Source: Desulfonispora thiosulfatigenes DSM 11270 (GTDB lineage: Bacteria > Bacillota > Peptococcia > Peptococcales > Desulfonisporaceae). From it: DNA of 64,000 bases. Below the pieces are notes generated by a model. It did not search any database and was not told where the DNA came from. It worked only from the letters and a program-made list of their open reading frames with translations. The stretch covers positions 62,001-126,000 of the forward strand of contig NZ_FWWT01000023.1 in the NCBI RefSeq assembly GCF_900176035.1, written 5' to 3'. A program made the position numbers and the translations under genes. Positions 1-64,000 of this stretch are shown here, piece after piece. The stretch's first letter is position 1; the number at the start of each line of letters is the position of its first letter.

Positions 1-771
1 TGCTTGTTTAAAAGGTGGAGCAACTTTGTTTTTAACAACCTTTACTTTAGTCCTATTACCTACCATATCCGTTCCTTGTTTTAAAGTTTCTGATCTTCTA
101 ACTTCTAGTCGCACTGATGAGTAAAACTTTAATGCACGTCCTCCAGGAGTAATTTCAGGATTACCAAACATTACTCCAACCTTTTCTCTAATTTGATTTA
201 TGAAAATAACACTAGTTCTAGATTTACTTATAGAACCTGTTAATTTTCTTAAGGCTTGGGACATTAAACGTGCTTGTAATCCAACGTGTGAATCGCCCAT
301 TTCTCCTTCAATCTCAGCTTTTGGTACTAAAGCTGCAACTGAGTCAACAACTACCACATCAATTGCACCACTTCTAACTAGTGCTTCACAAATCTCTAGT
401 GCCTGCTCTCCCGTATCAGGTTGTGATACAAATAGATTATCTATATCTACACCTAAATTTTTAGCATAAAGAGGGTCTAAGGCGTGTTCGACGTCAATAA
501 AAGCTGCATCTCCCCCAGCTTTTTGTGCTTCAGCTATAATATGTAATGCAACTGTTGTTTTTCCCGATGATTCTGGTCCGTATATTTCTACAATTCTACC
601 TCTAGGTACTCCTCCTAATCCTAAAGCTAAATCCAAAGAAATATCTCCTGTTGGGATAACCTCGATATTTAAAACTGCTCCTTTATCACCTAACTTCATT
701 ACTGCACCTTTACCAAACTGTTTTTCTATACCACTAAGTGCCATTTCCAGTGCCTTTTGTTTATCGTTCAT
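1..771 (-). CDS. recA: Recombinase RecA, N-terminal 257 residues (cut by window edge)
   Basis: RecA is the ATP-dependent strand-exchange protein of homologous recombination and the co-protease that triggers SOS. The first 257 residues are visible and the C-terminus lies beyond base 1. The frame starts [12 protein letters not shown] at an ATG at 771, preceded by AAGGAG at good spacing. It shows Walker [10 protein letters not shown], the DVEHALDP segment, Walker [11 protein letters not shown], and the L2/DNA-binding region with [16 protein letters not shown]. No break is seen. It lies 34 bases downstream of cinA on the same strand, a classic Firmicute cinA-recA pair, so co-transcription is likely. 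Identification is certain from the motifs. Confidence 0.97.
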
Positions 772-805
772 TTTTATACTCTCCTTTAACTTTCTAAAAC
801 ATATA

Positions 806-2047
806 TTATACTTTAATTAAAGTTTTACGTAATAAATTCAGTGCATAAGTAGCAGCATTTGCCCTGATTTCCTGCCTATCACCAAAGAAGATTTTTTTCT
901 CGCAAAGTTCTATTTCTTTACTTACTAATCCTATATAGGTAAGCCCTATAGGTTTTTCAGCTGTTGCTCCTCCTGGACCTGCTATACCTGTTGTTGAGAC
1001 GGCTATATCTGCTCCTAAAAGGTCTAAAGCACCTTTTGCCATGGCTATGGCAGTTTGTTCACTGACAGCTCCTACAGTATTTAAAATTTCGGCATCTACC
1101 TTTAAAATATTTTCTTTAATAGTATTAGAATAGGATACCACACCACCTAAAAAGTACTCTGAACTTCCAGGAACTTGAGTAATATTTTGAGCAATTAATC
1201 CCCCTGTACAAGATTCAGCTGTAACTAATTTTAAGTTTCTTTCTAGAAGTAGTTTTCCTACAGCTTCCTCTAGTTTAAGTTCATCTGAACCATAATAATA
1301 TTCTCCTACTCTTTTTAGTATTTCATTTTTGATAGGTGCAATTAAATTTAAAAACTCATTTTTATTTTGTACCTTTGCAGTTACCCGGCAATGTATCTCA
1401 CCTTTTTTTACATATAATGCTAAAGTGGGGTTTGTTTGATTGTGCATTAAATCAATTAGCTCATTTTCCAACCGAGATTCAGATATACCTATAAACTTTA
1501 GATTTTCAGACATTATATGCTCATTGTTTAAATTTAAACTTTCTAACCATTTAATCACATGATTTGAAAATATATATTTCATTTCACTTGGTGGACCAGG
1601 TAATAAAATATAATTTTTTTCTTCTTTAGTAAGTAGAACTCCGCTTGCTGTACCTATTTTATTTTCTAGTACTTTAGCTCCTTCAGGAATTAAAACTTGC
1701 TTTCGATTATTAGCACTCATCACTAAATTACGTTCTGCAAAATACTTTTGAAGTCTCCTTAAATCATTCTCATCTTCATATAAAGAAACCTCTAAAACTT
1801 CTGCTAATACTTGTTTAGTAATATCATCTTCTGTTGGACCTAATCCTCCAGTAAAGATTAACAAATCTGCTCTTTTTTGTGCAATTTTAATAACTTCCTT
1901 TAACCTAGTAGAATTATCCCCTACCTTTGATTGAAAAAAGACGTCTACTCCTACCTTTGCCAATTCCTGGGCAATATATGCTGAATTAGTATCTATTGTA
2001 TCACCAAGTAATAATTCAGTACCAACAGTTATAATTTCACAACGCAT
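806..2047 (-). CDS. cinA: CinA, competence/damage-inducible protein with NMN deamidase domain
   Basis: The 413-residue product matches full-length CinA. The N-terminal MoeA/MocF-like domain (about residues 1-170) starts [21 protein letters not shown] and carries the [11 protein letters not shown] signature. The C-terminal PncC-type domain (about 255-413) has TAESCTGG and a GGVVSYSN segment with the catalytic-site serine region. The family hydrolyses nicotinamide mononucleotide to nicotinate mononucleotide and may act on ADP-ribose; the competence link is historical. The ATG at 2047 follows AGGTGATGCT. It sits directly upstream of recA, as in Bacillus. No internal defects are seen. Confidence 0.95.
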
Positions 2048-2162
2048 AGCATCACCTATTCTTATTAGTTTATATTCTTTATATTATCATATAGAAAATT
2101 TATGTCACAGTATATTTTATCTAATATCTGTATTCATCATTTATGAAGTTTTAAAAGAAATA

Positions 2163-2190
2163 AAAAAATGCGTCCCAAAAATCAGGACGC
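2163..2190 (-). terminator. Intrinsic terminator after the FtsH-like gene
   Basis: Six-base stem (2170-2175 with 2185-2190, GCGTCC/GGACGC) followed on the minus strand by a run of seven T. The upstream arm overlaps the stop codon of the FtsH-like gene, separating it from cinA-recA. Confidence 0.85.
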
Positions 2191-3651
2191 TTTCTTATCA
2201 AGTATTTCTCTTATTTTTTCCCCAGTAATTTTTTCTTCATTAACTAATAAACTAGAAATCTCCTCTAAATAATTTAGATTTTCATTTAATATTTCCTGGG
2301 TTATATCTTCTTCTTTCTTGATAATTTCAGAAATAGTATTATTAATTGTTTCGGCTGGAAGATCTTCAATAGAAATGACACCTAGAGAAGATAATCCTGC
2401 ATGAATCATGTTTTTAGCTAATTTTATAGCTTGTTCAAAATCATTGCTTGAACCTGTACTTCTATTGCCTAGGCATAATTTTTCAGCTAAAGAACCAGCT
2501 AAACAAATTTTAATTTGATTTCTTAATTCATTTTCCGTATATAATTTTTGATCTTTTTGAACTTGACGAACATAACCTAAAGCATTCCCTCTAGATGTCA
2601 CTGTTACCTGTGAAACTGAATTAGGGTTTACCACTTCACTTACAATAGCATGACCTGCTTCATGATAAGCAATTCGTTTTATAACTTCATTTTTAGTCTT
2701 GTTATTAAGTTTTTCCCCTAACATTACCTTATCTATTGCTTCTTTAATATGAATATGATCTATTTCTTTAGCATTTTCTCTTAGTGCTAAAATTGCTGCT
2801 TCATTAGTAACGTTTTCTAAATGAGCTCCTGAAAACCCATAAGTTTCATCTGCTATTTCTTCTAAGTTAACATTTTTTGCTAAAACTTTATTTTTTGTAT
2901 GGAGTTTTAATATTTCTAACCTTCCATCATTTTCTGGTAAATCTACTTTTACTTGTCTATCAAATCTACCTGGTCTTAATAAGGCAGAATCTAGTAAATC
3001 CGGTCTATTTGTTGCACCAATTACTAAGATATTAATATCACTACCACTTATACCGTCCATTTCTACTAAAAATTGATTAAGAGTTTGATCATATTCCATA
3101 TGACTACCGTTACTTCCTCTTTGTCCTCCGATAACATCTATTTCATCAATGAATATTATAGCTCTATTTTTATTATCTTTTTTAGCTTTTGTTCTAGCTG
3201 TATTAAATATCTTTCTTACTCTTTGTGCCCCTACACCTGCATACATTTCAATAAATTCCGAACCTGAAGTCGCTAAAAAAACAGCATCGGAATAAGTTGC
3301 TGATGCTTTTGCAAGTAGGGTTTTTCCTGTACCCGGAGGGCCTGTTAATAAAATACCCTTTAAGGGTCTAATACCTCTTTGACTAATTTTTGTGGAATTA
3401 ATTAAAAAATCTAATGCTTCTTTTAGTTCTCTTTTAGCAATTGTTTGACCACCGATATCATCAAAGGCAAAATTATTCTCAGGCTTTATTTCTTGATATG
3501 CATTTACATTTACAAGCCCTTTTTTTTGCATTATAAAATATAAAGCCCCTGCTATAATTGCTAAAATTATAAATGGCTGCATATTAACTCTAAGGAAAAA
3601 CAAAAAACTTATTACACCTAATAAAACACCGATTATATACTCTTTCCTCAT
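2182..3651 (-). CDS. Short FtsH-like AAA+ zinc metalloprotease without extracytoplasmic domain
   Basis: A 489-residue membrane AAA+ protease of the FtsH family. Visible features: two closely spaced transmembrane helices within residues 1-42, separated by only a few residues; Walker A GPPGTGKT near 103; Walker B IIFIDEID; the second region of homology LLDSALLRPGRFDR; and the zinc motif HEAGH near 331 with a downstream NDFEQA that can supply the third ligand. Canonical FtsH is over 600 residues with about 75 extracytoplasmic residues between the helices; that domain is missing here. The start ATG overlaps the stop of the upstream 185-residue membrane protein by four bases (ATGA), so the two are probably translationally coupled. 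FtsH-type proteases degrade membrane and regulatory proteins; substrates here are unknown. Confidence 0.88.
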   Translation of the reverse strand: MRKEYIIGVLLGVISFLFFLRVNMQPFIILAIIAGALYFIMQKKGLVNVNAYQEIKPENNFAFDDIGGQTIAKRELKEALDFLINSTKISQRGIRPLKGILLTGPPGTGKTLLAKASATYSDAVFLATSGSEFIEMYAGVGAQRVRKIFNTARTKAKKDNKNRAIIFIDEIDVIGGQRGSNGSHMEYDQTLNQFLVEMDGISGSDINILVIGATNRPDLLDSALLRPGRFDRQVKVDLPENDGRLEILKLHTKNKVLAKNVNLEEIADETYGFSGAHLENVTNEAAILALRENAKEIDHIHIKEAIDKVMLGEKLNNKTKNEVIKRIAYHEAGHAIVSEVVNPNSVSQVTVTSRGNALGYVRQVQKDQKLYTENELRNQIKICLAGSLAEKLCLGNRSTGSSNDFEQAIKLAKNMIHAGLSSLGVISIEDLPAETINNTISEIIKKEEDITQEILNENLNYLEEISSLLVNEEKITGEKIREILDKKAS

Positions 3652-4205
3652 AATTTATCACTTCCTATATTATTAATAATAGTAGGATGCTCGTCTGTCT
3701 GTCTCCTAAAAACTTTATATAGATAATACTCTCCATCTTCTATTTGCAGGAATAGATAATCATTGGTAATTGTTAGTTTACTATTAGTTACTGATAAATC
3801 TTGACTCAAACTATTGAATTTTTCTTGTAAATTCACAAAATTTCCAAGTGCTTGTGCTTCATAAACAGCAGGATGAATATCTTGATAAAATGCATTAAGT
3901 TTTGAATTTGGATTACTATATATTTCTAATGCTAAATCTTGATCAAGTAAATTACTTGCACTATTTTCCATGAAATCCTGAAAATCTTTTGGGAAACTAT
4001 CTACTTTACTAACTTTAATTTTTAAAGTTGTTTTTGATTTTTCATTAAGTTCATATTTTTCAATAAAACTATTATTATCTAAAACATTAGTTAGTGGTTT
4101 TTGGAGAAATTGATGTTCATAAAAGAAATAACCAAATAGCAATATCCCAAGGGTCATCATCATAATCCCAAAAACAATCATTAATTTAGATGTTTTCTTG
4201 AACAT
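3648..4205 (-). CDS. Single-pass membrane protein of unknown function, coupled to the FtsH-like protease
   Basis: I do not recognise a family. The 185-residue product has one N-terminal hydrophobic helix (about residues 8-28, MIVFGIMMMTLGILLFGYFF) followed by about 155 mostly polar residues, so it is probably an anchored extracytoplasmic domain. No cysteine pairs or catalytic motif stand out. The ATG at 4205 follows AAAGGGGAG at good spacing. The stop overlaps the start of the downstream FtsH-like protease gene (ATGA), and no other gene shares the transcript before the terminator near 2170. Since that protease lacks its own extracytoplasmic domain, this protein may act as its partner or adaptor; that is inference from position and architecture only. 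Confidence 0.75.
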   Translation of the reverse strand: MFKKTSKLMIVFGIMMMTLGILLFGYFFYEHQFLQKPLTNVLDNNSFIEKYELNEKSKTTLKIKVSKVDSFPKDFQDFMENSASNLLDQDLALEIYSNPNSKLNAFYQDIHPAVYEAQALGNFVNLQEKFNSLSQDLSVTNSKLTITNDYLFLQIEDGEYYLYKVFRRQTDEHPTIINNIGSDKL

Positions 4206-4272
4206 TGGCTTCTCCCCTTTCAGAAGTTAATTATAACAAAGATATAGGTATAATAACCTTATGAAAAGAGTG

Positions 4273-4304
4273 GAAAAAAATAAACACGCCTAAGACGTGT
4301 TTAT
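4273..4304 (-). terminator. Intrinsic terminator after pgpA
   Basis: Nine-base stem ATAAACACG/CGTGTTTAT (4280-4288 with 4296-4304) followed on the minus strand by a T run at 4279-4274. It overlaps the pgpA stop and ends the rimO-pgsA-pgpA transcript. Confidence 0.87.
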
Positions 4305-4726
4305 ATTACAAACATTATTAAACTAAGAACAATTCTCGCAAATATCCCAGCTACAATATCATCCATCATTATTCCTAAGCCACCAGGCAAACGCTGTAAC
4401 TTATCTATCGGATAAATTTTGGAGATATCAAATATTCTAAACAAAATAAATGCATAAATTAAATATACACCTGAAACATGATACGCGGCAATCCAAATTC
4501 CAACCATTTCATCCCACACAATTCGTGGACTATCATGTTCACCTAAGTATTCTTCTGCCTTTTGACATATATAAATACCAAGTATTGCAGTAATAACAAT
4601 AGATAATAGATTACTTGGCAGAAAGTATGTAATTATAAGAGCAAGGAGCGACCCCCATGTTCCCGGAGCTGGCTTTAAGTTTCCGGTACCTAATCCTGTA
4701 GCTAAAAGATATATTATTTTCTTCAT
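4301..4726 (-). CDS. pgpA: Phosphatidylglycerophosphatase A
   Basis: This 141-residue integral membrane phosphatase removes the phosphate from phosphatidylglycerol phosphate, the last step of phosphatidylglycerol synthesis. The family signature is clear: GLGTGNLKPAPGTWGS near the N-terminus, then HDSPRIVWDEMVG, and a C-terminal GIMMDDIVAGIFARI carrying the acidic residues. Several hydrophobic segments agree with a membrane protein. It lies three bases after pgsA, whose product makes its substrate, so the two steps are encoded together. The length is normal to slightly short for the family. A terminator overlaps its stop codon. Confidence 0.92.
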   Translation of the reverse strand: MKKIIYLLATGLGTGNLKPAPGTWGSLLALIITYFLPSNLLSIVITAILGIYICQKAEEYLGEHDSPRIVWDEMVGIWIAAYHVSGVYLIYAFILFRIFDISKIYPIDKLQRLPGGLGIMMDDIVAGIFARIVLSLIMFVI

Positions 4727-4729
4727 TTA

Positions 4730-5269
4730 TTAACCAACCTTTATCAGTTTTCCAGCTTTACTAAAGTAATCTATTCCTGAATATATAGTGAAAAACACAG
4801 CAATATATAATAAATATTGTCCTAAGGATAAACCTATTAAATTAATAATAAAATCGTTCATTAAAATGGCTATAATTGCAATTATTTGTGATACCGTCTT
4901 GTATTTCCCAATCTTACTTGCAGCTATTACTACCCCTTCTGAAGCTGCAACAGCTCTAAGACCTGTAACTGCAAATTCTCTCCCAATAATAATCACAGCT
5001 ATCCAACCAGAAATTTTGCCTAATTCAACTAAAGAAATCAGGGCAGCTGAAACTAATAATTTATCAGCTAAAGGATCCATTATTTTACCAAAGTTAGTTA
5101 TTTGTTTTCTTTTTCTAGCAATATATCCATCTAGCCCATCTGTACTAGCTGCAATTATAAAAATTAAAGCAGCTATAAATTGACCATAAGGCATCTTTAC
5201 TAGCAAAAAGAACATAAAAAATGGCACTAAAATTATTCGAAAAATGGTTAAAGAGTTAGGTAAGTTCAT
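4730..5269 (-). CDS. pgsA: CDP-diacylglycerol-glycerol-3-phosphate 3-phosphatidyltransferase
   Basis: PgsA transfers a phosphatidyl group from CDP-diacylglycerol to glycerol-3-phosphate, the committed step to phosphatidylglycerol. The CDP-alcohol phosphotransferase motif is intact (DGLDGYIARKRKQITNFGKIMDPLAD, quoted in pieces: DGLDGYIAR then GKIMDPLADK), giving the D-G-x2-A-R-x8-G-x3-D-x3-D pattern near residues 44-66. There are about five to six membrane helices. I place the start at the ATG at 5269 (MNLPNSLTIFR) because GAGG lies six bases upstream; an in-frame TTG six bases earlier is less likely. The first bases overlap the end of rimO, so translation is probably coupled. pgpA follows at once. 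Confidence 0.94.
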   Translation of the reverse strand: MNLPNSLTIFRIILVPFFMFFLLVKMPYGQFIAALIFIIAASTDGLDGYIARKRKQITNFGKIMDPLADKLLVSAALISLVELGKISGWIAVIIIGREFAVTGLRAVAASEGVVIAASKIGKYKTVSQIIAIIAILMNDFIINLIGLSLGQYLLYIAVFFTIYSGIDYFSKAGKLIKVG

Positions 5270-6596
5270 AGTCAACCTCTCCTATTAAATCATAGTCTTG
5301 TAAGTGCGTAATTTTCACTTTAATTAACTCTCCTAGAGTTAGGGTTTTTTCTGAGTACACCATTATCACTGGGTCAATTTCAGGTGCCTCACCTTCACTA
5401 CGACAAATCCATAAATTTTCTCGTTCGGGATGACATTCGTCTACTTGAACCGAAATAATTTTGTTTCTTAGCAAATCATGTTTTTCTATTAAAATATCAT
5501 GTTGCAGCTCCATTAACCGTCTTTTACGTTCTTCCTTTACATCTCCATCAATTTGTCGCGGTAACTTTGCCGCAGGTGTACTTTCTTCCTGTGAATAAGT
5601 AAATGCTCCTACACGATCTAATTTCATATCTTCTAAAAATTTCATAAGATTATCAAAATTCTTTTGTTCTTCTCCCGGAAAACCTACGATAAATGTAGAT
5701 CTTATAATCATTTCAGGAATCTTATTTCTAATTTTTGTTAATAAACTTCTTATTTCATTTTCTGTTATTTGTCTCCCCATTTTTCTTAATATATTATCAT
5801 CGCTATGTTGGAGGGGAATATCTACATACTTGCATATTTTAGGTTCATCTCTAATAACTTCTATCAATTCATCTGTGAAATTATTAGGGTAACAATAAAG
5901 CAATCTAACCCATCTTAAATCATTAATTTTCACTAAATCTTTTAATAAAGAAACTAAATTATAATCACTATAAAGATCAATCCCATACTGGGTTATATCC
6001 TCAGCAATAATTAAAAGCTCTTTTACCCCACTATTAACTAATTCTTCTGCTTCTTTTAGTATATTGTCTTTTTTTCTACTTCTATAAGGACCTCTAAACT
6101 GTGGAATAATGCAATAAGTACAATTATTATCACAACCCTCAGCTATCCTTAAATAAGCATAATGACTTGGAGTAGACACATGCCTAGGTAATTCAATATA
6201 CTCTTTAAAGTCATTATTTACCTTTACTATATAGTTCTTATTTTGGATAAATTCATTTACAGCATTCATAATTTCTTCATAGGCTGTTGTTCCAAGAAAA
6301 ATATCCACTTCTGGTAATTCTTTATGTAATTCCTCATGATACTTTTGAACTAAACATCCTACAACTATTAAAACTTCACACTTGCCACCTTTTTTATACT
6401 GCGCCATTTCTAAAATGGTATTTATAGATTCTTCTTTAGCATCACCTATAAAACCGCATGTGTTAATTATTATTATATCTGCTTCTTCAGGATTATTCAT
6501 AAAAGTATGATTAGCATCTTTTATTAAAGCAATCATATTTTCTGAATCAATTAAGTTTTTTGCACAACCTAATGATATAAGTGCCACCTTTTTCAT
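5256..6596 (-). CDS. rimO: Ribosomal protein S12 methylthiotransferase RimO
   Basis: RimO is a radical-SAM enzyme with two [4Fe-4S] clusters that adds a methylthio group to an aspartate of ribosomal protein S12. Visible: an N-terminal UPF0004 domain with the auxiliary-cluster cysteines (SLGCAKNLIDSE, NTCGFI, GCLVQKY); the radical-SAM motif C-D-N-N-C-T-Y-C near residue 150; and a C-terminal TRAM-like segment. The opening MKKVALISLGCAKN favours RimO over MiaB or MtaB. 446 residues is full length. The end overlaps the pgsA start. In many clostridia rimO lies between ftsK/rodZ and pgsA, as here. Confidence 0.95.
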   Translation of the reverse strand: MKKVALISLGCAKNLIDSENMIALIKDANHTFMNNPEEADIIIINTCGFIGDAKEESINTILEMAQYKKGGKCEVLIVVGCLVQKYHEELHKELPEVDIFLGTTAYEEIMNAVNEFIQNKNYIVKVNNDFKEYIELPRHVSTPSHYAYLRIAEGCDNNCTYCIIPQFRGPYRSRKKDNILKEAEELVNSGVKELLIIAEDITQYGIDLYSDYNLVSLLKDLVKINDLRWVRLLYCYPNNFTDELIEVIRDEPKICKYVDIPLQHSDDNILRKMGRQITENEIRSLLTKIRNKIPEMIIRSTFIVGFPGEEQKNFDNLMKFLEDMKLDRVGAFTYSQEESTPAAKLPRQIDGDVKEERKRRLMELQHDILIEKHDLLRNKIISVQVDECHPERENLWICRSEGEAPEIDPVIMVYSEKTLTLGELIKVKITHLQDYDLIGEVDYELT

Positions 6597-6657
6597 AATA
6601 TTGGCACCCCTTTCTTAAAACTAGTCAGACTAAGTATATTACAACCATAAAGCAGTG

Positions 6658-6690
6658 TCAAAAAAAACCTCTACAAGAGAGAGGTTTTTA
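6658..6690 (-). terminator. Intrinsic terminator after the rodZ-like gene
   Basis: Nine-base stem AAAACCTCT/AGAGGTTTT (6664-6672 with 6680-6688) with a T-rich tail on the minus strand, overlapping the stop codon of the rodZ-like gene. Confidence 0.87.
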
Positions 6691-7530
6691 TAAATCATCT
6701 TTTGTAAATTCTTTATTCTTAATAACTTGTTTTTCTTCTCCTAGTAATCCTAGTTTTTTCTTACCTAGATACACCTCAGCTACCCCTGCATTACCTAAAC
6801 TTATTTTTATCTTTTGATCTGCTTCAACTGTTTTTATTTGTCCTTCTTCTAGTATGCCTTCATAGGATTTGTTTCCATCACTATACAATTGTACCCAACA
6901 TTCTTCTTTTTCTGGCCCAATATCAATAATTTTTACTTTTAAAAGCAGTTTGTCATCCTTTTGGTCATCTTTGATTTTGTCTTCATCTTCTTGCTCATTG
7001 TCTAAAATGTCTTTATCCTTATCTTTAGAAGGCTGAACTTTATCTGGTGTTACAGCATTATTTTTAGGTTTGTTTTCATTTACAGCTGGTTTTTCAGTAT
7101 TTTGTTCAATTTGAGTTTTGTCTTTTTCAGGGTTAACTTTATTATCATTTTTAAATAATTTTGCCATTGCCGGTATTACAAGTGCCAAAACTATTAACGA
7201 AATAATTACACCTGCGATTATAATTTGATTTTTATTCAATGTAAATTTCGGCTTTTCTTCAGAAGCTTCTTCTTCAATAGCAGGTTGTTCCTCTACTGGT
7301 TCAGCAAAAGAGTCTTCAAATTGTTTTAATAAATCAGGTACATCTAAACTTAAATAGTTACCATATAATTTTAGAAACCCTTTTATGTATACCTTTCCAG
7401 GCAAAATTTCATAATTATCTTCTTCTAACGCTTCTATATATTTTTTCCTAATTTTAATCTCTTTTTCAACTTCTTCAAGTGATACTCCTTTTTTTAATCG
7501 TGCCTCTTTTAAAATTTTCCCGATACCTAT
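6688..7530 (-). CDS. rodZ: RodZ-like helix-turn-helix membrane protein, non-canonical start codon
   Basis: RodZ ties the MreB cytoskeleton to the membrane and helps maintain rod shape. The order is typical: an N-terminal Xre-type HTH (IGKILKEARLKKGVSLEEVE, then the recognition helix and KVYIKGFLKLYG); a low-complexity acidic linker; one transmembrane helix (IIIAGVIISLIVLALVIPAM); a Lys/Asp/Glu-rich spacer; and a C-terminal beta-rich RodZ domain (about 75 residues). The reading frame is open up to an in-frame TAG upstream, yet no ATG, GTG or TTG occurs before the HTH. A GGAGG lies upstream of ATC (7531-7533) and ATA (7528-7530), so I place the start at ATA. The first ordinary start, a TTG at 7404, would remove most of the HTH. 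Confidence 0.8.
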   Translation of the reverse strand: MGIGKILKEARLKKGVSLEEVEKEIKIRKKYIEALEEDNYEILPGKVYIKGFLKLYGNYLSLDVPDLLKQFEDSFAEPVEEQPAIEEEASEEKPKFTLNKNQIIIAGVIISLIVLALVIPAMAKLFKNDNKVNPEKDKTQIEQNTEKPAVNENKPKNNAVTPDKVQPSKDKDKDILDNEQEDEDKIKDDQKDDKLLLKVKIIDIGPEKEECWVQLYSDGNKSYEGILEEGQIKTVEADQKIKISLGNAGVAEVYLGKKKLGLLGEEKQVIKNKEFTKDDL

Positions 7531-7627
7531 GATACCACACCTCCAATTACTATACTAACTATTTATATTTCAACAAAGAAATATAAATTCCTGCCCATAA
7601 TTATAAATATTTGTATATAATCTATTT

Positions 7628-9910
7628 CTAATACTTACCATAAATTCGCTCATAATCATTAACGGTTATTAAAACTTGTCTTGCCTTGCTTCCTTCATGT
7701 TTACCTACTATACCTTTTACTTCCATAATGTCAATTATTCTTGCTGCCCTATTATAACCAATTCTAAATCGTCTTTGAAGAAGTGAGATTGAGGCTTGAC
7801 CATTTTCAATAAATAATTTAGTTGCCTCTGGAATTAACTCATCATTATCATCATCTTCCTTAATTTTTACATTTTTGATTTCCTGGTTAGTTATTTCCTC
7901 CAAATACTCAGGGTTATCTTGTTCTTTTAAAAAATCCACAATTTTCACAACATCTTTGTCTGATACATATACACCCTGCAGGCGAGTAGGTTTTGGTAAT
8001 CCTGTTGGATAAAAAAGCATATCTCCCCTACCTAATAACTTTTCAGCGCCACCCATATCTAGAATAGTTCTTGAATCAATTTGAGAAGATACTGCAAAAG
8101 CAATCCTTGAAGGAACATTTGCCTTAATTATACCTGTAATTACATCTACTGATGGCCTTTGTGTAGCTATTACTAAGTGTATACCAGCTGCCCTTGCCAT
8201 TTGAGCTAATCTACAAATTGCATCCTCTACATCCGCTGGAGCTATCATCATTAAGTCTGCAAGCTCATCAATTAACACTACAATATACGGCATAAATTCG
8301 CCTTCTTCATGGTTACCTATGTTTTCATTATACCTGGTGATATCTTTTACACCTGAGCTTGCAAATTTTTCATATCTAGTTTCCATTTCATGTACTGCCC
8401 ATCTTAACGCAGATGCTGCTTTTTTAGGATCAGTTACTACAGGAGTAATTAAATGTGGTATTCCATTATATGTAGTCAGTTCTACCATTTTAGGATCTAT
8501 CATGATAAATTTTACCTCAGATGGTTTAGCTTTAAATAAAATACTATTTATTAGTGCATTCATACATACGCTTTTACCTGAACCAGTAGAACCAGCAATT
8601 AATAAATGAGGCATTTTTTCTAAACTTGTAACGATTGACTTTCCTGCTATGTCTTTGCCTAGTGCAACACTTAAATATGACCTAGATTGTTTAAATTCTT
8701 CACTTTCTATTACTTCTCTAAATCCTACCGTAGATACCTCTTTATTAGGGACTTCTATTCCTATTGCCGCTTTACCTGGAATCGGAGCCTCTATCCGTAC
8801 ATCTGCTGAAGCTAAACTAAGGGAAATATCATCAGCTAAATTTACAATTTTACTTACCTTAACACCTGGTGCAGGTTGAAATTCATATCTTGTGATAGCA
8901 GGTCCACAACTTACTTGTACCACTTTACCTTTTACACCAAAACTCTCTAGTGTTTTTTGAAGCACCATAATATTATCATTTATGTCACGTTGATTTAAAC
9001 CCGTTTTGCTTTTAATAGTTTTTTCAAGCATATTTACGTTAGGAAGATTAAAATCTCCATCCTTTAGACCCTCATTAACCCTAACTATTGAAATATCTTC
9101 TTTATTATTTCCTAATTCCTTAGAATTTATTTCGTTATTCTTTTTTCGTTCTTTTTTTATATTTTCTTTTATCAAATTCTCTTCTTTGCAATTATCCTCA
9201 TTTTCAAAATGACTAATTATTAAAGGTTCTTCTATTTTATTTTCTTTATTTGTTTTTTCCTCAATATTTTTTTTTTGCACCTTTTTTGGAATTACTTCTT
9301 CACTTTCATCTTCAGTTGTAAAGACAAAATTCACTAGTTGCTCTTTTAACCCTTTAGTCACATTTTTTAATAGATTTAATACTTTTAAAGTAACCTGTTT
9401 TAATGATGTATTAGTTAAATACAGTAAACTTGAAATCCAAATAGAAAAAATCAGTAAATAAGCTCCTACTAATCCTAAGGTGATTAACAAAAGCCAACTA
9501 AAAAATCCTCCTATTACTCCTCCTCCTGAACCAATAAAACCATTTTGTACAGATTTAGCAAATGTTTCAATAGCCTCTATAGGTAAATTAAGATGGAAAA
9601 TAGTTAGTAAAGTAGTAATTAATATTCCAATTACTGTTATCCTTTTCTTATTTAGATTTGCTCTTTTGTACATAATACTAATACCAATATAAAGTATGTA
9701 TAAGGGAATAAAGGTTTTACCATCCCCTGCAATGCTTGTAATAGATTTTATAAAAAACGAACCTATAAAACCGATTCTTTCCTCAGGCAAAACATATGAA
9801 CCTTGTGGCTCATTAATTAAGCTAAGTAATATATATAGTGCAATCCCTACAAGAATTATACCTTTAAATTCAAATTTCAATTCATTAATAACCGTTTTTC
9901 TTTTACTCAC
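7628..9910 (-). CDS. ftsK: DNA translocase FtsK/SpoIIIE
   Basis: A hexameric DNA pump that moves chromosomes through the division or sporulation septum. Visible: four to five N-terminal membrane helices (about residues 15-165); a charged Lys/Glu-rich linker (about 195-270); the RecA-like motor with Walker A AGSTGSGKSV near 440, IMIDPKMVEL, and VVLIDELADLMM; and a C-terminal winged-helix gamma domain (QASISLLQRRFRIGYNRAARIID) that reads KOPS/SRS sequences. About 760 residues is normal. I choose the GTG at 9910 (VSKRKTVIN) with GAGG eight bases upstream. It has a divergent promoter shared with ychF, and the rodZ-like gene follows. FtsK and SpoIIIE cannot be told apart by sequence alone. Confidence 0.94.
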   Translation of the reverse strand: MSKRKTVINELKFEFKGIILVGIALYILLSLINEPQGSYVLPEERIGFIGSFFIKSITSIAGDGKTFIPLYILYIGISIMYKRANLNKKRITVIGILITTLLTIFHLNLPIEAIETFAKSVQNGFIGSGGGVIGGFFSWLLLITLGLVGAYLLIFSIWISSLLYLTNTSLKQVTLKVLNLLKNVTKGLKEQLVNFVFTTEDESEEVIPKKVQKKNIEEKTNKENKIEEPLIISHFENEDNCKEENLIKENIKKERKKNNEINSKELGNNKEDISIVRVNEGLKDGDFNLPNVNMLEKTIKSKTGLNQRDINDNIMVLQKTLESFGVKGKVVQVSCGPAITRYEFQPAPGVKVSKIVNLADDISLSLASADVRIEAPIPGKAAIGIEVPNKEVSTVGFREVIESEEFKQSRSYLSVALGKDIAGKSIVTSLEKMPHLLIAGSTGSGKSVCMNALINSILFKAKPSEVKFIMIDPKMVELTTYNGIPHLITPVVTDPKKAASALRWAVHEMETRYEKFASSGVKDITRYNENIGNHEEGEFMPYIVVLIDELADLMMIAPADVEDAICRLAQMARAAGIHLVIATQRPSVDVITGIIKANVPSRIAFAVSSQIDSRTILDMGGAEKLLGRGDMLFYPTGLPKPTRLQGVYVSDKDVVKIVDFLKEQDNPEYLEEITNQEIKNVKIKEDDDNDELIPEATKLFIENGQASISLLQRRFRIGYNRAARIIDIMEVKGIVGKHEGSKARQVLITVNDYERIYGKY

Positions 9911-9967
9911 CAAGACCACCTCATTGTCTCTATGCTATTAATTTTGCCAAAAATTACTTAAAACCTT

Positions 9968-10010
9968 ACTAGTTGACTATAGATTAAAGCTTTATTTCTT
10001 GTCAACTAGT
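9968..10010. repeat. Perfect 10-bp inverted repeat in the ftsK-ychF promoter region
   Basis: ACTAGTTGAC at 9968-9977 and its exact complement GTCAACTAGT at 10001-10010, separated by 23 bases. The right arm covers both divergent -35 boxes and the left arm overlaps the ftsK -10. It could be an operator or a cruciform; the binding factor is unknown. Confidence 0.6.
9976..10005 (-). promoter_or_regulatory. SigA-type promoter for ftsK
   Basis: On the minus strand TTGACA (10005-10000) and TATAGT (9981-9976) are separated by 18 bases. The -35 overlaps that of the divergent ychF promoter. Confidence 0.55.
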
Positions 10011-10027
10011 TATTTTAATAATATACT
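9999..10027 (+). promoter_or_regulatory. SigA-type promoter for ychF
   Basis: TTGTCA (9999-10004), a 17-base spacer and TATACT (10022-10027), about 40 bases upstream of the ychF start. Confidence 0.72.
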
Positions 10028-10067
10028 TGAAAAGGTACTATGTGAAATTATGCAAGGAGTGAAATAA

Positions 10068-11171
10068 ATGGCTTTAAAATGTGGCATAGTTGGTTTACCT
10101 AATGTTGGAAAGTCAACTTTGTTTAATGCAATTACTCAAGCAGGTGCAGAATCTGCTAACTATCCATTTTGTACTATTGATCCTAACGTAGGAGTAGTTA
10201 CTGTTCCTGATAATCGTTTGGACAAACTTACCGAACTTGTAACCCCTAAAAAAACTGTACCAACAGCTTTTGAATTTGTTGATATTGCAGGATTAGTAGA
10301 GGGTGCTAGTAAAGGTGAAGGACTTGGCAACAAATTCTTATCTCATATTCGTGAAGTTGATGCTATTGCCCATGTGGTTCGTTGCTTTGTGGATGATGAT
10401 ATTACTCATGTTTCAGGAGGGGTAGACCCAACTAGAGATATTGAAGTAATCAACTTAGAATTAGTGTTAGCTGATTTAGAGAGTATGGAAAGACGCCTAG
10501 AAAGATTAGCTAGCAAAGTAAAAGGTAAAGATAAAGATGCAATTTATGAAAATGAAATTGTACAAAGATTAGTAACAGATGCTCTCAGTGATGGTAAACC
10601 TGCGAGGTCCCTTGACTTTGATCAAGATGAACTAAAAATAGTTAAACAATTAAACCTTTTAACTAGTAAACCTATTATTTATATTGCAAATGTAGGTGAA
10701 GATGATATTGCTGAAGTTGATACTAATCAAATAGTACAAAAAGTTAGAGATTATGCTGCAAAAGAAGGCGCTTCTATAGTACCAGTATCAGCTAAGCTCG
10801 AGTCAGAAATTGCAGAACTACAAGGCGAAGAAAAAGATATGTTTTTAGAAGAATTAGGCCTCAATGAATCTGGTTTAGATAAGCTAATTAGAGCTGCTTA
10901 TGATTTATTGGGACTTTATACTTACTTTACAGCAGGGGTTCAAGAGGTAAGAGCTTGGACAATTACTAAAGGTATGAAGGCTCCCCAAGCAGCAGGAGTT
11001 ATCCATACAGACTTCGAACGTGGCTTTATTAGAGCAGAAGTTGTCTCTTATGATGATTTATTAGCAGCTGGAAGCATGAACCAAGCCAAAGAAAATGGTA
11101 AACTTCGTTTAGAAGGTAAAGAATATGTCGTGCAAGATGGCGATGTAATGCATTTTAGATTTAATGTGTAA
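10068..11171 (+). CDS. ychF: Redox-regulated ATPase YchF (Obg-related)
   Basis: YchF/OLA1 is a universally conserved P-loop protein of the Obg group that prefers ATP and binds ribosomes. Visible: G1 GLPNVGKST at residues 8-16; G3 [17 protein letters not shown]; an NxxE-type G4 region (IYIANVGED) in place of NKxD, which fits its ATP preference; a coiled-coil hairpin insert; and a C-terminal TGS domain ([22 protein letters not shown]). 367 residues is full length. The ATG at 10068 follows AAGGAG. It is a monocistronic plus-strand gene with its own promoter and a terminator just downstream. Confidence 0.96.
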
Positions 11172-11206
11172 AATAGTATTCTTATAATTTCACTGCAAAA
11201 TAGGTA

Positions 11207-11240
11207 GACACCTCTGAGATAATTTCAGAGGTGTCTTTTA
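11207..11240 (+). terminator. Intrinsic terminator after ychF
   Basis: Eleven-base stem GACACCTCTGA/TCAGAGGTGTC (11207-11217 with 11225-11235) followed by TTTTAATT. It lies between convergent ychF and speE and may slow transcription from both sides. Confidence 0.85.
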
Positions 11241-11255
11241 ATTCAATGGATAGTC

Positions 11256-12110
11256 TTATTCATCTTGACTTGCAAGCATTTCCATAACATAATTCGGTAG
11301 CGCAAAACATCCTTTATGCAAATTTGTATTATAATATTTTGTTTTTAACCCAAGATCATTCCACTTTTCTATCTCTACATTACCTAGTGGATCTATTTTC
11401 TTTGATGCAAACCCAAATAACCAGTGTCCTGATGGATATGTAGGAATATGTGCTTGATAAACCCTACAAATCGGGAAAAACTCTTTAATTCTTTTATGAG
11501 CTCTTTTCATTGCATTTGCGTAAGTAGGGTAATATGGGCTTTCATGTTGATTTACTAAAATTCCATCTTCATTAAGAGCATTAAAGCAATTACCATAAAA
11601 TTCTTTTGTAAATAGCCCTTCTCCAGGACCAAATGGATCTGTAGAATCTACAATGATCAAATCATATTTATCTTTCTTTGTGCGAACAAATTTTAATCCA
11701 TCCTCATAAAAAATGTTTACTCTAGGATCCTCTAGTTGGGATGCAGTTAATGGAAAGTACTCTTTACATACATCTACAACCAGCTTGTCAATTTCCACCA
11801 TATCAATATTCTCAATAGTTTTATATCTTGTAAGTTCTCGTATTGTTCCTCCATCTCCTGCACCAATAACTAATACATTTTTTATATTAGGATTAGTTGC
11901 CATAGGAATATGAACAATCATATCATGATAAATAAATTCATCTTTCTCAGTCAACATCATCAATCCATCTAATGTGAAAAATTTTCCAAACTCTTCTGAA
12001 TCAAATACATCTATTTGCTGAAACTCACTTTTGTTATTATATAATTGTTCTTTCACCTTTATACTAAAACGTACTGAGTCTGTATGTTGCTCTGTGTACC
12101 ATAATTCCAT
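11256..12110 (-). CDS. speE: Polyamine aminopropyltransferase (spermidine synthase)
   Basis: SpeE transfers the aminopropyl group of decarboxylated SAM to putrescine or a related diamine. The fold is recognised by MELWYTEQHTDSVRFS at the start, the SAM-binding VIGAGDGGTIREL, the VEID motif, the DGLKF acidic segment, and the catalytic DSTDPFGPGEGLF. 284 residues matches bacterial SpeE. The ATG at 12110 is chosen because GGAGG lies upstream; an in-frame TTG six codons earlier contains that Shine-Dalgarno. It is last in the speD-speA-speE operon, starting one base before the speA stop region. The amine acceptor cannot be settled from sequence: putrescine is usual, but agmatine is possible because an arginine decarboxylase-like gene precedes it and no agmatinase is in the window. 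Confidence 0.94.
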   Translation of the reverse strand: MELWYTEQHTDSVRFSIKVKEQLYNNKSEFQQIDVFDSEEFGKFFTLDGLMMLTEKDEFIYHDMIVHIPMATNPNIKNVLVIGAGDGGTIRELTRYKTIENIDMVEIDKLVVDVCKEYFPLTASQLEDPRVNIFYEDGLKFVRTKKDKYDLIIVDSTDPFGPGEGLFTKEFYGNCFNALNEDGILVNQHESPYYPTYANAMKRAHKRIKEFFPICRVYQAHIPTYPSGHWLFGFASKKIDPLGNVEIEKWNDLGLKTKYYNTNLHKGCFALPNYVMEMLASQDE

Positions 12111-12111
12111 A

Positions 12112-13566
12112 TTAATTTTCCTCCACAATATTTATTTTTTCTATCTTTAAGTCCTGGGCTCCTGTTAGAGAACAGCCTTTGGCTTTTGCATAATCGATAT
12201 ATTCTAAAATTTCATTTGTAATTCGTTCCCCAGGGGCAAGTATTGGGATTCCAGGTGGGTATGACATTACAAATTCTCCACATATCTTCCCCTGGCTAGC
12301 ATGTATCGGAATTTGTTCTTTATTAGAATAAAAGGCCTTTTGTGGAGGCATTACAACCTCTGGATTAATATACTCATGATCTAACATTCCTGCTTTATCC
12401 TTTTTATATAACCTTTTAATTTCTGATAATGCACCAATTAATCTTTCAATTTCAAAGGATCTATCTCCAGCTGAAATAATAGCGAGTATATTACCTAAAT
12501 CACCAAATTCAATTTGAATACCATATTCATCTCTTAAAATATCATAAACCTCGATACCAGCAAGCCCAATATCCCTTGTATGTATTGACATTTTTGTTAA
12601 ATCAAAATCAAAAATGGTATCTCCATTAATTATATCCTTTGCAAAAGCATGATATCCGCCGATTTTATTAATTTCTTCTCGTGCATAACATGCAAAATCC
12701 ATTGTTTTTTTGAATATTTCTTTACCATTTACAACAAGATTTTTCCTTGCAAGGTCAAGAGAAGATAATAGTAGATAAGATCCACTTGTCGTTTGAGTAA
12801 GGTTAATAATTTGCCTTACATAACTACCACTTATACTTCCACTTACTAAAAGAATTGAACTTTGTGTTAACGAGCCACCTGTTTTATGCATACTTACTGC
12901 TGCCATATCAGCACCAGCTGACATGGCAGCTATTGGCATATTTTCTCCAAAATAAAAATGTGTACCATGTGCTTCATCCACAAGTACAAGCATGTTATAA
13001 CTATGTGCAAGATTTACTATTTCAGATAAATTAGAACAAATGCCATAATATGTTGGATTATTCACTAAGATAGCCTTTGCTTCTGGGTTTTTTAATATAG
13101 TATTTTTAATATCAGAAACAGACATACCAAGTGGTATGCCTAAGTCTCTATCTACTCCTGGATTTACGTATATAGGTATTGCACCACAAACTACTAGAGC
13201 ATTAATAGCGCTTCTATGAACATTTCGTGGTAATATAATTTTATCTCCTGCTTTACATGCTGTCATAATCATAGCTTGTACAGCTGAAGTCGTCCCATTT
13301 ACCATAAAAAAGGCACTTTTTGCTTTAAATGCATCTGCAGCTAATTGCTCTGCCTCGGCAATAACAGAAATAGGATGAATTAAATTGTCTAAAGGTTTCA
13401 TTGAATTTACATCTATTTTAAGGCAATCTTCTCCCAAAAATGCTGTTAGCTCAGGTGTTCCTCTACCACCCTTATGACCAGGTACATCAAAGGGTACGAC
13501 TCTATTTGATTTATGTTTTTGCAAGGCTTCATATATAGGCGCATTTTTTTGTGAAAGTTTTTCCAT
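12112..13566 (-). CDS. speA: Orn/Lys/Arg decarboxylase, probably arginine decarboxylase SpeA type
   Basis: A PLP-dependent fold-type I basic amino acid decarboxylase of the short Bacillus SpeA/YaaO/Cad-like group (484 residues, no N-terminal wing domain). Seen: the PGHKGG motif near 29-34; the PLP-stacking and aspartate region VLVDEAHGTH (D197); the Schiff-base lysine in SMHKTGG (K228); and the C-terminal SYPPGIPILAPGERIT typical of the family. The ATG at 13566 lies correctly after GGAGG; a GTG five codons upstream includes that site. It is the middle gene of speD-speA-speE, so its product probably feeds spermidine synthesis. Arginine, lysine and ornithine specificity cannot be distinguished by eye; the arginine call rests on similarity to Bacillus SpeA. 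Confidence 0.9.
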   Translation of the reverse strand: MEKLSQKNAPIYEALQKHKSNRVVPFDVPGHKGGRGTPELTAFLGEDCLKIDVNSMKPLDNLIHPISVIAEAEQLAADAFKAKSAFFMVNGTTSAVQAMIMTACKAGDKIILPRNVHRSAINALVVCGAIPIYVNPGVDRDLGIPLGMSVSDIKNTILKNPEAKAILVNNPTYYGICSNLSEIVNLAHSYNMLVLVDEAHGTHFYFGENMPIAAMSAGADMAAVSMHKTGGSLTQSSILLVSGSISGSYVRQIINLTQTTSGSYLLLSSLDLARKNLVVNGKEIFKKTMDFACYAREEINKIGGYHAFAKDIINGDTIFDFDLTKMSIHTRDIGLAGIEVYDILRDEYGIQIEFGDLGNILAIISAGDRSFEIERLIGALSEIKRLYKKDKAGMLDHEYINPEVVMPPQKAFYSNKEQIPIHASQGKICGEFVMSYPPGIPILAPGERITNEILEYIDYAKAKGCSLTGAQDLKIEKINIVEEN

Positions 13567-13583
13567 ATTATGTTCCTCCACAG

Positions 13584-14396
13584 CTAATATATATTCATTC
13601 CACTAAATATTTCTATCATTTCTTTACGAATATTATTAGTGATATCAAGCCTTTGTTTTGGGGTTAATTCATAAACATCCTGATTAAAAAGATAATTTTG
13701 TAGTTCTATTTCTTTAATAAGCATTTTGGTGTGAAATATATTTGATTGATATACATTCACATCTATAGCATCATATTCTCTAAGTGTCTTATTATCTATA
13801 TAATCTTGAATTGATTTGATATCATGGTCAATATAATGTTTTTTTCCACAAACATCCCTTGTAAATCCTCGAACTCTGTAGTCAATAGTAATAATATCTG
13901 AATCAAAGCTTCCAATTAAATAATCAAGTGCATTTAATGGTGATATCATTCCACAAGTTGAAACATCAATATCTACCCGAAAAGTGGATATTGAATTATC
14001 TGGATAATATTCTGGATATGTGTGCACAGTTACATGACTTTTATCTAAATGAGCTACCACAGTATCTCTTTGTTCAGCTACACAAGCACCCTTATTGCAA
14101 GATTCATCAATCAAGTTAAGCGGTAAACCTTCTTCTGTTATAAGAATCGTAACAGAGGCTCCCTGGGGCTCATAATCTTGTTTTGAAATATTTAACACAT
14201 GGGCTCCAATCATTTCAGTAACATCACATAAAATCTTAGTTAATCTTTCCGAGTTATATTGCTCGTCAATATATGCGATATAGTCCTTTTTTTCTCTCTC
14301 ACTTTTTGCATAGCAAACATCATAAATGTTAAAGCTAAGTGTTTTTGTGAGGTTGTTGAAGCCATATAAAGTAATCTTTTTTTCCAACCCTAACAT
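13584..14396 (-). CDS. speD: S-adenosylmethionine decarboxylase, long proteobacterial-type
   Basis: SpeD makes decarboxylated SAM for aminopropyl transfer. It is made as a proenzyme that self-cleaves to yield a pyruvoyl group; the cleavage motif is [12 protein letters not shown] with Ser120 as the pyruvoyl precursor. At 270 residues it resembles the E. coli-type long enzyme rather than the ~125-residue Bacillus/Thermotoga type. The ATG at 14396 has AAGG five bases upstream; a GTG one codon earlier is possible. First gene of the operon; speA follows after 17 bases. All three steps from amino acid to spermidine-like product are therefore encoded together. Confidence 0.94.
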
Positions 14397-14627
14397 CACA
14401 ACCTTTTTTATATTATGTAAGATTAAATTTATATGGTTTAATGTTATAAGTCAATATTAAAAAATTGTCAGTTAATTTATTTACTCATAAATAACCCATT
14501 AATTAATCTGCCCTATTATCTTAAATATAAACCCTAATTGGTTTTCTTTTGTTTTAGCTTGATAATTTCAACATAATTAATACTTTTATTTTAGCTTTAG
14601 TATTCTCCCTTATTCCTTAAATCATAC

Positions 14628-15413
14628 TTAAAAATCAAGATAATCCGCTAACATTTGGTTTGCAGTTATATTAGGATGATGGTATTTTGTTCGATTTTGT
14701 GTTTTATCTCCATAATTAATAGAATATTTAGGACAAAATACAATGCAACTCATACACTGAGAACAATCATGTTTAAACTCGGGTATTCCATTTTTCATTT
14801 CAATATTATGAGACATACAGATACGTTCACATAATTTACAAGAATTACAATCTTCATTTACATTAAAGTTTTTATCTTGTTCATAAAGTGACCCAGTTAA
14901 ATATTTCTCAAATAATCGCAAAAATTCTTTTCCTATCGTTTTTTTAGGCTCCTTATTACAGATTTTCTGGGAAACTTCTTTAACAATCTCTTTTAAATCC
15001 TCTCTAACCCCAGCTAATGTTCTTTTTTTCTCTAAATAAGGTTCATATACCGCTACATAGCTAGACATAGTAATGTGGGCTTTTGAATAGGAAACCTTGG
15101 CACCTTTTTTCGCTATGATTTTCTTGAAATCTACTAAAACATTTACAGGTAAGCCTCCACTAGTCGCTACCGCAAAAATATACGCTTTATTATTAATTTC
15201 TAACTTTTCAATGAATTCTTTGGCATGTTTAGGTAAGCACCAATGATGCACCGGAAAGGTAAATCCAATAATATCAGCATCTAAAGCGGGTACCTCCTGT
15301 GGATCACCCCTCATAGGAATAACCCTGGTATTTTTTAATTCCTTTGCTATTTCAATAGCAACATTTAAACTATTTCCCGTCCCCGAAAAATAATAAATGA
15401 TATTTTTACTCAT
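14628..15413 (-). CDS. EFR1-type flavodoxin-ferredoxin fusion protein
   Basis: This 261-residue protein joins an N-terminal flavodoxin-like domain (IIYYFSGTGNSLNVA at residues 5-19, the FMN phosphate-binding loop) to a C-terminal two-cluster ferredoxin (CNSCKLCERIC and CSQCMSCIVFCP, about residues 190-226). Such EFR1-family proteins are thought to shuttle electrons in anaerobes; partners are generally unknown. The ATG at 15413 follows AAGGAG. It stands alone, with 230-280 base AT-rich gaps on both sides, so it is probably monocistronic. Specific function cannot be assigned. Confidence 0.87.
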   Translation of the reverse strand: MSKNIIYYFSGTGNSLNVAIEIAKELKNTRVIPMRGDPQEVPALDADIIGFTFPVHHWCLPKHAKEFIEKLEINNKAYIFAVATSGGLPVNVLVDFKKIIAKKGAKVSYSKAHITMSSYVAVYEPYLEKKRTLAGVREDLKEIVKEVSQKICNKEPKKTIGKEFLRLFEKYLTGSLYEQDKNFNVNEDCNSCKLCERICMSHNIEMKNGIPEFKHDCSQCMSCIVFCPKYSINYGDKTQNRTKYHHPNITANQMLADYLDF

Positions 15414-15630
15414 ATCTACTCCTTCTAAATTACTATAATATTTTATACAATAACCTCTACTCCCCTACATCTATCCTCACATTTAAATTATAAACTTACC
15501 ATAATTATAATGCCATCTATTAGTAACACGAAAAATATAATATCTATTGGACAAATAATAGACATAATAGACGTAATTTAAGCTAATTTTATTTTAAAAC
15601 TGCTATTTCAAGATGTAATGTGTAAATAAA

Positions 15631-15676
15631 ATAAAACCTTCTTGGTAAAATTATGAAATATCCAAGAGGGTTTTTT
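15631..15676 (-). terminator. Terminator after pabC (possibly bidirectional)
   Basis: Stem of AAACC-TTCTTGG with CCAAGA-GGGTTT (15634-15645 with 15662-15673) and a 16-base loop. T-rich tails occur on both strands. Confidence 0.72.
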
Positions 15677-15695
15677 CTAATTATAAATAACTGTC

Positions 15696-16463
15696 TTAAT
15701 TATAAGCCTTTAAAACATTTATATAACTTTGATATATTTTTTTTATTTCTTCATATTTAAAAGAATCAAAAATTTTATCTTCGATTCTATATATTGGCAT
15801 TATCCCAATTAAGGAATTGGTAATAAACACCCCTTCTGCTTCTTTAAGAAATTCTCTAGTAACTACTTTTTCAGTAACGGGAAAATTATTTATTACCCAC
15901 TTCCGGGTTATTCCGCCTAGTATTCCTAGTTCTAATAGAGGTGTAATGATTTCACCTTTAACTAAGAAGAAAATGTTTGAAATACATCCTTCTAGTATTT
16001 CTTCATTTAAATTTAAAAAAAGCATATCAATATTACCTTTTTCTCGTCCTTTGACTAATTCTATCGCATTTTCCAAATAATTAGATGTCTTATATTGATG
16101 TATTATACTTCTTCCTCTTCTAACTAAAGATATATCTAAGCTAGCCATTAAATAATCTTCCCTAGTATAACCATAGTCTCTCGTGGAATAAATAATGTTT
16201 AATTCACTTACGCTAATCTTTAAAACAAATTTATTTTTATTAAGTTCATAATAAAAATAAGCAATTTTTTTAAGAACTTCTTCCTTTGTTATTTGTTTCT
16301 TTATATTTAAAAATAACAATCCATTTTTTAACCTATCTAAATGATCCTCAAGAAAAACCGCCTTTCCTTTTATCACTAAAATAGTTTCAAATACACCTTT
16401 TCCAGTCATAAATCCGCTATCTAATTCTAAAGTTTTTTTAACTTCATTATTTATAATAATCAT
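15696..16463 (-). CDS. pabC: Aminodeoxychorismate lyase
   Basis: PabC is a PLP fold-type IV enzyme that converts 4-amino-4-deoxychorismate to p-aminobenzoate and pyruvate. The family opening LDSGFMTGKGVFETI, the DHLDRL motif, the Schiff-base lysine in HQYKTSNYLENAI, and the cofactor-binding segment NIFFLVKGEIITPLLELGIL.GGITR are all present. 255 residues is slightly shorter than usual. It overlaps pabB by four bases, completing a pabA-pabB-pabC operon. A branched-chain or D-amino acid aminotransferase has the same fold, but the operon makes PabC the best call. Confidence 0.9.
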   Translation of the reverse strand: MIIINNEVKKTLELDSGFMTGKGVFETILVIKGKAVFLEDHLDRLKNGLLFLNIKKQITKEEVLKKIAYFYYELNKNKFVLKISVSELNIIYSTRDYGYTREDYLMASLDISLVRRGRSIIHQYKTSNYLENAIELVKGREKGNIDMLFLNLNEEILEGCISNIFFLVKGEIITPLLELGILGGITRKWVINNFPVTEKVVTREFLKEAEGVFITNSLIGIMPIYRIEDKIFDSFKYEEIKKIYQSYINVLKAYN

Positions 16464-17821
16464 AATACCCTCATTAAAGCATGTCCTTTATCTAAAGTTT
16501 CTCTATATTCTTCTTCTTCATTTGAATCCCAAGTAATAGCTCCACCCACACCAAAATAAGCTTTATTTTCTTTAATAACGATAGTTCTAATTACAATATT
16601 CAAATCCATATTTCCATCATAACCAAGATAACCAATGCTACCTGTATAAATATTTCTTTGATTTGGCTCTAGTTCATCAATAATTTCCATAGAACGAATC
16701 TTGGGTGCTCCTGTTATTGATCCCCCTGGAAAGGTAGCTTGTAAACACTCTACAATATCAACCTCATCCTTTAACTTTCCTGCGACCGTACTAACTAATT
16801 GAAAAACAGTCGGATATTCTTCTATTTTAAATAAGTCCTGTACCTTTACCGTTCTCTTTTTACATATTTTACTTAAGTCATTTCGTACTAAATCAACAAT
16901 CATAAGATTTTCTGCCTGATCCTTTTCGCTATTTTGCAGGAAAGTTTTATTTTGCTCATCTTCTTCCTTTGTTCTACCTCTTCTCATCGTTCCTTTTATC
17001 GGTCTAGTTTCAATATTTCTATCTTTAATTTTAATAAACCTTTCAGGAGAACTAGAGAGAATGGTAATCCCTTCTAAATTCATAAAAGCAGAAAAGGGAG
17101 CTTTATTAATTTTTCTTAAATTTTGGTAAATATCATACGATTCTTTATTTAAAGGGCATTCCATACGTTGGGTAAGATTAACCTCATAAACTTCTCCCTG
17201 CTTTATATAATTTCGCACTTTTTTTATAGTATCTAAATATGCTTGCTTGGAAAAATTAGCTTTTATATTTTTGTTTTTTGTTAATTTTTCATCATTAAAA
17301 TTTGCTGTTTTTCCTTTTATTATTTTTTCTGTAACAAATTCAAAATAGCTTTCACATTCGGCATCTTTTAGGTGCCCGGCGTATACCTTATTTAATATAT
17401 TATCAATAACGATACTACCTTTATAAAAATTAAAATAAATATCTGGAATATTAACATCATCTATAGTTGTTTTGGGTATATTTTCAATTTCATTACAAAG
17501 ATCATAGGCTAAATACCCTACTCCTCCTGCTATAAAAGGTAGTGGAGTATCATTAATAAATTGATATTCGTTTAATAGTTCTCTTAACTTTTCAAAAGAA
17601 CTGCCTTCACTAAACTCTATATTATTTCCTCTTTCTATTTTAAATTTACTTTCCTTTCCCTTAAATGAAAGAAAAGGATTAAATACAATAATAGAATATC
17701 TACCCAAAATTTTATCTTTCATAGAGCTATCTAAAAAAATAACTTCTTTTTCATTTTTAAAAAGTGAAAAAATTGAAAAATCATCTAGATACGTAGTTAT
17801 TTCTTTGTAAATTACCTGCAT
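16460..17821 (-). CDS. pabB: Aminodeoxychorismate synthase component I
   Basis: PabB aminates chorismate to 4-amino-4-deoxychorismate using ammonia from PabA. The 453-residue chorismate-binding protein has the PIKGTMRRG motif, whose lysine is the PabB hallmark (TrpE has alanine at that point), plus LVRNDLSKICK and the magnesium/chorismate site PGGSITGAPKIRSMEIIDELE. It overlaps pabC downstream and follows pabA by 12 bases, so amidotransferase, synthase and lyase are co-expressed. The Shine-Dalgarno is weak, which suggests coupling to pabA. Folate made through this branch serves fhs, encoded 3 kb away. Confidence 0.94.
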   Translation of the reverse strand: MQVIYKEITTYLDDFSIFSLFKNEKEVIFLDSSMKDKILGRYSIIVFNPFLSFKGKESKFKIERGNNIEFSEGSSFEKLRELLNEYQFINDTPLPFIAGGVGYLAYDLCNEIENIPKTTIDDVNIPDIYFNFYKGSIVIDNILNKVYAGHLKDAECESYFEFVTEKIIKGKTANFNDEKLTKNKNIKANFSKQAYLDTIKKVRNYIKQGEVYEVNLTQRMECPLNKESYDIYQNLRKINKAPFSAFMNLEGITILSSSPERFIKIKDRNIETRPIKGTMRRGRTKEEDEQNKTFLQNSEKDQAENLMIVDLVRNDLSKICKKRTVKVQDLFKIEEYPTVFQLVSTVAGKLKDEVDIVECLQATFPGGSITGAPKIRSMEIIDELEPNQRNIYTGSIGYLGYDGNMDLNIVIRTIVIKENKAYFGVGGAITWDSNEEEEYRETLDKGHALMRVL

Positions 17822-17833
17822 TATAAATCACCA

Positions 17834-18400
17834 CTACTTACAAATTTTTATAAAATTGCGTAAAAGATCATGACCGCACTCAGTTAAGTGTGCTTCAGGA
17901 TGAAATTGAACTCCTTCTATTTTATATTTTTTATGTCTTATCCCCATTATTACACCATCACTAGACCTTGCCGTTACTTCTAATTCATCAGGTAAATTAT
18001 CATCTACAATTAAAGAATGATATCTAGTAACATTTAAAGGTGTTCTTATTCCCTCAAAAATACCTTTTTGATCATGGTTTATAGAAAAGACTTTACCATG
18101 TACAGGTTGTTTTCCTTCAGTAATTTGCCCTCCAAAGGAGCTTGCAATAGCTTGATGTCCTAGGCAAATACCTAAGATAGGTATCTTTTCTTTAAAATGA
18201 TTAATAATTTGCATACTTATACCCGAATCTAAAGGAGTGCCTGGTCCTGGTGAAATAATAATTCCATAGGGATTTATCCTCTCTACCATTTCTAGGCTTA
18301 AATCATTGTTTCGAAATACTATTACTTCTTCATCTAATTCTTCAAAATATCTCACTATATTATAGACAAACGAATCAAAGTTATCTACCACAATAAACAT
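17834..18400 (-). CDS. pabA: Aminodeoxychorismate/anthranilate synthase glutamine amidotransferase
   Basis: A class I glutamine amidotransferase of about 188 residues. Seen: the N-terminal IVVDNFDSFVYN; SPGPGTP; the nucleophile loop GICLGHQAI; and the His/Glu motif VQFHPEAHLT. It provides ammonia to PabB. In Bacillus the equivalent gene also serves tryptophan synthesis as TrpG; no trp genes are present here, so double duty is possible but not shown. I choose the ATG at 18400 with GAGG upstream rather than a TTG five codons earlier that overlaps the ribosome site. The leader lacks the dense (G/U)AG repeats seen before trpP. Confidence 0.93.
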   Translation of the reverse strand: MFIVVDNFDSFVYNIVRYFEELDEEVIVFRNNDLSLEMVERINPYGIIISPGPGTPLDSGISMQIINHFKEKIPILGICLGHQAIASSFGGQITEGKQPVHGKVFSINHDQKGIFEGIRTPLNVTRYHSLIVDDNLPDELEVTARSSDGVIMGIRHKKYKIEGVQFHPEAHLTECGHDLLRNFIKICK

Positions 18401-18478
18401 AACTAAAGACCTCAACCTTTTTTTATAATTTTTCTCTGATTATGAACCTCGTTGTTTAATATTGGCTAAGTTTAATTT

Positions 18479-18536
18479 AAAAAACCTTTTCAGTATAATC
18501 TTCTTTTAACTTATACTAAAAAGGTTTTAATTTTTT
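18479..18536 (-). terminator. Intrinsic terminator after the glyoxalase gene
   Basis: Long imperfect stem (AAACCTTTTTAGTATAA against TTATACTGAAAAGGTTT) ending in a T run on the minus strand. It separates the rnhA-glyoxalase pair from pabABC. Confidence 0.82.
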
Positions 18537-18546
18537 CAAACTAGTA

Positions 18547-18924
18547 TTATACGTCAAAATCAGCTGGTAAAATTTCTAACCAATAGCCATCTGGATCCGC
18601 AATAAAGTAGATACCCATTTCTTTGTTTTCAAAACAAATACAACCCATTTCTTTATGCTTTTCATATGCTTTTTCAAAATTGTCTGTAGTAAATGCAAGA
18701 TGAAACTCATTTTCCCCTAAATTATATTTTTCAGTTCTTTCTTTGATAAAAGTTAATTCTAATAAATGAGGGGTTTTTTCATCTCCTAAATAAACTAGGG
18801 TAAAACTACCATCTGGAGCTTCATGCTTTTTTGTTTCTACTAGTCCTAGTGCTTCTTTATAAAAAGCTAGGCTTTTTTCCAAGTCTAAAACATTGATATT
18901 ATTGTGAGCAAAAGAAAATTTCAT
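18547..18924 (-). CDS. Glyoxalase I-like VOC-family metalloenzyme
   Basis: A 125-residue vicinal-oxygen-chelate protein. The four metal ligands expected of glyoxalase I are present: His7 (AHNNINV), Glu56 (LLELTF), His75 (FHLAFTT) and Glu117 (YWLEILPA). The AFYKEALGL segment is also typical. Glyoxalase I isomerises the hemithioacetal of methylglyoxal and a thiol. Low-GC clostridia generally lack glutathione, so bacillithiol, another thiol or another substrate is plausible. It lies 14 bases downstream of rnhA and is probably co-transcribed by position only. Related VOC enzymes with the same fold cannot be excluded. Confidence 0.85.
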   Translation of the reverse strand: MKFSFAHNNINVLDLEKSLAFYKEALGLVETKKHEAPDGSFTLVYLGDEKTPHLLELTFIKERTEKYNLGENEFHLAFTTDNFEKAYEKHKEMGCICFENKEMGIYFIADPDGYWLEILPADFDV

Positions 18925-18938
18925 TGTAAAACCTCCAT

Positions 18939-19376
18939 TTATTTATTATTTTTAATAGCTTCAGTAGCTAAAAAATCGCAGCGATTATTTTTTTCATTGT
19001 CAGAGTGACCTTTTACCTTTATCCATTCAACCTGATGTTTTGATGTTAACTCAATTAAGTTTTTCCATAAGTCTTGGTTTTCCACGGGTTTTTTACTTGC
19101 TGTTTTCCAGCCATTTCTTTGCCAGTTAGTGATCCACTTATTCTTAAAAGCGTTGACTACATAGGCACTATCAGAATAAATTTTCACATTACAAGCTTCT
19201 TTTAACAATTCTAGAGCACGTATAGGAGCTAGTAATTCCATCCTATTATTAGTAGTATCTTTTTCATATCCTGATATTTCTTTTTCATTTTCATTATAAA
19301 TTAATACTGCACCCCAGCCACCTGGGCCTGGGTTACCACTACAGGCTCCATCTGTGTATATTTCGATTTCCTTCAA
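18939..19376 (-). CDS. rnhA: Ribonuclease HI
   Basis: RNase HI cuts RNA in RNA-DNA hybrids. The 145-residue product starts with the strand/turn [19 protein letters not shown] and has the complete catalytic set: Asp9, Glu47 (NNRMELLA), Asp69 (YSDSAYVV), His124 and Asp134 ([16 protein letters not shown]). It includes the basic-handle-like [16 protein letters not shown] region of the E. coli-type enzyme, not the N-terminal extension of B. subtilis YpdQ/YpeP types. The start is a TTG at 19376, six bases after GGAGG. The glyoxalase gene follows. Confidence 0.95.
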
Positions 19377-19445
19377 ACTTTACCTCCACATAAAACTAAA
19401 AATTTTCTAATTATTTTATCTCTTATTGTAATTTTACCAAATAAA

Positions 19446-21122
19446 CTAAAATAATCCAGTAATTTTACCATTATTATCAACATCTATATTTTCAGCTGCA
19501 GGAACTCTAGGTAATCCAGGCATAGTCATAACATTACCTGTTAAAACAACAATAAATCCAGCTCCTGCTGAAACTTTGACCTTGCTTACATTTACTTCAA
19601 AATTATCTGGTGCTCCTAATTTAGTAACATCATCTGAAAACGAATATTGCGTCTTAGCCATGCAAATGGGTAAATCACCAAATCCTAATTTTTCTAAATG
19701 AGAAATTTCTTTTTCTACACTCTTAGAATAATTAACCTTATTCCCCTTATAAATCTTTGTAACAATAGCTTCTATTTTTTCTTTGATAGTTGAGTTAACC
19801 GAATAACAAAATTCAAAGTCATTCTTTTCATTACAAATACGAATAACTTCTTTGGCTAACTCTATGCCACCTGTACTTCCTTTAGCCCAAACATTAGAGA
19901 CAATAGCCTTTACCCCTAATTCCTCACATCTTTTCTTTACTAAGTCTAACTCACTTTCGGTATCAGTTGGGAAAAAGTTTATAGCTACTACTAGTGGTAA
20001 TTTATATATTTTTTTAATATTTTCAATATGTCTTTGTAAATTTGGTAATCCTTTTTCTAGTGCTTCTAAATTTTCTTTTCCTAAATCTTCTTTTAAAACC
20101 TCTCCATGATGTTTAAGAGCCCTAATGGTAGCTACTATAACTACAGCATCAGGCCCAATTTCTGCCATCCGACACTTTATATCTAAAAACTTTTCTGCTC
20201 CCAAATCAGCACCAAATCCAGCTTCTGTCACTACATAGTCACCTAGTTTTAAAGCCATTTTAGTAGCCATTACACTATTACAACCATGAGCAATATTTGC
20301 AAATGGTCCTCCATGAATAAATGCAGGCGTATTTTCTAAGGTTTGTACTAAATTTGGTTTTAGAGCATCTTTTAATAAAGCAGCTAGTGCACCTGCTGCC
20401 TTTAAATCTCCCGCGGTTACAGGTTCATCATTATAATTATAGGCTACAACTATCTTTGCTATTCTAATTTTTAAATCTGAGAGGTCACTTGCAAGACAAA
20501 GTATAGCCATTATTTCCGAAGCAACTGTAATGTCAAACCCATCTTCTCGTGGCACACCATTAGCTTTTCCATTTAATCCATCTACAATGTAACGTAACTG
20601 CCTATCATTCATATCCATTACTCGTTTCCAAGTTATCTTTCTACTATCAATTTTTAGCTCGTTTCCATGATGAATGTGATTATCTAACATAGCTGCTAAT
20701 AAATTATTGGCGGCACTAATTGCATGTATATCACCAGTAAAATGAAGATTAATATCTTCCATCGGTACTATTTGAGCATAACCTCCACCAGCTGCCCCTC
20801 CTTTTAGGCCAAAAACTGGTCCAAGTGAAGGTTCCCTGAGGGCAATTACTGTTTTTTTATTCAAACTATTTAAAGCATCACCAAGACCTACTGTGGTCGT
20901 TGTTTTGCCTTCTCCTGCTGGAGTAGGATTTATCGCTGTCACTAAAATTAACTTTCCATCATTAATATTTTGTAAATTATGTAATATTTTATAATCTATT
21001 TTTGCTTTATACTTTCCATAGTTTTCGATATAATCTTCTTCAATATCTAAACTTCTAGCTATATTATTTATAAACTGTAACTTTGCTTTTTGTGCAATCT
21101 CAATATCACTTAGTGACATCAT
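19446..21122 (-). CDS. fhs: Formate-tetrahydrofolate ligase
   Basis: Fhs joins formate to THF with ATP, giving 10-formyl-THF: the entry of the methyl branch of the Wood-Ljungdahl pathway, and also a general one-carbon step. The 558-residue length is typical. The ATP-binding [16 protein letters not shown] lies near residues 67-82, followed by [22 protein letters not shown] and the C-terminal [17 protein letters not shown]. Two ATGs occur in tandem at 21122 and 21119 after GGGGG; either may be used. No other Wood-Ljungdahl genes are adjacent, so acetogenesis cannot be claimed from this gene alone. Confidence 0.97.
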
Positions 21123-21215
21123 ACTACCCCCTTAAAGCTTTCATCTACATGAAAAATCACTTCAAATTATAATATTTACTTATTTGAAATGTCAACAATA
21201 TTCACCACATACTAC

Positions 21216-22580
21216 CTATATCTTGTTTTTAATACTACTAAATGCCATTTTAATAAAACTTTGATTATCCGAAAAAATATTATCTAGTGCATCTATTAGT
21301 TTTATTAAATATTCGTGGTTTATATTTAAAGCAGGTTCTATTCTAATAACATTAGGATTATTTAATGTATATGCCGTAATAATTCCATGCTCATTTAGTA
21401 ATTTACCAGCAACCAAAGAAGCGTAATATTCCTCAGAAAGATTATTAAGCGTTCCTTTGGTTATTTTATTTAAGAACTTATTATTTTTTCCCTGTAGTTC
21501 TATACCAATTAATAAACCTTTCCCTCTAACTTCTTTAATAACTCCATATTTATCCTTTAATTTATTTAATTCTGTTAATAGAAATTTTCCTTTATCATGT
21601 GCCTGTTTACATATATCTTCATTTATTAGTTCATTAATAGTAGCTATGCCTGCTGCTGATGCCATAGTATTGCCACCAAAGGTAGAAGTATGAAGCATCG
21701 CAGTATCCATAGATCCATATGCTTTATCATGGATATTCTCCGTGGTAATATATGCACCAATAGGCATTACCCCTCCACCTAATGATTTTGCTAAACACAT
21801 AATATCGGGTGTAACACTCTCATGTTCACAGGCAAACATTTTTCCTGTCCTTCCAAATCCCGTTTGAACCTCATCTATTATCATTAATACATTATGTTTA
21901 CTACATAAATCTCTCACAATTTTTAAATATCCCTCAGGAGGTAAGATTACCCCTCCTTCTCCTTGAATACATTCTAAGATAAAGGCTGCTACATCTCCAC
22001 CTTTAAGCTTACTTAAAAGAGCTGTAATATCCCCAAATGGAACTGCTTCACATCCTGGTAGTAAAGGATAAAAAGGCTTTTTATACTTTTGTCTACCTGT
22101 TACCGATAAAGCTCCTATACTCTTGCCATGAAAAGACCCCTCACAATATATTATTTTTGTTTTATTAGTTGAAATCTTAGCAAGTTTTAACGCCCCTTCC
22201 ACTGCTTCTGCTCCGCTGTTACAAAAAAATACCCTTTGTAAATTTCCAGGTGTTATCTCCGCTAAATTACTGGCTAAAACTGCATTTAATCGACCTAAAG
22301 AAGCTTGTAATATATTTGGTAGTTCTTTTACTCTTTCTATTGCTTTGACTACACTAGGTGGATTATGTCCTAAATTTAGTGATCCATACCCTCCTAAAAA
22401 ATCAATGTACTCTTTATCTTCAGAATCTACTACTATTGACCCTAGCGCCTTTTCATATACGCGATCAAAGTTAATTAACTTCATCGTATTTACCAGTGAA
22501 GGATTTAAATATTCATTATGCAATTTTTTAATATCCTTTTCCTTTAAATTCAAGGCATCCTCTATATCGTAAAGATTCAT
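21216..22580 (-). CDS. Class III PLP aminotransferase, putrescine aminotransferase-like
   Basis: A 454-residue fold-type I, class III aminotransferase. Seen: FLGGYGSLNLGHNPP; NSGAEAVEGALKLAK (PLP phosphate loop); EGSFHGKSIGALSVTG; MIIDEVQTGFGRTGKMFACEH (the Asp that pairs with the PLP ring); and the Schiff-base lysine in CLAKSLGGGVMPIGAY. The long N-terminus with LNPSLVNTMKLINFDRVYEKALGS (quoted in part) resembles putrescine-2-oxoglutarate aminotransferase (YgjG/PatA) more than ornithine or acetylornithine enzymes. That would fit with the nearby speDAE genes, but omega-amino acid or ornithine substrates remain possible. The ATG at 22580 follows AAAGGGG. Confidence 0.86.
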   Translation of the reverse strand: MNLYDIEDALNLKEKDIKKLHNEYLNPSLVNTMKLINFDRVYEKALGSIVVDSEDKEYIDFLGGYGSLNLGHNPPSVVKAIERVKELPNILQASLGRLNAVLASNLAEITPGNLQRVFFCNSGAEAVEGALKLAKISTNKTKIIYCEGSFHGKSIGALSVTGRQKYKKPFYPLLPGCEAVPFGDITALLSKLKGGDVAAFILECIQGEGGVILPPEGYLKIVRDLCSKHNVLMIIDEVQTGFGRTGKMFACEHESVTPDIMCLAKSLGGGVMPIGAYITTENIHDKAYGSMDTAMLHTSTFGGNTMASAAGIATINELINEDICKQAHDKGKFLLTELNKLKDKYGVIKEVRGKGLLIGIELQGKNNKFLNKITKGTLNNLSEEYYASLVAGKLLNEHGIITAYTLNNPNVIRIEPALNINHEYLIKLIDALDNIFSDNQSFIKMAFSSIKNKI

Positions 22581-22711
22581 TTGAATTTCCCCTTTGGAAA
22601 TATTTTCTAATTACTTATATTATATATTTACCAAGTAAAATTTTTTTAATCTATTTTATTATAATTACCAGCTTTACTAAAGAATAAATTAATCTAAATT
22701 ATAATTATATA

Positions 22712-22768
22712 AAAGAAAAGCCCTAAGTTTAAGATGTTTCCATCAAATACTTAGGGCCTTTCTTTTAG
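22712..22768 (-). terminator. Terminator of the tRNA operon
   Basis: Stem GGCCCTAAGT against ACTTAGGGC (22748-22758 with 22720-22729) followed by TTTTCTTTT on the minus strand, directly after the last tRNA-Leu. Confidence 0.85.
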
Positions 22769-22770
22769 TT

Positions 22771-22859
22771 TGGTGCCGAAGACCGGAATCGAACCGGTAC
22801 GGGCTTTTAGGCCCGCAGGATTTTAAGTCCTGTGCGTCTGCCAGTTCCGCCACTTCGGC
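22771..22859 (-). tRNA. tRNA-Leu (UAA), copy 2, CCA encoded
   Basis: An 89-base class II tRNA with a 7-bp acceptor (GCCGAAG/TTCGGC plus partner), D arm GGCGGAACTGGCAGAC, anticodon loop CTTAAAA (anticodon UAA), a long variable arm GCGGGCC-TAAAA-GCCCGT, T arm CCGGTTCGATTCCGG, and an encoded 3' CCA. It is base-for-base identical to the copy at 22896-22984 and is last in a three-tRNA operon. Confidence 0.97.
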
Positions 22860-22895
22860 AAATTACAACTTGTCCAACTGTTATTAAAATTTAAA

Positions 22896-22984
22896 TGGTG
22901 CCGAAGACCGGAATCGAACCGGTACGGGCTTTTAGGCCCGCAGGATTTTAAGTCCTGTGCGTCTGCCAGTTCCGCCACTTCGGC
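22896..22984 (-). tRNA. tRNA-Leu (UAA), copy 1, CCA encoded
   Basis: Identical in all 89 bases to the following tRNA-Leu: class II with a long variable arm, anticodon UAA, and encoded CCA. It sits between tRNA-Cys (11 bases) and the second Leu copy (36 bases), an evident tandem duplication. Confidence 0.97.
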
Positions 22985-22995
22985 AATTATTTAAA

Positions 22996-23069
22996 TGGAG
23001 GCGGCACTCAGATTTGAACTGAGGGTAAAGGATTTGCAGTCCTCTGCCTTACCACTTGGCTATGCCGCC
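22996..23069 (-). tRNA. tRNA-Cys (GCA), CCA encoded
   Basis: A 74-base cloverleaf: acceptor GGCGGCA/TGCCGCC, D arm GCCAAGTGGTAAGGC, anticodon loop CTGCAAA (anticodon GCA), T arm CTCAGTTCAAATCTGAG, discriminator T and encoded CCA. First gene of the tRNA operon, 31 bases after a near-consensus promoter -10. Confidence 0.97.
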
Positions 23070-23100
23070 TTGCTACGAGTTATCTGTAACAACAGAATTA

Positions 23101-23129
23101 ATAATATCATGGCATTATAAATCTGTCAA
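23101..23129 (-). promoter_or_regulatory. Strong SigA promoter of the tRNA operon
   Basis: TTGACA (23129-23124), exactly 17 bases, TATTAT (23106-23101). Near-consensus, as expected for stable RNA genes. Confidence 0.85.
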
Positions 23130-23139
23130 CACATTTACA

Positions 23140-24561
23140 CTATTTTTTTTTCAAAACAGAGTTTTTAATAAATTCAGTAAAAATTCCTGGTTCAGTCATT
23201 ACTCGAGGAGATAAAATATGTTCTATCTTTTCTTTAGATAATAAACCTTTTTCCTCTACTATTTCTGGTACAGAACGACCACTAGCTAATGTTTCTTTAG
23301 CTATTTCGGTTGCTTTCTCATATCCGATATAAGGAAGTAAAGCAGTAACAATACCTATACTGTTTTCTACCATCTCTTTACATCTTTCCTTGTTTGCCTT
23401 TATCCCCTCAATGCATCTTTCACGTAAAACCTTAACAGCATTACTTAATATTTCAATTGATTGTAATAAGTTAAAACACATAACAGGTTCCATTACATTT
23501 AATTCAAATTGCCCTGCTTCTATAGCCAATGCAACTGTTGTATCATTCCCGATTACCTGAAAACATACTTGATTAACGACTTCAGGTATTACTGGATTTA
23601 CTTTACCTGGCATTATTGAAGACCCTGGCTGCATAGGTGGTAGATTAATTTCATTCAAACCACACCTAGGGCCTGAGGACATTAATCTTAAATCATTACA
23701 AATTTTAGATAAAGTTAACGCTAAGTTTTTTAGTGAGCTAGAAAAAGATGCTAATGCATCTAAGTTTTGCGTTGCGTCCACTAAATGTTTAGCCCTTTCT
23801 AATGGAATACCAGTAATTTCTCTTAAATTTTCAGTAGCTAGTTCTATATAGTCTAAGGTGGTATTTAATCCCGTTCCTACCGCAGTAGCTCCTAAGTTAA
23901 TGATATGTATACCTTTTTCTTCTCTAATAATTCTTTCTGTAGATCTTTTAATTGCATCAGTATAAGCTTCAAATTCTTGATCAAGTCTAATTGGTACTGC
24001 ATCTTGCAAATGACTTCTTCCCATTTTAACTACATCGTCAAATTCATGCGCTTTCTTTAAAAAAGATATTTCTAAACTTTTTAATTCATTTATAAGTCTA
24101 ATATTTTTATTGATAATTGCTATACGCATAGCAACTGGGTAAGTATCATTAGTAGATTGCGACATATTAACATGGGTATTTGGTGAAACAATCTGATAAT
24201 TACCTTTTTTATCATCTAATAATTCTATAGCCCTATTAGCTAAAACCTCATTTACATTCATATTCATTGATGTACCCGCTCCACCTTGTATAACATCAAC
24301 AACAAATTGATCTAAAAACTTTCCTCCAAGTACCTCATCTGCTGCTTTGATAATAGCATTTCCTATTTTCTCATCTAAGAGACCTGTTTTGATATTTGCA
24401 AGCGCACAAGCTTTTTTTATCATTATAAAAGCCACTATTAAGTCATAATCTGGTTTATATCCTGTTATAGGGAAATTTTCAATTGCACGCATTGTTTGTA
24501 TACCATAATAAGCATCTTTTGGAATTGACTTTTCTCCAAGTAGGTCTTTTTCTATTCTCAT
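23140..24561 (-). CDS. aspA: Aspartate ammonia-lyase
   Basis: A 473-residue member of the fumarase II/aspartase superfamily. Seen: GIQTMRAIENFPITG near the N-terminus; the substrate loop VNMSQSTNDTYPVAMR; GRSHLQDAVPIRLDQEF; and the superfamily signature GSSIMPGKVNPVIPE. The AspA-type opening (RIEKDLLGEKSIPKDAYYGI) and the GGAGTSMNMNVNEVLANRA segment favour aspartase over fumarase. It reversibly converts aspartate to fumarate and ammonia. I choose the ATG at 24561 with GAGGTG eight bases upstream; a GTG three codons earlier overlaps that site. It ends only ten bases from the tRNA promoter. Confidence 0.92.
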   Translation of the reverse strand: MRIEKDLLGEKSIPKDAYYGIQTMRAIENFPITGYKPDYDLIVAFIMIKKACALANIKTGLLDEKIGNAIIKAADEVLGGKFLDQFVVDVIQGGAGTSMNMNVNEVLANRAIELLDDKKGNYQIVSPNTHVNMSQSTNDTYPVAMRIAIINKNIRLINELKSLEISFLKKAHEFDDVVKMGRSHLQDAVPIRLDQEFEAYTDAIKRSTERIIREEKGIHIINLGATAVGTGLNTTLDYIELATENLREITGIPLERAKHLVDATQNLDALASFSSSLKNLALTLSKICNDLRLMSSGPRCGLNEINLPPMQPGSSIMPGKVNPVIPEVVNQVCFQVIGNDTTVALAIEAGQFELNVMEPVMCFNLLQSIEILSNAVKVLRERCIEGIKANKERCKEMVENSIGIVTALLPYIGYEKATEIAKETLASGRSVPEIVEEKGLLSKEKIEHILSPRVMTEPGIFTEFIKNSVLKKK

Positions 24562-24602
24562 ATTTAACACCTCTTTTTTCTTATAATTCTAAAAACATCC
24601 AT

Positions 24603-24631
24603 TTGCCATAAGCCATGAACCTTGTTATAAT
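24603..24631 (+). promoter_or_regulatory. SigA promoter of the tRNA-like RNA gene
   Basis: TTGCCA (24603-24608), exactly 17 bases, perfect TATAAT (24626-24631). The predicted first base is about 24638-24639, just where the folded RNA begins. Confidence 0.75.
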
Positions 24632-24647
24632 TAATTCAGGCGTTAGA

Positions 24648-24718
24648 GAAAATTGTGGTGAAACGGTATCATACAGGTTGTGGCACCTGAGATATGGGTT
24701 CGAATCCCATCTGTTTTC
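24648..24718 (+). tRNA. tRNA-His(GUG)-like cloverleaf with six-base anticodon loop, no CCA
   Basis: The sequence folds as a near-canonical tRNA: G-1 (24648) opposite C73 (24718), the histidine-tRNA hallmark; an AT-rich acceptor with a T-G wobble and one T-T mismatch; D stem GTGA/TCAT with loop AACGGTA keeping A14, G18, G19 and A21; anticodon stem CAGGT/ACCTG; a 4-base variable region; and a perfect T arm ATGGG-TTCGAAT-CCCAT. The anticodon loop is TGTGGC, one base shorter than the TTGTGGC expected for tRNA-His(GUG). CCA is not encoded, unlike the three ordinary tRNAs at 22771-23069. It may be a degenerate tRNA-His, an isoacceptor with special use, or a HisRS-binding mimic. Confidence 0.5.
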
Positions 24719-24772
24719 TTCGTTACGCATCCAGCAATGATGGATGCGAGAATATTTGCATTTTTATTCTAT

Positions 24773-24800
24773 CCTCCAATTTTGGAGGTTTTTTCTTTTT
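24773..24800 (+). terminator. Intrinsic terminator of the tRNA-like RNA gene
   Basis: Seven-base stem CCTCCAA/TTGGAGG (24773-24779 with 24782-24788) and a TTTTTTCTTTTT tail. Confidence 0.9.
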
Positions 24801-24901
24801 ATAGCTAAATTAGATTTACTGAAAATTTATTTTATAAAACACAAATATTTAGCAGGTATTTACCATTTATTGTCAAATAGAAATAAATGGAGGTGTAGTT
24901 A

Positions 24902-25915
24902 ATGAAAAAATTTCTAAAAATCCTGCTATATACACTATTTATTTTATCCATTCAAACCAATATCATACACGCAGAACCATCAAAAAATCCCAGACCCGAA
25001 AATTTAAAACCCCTTTTAAACTTAGAAGAGAATATTACTAATTTTAAAATTAGTGCAAATGAGCAATACATAGCTTACTATAATTCTTCTAGCCGTTATC
25101 TAATTGTTAAAAACCTGTACAGTAATACTGAAATTTGGAGAAAAAAAACAAATACTAATCTTTATGATTGGCATCCTAGCGAAGATATTTTAATTTATTC
25201 CGATAATAACAAATCTAATTTTAGTATCAATACTATAAATATCCATAATCCCGCTTCTTTAAAGACAATACATAGCGAAAAAAGTGAAAATCAAGATATT
25301 ATTTTTCTTAAAAGTTCACCTCAAAAAGATGAAGTTTTTTTTATTGTTTTAAAAGGTTTTGCAAATGCACATGGCTATACTTCAACAATTAATTATGTAG
25401 ATCAACAAAAAGTATCTTCAATCGGAGACTATCCTGATTCTGAATATATAACCTTTTCTACAGTAAATAGTAATTTTGCTATTAGTCAATTAAATTATCT
25501 TGATATGACTACAAATACCTTAAAATTAATTGATGCAAATTATAATTTACTAAACACCATTACTGAAGGACATATAACCTCTAGTCCACTTTTTTCTCTT
25601 AACGGCAAAGAAATAGTATATAGTGAATTAGATGATAACAATCAAAAAATTGTCTTATATGATTTAGAAAAAAATAAATCCACAATATTAAAAAATCACT
25701 CTAGTGATGTCCAAAATTTATGTTGGTTAAATAAAGATACTCTAGTATACTTATCTGGCACTAAACCCCATATTGAAATTTTTAATATAATTACACAAAA
25801 TAACTTTACCTTATCTGAAGGCATGGCTCCTTTTACTCTAAATAATAATTTATATTTTTTAAAGGAGAATCCTCATACTTACGAAACTTTATTATATGTA
25901 TACATTAACAATTAA
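24902..25915 (+). CDS. Secreted TolB/WD40-like beta-propeller protein, function unknown
   Basis: A 337-residue exported protein. The N-terminus (MKKFLKILLYTLFILSI, then a small-residue stretch ending HAEP) is a typical signal peptide with likely cleavage near residue 25. The rest shows repeated blades with a WHPSEDILIYSDN or SPLFSLNGKEIVYSEL flavour, the pattern of TolB-like six-bladed propellers. No lipobox is seen. GGAGGTG precedes the ATG. It is the only protein gene on this plus-strand island, downstream of the tRNA-like RNA and its terminator; its own promoter was not identified. I cannot assign a ligand or partner. Confidence 0.8.
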   Translation: MKKFLKILLYTLFILSIQTNIIHAEPSKNPRPENLKPLLNLEENITNFKISANEQYIAYYNSSSRYLIVKNLYSNTEIWRKKTNTNLYDWHPSEDILIYSDNNKSNFSINTINIHNPASLKTIHSEKSENQDIIFLKSSPQKDEVFFIVLKGFANAHGYTSTINYVDQQKVSSIGDYPDSEYITFSTVNSNFAISQLNYLDMTTNTLKLIDANYNLLNTITEGHITSSPLFSLNGKEIVYSELDDNNQKIVLYDLEKNKSTILKNHSSDVQNLCWLNKDTLVYLSGTKPHIEIFNIITQNNFTLSEGMAPFTLNNNLYFLKENPHTYETLLYVYINN

Positions 25916-25921
25916 AATATC

Positions 25922-25997
25922 TAGACCTACAGTGAGACTAACTATCGACACCATAAGGTTTCTGCCTTGCTAGTCTCTTGATTTATCTGTAGGTCTA
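25922..25997. repeat. Nested palindromic element between convergent genes
   Basis: Three concentric inverted repeats: TAGACCTACAG/CTGTAGGTCTA (25922-25932 with 25987-25997), GAGACTA/TAGTCTC (25934-25940 with 25971-25977) and AAGG/CCTT (25955-25958 with 25965-25968). It lies between the propeller gene and the convergent yigZ gene. There is no strong T run on either strand, so it is at best a weak bidirectional terminator; it could be a small dispersed palindromic repeat. Confidence 0.65.
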
Positions 25998-26038
25998 ATT
26001 CTATTTTGCACAATAACTTAAAAATTATGATTAGAATT

Positions 26039-26686
26039 TTAAGACAATTTTGGGTTAAAACTACTACCTTCCCAAAAAATCTTTTTAATAAAAATTATTT
26101 CATTTTTCCCACATGTTATATCTACAATTTTATTATGTGTCATTTCTTTAAATTCCACAGGAATTAAGATATTTAAAATAACATTTTCCATATAATTTAT
26201 TTCTTTAATTATGATATCATCATTTAATAGTGCGTTTTTAATGCTCTCTAAGTCCTTATAATCAACGCTTAACTTCGCTTCCCAATATATTTCCGAGATA
26301 ATTATTTCACTTGCTTTTAAAGCCTCTTTTACCGTTTGACTATAAGCTCTTATTAATCCACCTGTTCCAAGTTTTACTCCTCCAAAATAACGTGTCACAA
26401 CAGCTAAAACATTTGTAATATTTTCTTTATTTAAAATTTCTAATATTGGTTTTCCTGCAGTCCCTTGTGGCTCTCCATCATCACTACATTTTTGAAACTC
26501 TCCTCCTGGTCCTAATTTAATTGCAAAACAATTATGATTCGCATCCTTATGGTTTTTTCGTATTTCTTCTAAAGCCTTTACTGCATTATCTTCAGAATCC
26601 ACTGGAATTAAAAACCCTATAAACTTTGATTTTTTAATTATTATTTCTATTTCTGTTTTTTCTTTAATACTTTGATATTGTTTCAT
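26039..26686 (-). CDS. YigZ/IMPACT family protein
   Basis: A 215-residue UPF0029/IMPACT-family protein (YigZ/YvyE). The N-terminal domain has the signature IKKSKFIGFLIPV, DANHNCFAIKLG, and CSDDGEPQGTAGKPILEIL followed by VTRYFGGVKLGTGGLIRAYSQTVKEAL (cited in segments); the C-terminal part is the DUF1949-type domain. The family is linked to translation control in eukaryotes and is of uncertain role in bacteria. I place the start at the ATG at 26686, six bases after GGAGGTG; an upstream frame extension of nine codons contains this ribosome site. Apparently monocistronic. Confidence 0.92.
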   Translation of the reverse strand: MKQYQSIKEKTEIEIIIKKSKFIGFLIPVDSEDNAVKALEEIRKNHKDANHNCFAIKLGPGGEFQKCSDDGEPQGTAGKPILEILNKENITNVLAVVTRYFGGVKLGTGGLIRAYSQTVKEALKASEIIISEIYWEAKLSVDYKDLESIKNALLNDDIIIKEINYMENVILNILIPVEFKEMTHNKIVDITCGKNEIIFIKKIFWEGSSFNPKLS

Positions 26687-26868
26687 AGTGGGCACCTCCA
26701 TACTAGTACCCATTATAACAATAAAATGAAATTTTAAAAAATCTATCCCTTCAAGTAAATATTAAAATTTCTTTTACTTGCCTACTAGATAATATATGAA
26801 TCATTAAGTTTAAATGTGAATTTTAATAATACTTCATTTTATTTACAATCTAATATAATATTTTCATA

Positions 26869-26904
26869 TAAATAACCCGTATCTATTAAAGATGCGGGTT
26901 ATTT
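26869..26904 (-). terminator. Terminator after the lipoprotein gene
   Basis: Stem AATAACCCG-ATCT/AGAT-CGGGTTATT around 26870-26904 with a TTTATAT tail on the minus strand. The T tract is modest. Confidence 0.65.
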
Positions 26905-26914
26905 AAAAGTAATT

Positions 26915-27331
26915 TTATTTAATCCTTTGCTCAATAGTTGCGGTGTTAATTTTATCTATGAGCCATTTCTCTTTTTCTTTAGCAAGTACAAATACTGTAG
27001 TAGAATTTAATTCTCTTTTATCTTCATCAACAATAATATAATTTGCCATAACTACCTTTACATCACTATCACTTTGCATTTCCGTAGTAACTAGCTTTAC
27101 TATTTCTCCTTTTTTAAAAGAATATGTTTTAACGGGATTTTCAGCTATCAATTGAGCATTTGTAATATTTTTGGTTATTAATTTGTCTAATTCTTTTTCT
27201 TTATTATCTACCATCGCCTCAATATACTTCTCAGCCATATTATCTCCTTTTGAATAATTTGGCTTATCTGAACAACCAACTAAAATTAAACATAAAAATA
27301 ATAGAGCAAATAACACCCTTCTCTTTTTCAT
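26915..27331 (-). CDS. Small lipoprotein of unknown function
   Basis: A 138-residue exported lipoprotein. A basic N-terminus (MKKRRV) is followed by a hydrophobic core and the lipobox LVGC-S, giving Cys20 as the lipidated residue. The mature part (about 118 residues) looks like a small NTF2/DUF4878-like alpha+beta domain: helices around MAEKYIEAMVDNKEKELDKL, then strands ending in EKEKWLIDKIN. Such domains are common in clostridial lipoproteins without assigned function. It lies 118 bases after nrdG, beyond a strong terminator, so it is probably a separate unit. Confidence 0.78.
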   Translation of the reverse strand: MKKRRVLFALLFLCLILVGCSDKPNYSKGDNMAEKYIEAMVDNKEKELDKLITKNITNAQLIAENPVKTYSFKKGEIVKLVTTEMQSDSDVKVVMANYIIVDEDKRELNSTTVFVLAKEKEKWLIDKINTATIEQRIK

Positions 27332-27421
27332 TTAATCACCGCCTTATACTTTTACCTTTATTATTTATTAAAAGTCGTTATTTTACCCAAAATAATTGAA
27401 AAAACATTTATATACTTCGGG

Positions 27422-27450
27422 AAAAAAAATAAGACCTAATTATAGGTCTT
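27422..27450 (-). terminator. Terminator of the nrdR-nrdD-nrdG operon
   Basis: Eight-base stem AAGACCTA/TAGGTCTT (27431-27450) with an eight-base T-rich tail on the minus strand, overlapping the nrdG stop. Confidence 0.9.
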
Positions 27451-27972
27451 AAACTTCCGCTACATATTTTAAATTGGGTTCATATATTATAGTTTTTTTT
27501 CTTTTTAAACTTTCTTTTACATCTATTATTCTTTGATTGCTTGATCCTCTATAGGGTATATTTAAATCCTTTTTACTATTTACAAAAGGACCATCTATTA
27601 ACAAATCTGTTACTTTTAATAATTCTTGTACATGTATATCTTTTGATTCTAATAAGTGCTCAAATAAATGACCAGTATAGGTCACAACATTTATTCCATA
27701 CTTAGATTTTACTTCTTTAGCTAAGTATGCACATTTTTCAGCTTGTAAAAAAGGATCTCCACCTGATAAAGTTATACCTTTGATAAAAGGATGTTTTTTT
27801 ATATCTTTAATAATATGTTTTATTTTTTTTCTTTTCCCTTACTTGGATCCCATGTTTCTGGATTATGACAATCTTGGCAATGATGTAAACATCCTTGTGT
27901 AAAAATTACATATCTTACCCCTGGTCCATCGACAACGCTATCAGGTACAATTCCAGCTATCCTAATATACAT
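27449..27972 (-). pseudogene. nrdG: Anaerobic RNR-activating radical-SAM protein NrdG, frame interrupted at a poly-A run
   Basis: NrdG uses SAM and a [4Fe-4S] cluster to create the glycyl radical on NrdD. From the ATG at 27972 the frame reads [18 protein letters not shown], then the radical-SAM motif C-L-H-H-C-Q-D-C, and reaches DPSKGKEKK followed by TAA. The break falls at eight A (minus strand, 27830-27823). With one extra A, or a -1 slip, the frame continues [13 protein letters not shown], then TLSGGDPFLQ, and through the second segment to KYVAEV at 27449. Together the parts give a normal ~174-residue NrdG. The run offers A-AAA-AAA directly before the stop, so a sequencing undercall, transcript slippage or ribosomal -1 frameshift are all possible. 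It follows nrdD by 24 bases. Confidence 0.85.
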
Positions 27973-27996
27973 TACTAATATTTCACCACTTTCTAT

Positions 27997-30111
27997 TTAT
28001 AGCTCCATATGGTTTTTCCTATTACTTTCTTCAGACTTTTTAGCATCATTAAACATCTCTAAAGTAGATAAATAACCAGTGATTCTACGTACTCTACTAA
28101 TTTTCCCATCTGAACCACATGCCGGACAAACATTAGTATCTATTACACCATTAAACCCACATTCTGTACAAATATCAACGGGAAAATTAACTGCAGCATA
28201 TCCCATGTCAGCTTCATACATTGCATTAATAAGAGCTTCAAAGGCTTCTAAATTATGTTGCGGGGCACTAGGTAATTCAACATATGAAATATGACCACCA
28301 TTACAAAATCTATGATAAGGACCTTCTATATTTATTTTTTCAAAAGCATCAATTTTATAATCAACAGGTACATGAAATGAATTTGTATACCAGTCTTTAT
28401 CTGTTATTCCTTCGATTTCACCAAATAAGCTTTCGTCTAATTTAGTAAACTTTCCGCTAAGACCCTCAGCAGGTGTTGCAACTAAACTAAAATTCAAACT
28501 ATATTTTTGTGTTGCTTCATCACACTTTCTTCTCATATGACTGATAATTGATAATCCAAGAGCCTGGGATTCAGAACTTTCCCCATGATGTTTTCCATTT
28601 AACGCCACTAGGGTTTCAGCAAGTCCAATAAACCCAATACTTAAAGTACCATGTTTAATAGCATTTTCTATAAAGTCGTCTTGCTCTAGTTCTTCACTAT
28701 CTAAATATAATTTTTGTCCCATTAAAAATGGAAAATCTTTTACTCTTAATTTTTTTTGAATTTCATATCTATGCAATAGTTGCTCAATTGTTAATTCAAT
28801 CATTTCATCTAGACTTTTCCAAAACTTAGATAAATCTCCATTAGCTTTGATTCCTAAACGTGGTAGATTTATAGTTGTAAAAGATAAATTCCCTCTTTTT
28901 TCAGTAACCTCTGGTCCATTTGTATTTGCCATAACTCTTGTTCTACAACCCATGTAAGCCACATCCTCACCATAAGGAGCATTATAACTTGCATCTTGAA
29001 ATGAAAAATTAGGAAAAAGTCTTTTACACGCTACTTTCATGCTAAGTTTAAATAAGTCATAGTTAGGATCTTCTGGCTCATAGTTAATTCCTTCTTTAAC
29101 CTTAAAACAAATGTTTGGAAACATAGGCGCCTCGCCCTTACCCAGTCCTCTTTCATATGCTTTTAAAAGGTTTTTAGTAATCATTCTACCTTCTCTTGAG
29201 GTATCTGTTCCAATATTAATTGAAGAAAAAGGAACTTGTGCTCCGGCTCTACTATGCATGGTGTTTAAATTATATACAAATCCTTCCATAGCTTGAAAAA
29301 CTTCATCTTCTACTCTTTCATGAACTAATGATTGTATTTTTTCTTCATCTGCTTCTAAACCTAAATTTTTTAAACCTGCTCTAATTTTTTGTTCTTGTTT
29401 TATAAATTCTAATTCAACATAAACACCCAGATCACGGTCAAAGTATGCGTATGATTGGCCACCATGTTGATCATTTTGATTACTTTGTAAAATTATAGCT
29501 GCTAAGGCTCCAGCCGTTTTAATGCCCTTTGGAGACCTTATATATCCATGACCATTATTAAATCCTTTCTTTAATAAATCTGCTAAAGGTATTTGTAGGC
29601 ATGTCATTGTTTTTCCATACCAACCTAAATCATGAATATAAAAATTTCCTTCAAGATGAGCTTTCGTAAACTTTTCTGGTATAGCTCTCTTTAAATAATA
29701 TTCTTTAGATGCTAATTCTGAGATCTGTAACACCTTTGCCGAAGGAGAATTTCCTACATTAGCATTTTCTCTGCTTGTTTCTTTAAGAACCTCTTGCACT
29801 GCATCCATCATTTCCGATCTTGTTTCACGAATATTCGTTCTCTGAGCTCGATATAAAATATACGCCTTTGCAGTTTTAGCATGTCCTCTTTCAATTAATA
29901 CTTTCTCCACAGTATCTTGTATATCTTCAACCGGAATGGCTTGTCCATTGTATTTAGCACTCAGTAACTTTAAAACTCCTAAAGTAACTTCCATTGCTGT
30001 TTGTCTATCTTCTCCTCCTACAGATTTAGCAGCTCTAAAGATAGCATCTGTTATCTTTTTATCATCAAATGCTACTTCTCTTCCATCTCTTTTTAATATA
30101 CTCATTAGCAT
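27997..30111 (-). CDS. nrdD: Anaerobic ribonucleoside-triphosphate reductase, class III
   Basis: NrdD reduces ribonucleoside triphosphates to deoxy forms under strict anaerobiosis with a glycyl radical. The 704-residue protein has an N-terminal ATP-cone (about residues 3-90, KRDGREVAFDDKKI), a long catalytic domain with HSRAGAQVPFSSINIGTD and NTNGPEVTEKRGNLSFTT, a zinc ribbon (CTECGFNGV... CPACGSDGK), and the C-terminal radical site RRITGYLSTLEMFN with its glycine. The ATG at 30111 follows GGAGG by seven bases. It lies between nrdR and nrdG. The presence of a class III enzyme supports an anaerobic lifestyle. Confidence 0.97.
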   Translation of the reverse strand: MLMSILKRDGREVAFDDKKITDAIFRAAKSVGGEDRQTAMEVTLGVLKLLSAKYNGQAIPVEDIQDTVEKVLIERGHAKTAKAYILYRAQRTNIRETRSEMMDAVQEVLKETSRENANVGNSPSAKVLQISELASKEYYLKRAIPEKFTKAHLEGNFYIHDLGWYGKTMTCLQIPLADLLKKGFNNGHGYIRSPKGIKTAGALAAIILQSNQNDQHGGQSYAYFDRDLGVYVELEFIKQEQKIRAGLKNLGLEADEEKIQSLVHERVEDEVFQAMEGFVYNLNTMHSRAGAQVPFSSINIGTDTSREGRMITKNLLKAYERGLGKGEAPMFPNICFKVKEGINYEPEDPNYDLFKLSMKVACKRLFPNFSFQDASYNAPYGEDVAYMGCRTRVMANTNGPEVTEKRGNLSFTTINLPRLGIKANGDLSKFWKSLDEMIELTIEQLLHRYEIQKKLRVKDFPFLMGQKLYLDSEELEQDDFIENAIKHGTLSIGFIGLAETLVALNGKHHGESSESQALGLSIISHMRRKCDEATQKYSLNFSLVATPAEGLSGKFTKLDESLFGEIEGITDKDWYTNSFHVPVDYKIDAFEKINIEGPYHRFCNGGHISYVELPSAPQHNLEAFEALINAMYEADMGYAAVNFPVDICTECGFNGVIDTNVCPACGSDGKISRVRRITGYLSTLEMFNDAKKSEESNRKNHMEL

Positions 30112-30125
30112 TTTAACCCCTCCAA

Positions 30126-30584
30126 TTACTTTTGCTTTTGTATTAATAATTCGATTTCGTTAATAAAGGTATTTATATCTTTAAACTCACGATAAACCGA
30201 AGCAAATCTCACATAAGAAACTTCATCCAAAATTTTTAACTTTTCCATAACTAGTTCACCAATCAAAGAAGAATCTATTTCACGATCCATTTTATTATTT
30301 AAATCTCTTTCTATTTCTGCACACACCTTTTCTAAATCTTGAAGTGCAACGGGGCGTTTTTCACATGCCTTTATTAAACCATTTAAAATTTTTGTTGGTT
30401 CAAACATTTCTCTTCTACCATCTTTTTTCACAATAATTAAAGGTAGATTTTCAACCTTCTCATATGTAGTAAATCTTTTTCCACATTTTGAACATTCTCT
30501 ACGCCTTCTAATGGCTTTACCATCATCAGCAGAACGAGAATCTACAACCTTAGTATCAAAAAAATCACAAAAAATACACCTCAC
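30126..30584 (-). CDS. nrdR: Transcriptional repressor NrdR
   Basis: NrdR is a zinc-ribbon/ATP-cone repressor of ribonucleotide reductase genes that senses dATP/ATP. The 152-residue protein is full length: zinc ribbon MRCIFC and CSKCGKRFTTYE, the basic SRSADDGKAIRRRR, then an ATP-cone from LIIVKKDGRREMFEPTKI. The start is a GTG at 30584 after GGGGTG. It is first in the operon with nrdD and nrdG, downstream of two NrdR boxes, so autoregulation is expected. Confidence 0.97.
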   Translation of the reverse strand: MRCIFCDFFDTKVVDSRSADDGKAIRRRRECSKCGKRFTTYEKVENLPLIIVKKDGRREMFEPTKILNGLIKACEKRPVALQDLEKVCAEIERDLNNKMDREIDSSLIGELVMEKLKILDEVSYVRFASVYREFKDINTFINEIELLIQKQK

Positions 30585-30661
30585 TGCATCACCCCTAGAA
30601 TAATATAAACGATTAGTGAAATATTTATAATCACTTTAAACTAAAGTAATTTTTATTCTTT

Positions 30662-30711
30662 TAAAATAAAAATAAGCAACATCCACTACTTATAGTAGAT
30701 ATCGCTTATTT
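30662..30711 (-). terminator. Terminator-like hairpin between ylmC-like gene and nrdR
   Basis: AAATAAGC/GCTTATTT stem (30670-30677 with 30704-30711) enclosing a CTACT/AGTAG inner stem, with a T-rich tail on the minus strand. It ends upstream transcription; the nrdR start point lies inside it. Confidence 0.65.
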
Positions 30712-30736
30712 TATAACACAATATGTAGTATGTCAA
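30683..30736 (-). promoter_or_regulatory. nrdR promoter with two NrdR boxes
   Basis: Promoter on the minus strand: TTGACA (30736-30731), 17 bases, TAAAAT (30713-30708). An NrdR-box-like 16-mer ACACAATATGTAGTAT (30716-30731) fills the spacer, and a second weaker one (30683-30698, with TATAGTAG) lies just past the start point. Centre-to-centre distance is 33 bases, about three helical turns, the usual NrdR arrangement. Confidence 0.72.
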
Positions 30737-30773
30737 TTTTTGCTTTCCATTTTTACTATTTAATATTACTCTT

Positions 30774-31058
30774 TTATTCAAATGATTTCAAACCTTTTTG
30801 GTCATGATATAAGTCCGTAAAGTTTTGAGCCTCCACTAAAATAACATCCACACCTATTCTCACAACCTTTTCCCACGGAACTATGTAGTCATCATTTCTG
30901 CCTAAAAATCTAAAAATTCTTCCAGGTCCAGGTAAAATAAGAGAAGTAATCTTACCTGATTCAATATCTATATCTATATCTTTAATGGGTCCTAACCTTT
31001 TTCCATCCAAAACATTAACAATTTCTCTTTCTCTTAGGTCAGAGATTTTAGCAAGCAC
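30774..31058 (-). CDS. PRC-barrel protein of the YlmC/YmxH sporulation family
   Basis: A 94-residue PRC-barrel domain protein, close to the YlmC/YmxH family found near sporulation genes in Bacilli and Clostridia. Seen: KISDLREREIVNVLDGKRLG, then DIDIDIESGKITSLILPGPG and the Trp-containing DDYIVPWEKVVRIG. I choose the GTG at 31058 (VLAKISDL) because GGAGGG lies at proper spacing; the longer frame to 31121 lacks a ribosome site. It follows spoIIR across a terminator. Its molecular role is not established. Confidence 0.87.
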   Translation of the reverse strand: MLAKISDLREREIVNVLDGKRLGPIKDIDIDIESGKITSLILPGPGRIFRFLGRNDDYIVPWEKVVRIGVDVILVEAQNFTDLYHDQKGLKSFE

Positions 31059-31119
31059 AATATATCCCTCCTTAAACGTGGACAATATTATTATATTACC
31101 TAAAATAGAGTTTAATGAC

Positions 31120-31148
31120 AAAAAAAAACCGCATTTAGCGATTTAAAA
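31120..31148 (-). terminator. Terminator after spoIIR
   Basis: Short stem AATCGC/GCGGTT (with a T-G wobble) around a 5-base loop, followed by nine T on the minus strand. Confidence 0.75.
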
Positions 31149-31727
31149 CCAAACATTTAGTAATATTTTTTTATAATTAGCTATAAGATTGTTTTTGTTT
31201 TCAGCTACTGGTGCCATTACTGAGATAGCTTCTTCTTTCAAGATGTTATAATTTTCCTTTTCCTTAAACCAATCTATATGGCATAAAGGCGGATAAAGAA
31301 CACACCACCAATTTTTACCTTCTCCCTTACCAATTACTGCTTTAACAGCTTTATATTCTCCAGCTGGTAATACTTTTTGATAATATACCTTTGTAGGAAA
31401 ACTAGACGCAGTTAAATTTATTTTTATGGGATAATTAAAACCATTTTCTATGATAACTGCTTCACATTTTTCTTCTAAACTTGGTATATTTTTTAAAATA
31501 TAATTTTGAGCTATATCATTATTTCTTAAATACTTTAATATCTCTAAATTATTTAAAATTTCATCTCGTACTTTTAATTTAAGTGCTTGGTCTAAATTAC
31601 TATCAGAATTAGCAATAACATGTAATCTGATAATATTATTTGTTTCATTCACGGCCTTTACTTCTTTGACCTGTACATTAATAAATATCACTAGTAAGCA
31701 TAAAATTATAGGCAATTTTTTTAGCAT
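31143..31727 (-). CDS. spoIIR: Stage II sporulation protein R
   Basis: SpoIIR is made in the forespore, crosses into the intermembrane space and triggers SpoIIGA to process pro-sigma-E. The 194-residue product starts with a signal peptide (KKLPIILCLLVIFINVQ) and carries the family signature RLHVIANSDSNLDQALKLKVRDEIL in segments (RLHVIANSDS, LKLKVRDEIL), later KVYYQKVLPAGEYKAVKAVIG and GKNWWCVLYPPLC. It follows sigG by five bases, and its ribosome site is weak, suggesting coupling. In Bacillus spoIIR lies elsewhere; here it is grouped with sigG, sigE and spoIIGA. Confidence 0.94.
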   Translation of the reverse strand: MLKKLPIILCLLVIFINVQVKEVKAVNETNNIIRLHVIANSDSNLDQALKLKVRDEILNNLEILKYLRNNDIAQNYILKNIPSLEEKCEAVIIENGFNYPIKINLTASSFPTKVYYQKVLPAGEYKAVKAVIGKGEGKNWWCVLYPPLCHIDWFKEKENYNILKEEAISVMAPVAENKNNLIANYKKILLNVWF

Positions 31728-31732
31728 ATATA

Positions 31733-32509
31733 TTAACTCATTTGTTTTTTCATTATATTTAAAGCTGCCTTTTCTAGTCTACTAACCTGAGCCTGTGAGA
31801 TTCCTATTTCATCAGCTACTTCCATTTGAGTTTTGCCATCAAAAAATCTTAAGGATAAGATTAGTTTTTCACGATCATTTAATCTTTCTAATGATTCTTT
31901 AATTGCAATATTTTCTACCCAATTATAATCAGTATTTTTATCATCTCTAACTTGATCCATTACATATATAGGATCGCCTCCATCATTATAAATAGGTTCA
32001 AAAAGTGATAGTGGCTCTTGAATAGCATCTAAGGCAAAAACAATATCTTCTCTAGGTATATCTAATACTTTTGCAATTTCTGTAATTGTCGGCTCTTTAG
32101 AATTTTTATTTACTAATGAATCTCTTACCTGAAGTGCTTTATATGCAATATCCCTTAATGATCTACTTACGCGAATAGGATTATTATCACGCAAATACCT
32201 TCTAATTTCACCTATAATCATAGGAACGGCATATGTTGAGAACTTTACATTCTGACCTAAATCAAAGTTGTCTATAGCCTTCATTAAACCTATGCAACCT
32301 ACTTGAAATAAATCATCTACATATTCTCCTCTGTTTGTAAATCTTTGAATCACGCTTAAAACTAAACGTAAGTTACCATTGATTATTTTTTGTCTAGATT
32401 GGGTATCACCAGACTGCATATCTTTAAATAAAACTCGCATTTCTTTGTTTTTTAGAACTGGTAATTTAGATGTGTTAACACCACAAATTTCGACTTTATT
32501 GATTATCAA
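31733..32509 (-). CDS. sigG: RNA polymerase sigma-G factor, late forespore
   Basis: Sigma-G drives late forespore transcription. The N-terminus NKVEICGVNTSKLPVLKN is diagnostic. Region 2 (NLRLVLSVIQRFTNRGEYVDDLFQVGCIGLMKAIDNFD, quoted in parts) and region 4 HTH (EVADEIGISQAQVSRLEKAAL) are complete in 258 residues. The start is TTG at 32509 after GGAGGG. It lies downstream of sigE across a terminator and has a candidate sigma-F promoter. spoIIR follows at five bases, so forespore signalling and sigma-G appear co-expressed. Confidence 0.96.
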   Translation of the reverse strand: MIINKVEICGVNTSKLPVLKNKEMRVLFKDMQSGDTQSRQKIINGNLRLVLSVIQRFTNRGEYVDDLFQVGCIGLMKAIDNFDLGQNVKFSTYAVPMIIGEIRRYLRDNNPIRVSRSLRDIAYKALQVRDSLVNKNSKEPTITEIAKVLDIPREDIVFALDAIQEPLSLFEPIYNDGGDPIYVMDQVRDDKNTDYNWVENIAIKESLERLNDREKLILSLRFFDGKTQMEVADEIGISQAQVSRLEKAALNIMKKQMS

Positions 32510-32543
32510 TATTGATACCCTCCTAAGTATATGAGCTTAGTTT

Positions 32544-32573
32544 AGTTATTACCGTGATAAGAAGGGTTTATTC
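32544..32573 (-). promoter_or_regulatory. Candidate sigma-F/G-type promoter of sigG
   Basis: On the minus strand GAATA (32573-32569), a 15-base spacer, then GGTAATAACT (32553-32544). This is close to the forespore pattern (GnATA, about 15 bases, GGnnAnAnT) with one mismatch, about 35 bases before the sigG start. Confidence 0.45.
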
Positions 32574-32619
32574 TATATTAATGTTAACTTATTATAGTTG
32601 TTTGTTTCTGAATTTATAT

Positions 32620-32656
32620 AAAAAAAAGACTTCTTATAAAACCCAAGAAGTCTTAG
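32620..32656 (-). terminator. Terminator after sigE
   Basis: Ten-base stem AAGACTTCTT/AAGAAGTCTT (32628-32637 with 32645-32654) and eight T on the minus strand. It separates sigE from sigG. Confidence 0.92.
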
Positions 32657-32661
32657 CTAAA

Positions 32662-33396
32662 CTATTCCATTTTTTCCATTTCCTTTTTCAATCTTCTAAT
32701 TATCTTTTTCTCTAGTCTTGAGATGTATGACTGAGAGATTCCTAAAAAATCTGCTACTTCTTTTTGAGTTCTTTCATCTCCACCTTGAAGTCCAAATCTT
32801 AGTTCCATAATTTTTCTTTCTCTTGGATTTATTTTTTTCATAGCTAAATGTAAAAGTCTTTTGTCTACTTCTTCCTCTAAGGGTTTGCAAATAAGATCTC
32901 CCTCAGTACCTAAAACATCAGATAACAATAATTCATTACCATCCCAATCAATATTTAACGGTTCATCAAAGCTTACTTCCCCACGAGTTTTATTGCTTCT
33001 TCTTAAATGCATTAAAATTTCATTTTCTATGCATCTTGAAGCATAGGTCGCAAGCTTAATTTTTTTCTGTGGATCAAAAGTATTAACCGCTTTTATAAGT
33101 CCAATTGTTCCAATAGAAACTAAGTCTTCTATCCCTATACCAGTGTTTTCAAACTTCCTTGCAATATAAACTACTAATCTTAAATTTCTTTCAATTAATG
33201 TACTTTTTACTTTGTAATCTCCTGCTTCTAATTTGATTAATAAATCCTCTTCTTCGTCCCTACTTAAAGGGGGAGGAAGTACCTCACTACTACCTACATA
33301 AAATACTTCTTCAGTAAAACCTAATTTGTTTAAGAGCTTTAATACCTTAAGCCTTATTCTCCATAAAGATAAATTGAGTTTTGGTTTTCTTAACAA
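32662..33396 (-). CDS. sigE: RNA polymerase sigma-E factor precursor, mother cell
   Basis: Sigma-E is made as an inactive, membrane-bound precursor and cut by SpoIIGA. The 244-residue product has an N-terminal pro-sequence with a hydrophobic/basic stretch (about residues 1-28), then [16 protein letters not shown], region 2 ([34 protein letters not shown] in segments) and region 4 ([28 protein letters not shown]). It follows spoIIGA by 24 bases, as in all endospore formers. A strong terminator follows. Confidence 0.96.
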
Positions 33397-33420
33397 AAAG
33401 ACACCTCCTAAATAAACTTT

Positions 33421-34344
33421 TTACTCATTTAATAATAAATCAGTATGCAAAAGGGCATGATAGGTTCCCTGAGGCGATAATTTACGATGATAGATAGCTA
33501 CTACCACATTGGAATTTTTATATAAATTATTTCCATCCTGAATCATTACTTCATCGGGTTTGATTCCTATTAACATTCCATTATGGTTTCCAAGTGACGA
33601 AAAAGGAATTAATCTAATCCGTGTATTCCATTTATCATCTTTAAAAGTGCCTACTTGAACATCAATAGATGGAATATTTTTACTCTTCAGCATTTGAGTT
33701 AAATCATCTGGAATTATACCCGTTAATTTATCATACTCCATAACCATTACAGGATCTTTACTAATAGGATCTTTTAACTGGTTTCCTGTATCAACTAAAG
33801 CCTCAGTATCTACTGATGTACCTAAAATTTTCACTTTCGTCTTTACTAACCATATTCCTTGGTGCAAATTTTTTCTAATAATACTAGCGCTCCACATTCC
33901 TAGTAATAAAGCTACAGCTAATCCGACTATTAACCAAGTTCCACTAAAATTAATGCTATTCACCATTATTCCATTCCACGTTTCAATATGTAGAGGCCCA
34001 CTTTGAAATAAATACATTGATCCTAAAACAGCACCACCCATAATAAAAGAAACTAAATAAAAATAAGAAGTAGACTTTATAAACCATTTTATATTCTTAT
34101 ATCTAAAGGTTACTATCACCATTAAAAAAGAACATACTAGTTTTAGAAGAACTGTCGATGAAAATGCTAATCTAGGAAAATAAATCATTATAGAGTAAGC
34201 CGCACCAATGAATGCTCCAAGTGTTAATCTTTTATAATTAGTTGATAATCTCCCCAGTCGTGATGTCGCCCATAAAATAAAGAAGTCCATAATAAAATTA
34301 ATCATAAAGGCAATATCCAGATACATATCAGTATATGGGGACAC
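33421..34344 (-). CDS. spoIIGA: Sigma-E processing peptidase SpoIIGA
   Basis: SpoIIGA is a septal membrane aspartic protease that matures pro-sigma-E. The 307-residue protein has about five N-terminal membrane helices (residues 8-150) and a cytosolic protease half with the catalytic LVDTGNQLKDPISKDPV. The opening YTDMYLDIAFMINFIMDFFILW fits the family (YxDxxxxxNxxxD). The start is GTG at 34344, five bases after GAGGTG. It is the first gene of the spoIIGA-sigE unit and has a Spo0A-style promoter upstream. Confidence 0.94.
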   Translation of the reverse strand: MSPYTDMYLDIAFMINFIMDFFILWATSRLGRLSTNYKRLTLGAFIGAAYSIMIYFPRLAFSSTVLLKLVCSFLMVIVTFRYKNIKWFIKSTSYFYLVSFIMGGAVLGSMYLFQSGPLHIETWNGIMVNSINFSGTWLIVGLAVALLLGMWSASIIRKNLHQGIWLVKTKVKILGTSVDTEALVDTGNQLKDPISKDPVMVMEYDKLTGIIPDDLTQMLKSKNIPSIDVQVGTFKDDKWNTRIRLIPFSSLGNHNGMLIGIKPDEVMIQDGNNLYKNSNVVVAIYHRKLSPQGTYHALLHTDLLLNE

Positions 34345-34376
34345 CTAATCACCTCTTAATTTTTAATTCTAATAAC

Positions 34377-34419
34377 ATTATACATTATTTATCTCCAGAA
34401 ATATGTCATTTATTGCGAA
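34377..34419 (-). promoter_or_regulatory. Candidate Spo0A-activated spoIIG promoter
   Basis: TATAAT (34382-34377) with an ATGACA -35-like hexamer (34409-34404) at a 21-base spacing, much longer than the usual 17, and a 0A-box-like TTCGCAA (34419-34413; 5 of 7 to TTCGACA) upstream. The overlong spacer resembles the B. subtilis spoIIG promoter. Confidence 0.5.
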
Positions 34420-34444
34420 TTTTTCCAATTTTAAAAATTACTAT

Positions 34445-34480
34445 AAAAAAAAGGCCCTTGATTTTTTCAAGGACCTTCTA
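34445..34480 (-). terminator. Terminator after ftsZ
   Basis: Eleven-base stem AAGGTCCTTGA/TCAAGGGCCTT with an 8-T tail on the minus strand, three bases past the ftsZ stop. Confidence 0.92.
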
Positions 34481-34482
34481 AT

Positions 34483-35571
34483 TTATCTTTTTCTTCTTAA
34501 AAAGGCTGGTATTTCTAAATTATCTATAGTAATATTCTTTGGTTCATGTCTGATTTCAGGTTGTTCAGGTTGATTATTATTTTCAGCAACTTTCAGGTTA
34601 ACTGTATAATCTTTTACTTCTTCATCAAAACCAGTTGCAATAACGGTTACCCTTATTTCTTCACCAAGTTTTTCATCAATTACTGCACCAAAAATAATAT
34701 TTGCTTCTTCATCGGCTGCTTCAGCAATTACTTCGGCTGCTTCATTAACTTCAAATAAGCCTAATGAACCGCCACCTGTTATGCTTAAAAGCACTCCTTT
34801 AGCCCCTTCTATTGAAGTTTCTAATAAAGGTGATGAGATAGCATTACGAGCTGCTGTCACTGCTCTATTTTCTCCAGAGGATGTACCTATACCCATTAAT
34901 GCTGAACCGGTATTATGCATAATAGTCTTAACATCAGCAAAGTCTAAATTAATTAAACCAGGTACTGCTATTAAATCAGATATACCTTGTACACCTTGTC
35001 TTAATATATCATCCGCAATAGAAAAAGCATCGTTAATAGATGTATTTTTATCTACTACTTGTAACAAACGATCATTAGGAATAGTAATTAGTGTATCTAC
35101 CTTTTCTTTTAAATTAGCTATACCTTGAACAGCTTGTTTAGCTCTTTTTCGCCCTTCAAATGTAAATGGCTTTGTAACTACTCCAACTGTTACAGCACCT
35201 AATTCCTTTGCAATTGCAGCAACAACTGGTGCGGCTCCAGTCCCAGTTCCTCCACCCATACCTGCAGTTACAAATACCATATCAGCACCTTTAAGAGCTT
35301 TCATTATTTCTTCTTTACTTTCTTCTGCTGCTTTATGCCCTATTTCAGGATTTGCACCAGCACCTAAACCTCTTGTTAGCTTATCACCTATTTGAACTTT
35401 TGTTTCACATTTAGATAATTGTAATGCTTGTGCATCTGTGTTAACTGAAATAAATTCTACACCTTGCAAACCACTCTCGATCATACGATTAACGGCATTG
35501 TTACCTCCACCACCAACACCGATTACCCTTATTTGAGCAATCTGCTGAATATCTACATCTAATTCTAGCAT
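34483..35571 (-). CDS. ftsZ: Cell division protein FtsZ
   Basis: FtsZ is the tubulin-like GTPase that forms the division ring. The 362-residue protein has the nucleotide loop [15 protein letters not shown], the tubulin signature GGGTGTG at 106-112, the T7 loop region [11 protein letters not shown], and the C-terminal conserved peptide IPAFLRRKR that binds partner proteins. The ATG at 35571 has AAGGGG about 12 bases upstream, a long spacing. It follows divIB directly; ftsA, usually between them, is absent. Confidence 0.97.
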
Positions 35572-35648
35572 TCAGCTTGACAACCCCTTTCATTCACTTA
35601 TGCAAATTTTAATATTGCTAAAACTAATTAATAATAAATAAATTTATA

Positions 35649-36410
35649 TTATTTCTTTTTAATAATAGGTGGACCTGAAAAACGCAAATCTATATATTCG
35701 ATTGCTTTTTCATCAATAACTAAATTAATAATTTTTTCTAAAATGTCTTGTAAATTTTCTAATTTGCTTTGTACTTCTTTTTTTGAACCCAATCTTATTT
35801 CAATTCCTTGAGTAGTATAAGCTAAAATATATCTAGGATCAGCTACATTTATTTCTGCAATGTTTATCAGTAAATCTGATTCTATATTTGTAAGGATTTC
35901 CAAAGCTGTATGTAAACCTTCATTTTTGATTATTTGACCTGGTCCAGGTAAATAATCCATACTAACACCACTTATGACTGGTAGTTGATAACTACCTAAA
36001 TCATTGTTAATAGAGATAAACACACCTTTTTCACTGACTTGTATAAAACCATCTTCACAAACTACCAAGCCAATGGGTTTCCTTTCCAAAACATTAATTT
36101 TTAAAGTAGATGGTAAATCACGGCTAATCTCAACACTCTCTATTAAAGGATGTATTGATATATTCTTAATAATATCATTTTTCTCAATTTTAAAAAGATT
36201 ATCACCTTGATTGACTTGACTTAGTTTTATTACCTGTTGCTTAGTCAAGTTTTTATTACCAATTACCTCAACATTTTGAATGTTAAATATGGGTGAATGC
36301 AGAAAGAAATATATCCCAATTATAAATAAGAAAAAATATACTACTTTAAAAGATTTAACTTTTTTTTTATTTCCCTTTGATTTTTCTACATGATTTAATT
36401 CATTTTTCAT
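35649..36410 (-). CDS. divIB: Cell division protein DivIB/FtsQ
   Basis: DivIB/FtsQ is a bitopic divisome protein that stabilises the FtsL-DivIC complex. The 253-residue product has a basic cytoplasmic tail, one transmembrane helix (VVYFFLFIIGIYFFLHS, about residues 22-40), a POTRA domain (FNIQNVEVIGNKNLTKQQVIKL...) and the beta domain to the C-terminus. I set the start at the ATG at 36410 (MKNELNHVEK) with GGTGGA upstream, rather than a GTG nine codons earlier. It heads a transcript with ftsZ and has its own promoter after a terminator that follows murA. Confidence 0.92.
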   Translation of the reverse strand: MKNELNHVEKSKGNKKKVKSFKVVYFFLFIIGIYFFLHSPIFNIQNVEVIGNKNLTKQQVIKLSQVNQGDNLFKIEKNDIIKNISIHPLIESVEISRDLPSTLKINVLERKPIGLVVCEDGFIQVSEKGVFISINNDLGSYQLPVISGVSMDYLPGPGQIIKNEGLHTALEILTNIESDLLINIAEINVADPRYILAYTTQGIEIRLGSKKEVQSKLENLQDILEKIINLVIDEKAIEYIDLRFSGPPIIKKK

Positions 36411-36463
36411 AACATTCCACCTACATTTAATTTCCACGAATTTTAAAAAAATCCTTGTTTTTT

Positions 36464-36493
36464 ATTATAACAAAATATACTAGTACTTGTCCA
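36464..36493 (-). promoter_or_regulatory. SigA-type promoter for divIB-ftsZ
   Basis: Perfect TATAAT (36469-36464), 18-base spacer, TGGACA (36493-36488; TTGGAC one base over is an alternative), about 50 bases before the divIB start. Confidence 0.6.
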
Positions 36494-36580
36494 AGCTTAT
36501 AACAAACATTTACCTCCTTTTTTTCCATAAAGTTAGTAAATAAATAAGAATTATTAAATATTTAATATCTTATAAAATAT

Positions 36581-36625
36581 TCAAAAAATTGTATCCCTAA
36601 TTAAATAAATAATTGGGATACAATT
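36581..36625 (-). terminator. Terminator between murA and divIB
   Basis: Perfect 11-base arms AATTGTATCCC/GGGATACAATT (36587-36597 with 36615-36625) with an AATT/AATT inner extension and a TTTTTT tail on the minus strand. It lies about 95 bases past murA, so the mur and ftsZ segments are at least partly separate transcripts. Confidence 0.82.
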
Positions 36626-36665
36626 GCTTTGAATTAAATATATTTTATCATCTATCTTCTTTATA

Positions 36666-36688
36666 AATAGTAATAATTTATTACTATT
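36666..36688. repeat. 23-bp odd palindrome downstream of murA
   Basis: AATAGTAATAA, one central T, TTATTACTATT: 11-base perfect arms. No T tail follows on the minus strand, so it is not an obvious terminator. It may be an operator or a processing hairpin. Confidence 0.55.
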
Positions 36689-36721
36689 TTAGTAAATTAA
36701 GTATATCATATATAAAGATAA

Positions 36722-37984
36722 TTAATTTCTTGAGACTCTTTCTATATTAGCTCCAAGTTTTCTTAACTTTAGATCAATATTTTCATAACCTCTATCAATA
36801 TGATAAATTGAATCTACAATTGTTTCATTTTTAGCTACAAGTCCGGCTAAAATCAATGCTGCACCCGCTCTTAAGTCTGTAGCTGAAACATTTGCTCCAT
36901 TTAAGTGTTTCACACCTTTTATAATAGCGGCACGTCCCTCTACCTTAATATCAGCACCCATTCTTATCAATTCTGGAACATGCATAAACCTATTTTCGAA
37001 AATACTTTCACTAATAATACTAGTACCAGTAGCTATAGATAATAAAGACATGAATTGAGGCTGCATATCCGTTGGGAAACCAGGATACGGTATAGTTTTA
37101 ATATCTACTGGTCTTACATTGTCCGTTCCTATTACCCTTATTCCATTATTTTCTTCTAATATAATTACACCAATATCTCTTAACTTTGCATTTATTGCTT
37201 CAAAATATTCTGACTGTACATTTTCTAGTTTTACATTACCTTTTGTAAGAGCTGCTGCTATCATAAATGTTCCAGCTTCTATCCTATCTGCAATAATAGA
37301 GTGTTCTACTGAATGAAGGCTACTTACTCCTGTTATCCTAATTATATCAGTTCCAGCTCCTTGTATCTTGGCACCCATGCTATTTAAAAAATTTTGTAGG
37401 TCTACAATTTCTGGCTCTTTAGCAGCGTTTGAAATAATCGTTTCCCCCACTGCTAAACTAGCAGCCATCATAAGATTTTCAGTAGCACCCACGCTTGGAA
37501 AGTCTAAACAAATGTCACTTCCTTTTAAATATCCACTATGAACCTTAGCTTCAACAAAACCAAATTTTTCATTTATTTCGACACCCATTTTTTTAAATCC
37601 TTTTAAATGTAAATCTATAGGTCTGCACCCAATAGCACATCCCCCTGGGTAGCTTATTTTTGCCCTGCCAAACCTTGCTAATAATGGTCCCATAACTAAA
37701 CTAGAAGCTCTCATTCTTCTGATTAAATCATCTGGTACTTCTACATAGTTCATTTTACTTGAATCCACTTTCATGGTTGAGCCTAACCATTCTACTTTAC
37801 AACCTAACAATTCTAATAGTTCCTTCATTACATATACGTCTTTTAATCGGGGTACATTTTTTATAACAGATATATCTGTAGATAATATTGCAGCTGATAG
37901 AATTGGTAAAACGGCATTTTTGGCTCCACTTATTTCTACTGAACCAGAAAGAGGATTTCCACCCACTATTATAAATTTTTCCAT
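36722..37984 (-). CDS. murA: UDP-N-acetylglucosamine 1-carboxyvinyltransferase
   Basis: MurA adds enolpyruvate from PEP to UDP-GlcNAc, the committed step of peptidoglycan synthesis and the fosfomycin target. The 420-residue protein begins with the substrate loop SGSVEISGAKNAVLPIL, has the catalytic cysteine Cys116 in PGGCAIGCRPIDLHLKG (fosfomycin-sensitive form, not the Asp variant), and ends with the RGYENIDLKLRKLGA segment. It follows murB by two bases in the mur operon. Confidence 0.97.
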   Translation of the reverse strand: MEKFIIVGGNPLSGSVEISGAKNAVLPILSAAILSTDISVIKNVPRLKDVYVMKELLELLGCKVEWLGSTMKVDSSKMNYVEVPDDLIRRMRASSLVMGPLLARFGRAKISYPGGCAIGCRPIDLHLKGFKKMGVEINEKFGFVEAKVHSGYLKGSDICLDFPSVGATENLMMAASLAVGETIISNAAKEPEIVDLQNFLNSMGAKIQGAGTDIIRITGVSSLHSVEHSIIADRIEAGTFMIAAALTKGNVKLENVQSEYFEAINAKLRDIGVIILEENNGIRVIGTDNVRPVDIKTIPYPGFPTDMQPQFMSLLSIATGTSIISESIFENRFMHVPELIRMGADIKVEGRAAIIKGVKHLNGANVSATDLRAGAALILAGLVAKNETIVDSIYHIDRGYENIDLKLRKLGANIERVSRN

Positions 37985-37986
37985 TC

Positions 37987-38892
37987 TTACCCCCCCAAAA
38001 CTATTATCTCTGGTTCTAAAATTAAATTATTTTCCTCCTTTGCCTTTTGTTTAATTTTTTCAATTAACTCTAAAACGTCACTGCATTTAGCATTTCCGGT
38101 ATTAACTATGAAATTTGCATGTTTTGGTGAAACCATTGCACCACCAATCTTCCATCCTTTAGCACCAATAGAATCAATTATCCTTCCTGCTGAATCTCCA
38201 TCTGGATTTTTAAAAACACTACCTGCATTTGGATAATTTATTGGTTGTTTATTTCTACGAAATTCTTGATAAATATTCATGTTTTCTTTAACCTTTTCAG
38301 GATCATCTTTTTCTAATCTAAGTTTTATACTAGTAATTATACAGGTTTTATTTTTTAGTTTAGTTGAACGATAATCAAAACCTATATCTTTATTTGCTAA
38401 AGAAATGATTTTCCCGGTATAATCCATTACGTTAATACCTTTAACAACATCCGACATTTGTCTTCCATGTGCACCTGCATTCATTAGTACAGCTCCACCT
38501 ATTGACCCAGGTATCCCTGAGGCAAATTCTAATCCTGCAAGGCCTTCTTTTGCCGCTATATAAGACATAAACGGCAAAGTCAAACCAGGTTCTACAACTA
38601 AATAATTATTTTCCATTTTCCATTTATTGAGACTGTTTACACAAATAACAAGGCCCCTAATGCCAGTATCTTTAACTAAAATATTAGAACCTGCACCTAC
38701 AATAGTAATTTCCAAGTTATTATTACCTGCAAAGATAAGGGCCTTTTTTAAATCGTCAATATCCTGAGGATTAAATAATAAATCTGCTGGGCCTCCTATA
38801 TGCCATGTAGTGTGTCTACTCATAAGTTCATTTAATATTACCTTGCCTTTTACTTCTTTTTGAAAGTCATGAGCTAATTTAGTAATGCTCAT
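37987..38892 (-). CDS. murB: UDP-N-acetylenolpyruvoylglucosamine reductase
   Basis: MurB is the FAD enzyme that reduces the enolpyruvate to give UDP-MurNAc. At 301 residues it is the shorter, Gram-positive type. Seen: HTTWHIGGPADLLFNP, the FAD loop VGAGSNILVKDTGIRG, ASGIPGSIGGAVLMNAGAHG, the proton donor region NYPNAGSVFKNP, and the C-terminal PEIIVLG. It overlaps murC by one base and precedes murA, so three consecutive Mur steps are coupled. Confidence 0.97.
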   Translation of the reverse strand: MSITKLAHDFQKEVKGKVILNELMSRHTTWHIGGPADLLFNPQDIDDLKKALIFAGNNNLEITIVGAGSNILVKDTGIRGLVICVNSLNKWKMENNYLVVEPGLTLPFMSYIAAKEGLAGLEFASGIPGSIGGAVLMNAGAHGRQMSDVVKGINVMDYTGKIISLANKDIGFDYRSTKLKNKTCIITSIKLRLEKDDPEKVKENMNIYQEFRRNKQPINYPNAGSVFKNPDGDSAGRIIDSIGAKGWKIGGAMVSPKHANFIVNTGNAKCSDVLELIEKIKQKAKEENNLILEPEIIVLGG

Positions 38893-40265
38893 TATGATAC
38901 TCCTTGTTGTTTGTTATTTAATTTGCTAATAATATCTTTACCTACCTTCCAGATATCACCTGCACCCATTGTAATTATTAAATCACCTGGCTTAGCTATG
39001 TACCTTAAATGTTCAACTATATCTTCATTTTTCTCAATATAAATGGCTTCAGATCCTTTGGGCAAGTTTTCCATTATTAAGTTTGATGATATTCCTACAA
39101 GTGGCTCTTCACTTGCTGCATAAATATCACTTAAAATAAGTTTATCTGCATCACCATAACTTTGAGCAAATTCTTTGGCTAATAATCTAGTTCTCGAATA
39201 TCTATGTGGTTGAAAAACTGCAATAATTCTTCCCTCATGCATACTTCTGGCTGCCTGTAAACATGCCTTTACCTCAGTTGGATGGTGCGCATAGTCATCA
39301 TAAACTAAAATATCATTTACTTTTCCTATTAACTGAAATCTTCGTTTAACACCTGTAAATTGTTTCAGCCCTGTGCTTATTTGAGAAAAACTTAAGTTTA
39401 ACTCTCTACAAATAGCTATAGTTGCTAAAGCATTACTTAGGTTATGTTTTCCTGGAATAGAAAGTTCTAAATTACCTAATAATTCTTCATTATAATATAC
39501 ATCACATCTAGTTATTGTTCCTTGAAAATTAATATTACGTGCAGTTATGTTTGCTTTTTCGTTTAAACCATAAGTAACAACCTTACCTGGAGCATTTATT
39601 GCCATTTGACTAACTAAAGGGTCATCAGCACACAATATTGTATATCCATCTGGACTTCCAAGGGCTATGTATTTTGTAAAACTATCAATCATATTTTCAA
39701 GCGTCCCATAAAAATCTAAATGGTCATCTTCAATATTTGTTATAATATTAGACCAAGGAAATAAATTTAAAAAGGAACCATCACTTTCGTCTGCTTCTGC
39801 TACTAAATAATCTCCTTTACCTAGTTTAGCATTACTATTAATAACATTTAATTCTCCACCTACAACTATGCTTGGATCAAAATTATTAATTTCTAATACT
39901 GATGCAATCATTGATGTAGTAGTTGTTTTACCGTGAGCTCCTGCTATACAAATAGCCTTTTGCCTTTTCATTAATTGTGCTAACATTTCTGCCCTTTTTA
40001 TTATTGGAATGTTTAATTCTTGTGCTCTTTTAACTTCAGGATTTTCTCTATTAATAGCAGTTGATGTTACTACTGTATCTATACTCTCATCTATATTTGA
40101 ACTTTTATGACCTTTTATAACCTTAACACCCTTTTCTTCTAACCTTTTAGTACCATTAGATATATTTAGGTCTGAACCAGAAACTTTATATCCTAATGTA
40201 ACTAAAATATCAGCAATACCACTCATACCAACTCCACCGATGCCTACGAAATGAATATTTTTCAA
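38892..40265 (-). CDS. murC: UDP-N-acetylmuramate-L-alanine ligase
   Basis: MurC adds L-alanine to UDP-MurNAc. The Mur ligase features are clear: FVGIGGVGMSGIADIL (nucleotide-sugar loop), P-loop GAHGKTTTTSMIAS, EADESDGSFLNL, and DDYAHHPTEVKACLQAAR in the C-terminal domain. I prefer the TTG at 40265 as start: AAGGAG lies nine bases upstream. An ATG three codons earlier (40274) abuts that ribosome site. Upstream, 169 bases to murG hold competing hairpins rather than a tight junction. Confidence 0.94.
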   Translation of the reverse strand: MKNIHFVGIGGVGMSGIADILVTLGYKVSGSDLNISNGTKRLEEKGVKVIKGHKSSNIDESIDTVVTSTAINRENPEVKRAQELNIPIIKRAEMLAQLMKRQKAICIAGAHGKTTTTSMIASVLEINNFDPSIVVGGELNVINSNAKLGKGDYLVAEADESDGSFLNLFPWSNIITNIEDDHLDFYGTLENMIDSFTKYIALGSPDGYTILCADDPLVSQMAINAPGKVVTYGLNEKANITARNINFQGTITRCDVYYNEELLGNLELSIPGKHNLSNALATIAICRELNLSFSQISTGLKQFTGVKRRFQLIGKVNDILVYDDYAHHPTEVKACLQAARSMHEGRIIAVFQPHRYSRTRLLAKEFAQSYGDADKLILSDIYAASEEPLVGISSNLIMENLPKGSEAIYIEKNEDIVEHLRYIAKPGDLIITMGAGDIWKVGKDIISKLNNKQQGVS

Positions 40266-40324
40266 ATTATTCATCTCCTTTCTTTTTTCTGATAAATTTA
40301 TTTCAAGTGTATTTTGTACTATAT

Positions 40325-40372
40325 ATGCACCTTTTTGAATTTGTGTTACTATTACTTGGGTGCATGTCCACC
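40325..40372 (-). other. Two mutually exclusive hairpins in the murG-murC gap
   Basis: On the minus strand GGTG(gacatg)CACC (40372-40359) and ATGCACC...GGTGCAT (40365-40359 with 40331-40325) share the same CACC bases, so only one can form. This is an attenuator-like layout, but the ligand, terminator T run or function is not seen. Confidence 0.35.
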
Positions 40373-40425
40373 TTTTTTTCTTTAATTACTAGGTTAATTA
40401 TCTTTTATTAAACTAATATTCGGTA

Positions 40426-40459
40426 AACGGATTATCAGAATTTTTACTGATAATCCGTT
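40426..40459 (-). other. 13-bp perfect hairpin over the murG stop codon
   Basis: AACGGATTATCAG/CTGATAATCCGTT (40426-40438 with 40447-40459), loop of eight. On the minus strand it contains the last murG codons and the stop. There is no T run after it, so it may stabilise or slow the transcript rather than terminate. Confidence 0.5.
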
Positions 40460-41559
40460 AATTCTACAATAACCTGCATAATATTTTCTAAAGAATCCAC
40501 ATTTCCTGCTTTTTTTGCACTAGAAGTCATTTGACTAAGTAAACTATCATTATCAATTATACTTAAAATATTATTTAATAATTTTTCTCCAGAAAGGTCT
40601 TTATCTAATATCATCATTGCTGCATTTCTATTTACTAAAGACTTAGCATTATACTCTTGATGATTTTCTGATGCAAAAGGATATGGAATTAATATAGAAG
40701 GAATTCCTTTAGCAGTCATCTCTGCTAAAAAAGTAGCTCCTGCTCTTGATATACATAAATCTGCACAGGAAATTGCATATTCCATTTCATATAAATAGGG
40801 CTTAAGGATAATATTACCTTGTTCTTCTAAGTTTATTCCCTGCTGAATTAAATTATTTAAAACATCTTTATATCCACTTTCTCCAGTAATATGTATAAAC
40901 TGAAGATTATTTTTTTTCAATAAATCTTTATAAGCACAAGCCATTGCATTGTTTATATTTTTAGCTCCTCTGCTTCCGCCTGTTATCAAGATAGTTTTTT
41001 TTGTGGAATCCAAATTCAAAAATTTTATACCTTCCTCTTTTTTTATATCTAATATTTGTTCTCTAACAGGTAAACCTGTTAATTTCACTTTATTCTTTTT
41101 AAAATATTTATCTGAATCAGGAAAGGTTATCATAATTTGATCAACTATCTTACCTAATAATTTATTTGTCATCCCTGGTAAAGCATTTTGTTCATGTATA
41201 ATAGTTGGTATTCCTAAAATTCTTGCTGCTAAGACAACAGGTCCACAAACGTAACCCCCAGTGCCAATAACTAGCTGGGGGTTATATTTACGAAGTATTG
41301 ATATCGACTTACCTAATCCTTCAATCGCTTTAAAACCTGTTTTAAACATCCCGAGAGATATTTTCCGTTCTAATCCTTGTACTGTTATAGTCTCAAAGGC
41401 AAAACCTTCTTTGGGAATGATTTTACTTTCCATTCCAACCTTTGTACCTATAAATAAGATTTCAGTATTATTATCTTGTTTTAATAAATACTTAGCTATC
41501 GCTAGTGCAGGATAAACATGACCTCCAGTTCCTCCACCTGCAAATAGTACTCGCATCAT
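40444..41559 (-). CDS. murG: Lipid II synthase, UDP-GlcNAc transferase MurG
   Basis: MurG is the membrane-associated glycosyltransferase that converts lipid I to lipid II. The 371-residue GT-B protein has the N-terminal VLFAGGGTGGHVYPALAIA, GTGGYVCGPVVLAA, the HEQNALPG motif, LITGGSRGAKNINN, and the donor site SRAGATFLAEMTAKGIPSILIPYPFASENHQEYNA in segments. It follows spoVE by 21 bases in the conserved order. The final codons form half of a hairpin. Confidence 0.97.
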   Translation of the reverse strand: MMRVLFAGGGTGGHVYPALAIAKYLLKQDNNTEILFIGTKVGMESKIIPKEGFAFETITVQGLERKISLGMFKTGFKAIEGLGKSISILRKYNPQLVIGTGGYVCGPVVLAARILGIPTIIHEQNALPGMTNKLLGKIVDQIMITFPDSDKYFKKNKVKLTGLPVREQILDIKKEEGIKFLNLDSTKKTILITGGSRGAKNINNAMACAYKDLLKKNNLQFIHITGESGYKDVLNNLIQQGINLEEQGNIILKPYLYEMEYAISCADLCISRAGATFLAEMTAKGIPSILIPYPFASENHQEYNAKSLVNRNAAMMILDKDLSGEKLLNNILSIIDNDSLLSQMTSSAKKAGNVDSLENIMQVIVELTDYQ

Positions 41560-41580
41560 TCCACCTCCGTCTAACTCAAA

Positions 41581-42671
41581 TTATTTCCTGGAAAATTTTG
41601 AGATATTAAGCAGCATTCCCACTCCAATTAAGGAAAAAAGTAAAGATGATCCTCCATAGCTCACAAAGGGTAATGTGATACCGGTTACAGGTAAGGATCC
41701 TGTTACAACCCCCATATTAATTACTGACTGTACAGCAATAATACTTGTTAATCCGACTGCTAACAGTGAACCAAATCTATCTGGAGCTAAAATTGCTATT
41801 CTAAATCCTCTCCAAATAAATAGAAAGAAAAGAGATAAAACTAAAAAAGCTCCAATAAAACCCAACTCTTCACCAATGATAGCAAAAATAAAATCAGTAT
41901 GTCGTTCAGGAAGGTATAAGAACTTTTGTCTACTATTTCCTAGACCCATTCCTAAAAGTCCACCTGAACCTAAAGCATATAAAGACTGAACAGTTTGATA
42001 TCCTTCATCACTTGCATTTTCCCACAAATGCCAAAACCCAGTAATTCTTTCTAACCTATAGGGGGCTTGAATGATTAATCCAATCACCCCTAAAATACCG
42101 GTTATGGCTAAAGCAAATAAATGAGAAATTTTTGCACCAGCTGCGATAAACATACAAAAAGATGTGCCAAAAACGGCAATTGTAGTTCCTAAGTCTGGTT
42201 GTTTTAACAGCAAAGCTCCAATAACTCCTAATATGAGTAAATAAGTGCCGAAACCTTTTATTGTTTTAATTTTTAATGGTTCTAAGCTTATAACAAGAGC
42301 AAAATAAAATACAATAGCTAATTTTACTACTTCAGAAGGAGTAAAGGATAAAGGTCCAACGCCTATCCATCGTGTAGATCCTTTTACTTCTTTTCCCACT
42401 CCTGGTATTAAAACTGCAACTAATAAAAGTATAGTTATAACAAAACCAATTTTTACATACTTTTTTAATTTGTTATAGTCTACATTCATTACTACAAACA
42501 TACAGAATATTCCTAATGTAGACCAAATCAATTGGCGCTTAAAAAAATGATAAGGATCATCATAATAAAGCATAGAGTTATACGAACTTGCACTTAAAAC
42601 CATTACTACTCCTATACTTAATAAGAATAAAATATCTAAGAATAGGACTACATCTGGTTGTTTTTTTTCAA
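41581..42671 (-). CDS. spoVE: SEDS protein FtsW/SpoVE, start region frameshifted at a poly-A run
   Basis: A SEDS glycosyltransferase for septal or spore peptidoglycan. The unbroken frame from 42603 has nine membrane helices and family motifs (DYNKLKKY, GSTRWIGVGPLSFTPSEVVKLA, SLYALGSGGLLGMGLG, ERHTDFIFAIIGEELGF, PVTGITLPFVSYGGSSL). However the first helix is cut: translating upstream gives QPDVVLFLDILFLLSIGVVMVLSAS in segments, typical FtsW, with no start codon in that frame. A TTG at 42671, eight bases past the murD stop and with GGAGG upstream, begins M-K-K-K-Q-P-D only if the eight-A run (42668-42661) is read as nine. This is an undercall or slippage. FtsW and SpoVE cannot be separated with certainty; position after murD fits SpoVE. 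Confidence 0.85.
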
Positions 42672-42679
42672 GTTTAGGG

Positions 42680-44038
42680 TCACCTCCTTAGGGCTATGAC
42701 TAACTCCTTAAAATAATCTCCTCTTTCTTCATAACTATTAAACATATCCCAGCTAGCACAAGCTGGAGATAATAAAACCACATCACCTTTACTTGCTAAT
42801 TTGAAAGCTTGATATACAGCTTCCTTGAATGTATCTACTAAATGATAGTTATTAAAATGTACATTAATAACAGCATTTTTAATTTCTTCTTTAGCCTCAC
42901 CTACTAAAACTATCTCTTTTACCTTGCATTTAATTTTGTTAGCAAATTCACTAAAGTCACTTCCTTTATTTCTACCACCTGCTATTAAAATTATTGGCTG
43001 ATTAAACGCCTCCAGTGCCTTAATACTAGCATCTGGATTTGTTCCTTTTGAATCATTAATATATGTAACACCTTGAATTTCTATAACTGGCTCTAAACGA
43101 TGATTAACCCCTGGGAAATCTTTTAAAGTTTTTACAATTACCGGTATTTCTATCCCTACTGAAAGAGCTGCTGCAATTGCAGCCATCGCATTTTCTAAGT
43201 TATGATTACCTTTTATGCGAATATCACTTTTTTTGCAAATATATATAGGCCAAGAATCTAAATTAGCATATATATCTTCTTTTTCTAAATATATTCCTTT
43301 TTCTAATTTAATATTACGACTAAAAAATATAACCTTGCTTTTAGCATCTTTTGCTAATTTACGTACAAGCAAATCATCGTAATTAAGAATTAAAAAGTCA
43401 TTTTCATCTTGAGCTTTAAAAATATTAGCTTTGCATCTTATATATTCTTCCATAGTTTTATGCCTGTCCAAATGATCAGGCGTTAAATTTAATATAACAG
43501 AAACCTGTGGTTTAAAATCTTGTACCGATTCTAATTGAAAACTACTAGTTTCAGCAATAACAAAATCCTCTTGTCCATAATCAGTCACTTCACTTATTAA
43601 AGGATTTCCTATATTTCCACCCACTAAAACTTTTTTTTGGGCGTCTTGAAAAATTTGACCACATAAAGCTGTAGTGGTTGTTTTTCCATTAGTACCTGTG
43701 ATGGCGATAAATGGAGAATTAGAATAACTAAAAGCTAATTCAATTTCACTAATTACTGGTATCCTTAAGTCTTTTGCTTGCACAATAACAGGAATGGTTA
43801 ACGGTACCCCTGGGCTCACGACTACTAGGTCTAAATTTAAACTTTCTACATCTAAACTAATACCAAAAATTGCTTTTACGCCATGTGAAGTTATCTCTTT
43901 TTCAATTTCTTTTAATTCTTCCTTGCTTTTAGCATCATAAAGAAATACATTTGAACTTTTTTCAGCTAAAAACTTACTAGTGGCAATTCCGCTTTTTCCG
44001 GCTCCAATAATTAAAATATTCTGCCTAGCTACCTCCAC
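42680..44038 (-). CDS. murD: UDP-N-acetylmuramoyl-L-alanine-D-glutamate ligase
   Basis: MurD adds D-glutamate in the cytoplasmic pathway. At 452 residues it shows an N-terminal Rossmann loop ILIIGAGKSGIATSKFL, P-loop ITGTNGKTTTTALCGQIF, LNLTPDHLDRHKTMEEYIRCKANIF in segments, the INDSKGTNPDASIKALE motif, and the C-terminal LLSPACASWDMFNSYEERGDYFKELV in segments. It follows mraY by 15 bases and precedes spoVE, the standard dcw order. Confidence 0.97.
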   Translation of the reverse strand: MEVARQNILIIGAGKSGIATSKFLAEKSSNVFLYDAKSKEELKEIEKEITSHGVKAIFGISLDVESLNLDLVVVSPGVPLTIPVIVQAKDLRIPVISEIELAFSYSNSPFIAITGTNGKTTTTALCGQIFQDAQKKVLVGGNIGNPLISEVTDYGQEDFVIAETSSFQLESVQDFKPQVSVILNLTPDHLDRHKTMEEYIRCKANIFKAQDENDFLILNYDDLLVRKLAKDAKSKVIFFSRNIKLEKGIYLEKEDIYANLDSWPIYICKKSDIRIKGNHNLENAMAAIAAALSVGIEIPVIVKTLKDFPGVNHRLEPVIEIQGVTYINDSKGTNPDASIKALEAFNQPIILIAGGRNKGSDFSEFANKIKCKVKEIVLVGEAKEEIKNAVINVHFNNYHLVDTFKEAVYQAFKLASKGDVVLLSPACASWDMFNSYEERGDYFKELVIALRR

Positions 44039-44053
44039 TACAATCCCTTCTTC

Positions 44054-45019
44054 CTACATAAAAGTATAATCATATATTTTAAGTCCTAATAAAACAAAGA
44101 TAGCCGCAGCTGACCAAAACGTTAAGACTACCTTTTGTTCTGACCATCCCTTTAATTCAAAGTGATGATGAATAGGACTCATCAAAAATATTCTTCTTTT
44201 AGTTAGTTTGAAAAATACTACTTGTATAATCACCGAAAGGGTTTCTATAACATATACTAATCCCATTATAGGTAAAATAAGTTCTGTTTTCGTTAAAACA
44301 GCCATAGCAGCTAATGCCCCTCCTAAGGCCAACGATCCTGTATCACCCATAAAAACTTTAGCAGGATTAATGTTGAAAAATAAAAATCCTAAACAACTAC
44401 CTACTAAAGCCATGGCAAATATTGTTATACTGAACAATTGCTGACCAAACCCAATTATTACAAAACCTAATGCAACAAATAAGGTTACACCTGCCGCTAA
44501 TCCATCTAACCCATCTGTTAAATTTACAGCATTTGATGTCCCCATTGCGACTAAAATTACAAAGGGCAAATAAAAAAGTCCTAAATCTATATGTTGTCCT
44601 GTAATTGGAATAATAATATCAGTTCCTCTACCTAAATAATTAACACTTACCCATGCTAATAGTATAGATAAAACTAATTGTCCTAAAATCTTATCTTTAG
44701 CTTTTAAACCTAGTGATCTTTTCTTTACTATTTTAATAAAATCATCAATAAATCCGATAAGACCAAAACCTAAGGTAAATAACAAAAGAATTATTGTATA
44801 AAAATTATCTTTGGCTATAAAGATAGTACCTAAAGTTAAACCAAAAAAAAACATAACTCCACCCATAGTAGGAGTTCCCTGTTTTTGCAAGTGACTTTCT
44901 GGTCCATCAGACCTCACTGTTTGACCAAACTTTAACCTTCTTAATACAGGAATCAGTAATGGTCCTGTTATTAAGCAGACAACTAAACTAATTATGCCAG
45001 CTGTTAAAATATCAGTCAT
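44054..45019 (-). CDS. mraY: Phospho-N-acetylmuramoyl-pentapeptide transferase MraY
   Basis: MraY moves phospho-MurNAc-pentapeptide onto undecaprenyl phosphate to give lipid I. The 321-residue protein has ten predicted helices and the catalytic motifs GTPTMGGVMFF, GFIDDFIKI (the aspartate pair), NLTDGLDGLAAG, FFNINPAKVFMGDTGSLALGG, and the cytosolic MSPIHHHFELKGWSEQ with the HHH triad. It follows murF by four bases. Confidence 0.97.
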   Translation of the reverse strand: MTDILTAGIISLVVCLITGPLLIPVLRRLKFGQTVRSDGPESHLQKQGTPTMGGVMFFFGLTLGTIFIAKDNFYTIILLLFTLGFGLIGFIDDFIKIVKKRSLGLKAKDKILGQLVLSILLAWVSVNYLGRGTDIIIPITGQHIDLGLFYLPFVILVAMGTSNAVNLTDGLDGLAAGVTLFVALGFVIIGFGQQLFSITIFAMALVGSCLGFLFFNINPAKVFMGDTGSLALGGALAAMAVLTKTELILPIMGLVYVIETLSVIIQVVFFKLTKRRIFLMSPIHHHFELKGWSEQKVVLTFWSAAAIFVLLGLKIYDYTFM

Positions 45020-45023
45020 CTAA

Positions 45024-46403
45024 TCACCTCATAAGTTCTTCAACGATTTTTTCCATATACATCCCACGACTACCTTTAACTAATACTACATCATCTTTTT
45101 GCGTATATTCCTGTAAAAAAGAAATAGCATCATCGTTATTATTAAAATAATGAATATTCTCTGGCTCCATCTTAGCTTCTTCAGCACCAGTACCAATGTG
45201 TTTAGCTAATTTACCAATTACTATTAATTTATCAATATTTTTTTGCTGTGCTATCTCACCAATAAGCTTATGCTCTTGTTCTTCGTTTTGACCTAATTCA
45301 TACATATCCCCTAGGACAGCGACTTTTCTTTTATTGTGAAATTCTCCTAAAAAACTGAGTGCTGCATTCATTGATGCTGGATTAGCATTATAAGCGTCAT
45401 TAATTATTTTAGAGCCTTTAGTACTATTTTCTATTTGCAAGCGCATTTTTGACAATTCTATTTCTTTTAATCCTTCTTTGATACTATCCCAGTCAAAATC
45501 TAAGCTTCTTGCTACCCCAATTGCAGAAATGGCATTTATAATATTATGCTCACCTGGAATACCTAATTCTATTTCTACTATTTCATCTAATGCTCTTAAC
45601 TTAAAAATAGATTTGTTTTCATCCATATCTATTATGCTTTCTAAGCAATAATCAGCACTAGCATCACTACCAAACCAATTGATCTTAGCTTTACATTCTT
45701 TTAAATATGGTAATAATAAGTCCTTATCATCTAAATTTAAAAGCACCGTTCCTTCTTCAGGTAAATATTTTAAAATTTCTGCTTTTGCTTTAGCAATATT
45801 TTCTTGTGAACCTAAAATTTCTGCATGAGTTTTACCAATATTAGTTATTATAGCATGTGTTGGGCTAGCTATATTACATAAAAAGTCAATTTGACCTAAG
45901 CCTCTCATACCCATTTCTATTACTGCTGCTTCTGTGTTTTTATCCAATGAGCATAAAGTTAACGGTAGTCCTATTTCATTATTATAGTTACCTTTTGTTT
46001 TAAGAGTATTATATTTTTTGTTTAAAAGACTAAATAAAATATCTTTAGTAGTAGTTTTACCGACACTTCCAGTAATAGCAACTACTGGAATTAAAGAATT
46101 TTGCCTTATTAATTTAGCTAAATCTTGTAAACCCCTTAACGTATCATTAGTTATCAGTAAGTTTTGGACTTCATAATTTTTGACCATTTTTACATCCGTT
46201 ACGACTGCTCCTACAGCTCCTTTTTCAAAAGCTTGATCTACATATTCATGTCCATCTACTTTCTCACCAGGAAGAGCAAAAAACAAATCTCCTTCTTGAA
46301 CATAACGACTATCTATAGCTACTCTTTTAGCATAAACAGTAGGTTTACCCCTATAGACCACTCCTAATAATTTTGATAAATAATGTATAGAAATATCTAG
46401 CAT
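45024..46403 (-). CDS. murF: UDP-MurNAc-tripeptide-D-alanyl-D-alanine ligase
   Basis: MurF adds D-Ala-D-Ala to complete the pentapeptide. The 459-residue ligase has an N-terminal substrate domain (VAIDSRYVQEGDLFFALPGE), P-loop AITGSVGKTTTKDILFSLL, the carbamylated-lysine region TNIGKTHAEILGSQENIAKAKAEIL in segments, and the NDAYNANPASMNAALSFL motif unique to MurF. It follows murE by 25 bases. Confidence 0.97.
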   Translation of the reverse strand: MLDISIHYLSKLLGVVYRGKPTVYAKRVAIDSRYVQEGDLFFALPGEKVDGHEYVDQAFEKGAVGAVVTDVKMVKNYEVQNLLITNDTLRGLQDLAKLIRQNSLIPVVAITGSVGKTTTKDILFSLLNKKYNTLKTKGNYNNEIGLPLTLCSLDKNTEAAVIEMGMRGLGQIDFLCNIASPTHAIITNIGKTHAEILGSQENIAKAKAEILKYLPEEGTVLLNLDDKDLLLPYLKECKAKINWFGSDASADYCLESIIDMDENKSIFKLRALDEIVEIELGIPGEHNIINAISAIGVARSLDFDWDSIKEGLKEIELSKMRLQIENSTKGSKIINDAYNANPASMNAALSFLGEFHNKRKVAVLGDMYELGQNEEQEHKLIGEIAQQKNIDKLIVIGKLAKHIGTGAEEAKMEPENIHYFNNNDDAISFLQEYTQKDDVVLVKGSRGMYMEKIVEELMR

Positions 46404-46428
46404 TAAATCACACCTCTAATATAGTTAA

Positions 46429-47898
46429 TTATTTATGTAGCATTAAAAGTTCTTCAACAATTTCTTTGTCATCAAATGGGTATTTTTTTCCGTTTATTTC
46501 TTGATATGTTTCATGACCTTTACCCGCAATTATTATTATATCTCCTTCATGGGCAACTTCTACAGCTTTTTTTATGGCATCCTTACGATTAATGATTATT
46601 TCATATTGTTCATTGCTGATTTCTTTTTGAATACCTGGTAAAATATCTTTTATTATAGCTTCTGGATTCTCAGTTCTTGGATTATCAGAAGTAACTATGC
46701 AGTAGTCACTATACTTAGCGGCTGCTTCTCCCATTTTAGGGCGTTTGCTCTTATCACGATCCCCACCACAGCCAAAAACTGTAATTATTTTATTTTGCAC
46801 AAACTCTTTAGCTGTTGTTAATATATTAACCAAACTATCAGCAGTATGAGCATAATCTATGATTACCGAAAATCCACAAGAATTATTTATAACCTGAAAC
46901 CTTCCAGCAACTCCATTTATTTCTTCTATAGTTTTTATTGCTTTTTTCAGTGGAATATTGATACTACTTGCTACAGCTAAGGCTGCTAGAGAATTGTATA
47001 CATTGAACTTACCAGTGAGTTTTAAATTCACTTTAGTCTTATTTACGTTATATTCTACACCTTTAGCACTTATTTTAATTTCTTCTGCTTTAAAATCAGT
47101 ATCCTCTTCTATACTATAGCTTATTTTATTACCCCTATATTTTTGCAATAATAGTTTACCCCATTCATCATCTTTATTAATAATGGCGTACTTTTTTTGC
47201 TTTTTAGATGATTCATTAGTAAGTTCAAAAAATAACTTTGATTTTGCATTGAAATAATTCTCCATCGTTTCATGATAATCCAAATGATCTTGAGTTAAAT
47301 TTGTAAAAACTGCTATATCAAATTCAGATCCTCTAACACGCATTAAGTCTAATGCATGAGAACTAACTTCCATGATAACATACGTAACATCTTTTTGAAC
47401 CATTTGCGCAAAAAGTTCTTGTAAGTCTCTAGACTCAGGAGTAGTTCTTTCTACAGGTAAAATTTCAGAACCTATTCTATTATGTATTGTACCAATTAAG
47501 CCAACTTTTTCTCCCTGTTCCTCTAAAATTTTTGCTATTAAATTAGAGGTGGTTGTTTTACCATTAGTTCCAGTTATCCCAATAAGAGTGAAGTTTCTTG
47601 AAGGATATCCAAAGTATTTTGCACTTAAATCAGCTAAAGCTGCTCTACTATCTGAAACTAATATCCATGGATAATCATGTGAGCAATAATTTTTGTCTTC
47701 TATTAAAACAATACTTGCCCCATTTTTTAAAGCATCATTTATATAATGATGTCCATTAACTTTAAAACCTTTAATGGCGATAAATAAATCTCCTTCTTTT
47801 ATAGAACGAGAATCATATTGTATTCCCTTTAAATCAATATCATCTATATTATGGCTATCTAAAATATTATAATCATACATTAACTTCTCTATTTGCAT
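46429..47898 (-). CDS. murE: UDP-MurNAc-tripeptide synthetase MurE
   Basis: MurE adds the third residue, usually meso-diaminopimelate or lysine. The 489-residue enzyme has QYDSRSIKEGDLFIAIKG, P-loop GITGTNGKTTTSNLIAKIL, TTPESRDLQELF, and the C-terminal specificity loop TSDNPRTENPEAIIKDI. The DNPR motif marks diaminopimelate-adding enzymes, so a meso-DAP wall is inferred. It lies 91 bases after spoVD. The gap has a short GGCC/GGCC hairpin and a T run, a possible partial terminator. Confidence 0.96.
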   Translation of the reverse strand: MQIEKLMYDYNILDSHNIDDIDLKGIQYDSRSIKEGDLFIAIKGFKVNGHHYINDALKNGASIVLIEDKNYCSHDYPWILVSDSRAALADLSAKYFGYPSRNFTLIGITGTNGKTTTSNLIAKILEEQGEKVGLIGTIHNRIGSEILPVERTTPESRDLQELFAQMVQKDVTYVIMEVSSHALDLMRVRGSEFDIAVFTNLTQDHLDYHETMENYFNAKSKLFFELTNESSKKQKKYAIINKDDEWGKLLLQKYRGNKISYSIEEDTDFKAEEIKISAKGVEYNVNKTKVNLKLTGKFNVYNSLAALAVASSINIPLKKAIKTIEEINGVAGRFQVINNSCGFSVIIDYAHTADSLVNILTTAKEFVQNKIITVFGCGGDRDKSKRPKMGEAAAKYSDYCIVTSDNPRTENPEAIIKDILPGIQKEISNEQYEIIINRKDAIKKAVEVAHEGDIIIIAGKGHETYQEINGKKYPFDDKEIVEELLMLHK

Positions 47899-47989
47899 TA
47901 ACTGAATCCTCCTTGTTATACTTTACTCTGAATATTATAGACCATTATTTAAATTATTAAAATCATTAGAAAAAAAAGAAACTTAGGCC

Positions 47990-50110
47990 TCATGGGCCCA
48001 TAGTTTCCTCTACGTTTTCTTGATTAAGTGGTGTGAACCTTATCGTTACTGTAGTTCCCTTTTCCACTTTCGTACCTGGAAGAGGTTCTTGGAGAGAAGC
48101 TAATCCGCTACCTTGAGCTGCTATTTTTAATTCTAACTTAGATAATATAGAACTTGCTTCTCGTATTGTTGTGTCTTTTAAATCAGGTACTACCACCATG
48201 TTTGATGATTTATCTTTAGTATAAATTAAAACATTACTACCCTTATTTACTTGCGTACCAACTGGAGGCAAGGTAAGTAATATTTCTTCACCTTCCCCTT
48301 GTTTCTGATATTTCAAGCCTGCTTTTTTTAATTTATCAATAGCTGCATTCATTTTTAAACTTTTAATATCAGGTATTATAACCTTTTCTTCTTTTTTCTC
48401 TTCCTTTGTTATTTCTGCAGGAACATTTAAATAACGTAGTGTATCTCTTACTATACCCTGAAACACTGGTGCTGCCACCTGACCACCAAAATATACACCT
48501 TTTGGTGAATCGACAACTACTAAGCATGCTATTTGTGGATCATTTGCAGGAGCAAATCCAGTAAATGAAGCAATATATTCACTTCTAGAATATCCCCCAC
48601 CTGGTAATATTTTTTGAGCCGTTCCAGTTTTACCTGCGATTTTATAACCTTCTATTTTTGCATTACTACCTGTACCTTCACTAACAACTGATTCTAAAAT
48701 TTCTTTTAATTCATCAGATGTTTCTTTTGAAATAACTTGCTGTATTGGTTCAGGTTCAATTTTCTTTATAAGTTTTCCTTCATAATCTCTGATCTCTTTA
48801 ACTAAACGAGGTTTCATAAGCCAACCATCATTAGCTATTGCAGAGATTGCCCTTACTAACTGAATAGGTGTAACTGCATTTGCCTGACCCATGGACATAC
48901 TACCTAAATCAATGTCCTTAGCTCTAGATTTAGGCACTAAAATTCCAGTAGCTTCACCTGGTAATTCAATTCCTGTTTTTTTACCAAATTCAAATCCTAG
49001 TAAATATTTATAAAAGTCTTCTTTTCCTAATTTAAGACCTGAACTAACAAAAACTGGATTGCAAGAATTTTGTACTCCTTCAACAAAGTCCTGACTTCCA
49101 TGTCCTTGATGCTTCCAACACTTAATTTTATCTTTACCTACTTTTATGTATCCAGGGCAATAAAATCTATCATTCTTCTTAACTACTTTTTCTTCTAGTA
49201 CAGCAGCAGCTGTTACCGGTTTAAAAGTTGATCCTGGCTCATAAGCATCTGAAATTGCAAAATTTCGCCATGAACTATTGTCAAAATCAGCATAATTATT
49301 AGGGTCAAATACGGGTCTATTTGCCATAGCTAGAATCGAACCTGTCTTAATATCCATCACAATGATAGCTGCTGCTTTGGCTTGTTTAAGTTTTATAACG
49401 TTATCTAATTCCCTTTCCACAATATACTGTATAGTTTCATCTATCGTTAAATACAAACTATGACCATCTCGTGGCATGACATATTGGTGCAGGGCATTTG
49501 GTATTTCTCTATTTAAAGCATCATATTCAATCATGATCTTACCTGAAACCCCTCGAAGTACGCTATCATAACTTAACTCAAGTCCATTCAAACCTTGGTT
49601 GTCAATTCCAGCAAAACCGAGTACATGAGCAGCTAGCTTACCTTTGGGATAGTATCTTTGGTTTTCTTCAACAAAACTTACACCTTTAAGCTTAAGTTCT
49701 TTTAACTCTTTAATCTTTTCATCTGGTACTCTTCTTTTAATCCATTCAAATGCTACATTTTTTTTTAACTTTTCTTCTACCTTGTTTTTATCCATTTCTA
49801 GTATTTCAGATAATTTAGTTGCTGTCTCTTCTAGTTTATCTTTATCTTTAAGTTGAGCAGGAACAGCATAAATTGAACCTGTACTGACACTAATAGCTAG
49901 GGGGCTCCCATTACTATCATAAATAACTCCTCTTTTAGCCTTTACCTCGATATCTCTTAGTCGATTATTGATTGCCTTACCTTGTAATTCTTCTCCTTGG
50001 ATAAATTGAACCCAAAACACTCTAATGACTAATAAAGAGATTAAAACAGCCGTACACAAAAAAACAAATCCAATTCTTTTTTTCATAGATAAATTAATCA
50101 AACTAACCAC
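47990..50110 (-). CDS. spoVD: Class B penicillin-binding protein with PASTA domains (SpoVD/PbpB type)
   Basis: A transpeptidase for septal or spore cortex peptidoglycan. The 706-residue protein has one N-terminal membrane helix (residues 12-32), a dimerisation domain (RGVIYDSNGSPLAIS), a transpeptidase domain with the active-site S-x-x-K in EPGSTFKPVTA, SCN in VQNSCNPVFV, and KTG in IAGKTGTAQKI, and two C-terminal PASTA domains (from PDIKSLKMNAAI and from VPDLKDTTIREASS). PASTA repeats agree with SpoVD and PBP2x/PbpB. It is the only class B PBP in the cluster, so it may serve both division and sporulation, but that is not shown. Confidence 0.94.
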   Translation of the reverse strand: MVSLINLSMKKRIGFVFLCTAVLISLLVIRVFWVQFIQGEELQGKAINNRLRDIEVKAKRGVIYDSNGSPLAISVSTGSIYAVPAQLKDKDKLEETATKLSEILEMDKNKVEEKLKKNVAFEWIKRRVPDEKIKELKELKLKGVSFVEENQRYYPKGKLAAHVLGFAGIDNQGLNGLELSYDSVLRGVSGKIMIEYDALNREIPNALHQYVMPRDGHSLYLTIDETIQYIVERELDNVIKLKQAKAAAIIVMDIKTGSILAMANRPVFDPNNYADFDNSSWRNFAISDAYEPGSTFKPVTAAAVLEEKVVKKNDRFYCPGYIKVGKDKIKCWKHQGHGSQDFVEGVQNSCNPVFVSSGLKLGKEDFYKYLLGFEFGKKTGIELPGEATGILVPKSRAKDIDLGSMSMGQANAVTPIQLVRAISAIANDGWLMKPRLVKEIRDYEGKLIKKIEPEPIQQVISKETSDELKEILESVVSEGTGSNAKIEGYKIAGKTGTAQKILPGGGYSRSEYIASFTGFAPANDPQIACLVVVDSPKGVYFGGQVAAPVFQGIVRDTLRYLNVPAEITKEEKKEEKVIIPDIKSLKMNAAIDKLKKAGLKYQKQGEGEEILLTLPPVGTQVNKGSNVLIYTKDKSSNMVVVPDLKDTTIREASSILSKLELKIAAQGSGLASLQEPLPGTKVEKGTTVTIRFTPLNQENVEETMGP

Positions 50111-50118
50111 TCCAATAT

Positions 50119-50619
50119 TTAATCAACCTTATTAAAACTATTGGAAATAAAACTTTGAACATTTTTAATAAAGCCTTCTTCTTCATTTATATTTGTAGGA
50201 AACTTCATATTATTCTCAATTTCTTTTTTATTATTTTTTTCTACATAAATATAGTTGTTTGTATCAGGATAAATCATTCCAATTTTTGCTGCTGATTGTT
50301 CAACTTTTTCTAAAGAAGTTAAAGAAGCAATATTTAATTTCAATTTTTCATTATTTTCTTTTAAATCTTCTATTTCTTGTTTTAAATTTGTAACATCATG
50401 ACCTAATCCATTTAACCAAACATTTTGAGCCACAAAACTAAAACAAACTAGAAAAAATATAGAAATTAAACTAACATGCGGTGTTACTTTTACTAACCAT
50501 ATTTTACTTTTATTCTTTTTATTTTTCTTTTTTGGTGCTTTATGATTTCTTGTTTTAGGATGTACCTCATACTCAGGTACATAATTTGTACCCACTGCTT
50601 TTTTATTAGCCATTACCAA
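50119..50619 (-). CDS. ftsL: Cell division protein FtsL
   Basis: A bitopic divisome protein of 166 residues. It has a long Lys/Asn-rich cytoplasmic tail, one membrane helix (VSLISIFFLVCFSFVAQNV, about residues 50-68), and a periplasmic coiled coil (LKQEIEDLKENNEKLKLNIASL). It lies between rsmH and the class B PBP, the fixed position of ftsL, although sequence conservation is low. The start is probably the TTG at 50619, eight bases from AGGGGG; an ATG two codons later is possible. Confidence 0.88.
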   Translation of the reverse strand: MVMANKKAVGTNYVPEYEVHPKTRNHKAPKKKNKKNKSKIWLVKVTPHVSLISIFFLVCFSFVAQNVWLNGLGHDVTNLKQEIEDLKENNEKLKLNIASLTSLEKVEQSAAKIGMIYPDTNNYIYVEKNNKKEIENNMKFPTNINEEEGFIKNVQSFISNSFNKVD

Positions 50620-50659
50620 GTTATTCGCCCCCTAAAAAATTTAGAACTTAAAATCATGA

Positions 50660-51595
50660 CTATAATTTAACTGCTACCCTGAGTTTTGCACTTCTTGCTC
50701 TATGATTTATGTTTTCTTCTTCTTCACTAGCAGAAATTGGTTTGCGTGTTAATACCTTTATCTCGCGTTTTTTATCACACATACATATTGGTAACTCTTT
50801 TGCACAAACGCAATCTAAGCTTAAATACTTAAACTTTTCTTTTACTATCCGGTCTTCTAAAGAATGAAATGTTATAATTCCAATTCTTCCACCCTTGTTT
50901 AAAGCTTGTACTGCTTTTTCTATTGTCTTTTCTAATACCTCTAATTCACGGTTAACTTCAATTCTAATTGCTTGAAATGTTCTTTTTGCTGGGTGTGGTC
51001 CGTTTAATCTAGCCTTTTTGGGTATTGCTTTTTTTATTACATCTACCAACTGTCCCGTTGTTTCAATAGGACTTGTACTTCGTTCTGCGACAATAAATTC
51101 TGCTATTCTTTTTGCCCAGCGTTCTTCACCATAAAGGTTAATAATATTATGTAACTTTTCTTCTGTGTAGGTATTAACTAGTTCCTTTGCAGTAAACTCA
51201 TTTGTCTGATCCATCCTCATATCAAGTGGTGCATCTATATTATAACTAAATCCTCTTTCACCTTCATCTAATTGATGAGAGGACACACCAATATCAAAAA
51301 ATATCCCATCTACACCTAACGGAGATATTTTATTTATTACTTCTCGCACATTCTCATAATTTGTATTTACATAAGTCACATTGTTTTCGTATTCTTTTAA
51401 ATATATTTTAGCAGCATTGATTGCATTTATATCCTGGTCTAATGCAATTAAATGTCCACCAGGTATTATTTTTTCTAAAAAATGTTTACTATGACCTCCT
51501 CCTCCTAATGTACAGTCTACGAACTTTTCCCCTGGTTTTGGATCCATTAAATTAATTGATTCTTTTAAAAGAACTGGTATATGTTCAAAATTCAT
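50660..51595 (-). CDS. rsmH: 16S rRNA (cytosine-1402-N4)-methyltransferase RsmH
   Basis: RsmH (MraW) methylates N4 of C1402 in the ribosomal P site. The 311-residue protein has FEHIPVLLKESINLM, the SAM loop VDCTLGGGGHSKHFLEK, LALDQD-type acidic loop (IALDQDINAI), GIFFDIGVSSHQLDEGERGFSYN in segments, and the C-terminal ITFHSLEDRIVKEKF with NHRARSAKLR. It follows mraZ by 18 bases. Confidence 0.97.
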   Translation of the reverse strand: MNFEHIPVLLKESINLMDPKPGEKFVDCTLGGGGHSKHFLEKIIPGGHLIALDQDINAINAAKIYLKEYENNVTYVNTNYENVREVINKISPLGVDGIFFDIGVSSHQLDEGERGFSYNIDAPLDMRMDQTNEFTAKELVNTYTEEKLHNIINLYGEERWAKRIAEFIVAERSTSPIETTGQLVDVIKKAIPKKARLNGPHPAKRTFQAIRIEVNRELEVLEKTIEKAVQALNKGGRIGIITFHSLEDRIVKEKFKYLSLDCVCAKELPICMCDKKREIKVLTRKPISASEEEENINHRARSAKLRVAVKL

Positions 51596-51613
51596 CTTTC
51601 AATCTCCCTCGTT

Positions 51614-52051
51614 TTATAACTCAATATCAAATTCAATCATTTTCTCAGCTAATTCTTCATATGAGTCTTCAGTATCATTTATATAATTATCCCAATTTTC
51701 CTTACTCCAGATTTCTATCCTACTCGAAATCCCTGCAATCACAACATTTTTCTTTAAGTCTGCATATGTCCGTAGATTTAAAGGCAACAGAACTCTTCCT
51801 TGCTTATCTAATAAACCCTCTACAGCACCTGAGAAAAAAAATCTGGCAAATGCACGTGCATCTTTCTTTGTAAAAGGTAAACTTCTTAATTTAGTTTCTA
51901 ACTTACTCCATTCACTTTGAGGATAAACAAAAAGACATCCTTCTAAGCCTTTTGTGATAACAAAATCATCCCCCAAAGCTTCTCTGTACTTTGCTGGCAT
52001 AATTAGGCGACCTTTATCATCTATAGTATGTTGAAATTCACCTATAAACAT
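51614..52051 (-). CDS. mraZ: Transcriptional regulator MraZ
   Basis: MraZ forms a ring of AbrB-like double domains that binds tandem repeats upstream of its own operon and controls dcw expression. The 145-residue product shows both repeats: [23 protein letters not shown] and [20 protein letters not shown] (each cited in part), with the DxKGR motif in each. The ATG at 52051 follows GGTGAG. Immediately upstream are AGTGGT repeats of 10-base period, the expected operator. First gene of the dcw operon. Confidence 0.96.
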
Positions 52052-52059
52052 ACCAGCTC

Positions 52060-52116
52060 ACCACTTTCTACTCTGCATTCACCACTACTCACCACTACTT
52101 ACCACTATCAACCACT
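52060..52116 (-). promoter_or_regulatory. MraZ operator: tandem AGTGGT boxes with 10-bp period
   Basis: On the minus strand AGTGGT occurs at 52116-52111, 52106-52101, 52096-52091 and 52086-52081, exactly ten bases apart, and a fifth copy at 52065-52060 merges with the mraZ ribosome site. Such GTGG repeats are the known MraZ-binding pattern. Confidence 0.85.
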
Positions 52117-52162
52117 TTATTCGTCTTGTTAGTTAAATTTTCCTGCTTTAACTGACTAAAAA

Positions 52163-52192
52163 AATATATGCAATTTATGACAATCTTCGCAA
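52163..52192 (-). promoter_or_regulatory. Candidate SigA promoter of the dcw operon
   Basis: TTGCGA (52192-52187), 18 bases, TATATT (52168-52163), just upstream of the MraZ repeats on the minus strand. Confidence 0.5.
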
Positions 52193-52237
52193 TCAGAAAA
52201 TTTATAGACATTTATTAAAATTATTCTGTAAAAGGCA

Positions 52238-52260
52238 CAAAAAAAAACCCTTTCGGGTTA
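52238..52260 (-). terminator. Terminator after the small export-like gene
   Basis: Classic AACCC-GAAA-GGGTT hairpin (52246-52259) with a nine-T tail on the minus strand. Confidence 0.93.
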
Positions 52261-52800
52261 ATTTCTTTTTTTCTTTATAAACCAAATAGCTATACTTAAA
52301 ATAAACAAACCAGCTATTATATATTCAAAATCATAAATTAGAGAAGATAATTGCTTTGCCCCTGTACTAGCTAATGTTATAGCAATACCTGCAGTAACCA
52401 TTCCAAGAGTAAGTGAAATTAAAGCATACCAAAATCTTATTCCTAATAAAAACGCAACCACTGCACCAGAATATATCCCTGTTCCTGGTAAAGGTACAGC
52501 AACAAAAAGCAATAAACCTATTGCACCATACTTTTCGACATTCCCACTTTTTTTCCTAGTTTTCATTAGAAACTTTTGATAGTAATTATTTATTTTCGGC
52601 ACTTTATTTATTATATCACTTATAGGATTTAATAATAATAACAATGGTATTATAGGTAAGAAATTTCCAATACAGGCCAGAAGAAACGTCTTTATGGGTG
52701 ATAATCCTATATAGATACCATATGGAATTGATACCCTTAGTTCCCCAAGTGGAACAGTTGATAAAAGTAAAACCTTCCATTCGTTTAAAGAAAACTCCAC
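52258..52800 (-). CDS. Small multidrug export-like membrane protein (COG2426 type)
   Basis: A 180-residue membrane protein with about four to five helices. The segments STVPLGELRVSIPYGI near the N-terminus and VAVPLPGTGIYSGAVVAFLLGI mark the Sm_multidrug_ex/COG2426 family. These share re-entrant helix features with DedA-like proteins; the family name is not backed by strong transport data. It is the last gene of the group that includes the DnaD- and DnaC-like genes, followed by a strong terminator. Role unknown. Confidence 0.85.
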   Translation of the reverse strand: MEFSLNEWKVLLLSTVPLGELRVSIPYGIYIGLSPIKTFLLACIGNFLPIIPLLLLLNPISDIINKVPKINNYYQKFLMKTRKKSGNVEKYGAIGLLLFVAVPLPGTGIYSGAVVAFLLGIRFWYALISLTLGMVTAGIAITLASTGAKQLSSLIYDFEYIIAGLFILSIAIWFIKKKRN

Positions 52801-52863
52801 CGCATTACCTCCTGAATAATATATATAAATAATCTATATGCATTTACAATCATATTATTGTAC

Positions 52864-53822
52864 CTATTTTTTCTCTGAAATTTGTCTACTTCTTTTTAAT
52901 TCTCTAATACTCATTTCGGATTCAAAATAAAATATATCGGCCTTTTCAATAATACGATCAGTTATTCTAGCTCCATATTTAACTTGTAAATTTTTGATAC
53001 TCAAATTACTATTTATAATCCAAGGTTTGTCTAGAATATTTCTGTCTTCTATTAACATTCTTATTTGAGTTTCAGCAAATGGAGTTAAACTTTCTGTTCC
53101 TAAATCATCTATAACTAATAAATCTACTTCTTTTAAATATTCTAATTGCTTGTTACACTCTAAACTACCTCCATCACGCTGATACTTATACTCCCTGATT
53201 ATATCAAGTAAATCATCTATTCTTTTATATATAACCGTTTTTCTTTGATTCATAGCTAAATTTGCAATAGCTACAGAAAGGTGAGTTTTACCCCTACCTA
53301 CGTCCCCTGTGAAAAACAAGTTATTTTGACCCTCTTTTGCAACTATTTTTCTCACGAAGTCTTTGCATCTTTCTATTTTTTTACTCATTGCTATCGGATC
53401 TTTATAATATGATAGTTTAAAATTATCAAAGGTTTGCACTTGCATATTACCTTTAATTCCGCTTTTAAAAAACAATTGATCAAAATGTTCTTGTTTATAA
53501 CAATCACATAAAACTCCTGGTCTTACATAGCCCTTATCTTTACACGTAGAACAATTCCATTTTGGTTCATAAATATCAAGAGAAATTGAATTTGCTTTGA
53601 GTATTAGAGTCTTTTCTTCTAATAATTGATTCATTTGTTCATCTATAATCTTAGCCTTAGAATAGTTCTTTTCATAGAGTCCTACTTTAATCCTTTGCAT
53701 ACTTAACTTACTTATTTCTTCACTAATTTCTCTTAAACGGGGAAAGCAATTATGTAGCTCTCTTATTCTTAATTCACATTCATTAATCTTTTTTTAATCA
53801 AAGCTTCCCGGTCTAACAACAT
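52864..53822 (-). CDS. DnaC/DnaI-like helicase loader ATPase, frameshifted near the N-terminus
   Basis: A AAA+ helicase-loader-like protein. The unbroken frame from 53700 has four cysteines of a zinc knuckle (CSTCKDKGYVRPGVLCDC, residues about 52-69), Walker A FTGDVGRGKTHLSVAIA, Walker B DLLVIDDLGTESLTP, and a C-terminal ITDRIIEKADIFYFE. Upstream, a good start exists (GGAGG, ATG at 53822, MLLDREALIKK) but it reaches a stop. Reading the seven-A run at 53795-53789 as eight joins it to INECELRIRELHNCFPRLREI in segments, a typical loader N-terminus. It follows the DnaD-like gene, so both likely act in replication initiation or restart. Confidence 0.84.
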
Positions 53823-53834
53823 TTTACTCCTCCT

Positions 53835-54776
53835 CTATTCAACAAGATAATCTAAATCTCTGATTACATTTTGGTTTTCTTTAGGCTGATTTTCTTTAAT
53901 ATTTTTCTTTTCGTACTTTTTATTTTGTTTTTGTTGTTCTCTTTCTTTTTGACTTTCTATTAGTTTGTCCGTATTCATAATTCCTTCTTTATACCAATTT
54001 TCTAAAATAGAATCTATATATTTGAAGGAAGGGTCACTTGCATATATGGTTTGTTCGACAGCTCTTAAAACCATTTCATGTGAAAATTTCCATTCATTTG
54101 ACCATTTTAAATAACATTCTTTTTCTACTTCAGTTGGATTGTTACGTTGACCTAAACGTTTTTTAATTTCAGATACCTTGTACGATGTATAGTTTAAATT
54201 TTCAATAAATCTCTTTAAACTTTCTTTATCTTCTACTTTTGCCCCAAAGACCATTTGTGCAAAAAATAAAAAAGCATAATTTTTGCGCAGATTTAATTGA
54301 TAAAAAACAAATATTTCATAAACTAATTCATTTGACCAATTATATCTTTGCACTACTTTTTGTATATCCATTTTTTCCTTTGCTGATAAAAAACGAGCTA
54401 ACTTTTTTTCTGTGTTTTTAATTAATTCTGAATAGCTTAAGTCCTTTCCCCTACTTTCAAGCTGAGGATCTTCTTGTTCAATAAAACTTGACTCAACTCC
54501 TAATTTACTACTAATTAAATCATACATAGGTGAAAAATCAACCTTATTAGCATCTGGATACCAATTAATTAAACCCTTATTTTTCAAAGAATTTACAGCT
54601 AAAATTGCATATGAATCCTCTTTTTTTACTTGATTACACCCACAATAAAGGATATAGGAAATTTTACCTATATCCTCAAAAGTCAATCCTAAGGGTTCCA
54701 TTAGACCAATTAGGTTTTTGGGTATCCCGATGATACCATTTTCTAAAAACCAAGATGTAAAGTTTTGCTTACCCAT
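53835..54776 (-). CDS. DnaD-domain replication protein
   Basis: A 313-residue DnaD/DnaB-like primosome protein. An N-terminal winged-helix-like part (FTSWFLENGIIGIPKNLIGLM and LTFEDIGKISYILYC) is followed by two DnaD-type helical domains (around residues 115-185 and 205-275, the latter with the YIDSILENWYKEGI motif). The C-terminus is a charged Lys/Glu/Gln tail. The ATG at 54776 has GGAG upstream; a TTG five codons earlier overlaps it. The adjacent loader-like ATPase 12 bases downstream supports a role in loading DnaC/DnaB helicase, as for the Bacillus DnaD-DnaB-DnaI set. Confidence 0.88.
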   Translation of the reverse strand: MGKQNFTSWFLENGIIGIPKNLIGLMEPLGLTFEDIGKISYILYCGCNQVKKEDSYAILAVNSLKNKGLINWYPDANKVDFSPMYDLISSKLGVESSFIEQEDPQLESRGKDLSYSELIKNTEKKLARFLSAKEKMDIQKVVQRYNWSNELVYEIFVFYQLNLRKNYAFLFFAQMVFGAKVEDKESLKRFIENLNYTSYKVSEIKKRLGQRNNPTEVEKECYLKWSNEWKFSHEMVLRAVEQTIYASDPSFKYIDSILENWYKEGIMNTDKLIESQKEREQQKQNKKYEKKNIKENQPKENQNVIRDLDYLVE

Positions 54777-54797
54777 TAAATCACTCTCCAAATGACA

Positions 54798-55613
54798 TTA
54801 GTTATCTTTTGGTTCAATCATTTTAACATGTACATCTATTCCTAAAACATTTAAACCAGCTAAGTTTTCTACTATATTTATAACTTCTTGTTGAAATTTT
54901 TGAATTCCCGTAATGATATTACTTCCATAATAAACTTTAACTTCAGAATAAATCTTAACTCCTTCATCTGAGAAGGTTATTTTAGACTTTATAATACTCT
55001 CTATAAGCTCAATTTTCGAACTAGCAACTTTAAGAAATTCTTCAATTACATGTTCTGAAATAACTAGCTTTCCTAGCATACTAAACCTAGGTCTAATAAT
55101 AGTTCTTTCAACTTCCTTTTTCTGTCCTTTACGCACAAAAAATGATTTAAAGGAATCCATAAAATAATTAGGAAAGTCTTTTTTAATTTCAATAGTTGGT
55201 ACAGGTATTACATGTTTTCCATATTCGAATCTCATTTTTTTAGCTGTTTGTATATCTTTTGCCGATGATATATCTTCAATTTTTATAATTTCAGTAATAT
55301 CTGGTAATTCTAATGCTGTAGCGATTTTTTTTACCATTCTATCAGAAGTACCTAAAATCAATATTCTATCCGGCTTTACTTCTGTTATCTTCTCCTTAAC
55401 ATCTAGAGCATGATTTTCATCTAAAAAAATTGCTCTCTTTACTGCTTGAACAATGGTTAACTCTCTTTTAGCTGAAATACCTGCAAGTTTTTTTCCATCT
55501 TTAATTAATAAACCATCATCAATAATGGTATCTATTTTTCTTTGATTTGCAAGATAATTAGCCTTGTGGCTTTTTCCAGTACCACTTGAACCTACTAGAG
55601 CAAAAATTTCCAT
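54798..55613 (-). CDS. P-loop NTPase fused to an Asp23/Gls24-like domain, function unknown
   Basis: A 271-residue two-domain protein. The N-terminal half (about 1-130) begins MEIFALVGSSGTGKSHKAN, a Walker A, followed by IDDGLLIKDGKKLAGISAKRE and a Rossmann-like DRILILGTSDRMVKKIA. The C-terminal half (about 170-265) resembles the Asp23/Gls24 envelope-stress domain (LVISEHVIEEFLKVASS then VKIYSEVKVYYG and VLGIDVHVKMI). The ATG at 55613 is four bases after GGAGGGG. It lies between trpP and the dnaD-like gene. The two domains together suggest a nucleotide-dependent partner for a membrane stress or envelope protein, but no function is established. Confidence 0.78.
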   Translation of the reverse strand: MEIFALVGSSGTGKSHKANYLANQRKIDTIIDDGLLIKDGKKLAGISAKRELTIVQAVKRAIFLDENHALDVKEKITEVKPDRILILGTSDRMVKKIATALELPDITEIIKIEDISSAKDIQTAKKMRFEYGKHVIPVPTIEIKKDFPNYFMDSFKSFFVRKGQKKEVERTIIRPRFSMLGKLVISEHVIEEFLKVASSKIELIESIIKSKITFSDEGVKIYSEVKVYYGSNIITGIQKFQQEVINIVENLAGLNVLGIDVHVKMIEPKDN

Positions 55614-55683
55614 AATTCCCCTCCAAAAGCACACCTATTACTAAACTCTATTTTACTATAAAACTACCGATTATATTATAAAA

Positions 55684-55715
55684 ATTAAAAAAACTGAGGA
55701 TTACTCCCCAGTTAA
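55684..55715 (-). terminator. Terminator after trpP
   Basis: Stem AACTGGGG/CCTCAGTT with a six-base loop and seven T on the minus strand, overlapping the end of trpP. Confidence 0.87.
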
Positions 55716-56248
55716 GCTTTCTTTAAAACATCTATAGGCTTGGATTTTTCTACTATACCACTACTAAATCTAACAATAGGATATAATATTACGATACCAA
55801 TTGTATTTAATATTGTAGCGGGTACAACTACTGTGGTAAATAGTATACCGAAAGGGGCTGGTATTCCAACTAGAGCTAAGGCTGTTATTAAAAATACGCT
55901 ACCACTAAATAAAGTTCCTATTGCACCAATTATTCCTATGCCAATTAAGTCAGGAATTCTACCAAAAAACAGTTTTACTAAAATATAGACTAAAAATGCT
56001 GTAGCTATCTTATCAATTAGATTGGGTAATTGACCACCTGGAAATTGAGTAGTCAACATACATAGTAATCCTGCTACCACTCCTGCTAACATGCTTAATT
56101 TAAAGTCTTTTTTCATGAAAATAATAATAAATAACATACTTAATAAAAGGTCAGGCTTCATCCCTGCACCATACCCTGGAATAATTAAATGCAAAATCAT
56201 TCCAATACCTAATAATAGGCTCACTTGTACTATTTCCTTAATCTTCAT
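55712..56248 (-). CDS. trpP: Tryptophan transporter TrpP
   Basis: A 178-residue membrane protein with about five to six helices. The opening MKIKEIVQVSLLLGIGMILH, then IPGYGAGMKPDLLLSMLFI and TTQFPGGQLPNLIDKIATAF, match the TrpP (YhaG) tryptophan transporter of Bacillus. The leader and ribosome site consist almost entirely of (G/U/A)AG triplets, which is how trpP is regulated in Bacillus by the TRAP protein; this supports the substrate call. It has its own promoter and terminator. Other small ECF-like substrate-binding subunits look similar, so the context is what decides. Confidence 0.88.
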   Translation of the reverse strand: MKIKEIVQVSLLLGIGMILHLIIPGYGAGMKPDLLLSMLFIIIFMKKDFKLSMLAGVVAGLLCMLTTQFPGGQLPNLIDKIATAFLVYILVKLFFGRIPDLIGIGIIGAIGTLFSGSVFLITALALVGIPAPFGILFTTVVVPATILNTIGIVILYPIVRFSSGIVEKSKPIDVLKKA

Positions 56249-56313
56249 CTCAATCTCTCCTCTACTCTTCTCTTCTTAATCTCATTTCTCATCTAATCTA
56301 ACTTAACTATCTA
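56249..56313 (-). promoter_or_regulatory. Candidate TRAP-binding leader of trpP
   Basis: In the transcript before the trpP ATG (56248), triplets UAG, UAG, UAG, UAG, GAG, GAG, AAG, GAG, GAG, GAG, GAG and GAG occur mostly at 5-base steps, that is with 2-base spacers. They run from 56313 to 56249 and include the ribosome site GAGGAGAG. About eleven fall in the last 50 bases, matching the 11-subunit TRAP ring. A -35/-10 (TTGCAA, 17 bases, TATATT) lies just upstream. Confidence 0.75.
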
Positions 56314-56352
56314 TGTAAATAATATATGATAAATAACTTACTTTTGCAATTA

Positions 56353-56697
56353 TTATTTTTCTGGAGGTGTCCAGAATTCAACTGCTTGAGTTATGGTTGA
56401 TTGAATGTCCCCAATCATTTGTCCAAAATAAAATTCAGCTTCTAAAAACTCCGCTACTTCATCATAATCTACTAACTTTTGGGACAAATTTTCTAAATCT
56501 TGAATTTTTTCTAACGGAACTGATTGACCCATCATTTGCATATTTTGTATTTCCATTTGTTTACTTCTTAAATCTGATAGAATTTGTTCGTTTTTCTCAT
56601 TACCCTTTACTTTTACTACTGCTTCTTGATAACGTTTATACTCATCAGATTTTGTTAATCCAGTTGCTAACTTATTTGCTAAATCATAAACACTCAT
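56353..56697 (-). CDS. YlbF/YmcA family regulator
   Basis: A 114-residue all-helical protein of the YlbF/YmcA (RicF/RicA) group. Seen: YDLANKLATGLTKSDEYKRYQEA and FLEAEFYFGQMIGDIQSTITQAVEFW in segments. In Bacillus the YlbF-YmcA-YaaT complex binds [4Fe-4S] clusters and promotes RNase Y maturation of transcripts and phosphorelay output. The partners are not in this window. It lies about 100 bases upstream of trpP and 79 bases downstream of the PHP phosphatase. Confidence 0.88.
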   Translation of the reverse strand: MSVYDLANKLATGLTKSDEYKRYQEAVVKVKGNEKNEQILSDLRSKQMEIQNMQMMGQSVPLEKIQDLENLSQKLVDYDEVAEFLEAEFYFGQMIGDIQSTITQAVEFWTPPEK

Positions 56698-56775
56698 TTT
56701 ATTCTCTCCTTTATTATATAATCATAACTAGCACTTTATTTATTCAATAATACTTTGTTATTTCCTTTAATCTTT

Positions 56776-57537
56776 TTAAATATTAACAAAGTTAACTTTT
56801 TTATTGGCGAATGTAGCTATTTTTTTATAACCGCATTTTTTTGCAAGATTAAGTGCTTTGTCTACATCCCTTCCCACATGTTCAGCCTGGTGAGCATCAG
56901 AAGATAAAGTTATCGGTATATTGTAATTAAAACATAGTTTTATTAATTCTTCACTAGGATATAATTCATTAACAGGTTTGTACCAACCATTTGTGTTTAA
57001 TTCAATCACAACACCTGTTTTTTGAATAAGTTTAATAGCCTCTAAAAAAGTCTCACTTATATTTTTAGTAGGTTTAAAGCCAAATATTTTAATTAAATCT
57101 AAATGGCCAATTAGTGGAAAAAGACCAGTTTGTGCAGCTCCCACAATACGACTTAAATACTGTTTATAAACTTCATCAATATCCTTTTCTAAAAAACCCT
57201 GTTTTTGTTTATCTGAGTCAAACATCCATTCATCAATATAATGCACTGATCCAATAATATAATCAAAATCGAATTTATTTATTATTTTTGTGATTTCGAA
57301 TATTTTATCCGGAAAGTAATCCACTTCTAATCCAACATTTATTTTAATCTCTGGGTATAGTTTTTGTAAATCTTCATAAAGATTTAAATTAAGAATATCA
57401 AAATATCTATCGTGATCAGCAAAACCAATTTCTTTTATATTCATTGTTTTAGCCTTTTCAAGATAAGGTATCAGATTGTCTAAATTATGTTTTCGGTCAT
57501 CATGACCTATAGCATGCACATGTAAATCAACTAACAT
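56776..57537 (-). CDS. PHP-domain phosphatase, histidinol-phosphatase-like
   Basis: A 253-residue PHP-family metallophosphoesterase with the metal motifs DLHVHA near the N-terminus, GFADHDRYF, GSVHYIDEW, GHLDLIKIFG, and SSDAHQAEHVGRDV at the C-terminus. The overall layout matches HisK/HisJ-type histidinol phosphatase, but other PHP phosphatases share it and no his genes are near. The ATG at 57537 lies ten bases after AAGGAA; a GTG three codons earlier abuts that site. Confidence 0.84.
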   Translation of the reverse strand: MLVDLHVHAIGHDDRKHNLDNLIPYLEKAKTMNIKEIGFADHDRYFDILNLNLYEDLQKLYPEIKINVGLEVDYFPDKIFEITKIINKFDFDYIIGSVHYIDEWMFDSDKQKQGFLEKDIDEVYKQYLSRIVGAAQTGLFPLIGHLDLIKIFGFKPTKNISETFLEAIKLIQKTGVVIELNTNGWYKPVNELYPSEELIKLCFNYNIPITLSSDAHQAEHVGRDVDKALNLAKKCGYKKIATFANKKVNFVNI

Positions 57538-57546
57538 ACATTTCAC

Positions 57547-57990
57547 TTCCTTAATGTTTTTTATTTGTTTATTTACTTATTTTAAAGATTTAGTATAAAC
57601 ATTACAATAAGTTAATATGTGCAGAAATATAATAACTTATCTACAAAATTTTTTTATGATTAGATTTAAAGGTTCAATAATAAATTAAATAAAGGTATAA
57701 TGTAAATTAATGAATATAGTATTTGTATCATTTTGCAAATAAAAATGTTATGAATAAAATTTTTAAGGGGGGCTATAGGTAGGTCTTTATGTAAGACTTT
57801 AAGAAATACTTATGATGCTTATTAACTTAAAAACTTTACAAAGCTTAGAAGTTGCAGGTATAATTAAAGATAGAACTTTAAGGATAAGTAATTTTTTTGT
57901 AGCTTGGAATATTTAGAATATTTTAAATTTTTGATTATACTTTTCCTTTACCAAAGTTATCTTAAACATTTTTGAGAGGTGATTATAATA
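57547..57990 (+). other. 444-base gap and probable long leader of the hdr-mvh operon
   Basis: No gene is seen. A promoter candidate (TTCAAT 57673-57678, 17 bases, TATAAT 57696-57701) would give a leader of about 280 bases before hdrA. The leader holds a G-run (GGGGGG, near 57769) and a small stem GTCTT/AAGAC (57783-57797). No riboswitch class is recognised. A 34-codon open frame (57812-57916) lacks a ribosome site and is not called. Confidence 0.45.
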
Positions 57991-60900
57991 ATGGCAAATC
58001 TCAAGTTAGTTCCAGACAAAATCGGCTCTGTTATGGTAGTCGGTGGTGGTATTGCCGGAGTGCAATCTGCACTAGATCTTGCAAACAGTGGTTATTATGT
58101 ATATCTAATTGAAAACTCCTCTGGTATAGGTGGAGTTATGTCTCAGTTAGATAAAACGTTTCCAACAAATGATTGCTCTATGTGTATCCTTTCGCCAAAA
58201 CTTGTTGAATGTGGTAGACATCAAAATATTAAACTACTTACATTATCTCAAGTAGAAGAAATTACTGGTGATGCAGGAAACTTTACTGTTAAAGTTTCTC
58301 AAAAACCGCGTTATGTTGATATGGATAAATGTGTGGGCTGTGGCTCTTGTGCTGAAGCTTGTCCTACAAAAGTATTAGACTTTTATGATGAAGGTTTAAG
58401 AACTAAAAAAGCAATTTCTGTTAAGTATCAACAAACAGTTCCTTTAGTTTATAGTATTGATGATACAGCTTGTTTATATTTAACTAAAGGGAAACCAAAT
58501 AATAAAAACATTTGTCGTATATGTGAAAAGGTTTGTAACAGTCACGCAATCAATTTTGATGATTTAGAAAAAGAATTAGAAATTAATGTTGGTTCTGTGA
58601 TTTTAGCTCCTGGATTTGATGAGTTCGATCCTTCAAGCCTGCCACAATATGGATATGGTAAATTTAAAAACGTAATAACAACAATAGAATTTGAACGTAT
58701 TATGAGTGCTTCTGGTCCTTATGAAGGTCATATCGTTCGTCCTTCTGATCGTAAAGAACCGAAAAAAGTTGCTTGGTTACAATGTATCGGATCTCGTGAT
58801 GAAAAGTGTGGTAATGGATACTGCTCTTCAGTATGTTGTACCTATGCAATCAAGGAAGCAATTATTGCTAAAGAACACAATGGTCCTGAATTAGAAACTA
58901 CTATCTTTTATATGGACGTTAGAACCTTCGGTAAAGATTTTGAACAATATTATCAGCGTTCTAAGAATGAGCATGGAGTTAGATATATAAACTCTAAAAT
59001 TCACTCACTTGAAGAAGATCCTGAAACTCAAAATATTCGTATTAGATATGCTTCTGAAGATGGTCAAGTAAAATATGAAGAATTTGATATAGTTGTATTA
59101 TCTGTTGGTTTAACACCAAGTAAATCAGCGGTAGAAATGGCTAAAAAACTTGATTTAAAATTAAACAAATATAATTTTATTGATACTGAAGTCTTTAATC
59201 CAGTTCAAACAAGTAAAGAAGGAATTTTTGCTTGTGGTGCTTTCCAAAGTCCACAGGATATCCCAGCCACAGTAGTACAAGCAAGTGCTGCAGCTGGAGC
59301 AGCTGCTAGTGCATTAACAGAAGCTAGAAATACTTTAGTAAGTGAAGTAGAATACCCACTAGAACAAGATGTTGTAGGTAAAGAACCTCGTGTAGGTGTG
59401 TTTGTATGTCATTGTGGTATTAATATAGGTGCAACTGTTGACGTTCCAAGTGTAAGTGAATATGTAAAAGACTTAAAGCATGTTGCTTATGCTGACCATT
59501 TACTTTACTCTTGTTCTCAAGATGCTCAGGAAAAAATTAAAGATTTAATAAAAGAACATGATTTAAATAGAGTTGTTGTTGCTTCTTGTACTCCAAGAAC
59601 CCATGAAGCATTATTCCAGCAGACTTTAAAAGAAGCTGGACTTAATCCATATTTATTTGAAATGGCAAATATCAGAGAGCAGTGCTCTTGGGTTCATATG
59701 AATCAACCAGCAGAAGCTACAGCTAAGGCGAAAGATTTAGTACGTAAAGCTGTTGCAAGAGCTGCACTTAAAGACCCTCTACAAACTGCTACCCTTAGTG
59801 TTAATAAAGAAGGTTTAGTTGTAGGTGGTGGAGTTGCAGGTATGGTAAGTGCTCTTGAAATCGCTAATCAAGGCTATCAGGTTCACTTAATTGAAAAAGG
59901 TAATGAATTAGGTGGAGTTGCAAGAAACATTTACTTTAATGTAGAAAATAGTGATGTTCAATCTTATTTAGCTGATTTAATTAAAAAGGTAGAAAACAAT
60001 CCTTTAATTAAAGTATATAAAAACTCAACTATAACTGATGTTAGTGGTTATGTAGGTAATTTCTTTACCACTATCCAAACTAAAAACGGCTTAAAAGAAT
60101 TAAATCATGGTGTAGTTGTTCTTGCTATTGGTGGTAAGGAGTATGAACCAAAAGAATATCTATACGGAAATAATAATAAAGTAGTAACTTCTTTATCTCT
60201 TGAACAACAAATAATAGAAAATCCTGATCAATTTAAGGATATGAATACTGTAATGATGATTCAGTGTATAGGTTCAAGAAATGATGAAAATAAATATTGT
60301 AGCCGTGTTTGTTGTGCTAAATCTGTAAAAAATGCTCTTAAATTAAAAGAGATTAACCCAGACTTAAATGTATTTGTTCTCTATCGTGATATGCGCACCT
60401 ATGGTTTTAAAGAGGATCAATATAGAGAAGCTCGTAAAAAAGGTGTTATGTTTGTACGTTTTGATCAAGAAGACGCTCCACGTGTAACTGAAGAAAACGG
60501 TCAATTACAAGTAACTGTTAAAGACCCTATTCTTTCTCAATATATTACATTTAGTCCAGATAGACTTGCTTTAGCTGCTGGAGTATTACCAGATAGTAAT
60601 GCTAAACAGTTAGCTCAGTTCTACAAAGTACCTCTAAATGATGATGGTTTCTTCCTTGAAGCACATATGAAATTAAGACCGGTAGATTTTGCTACTGAAG
60701 GTGTATTTGTAACTGGTCTAGCTCATAGTCCGAAATTCATTGAAGAAACAATTGCACAATCACAAGCTGCAGCTAATAGAGCTTGTGTAGTACTTGCAAA
60801 AGATGAATTAACAAGTGAAGGTGCTATTTCTTATATAGATGCAAATTACTGTATTGGTTGTAAAATTTGTGTTGATTTATGTCCTTACAAAGCAATTAGC

Positions 60901-61050
60901 TTTAATGAGGAGTTTAAAATTGCAGAAGTTAATGATGTTTTATGTAAAGGCTGTGGAGTTTGTGCATCAGCGTGTCCATCAGGTGCTTGTAACATTAAAA
61001 ACTTTAGAGATGATCAAATATTTACCGAAATATCTGCTATTTTTGCATAA
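57991..61050 (+). CDS. hdrA: HdrA-like flavoprotein with two FAD domains and ferredoxin domains
   Basis: A 1019-residue iron-sulfur flavoprotein, the likely bifurcating core. Order: FAD domain 1 (VVGGGIAGVQSALDLA), the HdrA motif K55-TFPTNDC62-SMC65; an inserted ferredoxin (C114-VGC-GSC-AEAC124, and CRICEKVC); the cysteine-containing domain normally at the HdrA N-terminus (VGVFVCHCGINIG near 466, VVASCTPRTHE); FAD domain 2 (VVGGGVAGMVSALEIA near 608) without the KTFP-C-C motif; and a C-terminal two-cluster ferredoxin (CIGCKICVDLC, CKGCGVCASAC). Methanogen HdrA is about 650 residues with one FAD. The ATG at 57991 follows AGAGGTG. All ligand positions are Cys, not selenocysteine. Confidence 0.92.
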   Translation: MANLKLVPDKIGSVMVVGGGIAGVQSALDLANSGYYVYLIENSSGIGGVMSQLDKTFPTNDCSMCILSPKLVECGRHQNIKLLTLSQVEEITGDAGNFTVKVSQKPRYVDMDKCVGCGSCAEACPTKVLDFYDEGLRTKKAISVKYQQTVPLVYSIDDTACLYLTKGKPNNKNICRICEKVCNSHAINFDDLEKELEINVGSVILAPGFDEFDPSSLPQYGYGKFKNVITTIEFERIMSASGPYEGHIVRPSDRKEPKKVAWLQCIGSRDEKCGNGYCSSVCCTYAIKEAIIAKEHNGPELETTIFYMDVRTFGKDFEQYYQRSKNEHGVRYINSKIHSLEEDPETQNIRIRYASEDGQVKYEEFDIVVLSVGLTPSKSAVEMAKKLDLKLNKYNFIDTEVFNPVQTSKEGIFACGAFQSPQDIPATVVQASAAAGAAASALTEARNTLVSEVEYPLEQDVVGKEPRVGVFVCHCGINIGATVDVPSVSEYVKDLKHVAYADHLLYSCSQDAQEKIKDLIKEHDLNRVVVASCTPRTHEALFQQTLKEAGLNPYLFEMANIREQCSWVHMNQPAEATAKAKDLVRKAVARAALKDPLQTATLSVNKEGLVVGGGVAGMVSALEIANQGYQVHLIEKGNELGGVARNIYFNVENSDVQSYLADLIKKVENNPLIKVYKNSTITDVSGYVGNFFTTIQTKNGLKELNHGVVVLAIGGKEYEPKEYLYGNNNKVVTSLSLEQQIIENPDQFKDMNTVMMIQCIGSRNDENKYCSRVCCAKSVKNALKLKEINPDLNVFVLYRDMRTYGFKEDQYREARKKGVMFVRFDQEDAPRVTEENGQLQVTVKDPILSQYITFSPDRLALAAGVLPDSNAKQLAQFYKVPLNDDGFFLEAHMKLRPVDFATEGVFVTGLAHSPKFIEETIAQSQAAANRACVVLAKDELTSEGAISYIDANYCIGCKICVDLCPYKAISFNEEFKIAEVNDVLCKGCGVCASACPSGACNIKNFRDDQIFTEISAIFA

Positions 61051-61063
61051 AAGGAAATGTAAC

Positions 61064-61096
61064 AAGGGGCAGTTTACCCTACCCCTGCCCCCTTTT
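61064..61096 (+). other. GC-rich hairpin between hdrA and the hdrCB-like gene
   Basis: GGGGCAG/CTGCCCC stem (61066-61072 with 61085-61091) followed by TTTT. Striking in this AT-rich genome. It could be a partial terminator or an RNA stabiliser that sets unequal levels of the two proteins. Confidence 0.65.
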
Positions 61097-61129
61097 CAAA
61101 AAATCTTGTTTATTCTAGGAGGGAAATAA

Positions 61130-62359
61130 ATGGAAGCTTTGAACTCTTGTAAATTTTATCCTAAATTCCGTGATGAAATTATTGAAAAATTTGTAACTGA
61201 TAAAAATAAATTTGATAGTTATACATGCTTAACTTGTGGTGCTTGTACAGGTGGCTGTCCTTATAGTGACTCAGAATTAGGAACATTAGACCCACGTAAA
61301 TTTGTTCGTCAATGCTTAATGGGATTAAAAGATGAAGTTTTAAATGATAACTTTATCTGGAAATGTAATATGTGTGGTAGATGTACCATGGATTGCCCTA
61401 TGGGTGTAGATGTAGCTGGTATAGTAAGAACTTTAAGAGGAAATTTTGGTCTTACTTCTCCAGGAAGTCTGCAAAAAATTGTTGATGATCAAATAAATAC
61501 TGGTAACCAAATGGCTATTTCAGAAGAAGATTATTTAGAAACTTTAGAATGGATGGAAGAAGAATTACAAGAAGAAATGCCTGATGCTACTATTCCTATT
61601 GATAAGGAAGGCGCTGACTTTATCTTCTTATGGGGACCTAGAGAGATAAAATATTATACTGATGATATTATGAGTATTGCGAAAATTATTAATGCAGCTG
61701 GTGCTAGCTGGACTTGCAGCAGTAAAGTATTTGATGCTACAAATTATGCTCTCTTTAATGGCGATGATGAAGCTGGCAAAGAATTAGCTCAAAGGGTATC
61801 TGATGAATTAAAAAGATTAAAGGCTAAATATGTAGTTGTAACTGAATGTGGTCATGCTACAAGAGCATTTAAGTGGGGTCCTAAAGTATGGTTAAGCGAA
61901 GATGATTGCTTCCACACATACAACTTTATGGAAATGCAACATAAATGGCTTAAAGAAGGTAAAATTAAAGTTGATAAGTCCTTAAATAATGAGATCTTCA
62001 CTTATCATGATCCTTGTAATACAGCTAGAAAAGAAGGAATTATAGACCTTCCACGTGAAATTATCTCAGAAATTATGGATCAAGATAACTTTATTGAAAT
62101 GTGGCCAAATCGTGCATATAATTTATGCTGTGGTGGCGGCGGCGGATTACTTGCTTTAGGTAAAGACTATAAAGATATTCGTATGGAAAAAGGAAAGCTA
62201 AAAGCAGATCAAATTAAAAATACTGGCGCGAAAGTTTGCATCACCCCTTGCCATAATTGCTTTGACCAATTAGAAGAAATAGTTAAACACTTTGAAATAG
62301 ATGTTGAAATCAAGCATATGCATCATATTGTTAGTAACTCTCTAATTCTTAATAAATAG
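61130..62359 (+). CDS. HdrC/HdrB-type iron-sulfur protein (fused, DsrK/HdrD-like)
   Basis: A 409-residue fusion of an HdrC-like part and an HdrB-like part. The N-terminal ferredoxin motifs are C33-LTC-GAC-TGGC43 and CNMCGRCTMDC near 80-93. The C-terminal CCG domain has HDPCNTARKEG, LCCGGGGG, and ITPCHNC: one full non-cubane cluster site. The first CCG-like repeat is degenerate, keeping only TECGHATRA. HdrB uses two non-cubane [4Fe-4S] clusters to cleave a heterodisulfide; with one site left, the substrate may differ. AGGAGG precedes the ATG. It is the second gene of the operon. Confidence 0.88.
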   Translation: MEALNSCKFYPKFRDEIIEKFVTDKNKFDSYTCLTCGACTGGCPYSDSELGTLDPRKFVRQCLMGLKDEVLNDNFIWKCNMCGRCTMDCPMGVDVAGIVRTLRGNFGLTSPGSLQKIVDDQINTGNQMAISEEDYLETLEWMEEELQEEMPDATIPIDKEGADFIFLWGPREIKYYTDDIMSIAKIINAAGASWTCSSKVFDATNYALFNGDDEAGKELAQRVSDELKRLKAKYVVVTECGHATRAFKWGPKVWLSEDDCFHTYNFMEMQHKWLKEGKIKVDKSLNNEIFTYHDPCNTARKEGIIDLPREIISEIMDQDNFIEMWPNRAYNLCCGGGGGLLALGKDYKDIRMEKGKLKADQIKNTGAKVCITPCHNCFDQLEEIVKHFEIDVEIKHMHHIVSNSLILNK

Positions 62360-62375
62360 TAAGGAGTTGATGTAA

Positions 62376-62888
62376 ATGTCAAAAGAGAATTTTGAACCCG
62401 TAATAGTTGGTTTTCTTTGTAACTGGTGTAGTTATGCCGGAGCGGATCTTGCTGGTGTAAGTAGAATTCAATATCCTCCTAACCTTCGCCCTATTCGTGT
62501 AATGTGTTCTGGACGTGTAGAACCAAGCTTTGTTTTAAAGGCTTTCCAAGAAGGCGCTGACGGAGTTTTAATATCTGGATGTCATATAGGTGACTGTCAC
62601 TATGTTGACGGTAATGTTAAAACATTAAGAAGAACACCTTTAACAATAAAATTACTTGAACAGTTAGGAATCGAAGAAGAAAGATTCATGCAAACTTGGG
62701 TTTCAGCTGCTGAAGGTGAAAAATTTGCTAATGTAATTGATGAAATGGTCACAAACATTAAAAAAGTTGGACCATACCAAAAGAAAACTGGTAATAATAT
62801 AGATGCTTTAGCTGAAGAAGTGCTATCAATTACTGAAGCTGCTGCTACTGAAGAAGGACAATGCAAAGGAGGTCATAATCATGGCTAA
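62376..62888 (+). CDS. mvhD: Hydrogenase iron-sulfur subunit MvhD
   Basis: MvhD links the hydrogenase to HdrA through a [2Fe-2S] cluster. The 170-residue protein has the conserved cysteines C15 and C18 ([15 protein letters not shown]), C44 ([11 protein letters not shown]), C69 and C74 ([10 protein letters not shown]). AAGGAG precedes the ATG. The end overlaps the start of mvhG by eight bases, so translation is coupled. Confidence 0.95.
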
Positions 62889-63855
62889 ATTAAAACTAGC
62901 AATTAACTGGGCTGCCGGCTGTGGTGGATGCGACGTTGCTATTTTAGACACTAATGAAAAACTCTTAGATATTGCTGAAGTAGCTGATATTGTATTCTGG
63001 CCTATCGCAATGGACTTTAAAGTGGAAGATTTAGAAAAGATGGAACCTGGTTCTATTGACTTATGCTTCTTTAATGGTGGTATTAGAAACTCTAAAGAGG
63101 AAGGCTTAGCTAGACTTCTAAGAGAAAAGTCAAAAGTAATGGTCGCTTTTGGAGCATGTGCATCGTGGGGCGGTATCCCTGCACTTGCTAATATGAATAC
63201 TCGTGATGAAATTTTCCACACAGTATATCAAGACACGCATACTACAATAAATGAAAAAAATGTATATCCAAAACCTGTTTCATGTGTGCCAGAAGGAGAA
63301 CTTCACATACCTGAATTATATCAACGCGTTTGGAGTTTAGATCAAGTTTTAGATGTTGATTATTTTGTACCTGGGTGCCCTCCTACCCCACAAACAATAT
63401 GGAATGCAATAGAGATAATTCTTTCTGGTAAATTACCTCCTAAGGGAAGCGTTATTGGAGCAGGAAAGAAATCGCTTTGTGATACATGTAAACGTACAAA
63501 AACCAAAAAAACAATTAATAAATTTTATCGTCCTCATGAGATAATTACAGATCCTGAAATTTGCTTGTTAGAGCAAGGTGTAGTATGTTCAGGTCCTGTA
63601 ACTAGAGAAGGTTGCGGACATTTATGTATCAATAATAATATGCCTTGCAGAGGATGCTATGGTCCATCAGAAAAAGTAAATGATCATGGCGCTAGCCTTT
63701 TAAATGCTGTAGCTAGTATCATGGATGCAAGTAACGAAGCTGCTGCTAGTAAATTATCTGGAGACTTTGATGATCCAGCTGGTACTGTATATAGATTTAG
63801 TTTAGCAAAATCACTTGTTTTCGATTATAACAAGGAGGCGAAAAAAAATGACTAA
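62881..63855 (+). CDS. mvhG: [NiFe]-hydrogenase small subunit MvhG
   Basis: The small subunit of a group 3c-type F420-non-reducing (methyl-viologen) hydrogenase. The proximal cluster site C14-GGC17 ([14 protein letters not shown]), [11 protein letters not shown], and [11 protein letters not shown] are present, followed by a Cys-rich C-terminal part ([25 protein letters not shown]) for two more clusters. At 324 residues it is slightly longer than methanogen MvhG. No twin-arginine signal is seen, so the enzyme is cytoplasmic. It overlaps mvhD and the start of mvhA. Confidence 0.93.
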
Positions 63856-64000
63856 AAGAATAACTATAGATCCAATTACTCGTCTCGAAGGTCATGGTAA
63901 AATAGAAATCTTCTTAGATGATACGGGAAATGTTGAACATGCTTATTTGCAAATTCCAGAACTTAGAGGCTTTGAAAAGTTCTGTGAAGGACGTCCAGCT
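63848..64000 (+). CDS. mvhA: [NiFe]-hydrogenase large subunit MvhA, first 51 residues (cut by window edge)
   Basis: The ATG at 63848 overlaps the mvhG stop by eight bases and opens [21 protein letters not shown], the conserved N-terminal R-x-E-G-H segment of [NiFe] large subunits. RGFEKFCEGRP, the lead-in to the first nickel-binding CxxC motif, is the last part visible. The nickel site itself lies beyond base 64000. GGAGG lies upstream. Confidence 0.93.
   Translation, partial: MTKRITIDPITRLEGHGKIEIFLDDTGNVEHAYLQIPELRGFEKFCEGRPA

Follow-up and report, generated by a model that had tools for sequence, protein, structure and literature searches.

Most known pseudo-tRNAs are isolated curiosities located close to genomic islands. 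Specialisation away from the ribosome is also found for an unusual tRNA-Gly of Staphylococcus, which is charged by its cognate synthetase and used off the ribosome, for the cell wall. The pseudo-tRNA tRNA-Other of Bacillus cereus carries a Trp anticodon, flanks a genomic island and occurs in some Bacilli; it is absent from polysomes and acts in regulation (PMC3399842). In the case of histidine, histidyl-tRNA synthetase (HisRS) has its determinants in the residue at −1 and in the anticodon; viral tRNA-like ends are also substrates of the enzyme when they are able to form an N-1:N73 pair (PMC9976931).

Here we analysed a window of 64,000 nucleotides from Desulfonispora thiosulfatigenes DSM 11270 that contains a tRNA-His-like RNA (24648..24718, + strand), called the look-alike in the following. 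It has an 8 bp acceptor stem including G-1 (24648) opposite C73 (24718), as well as D, anticodon and T arms, and it ends without CCA. The cloverleaf at 24649-24718 (+) matches Rfam RF00005 with 46.9 bits (E=7.3e-7), exceeding the gathering score of 29 bits, and is the lowest scorer among the 63 tRNA matches of the 2.41 Mb genome; the look-alikes of relatives reach 38-59 bits with the same model. D loop and T arm are intact. The anticodon loop TGTGGC (24679..24684, +) is non-canonical, since position 32 or 33 is absent and only six bases are present instead of the seven-base U33-GUG loop of a functional tRNA-His, and ARAGORN labels the gene tRNA-??? with the anticodon GTGG. The AT-rich acceptor contains a T6.T67 mismatch and a T5.G68 wobble, and C73 is followed by TTC instead of CCA, which is encoded by 58 of the 59 ordinary tRNAs inspected at other sites of the genome. 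The sole CCA-less gene among these 59 is a tRNA-Arg(TCT) (L056:1691-1765). The original prediction had described a cloverleaf with G-1 opposite C73, GUG, T arm and D loop, which the RF00005 match and direct reading confirm; the six-base anticodon loop, the mismatched acceptor and the missing CCA that it reported can all be read in the sequence. The minimum-energy fold of the window copy alone is not a cloverleaf, and the cloverleaf assignment therefore rests on comparative evidence.

The predicted promoter (24603..24631, +) consists of TTGCCA (24603-24608), a spacer of 17 nt and TATAAT (24626-24631) with an extended −10 TG (TGT), and matches 11 of 12 consensus positions. It is kept across the family: a TG-preceded TATAAT (TGnTATAAT) is found in all 29 members compared and the −35 TTG in 28 of them. 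Many members have in addition AACCA upstream of the −35 element and GACAAG near the start; the window copy reads TCCA where a pattern drawn for the family had ACCA. According to the promoter position the RNA is predicted to start at approximately 24638 (+), leaving a 5′ leader of about 10 nt (24638..24647, +), in which positions −2/−3 can pair with 74/75. An intrinsic terminator, CCTCCAATTTTGGAGG (24773-24788) followed by a T run, marks the predicted RNA end (24773..24800, +), and the predicted transcript is approximately 160 nt long. Promoter and terminator had already been proposed, and prediction tools agree on both. A hairpin located 3′ of the tRNA-like part (24726..24748, +), CGCATCCA..TGGATGCG (GACGCATCC..GGATGCGTT), was assigned by fold and alignment; it is the counterpart of the GACGCA..TGCGTT terminator of relatives and is mostly a terminator in the family. 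It is gone in two relatives (G021 and G032) and replaced in a third (G028) and is thus no conserved switch. The idea that this hairpin competes with the closing stem, and that the RNA acts as a sensor through this competition, is not supported, because stem and hairpin form together in the predicted minimum-energy fold and the hairpin varies among relatives.

The host genome encodes one ordinary tRNA-His. This gene belongs to a tRNA cluster of contig 16 and has the loop UUGUGGU, G-1:C73 and CCA. The look-alike is therefore not the tRNA-His of the organism, and the possibility that it is simply the tRNA-His was dismissed after this count. Beside the look-alike, the host and the carrier genomes checked have an ordinary tRNA that shares its anticodon. 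Throughout the class the ordinary tRNA-His has the loop UUGUGG(C/U), with U33 in 22 of 22 genes checked; in several genomes of the families f2 and f6 it also lacks an encoded CCA. Identity between the look-alike and the ordinary tRNA-His within one genome is about 60%, and several members are as similar to the tRNA-Asp of the Desulfonispora genome (G000) as to tRNA-His, so that the parental tRNA may have been of the His or of the Asp type. Mean pairwise identity in 20 genomes is 0.765 for the look-alike and 0.914 for the ordinary tRNA-His; judged from these sequences, the look-alike evolves faster yet retains its fold.

Homologues of the look-alike stretch were found with blastn in 22 of 40 relatives. 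A covariance search in related genomes had been named as a check of the original prediction, and a model built from 16 members indeed recovered the family: within the class Peptococcia, 32 of the 46 genomes searched contain one match of 63-92 bits, separated by a gap from the ordinary tRNA-His genes, which score at most 60 bits. Among the 31 genomes with a completeness of 90% or more, 26 are carriers, and carriers are present in 11 of 12 families. In 398 genomes sampled from the phylum, all strong covariance matches lay within the class; those of the 59-63-bit matches outside it that were read are ordinary tRNA-His or tRNA-Arg. The exact U33 form of the look-alike's anticodon arm was not found in 398 genomes of the phylum. 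When 84,980 species were scanned for an exact pattern, 23 contigs were returned; their labels are Peptococcaceae, Clostridia or Firmicutes, which points to a Peptococcaceae-like lineage of Bacillota. The literature searched contained no published account of the family. It is virtually certain that the look-alike represents a conserved tRNA-like gene family. Two tRNA-rich phage contigs found by pattern matching (L174:13520-13590 and L175:9678-9748) encode a tRNA-His with the anticodon stem of the look-alike but with U33; as both carry an ordinary U33 tRNA-His, a phage origin was rejected.

Pairing and covariation were analysed in 15 distinct look-alike sequences. The cloverleaf including the eighth acceptor pair is 94% paired, both sides are altered in a compensatory manner in 10 of 22 pairs, and the covariation score is 0.329 compared to 0.176 for shuffles. 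Site-by-site comparison of 29 members revealed that GUG-G37-C38 is invariant (29/29) and that the −1:73 pair can form in every member, as G:C in 16, A:U in 12 and G.U in one. Since 12 members have A:U, G-1:C73 itself is not the conserved feature. A −2:74 pair is possible in 21 of the 29. The sequence is thus constrained across relatives, which bears on the suggestion that the gene is a tRNA-His relic, either silent or in decay. The AT-rich mismatched acceptor, the short loop and the absence of CCA would fit such a relic; the gene, its promoter, GUG and the −1:73 pair are nevertheless kept in 11 families beside the ordinary tRNA-His, with covariation and invariant sites, and this conservation across the class refutes decay, which retains next to no probability.

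The same 29 members have lost the canonical anticodon loop altogether: six bases are found in 10 (U, once G, before GUG), C33 in 17 and A33 in two, leaving the canonical seven-base loop with U33 in none. Likewise, CCA is encoded in none of them, though it might be supplied post-transcriptionally. This makes it very probable that the look-alike is not a normal decoding tRNA. Alternatively, it could work as an additional tRNA-His isoacceptor that decodes CAC/CAU despite its odd loop, is processed by RNase P and RNase Z and receives its CCA end afterwards. The invariant GUG, the intact tRNA tertiary contacts and the label tRNA-His assigned by ARAGORN in many relatives are compatible with this, as are those ordinary tRNA-His genes of f2 and f6 that lack CCA. 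C33 loop variants can keep some decoding in other systems. We consider a working isoacceptor improbable, however, given that no member has the canonical loop, that the loop has only six bases in 10 and A-1:U73 occurs in 12, and that an ordinary tRNA-His was found in the genomes examined.

That the canonical loop has disappeared but GUG and the −1:73 pair persist suggests that use on the ribosome was lost and contacts with the synthetase were retained. We therefore tentatively favour a lineage-specific pseudo-tRNA that has retired from decoding, remains under selection and has HisRS binding as its most likely mechanism. A free-standing gene, confined to a single class of anaerobic Bacillota, would give rise to a small RNA that folds as a tRNA-like L. 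Decoding would have been dropped with a loop that has one base too few or no canonical U33 and with the loss of an encoded CCA, and translation of His codons would be left to the normal tRNA-His. The RNA might then bind HisRS in its uncharged state, acting as competitor or sensor, or else be charged with histidine for use off the ribosome. From the observed family, its fold and promoter, its co-occurrence with the ordinary tRNA-His and the loss of the canonical loop we infer that the look-alike is transcribed, would not decode and may bind HisRS.

HisRS is the most likely partner because the retained features, the −1:73 pair, GUG and the L fold, are contacts of HisRS on tRNA-His; judged from sequence, this assignment has somewhat less than an even chance of being correct. 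The HisRS-binding mimic proposed originally thus remains the best reading; it is strengthened by the family-wide −1:73 pair and GUG and weakened by the A:U pair in 12 of 29 members. These A:U pairs are the main counter-evidence to HisRS binding, as A-1:U73 (12/29) and G.U (1/29) should be poor determinants in E. coli-type bacteria. All genomes searched have a HisRS match, and most also have a weaker HisRS-like paralogue, probably HisZ. The best match of the host (L168, G000:C17:15245-16384; 288 bits) is of a short divergent type, as is HisRS of family f6 (287-299 bits), and most other members of the class have the standard type with approximately 490-540 bits. Presence of the look-alike correlated neither with the HisRS type nor with the paralogue, and carriers include both HisRS types. 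That carriers do not track HisRS type and have no conserved partner gene also speaks against HisRS binding. An RNA that does not decode could have a partner other than HisRS, and GUG would then be ancestral or retained for the sake of this other partner; a tRNA modification or processing enzyme, off-ribosome transfer of another amino acid or a nuclease decoy come into question. Such a partner would be consistent with the lack of conservation of G-1:C73 itself, with the members that are equally close to tRNA-Asp and tRNA-His, and with the −2:74 extension of the acceptor (21/29), which would hinder a free CCA end. We regard it as unlikely, since no candidate emerged and the strict GUG and −1:73 pairing suit HisRS best. 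The boldest form of the HisRS reading, a class-wide housekeeping RNA derived from tRNA-His that would hold HisRS off the ribosome, either as competitor and charging sensor or as histidine carrier for a non-ribosomal reaction, is possible but less likely than not.

As tRNA-Other acts on trpS1 of B. cereus via a T-box (PMC3399842), the look-alike might similarly be a trans-acting decoy for hisS-aspS T-box leaders. Several carriers do have hisS T-box leaders in which Asp/Asn and His codons overlap. The hisS T-box leaders of relatives (L149, L150, L151, L152, L153, L158, L159 and L160) contain overlapping GACAC/AACAC codons, and these specifiers could be read as Asp or Asn plus His. The seven T-boxes of the host, however, have specifiers read as Phe, Ile, Cys, Ser-like, Tyr, Trp and Trp, and none of the seven is specific for His. 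In addition, the carriers checked in f2, f6, f7, f8 (G030) and f9 yielded no hisS T-box, while the non-carriers G001, G009 and G040 have one. Because the host has no His T-box and carriers do not track hisS T-boxes, the decoy is refuted as a common function and is highly improbable here; it could hold in some species.

Comparison of 21 regions revealed no conserved partner gene beside the look-alike, and neighbours differ between families. In the window, the gene for a predicted secreted beta-propeller protein (24902..25915, +) follows and is probably an independent neighbour. Such a propeller gene lies 3′ of the look-alike on the same strand in 12 of the 21 regions, the others being variable, and it might be argued that the look-alike is a 5′ leader element attenuating this gene. 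Yet the RNA is closed by terminators, the propeller gene has a separate conserved motif of its own ahead of it, and f2 and others keep the RNA without a propeller neighbour, so that attenuation has hardly any probability. In f2 no propeller gene adjoins; a gene located upstream of the look-alike is one that we take, from its sequence and without a search, to be YchF-like. The motif ahead of the propeller reading frame (24852-24879), GCAGGTATTTACCATTTATTGTCAAATA, has similar counterparts GCAGGAATTT..TGTAAAATA at the same spot in relatives and is possibly a promoter or regulator site. A tRNA-Val(GAC) gene is located within approximately 400 bp of the look-alike in many relatives (L088, L090, L104 and others), usually divergently; it was not found in the host genome. 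No genomic island was seen near the look-alike.

Altogether, the look-alikes probably form a new family of pseudo-tRNAs that resemble tRNA-Other in kind. Annotation programs call the look-alike tRNA-His or tRNA-???, and it is therefore easily miscounted. As a vertically kept one-copy family in 11 families, it offers a comparative test bed for the question which tRNA-His features survive without decoding. The closest known case is tRNA-Other: both are tRNA-like RNAs with their own gene in genomes that also have ordinary tRNAs, and both are placed outside translation, here from sequence. In contrast to tRNA-Other, the look-alike has a His anticodon, one copy throughout the class and a stand-alone conserved promoter, with no island seen. 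With bacterial tRNA-His (GUG) it shares GUG, the 8 bp acceptor with the −1:73 pair and G37, and it differs in lacking the canonical U33 loop and CCA, in having often A:U at −1:73 and in its stems. The Staphylococcus tRNA-Gly is specialised off the ribosome, as the look-alike is predicted to be, but it is charged by its cognate synthetase; the look-alike has no transferase neighbour. Plant-virus tRNA-like structures are recognised by HisRS via an N-1:N73 pair on viral 3′ ends with pseudoknots (PMC9976931); the look-alike, unlike these, is a true cloverleaf in a bacterial gene.
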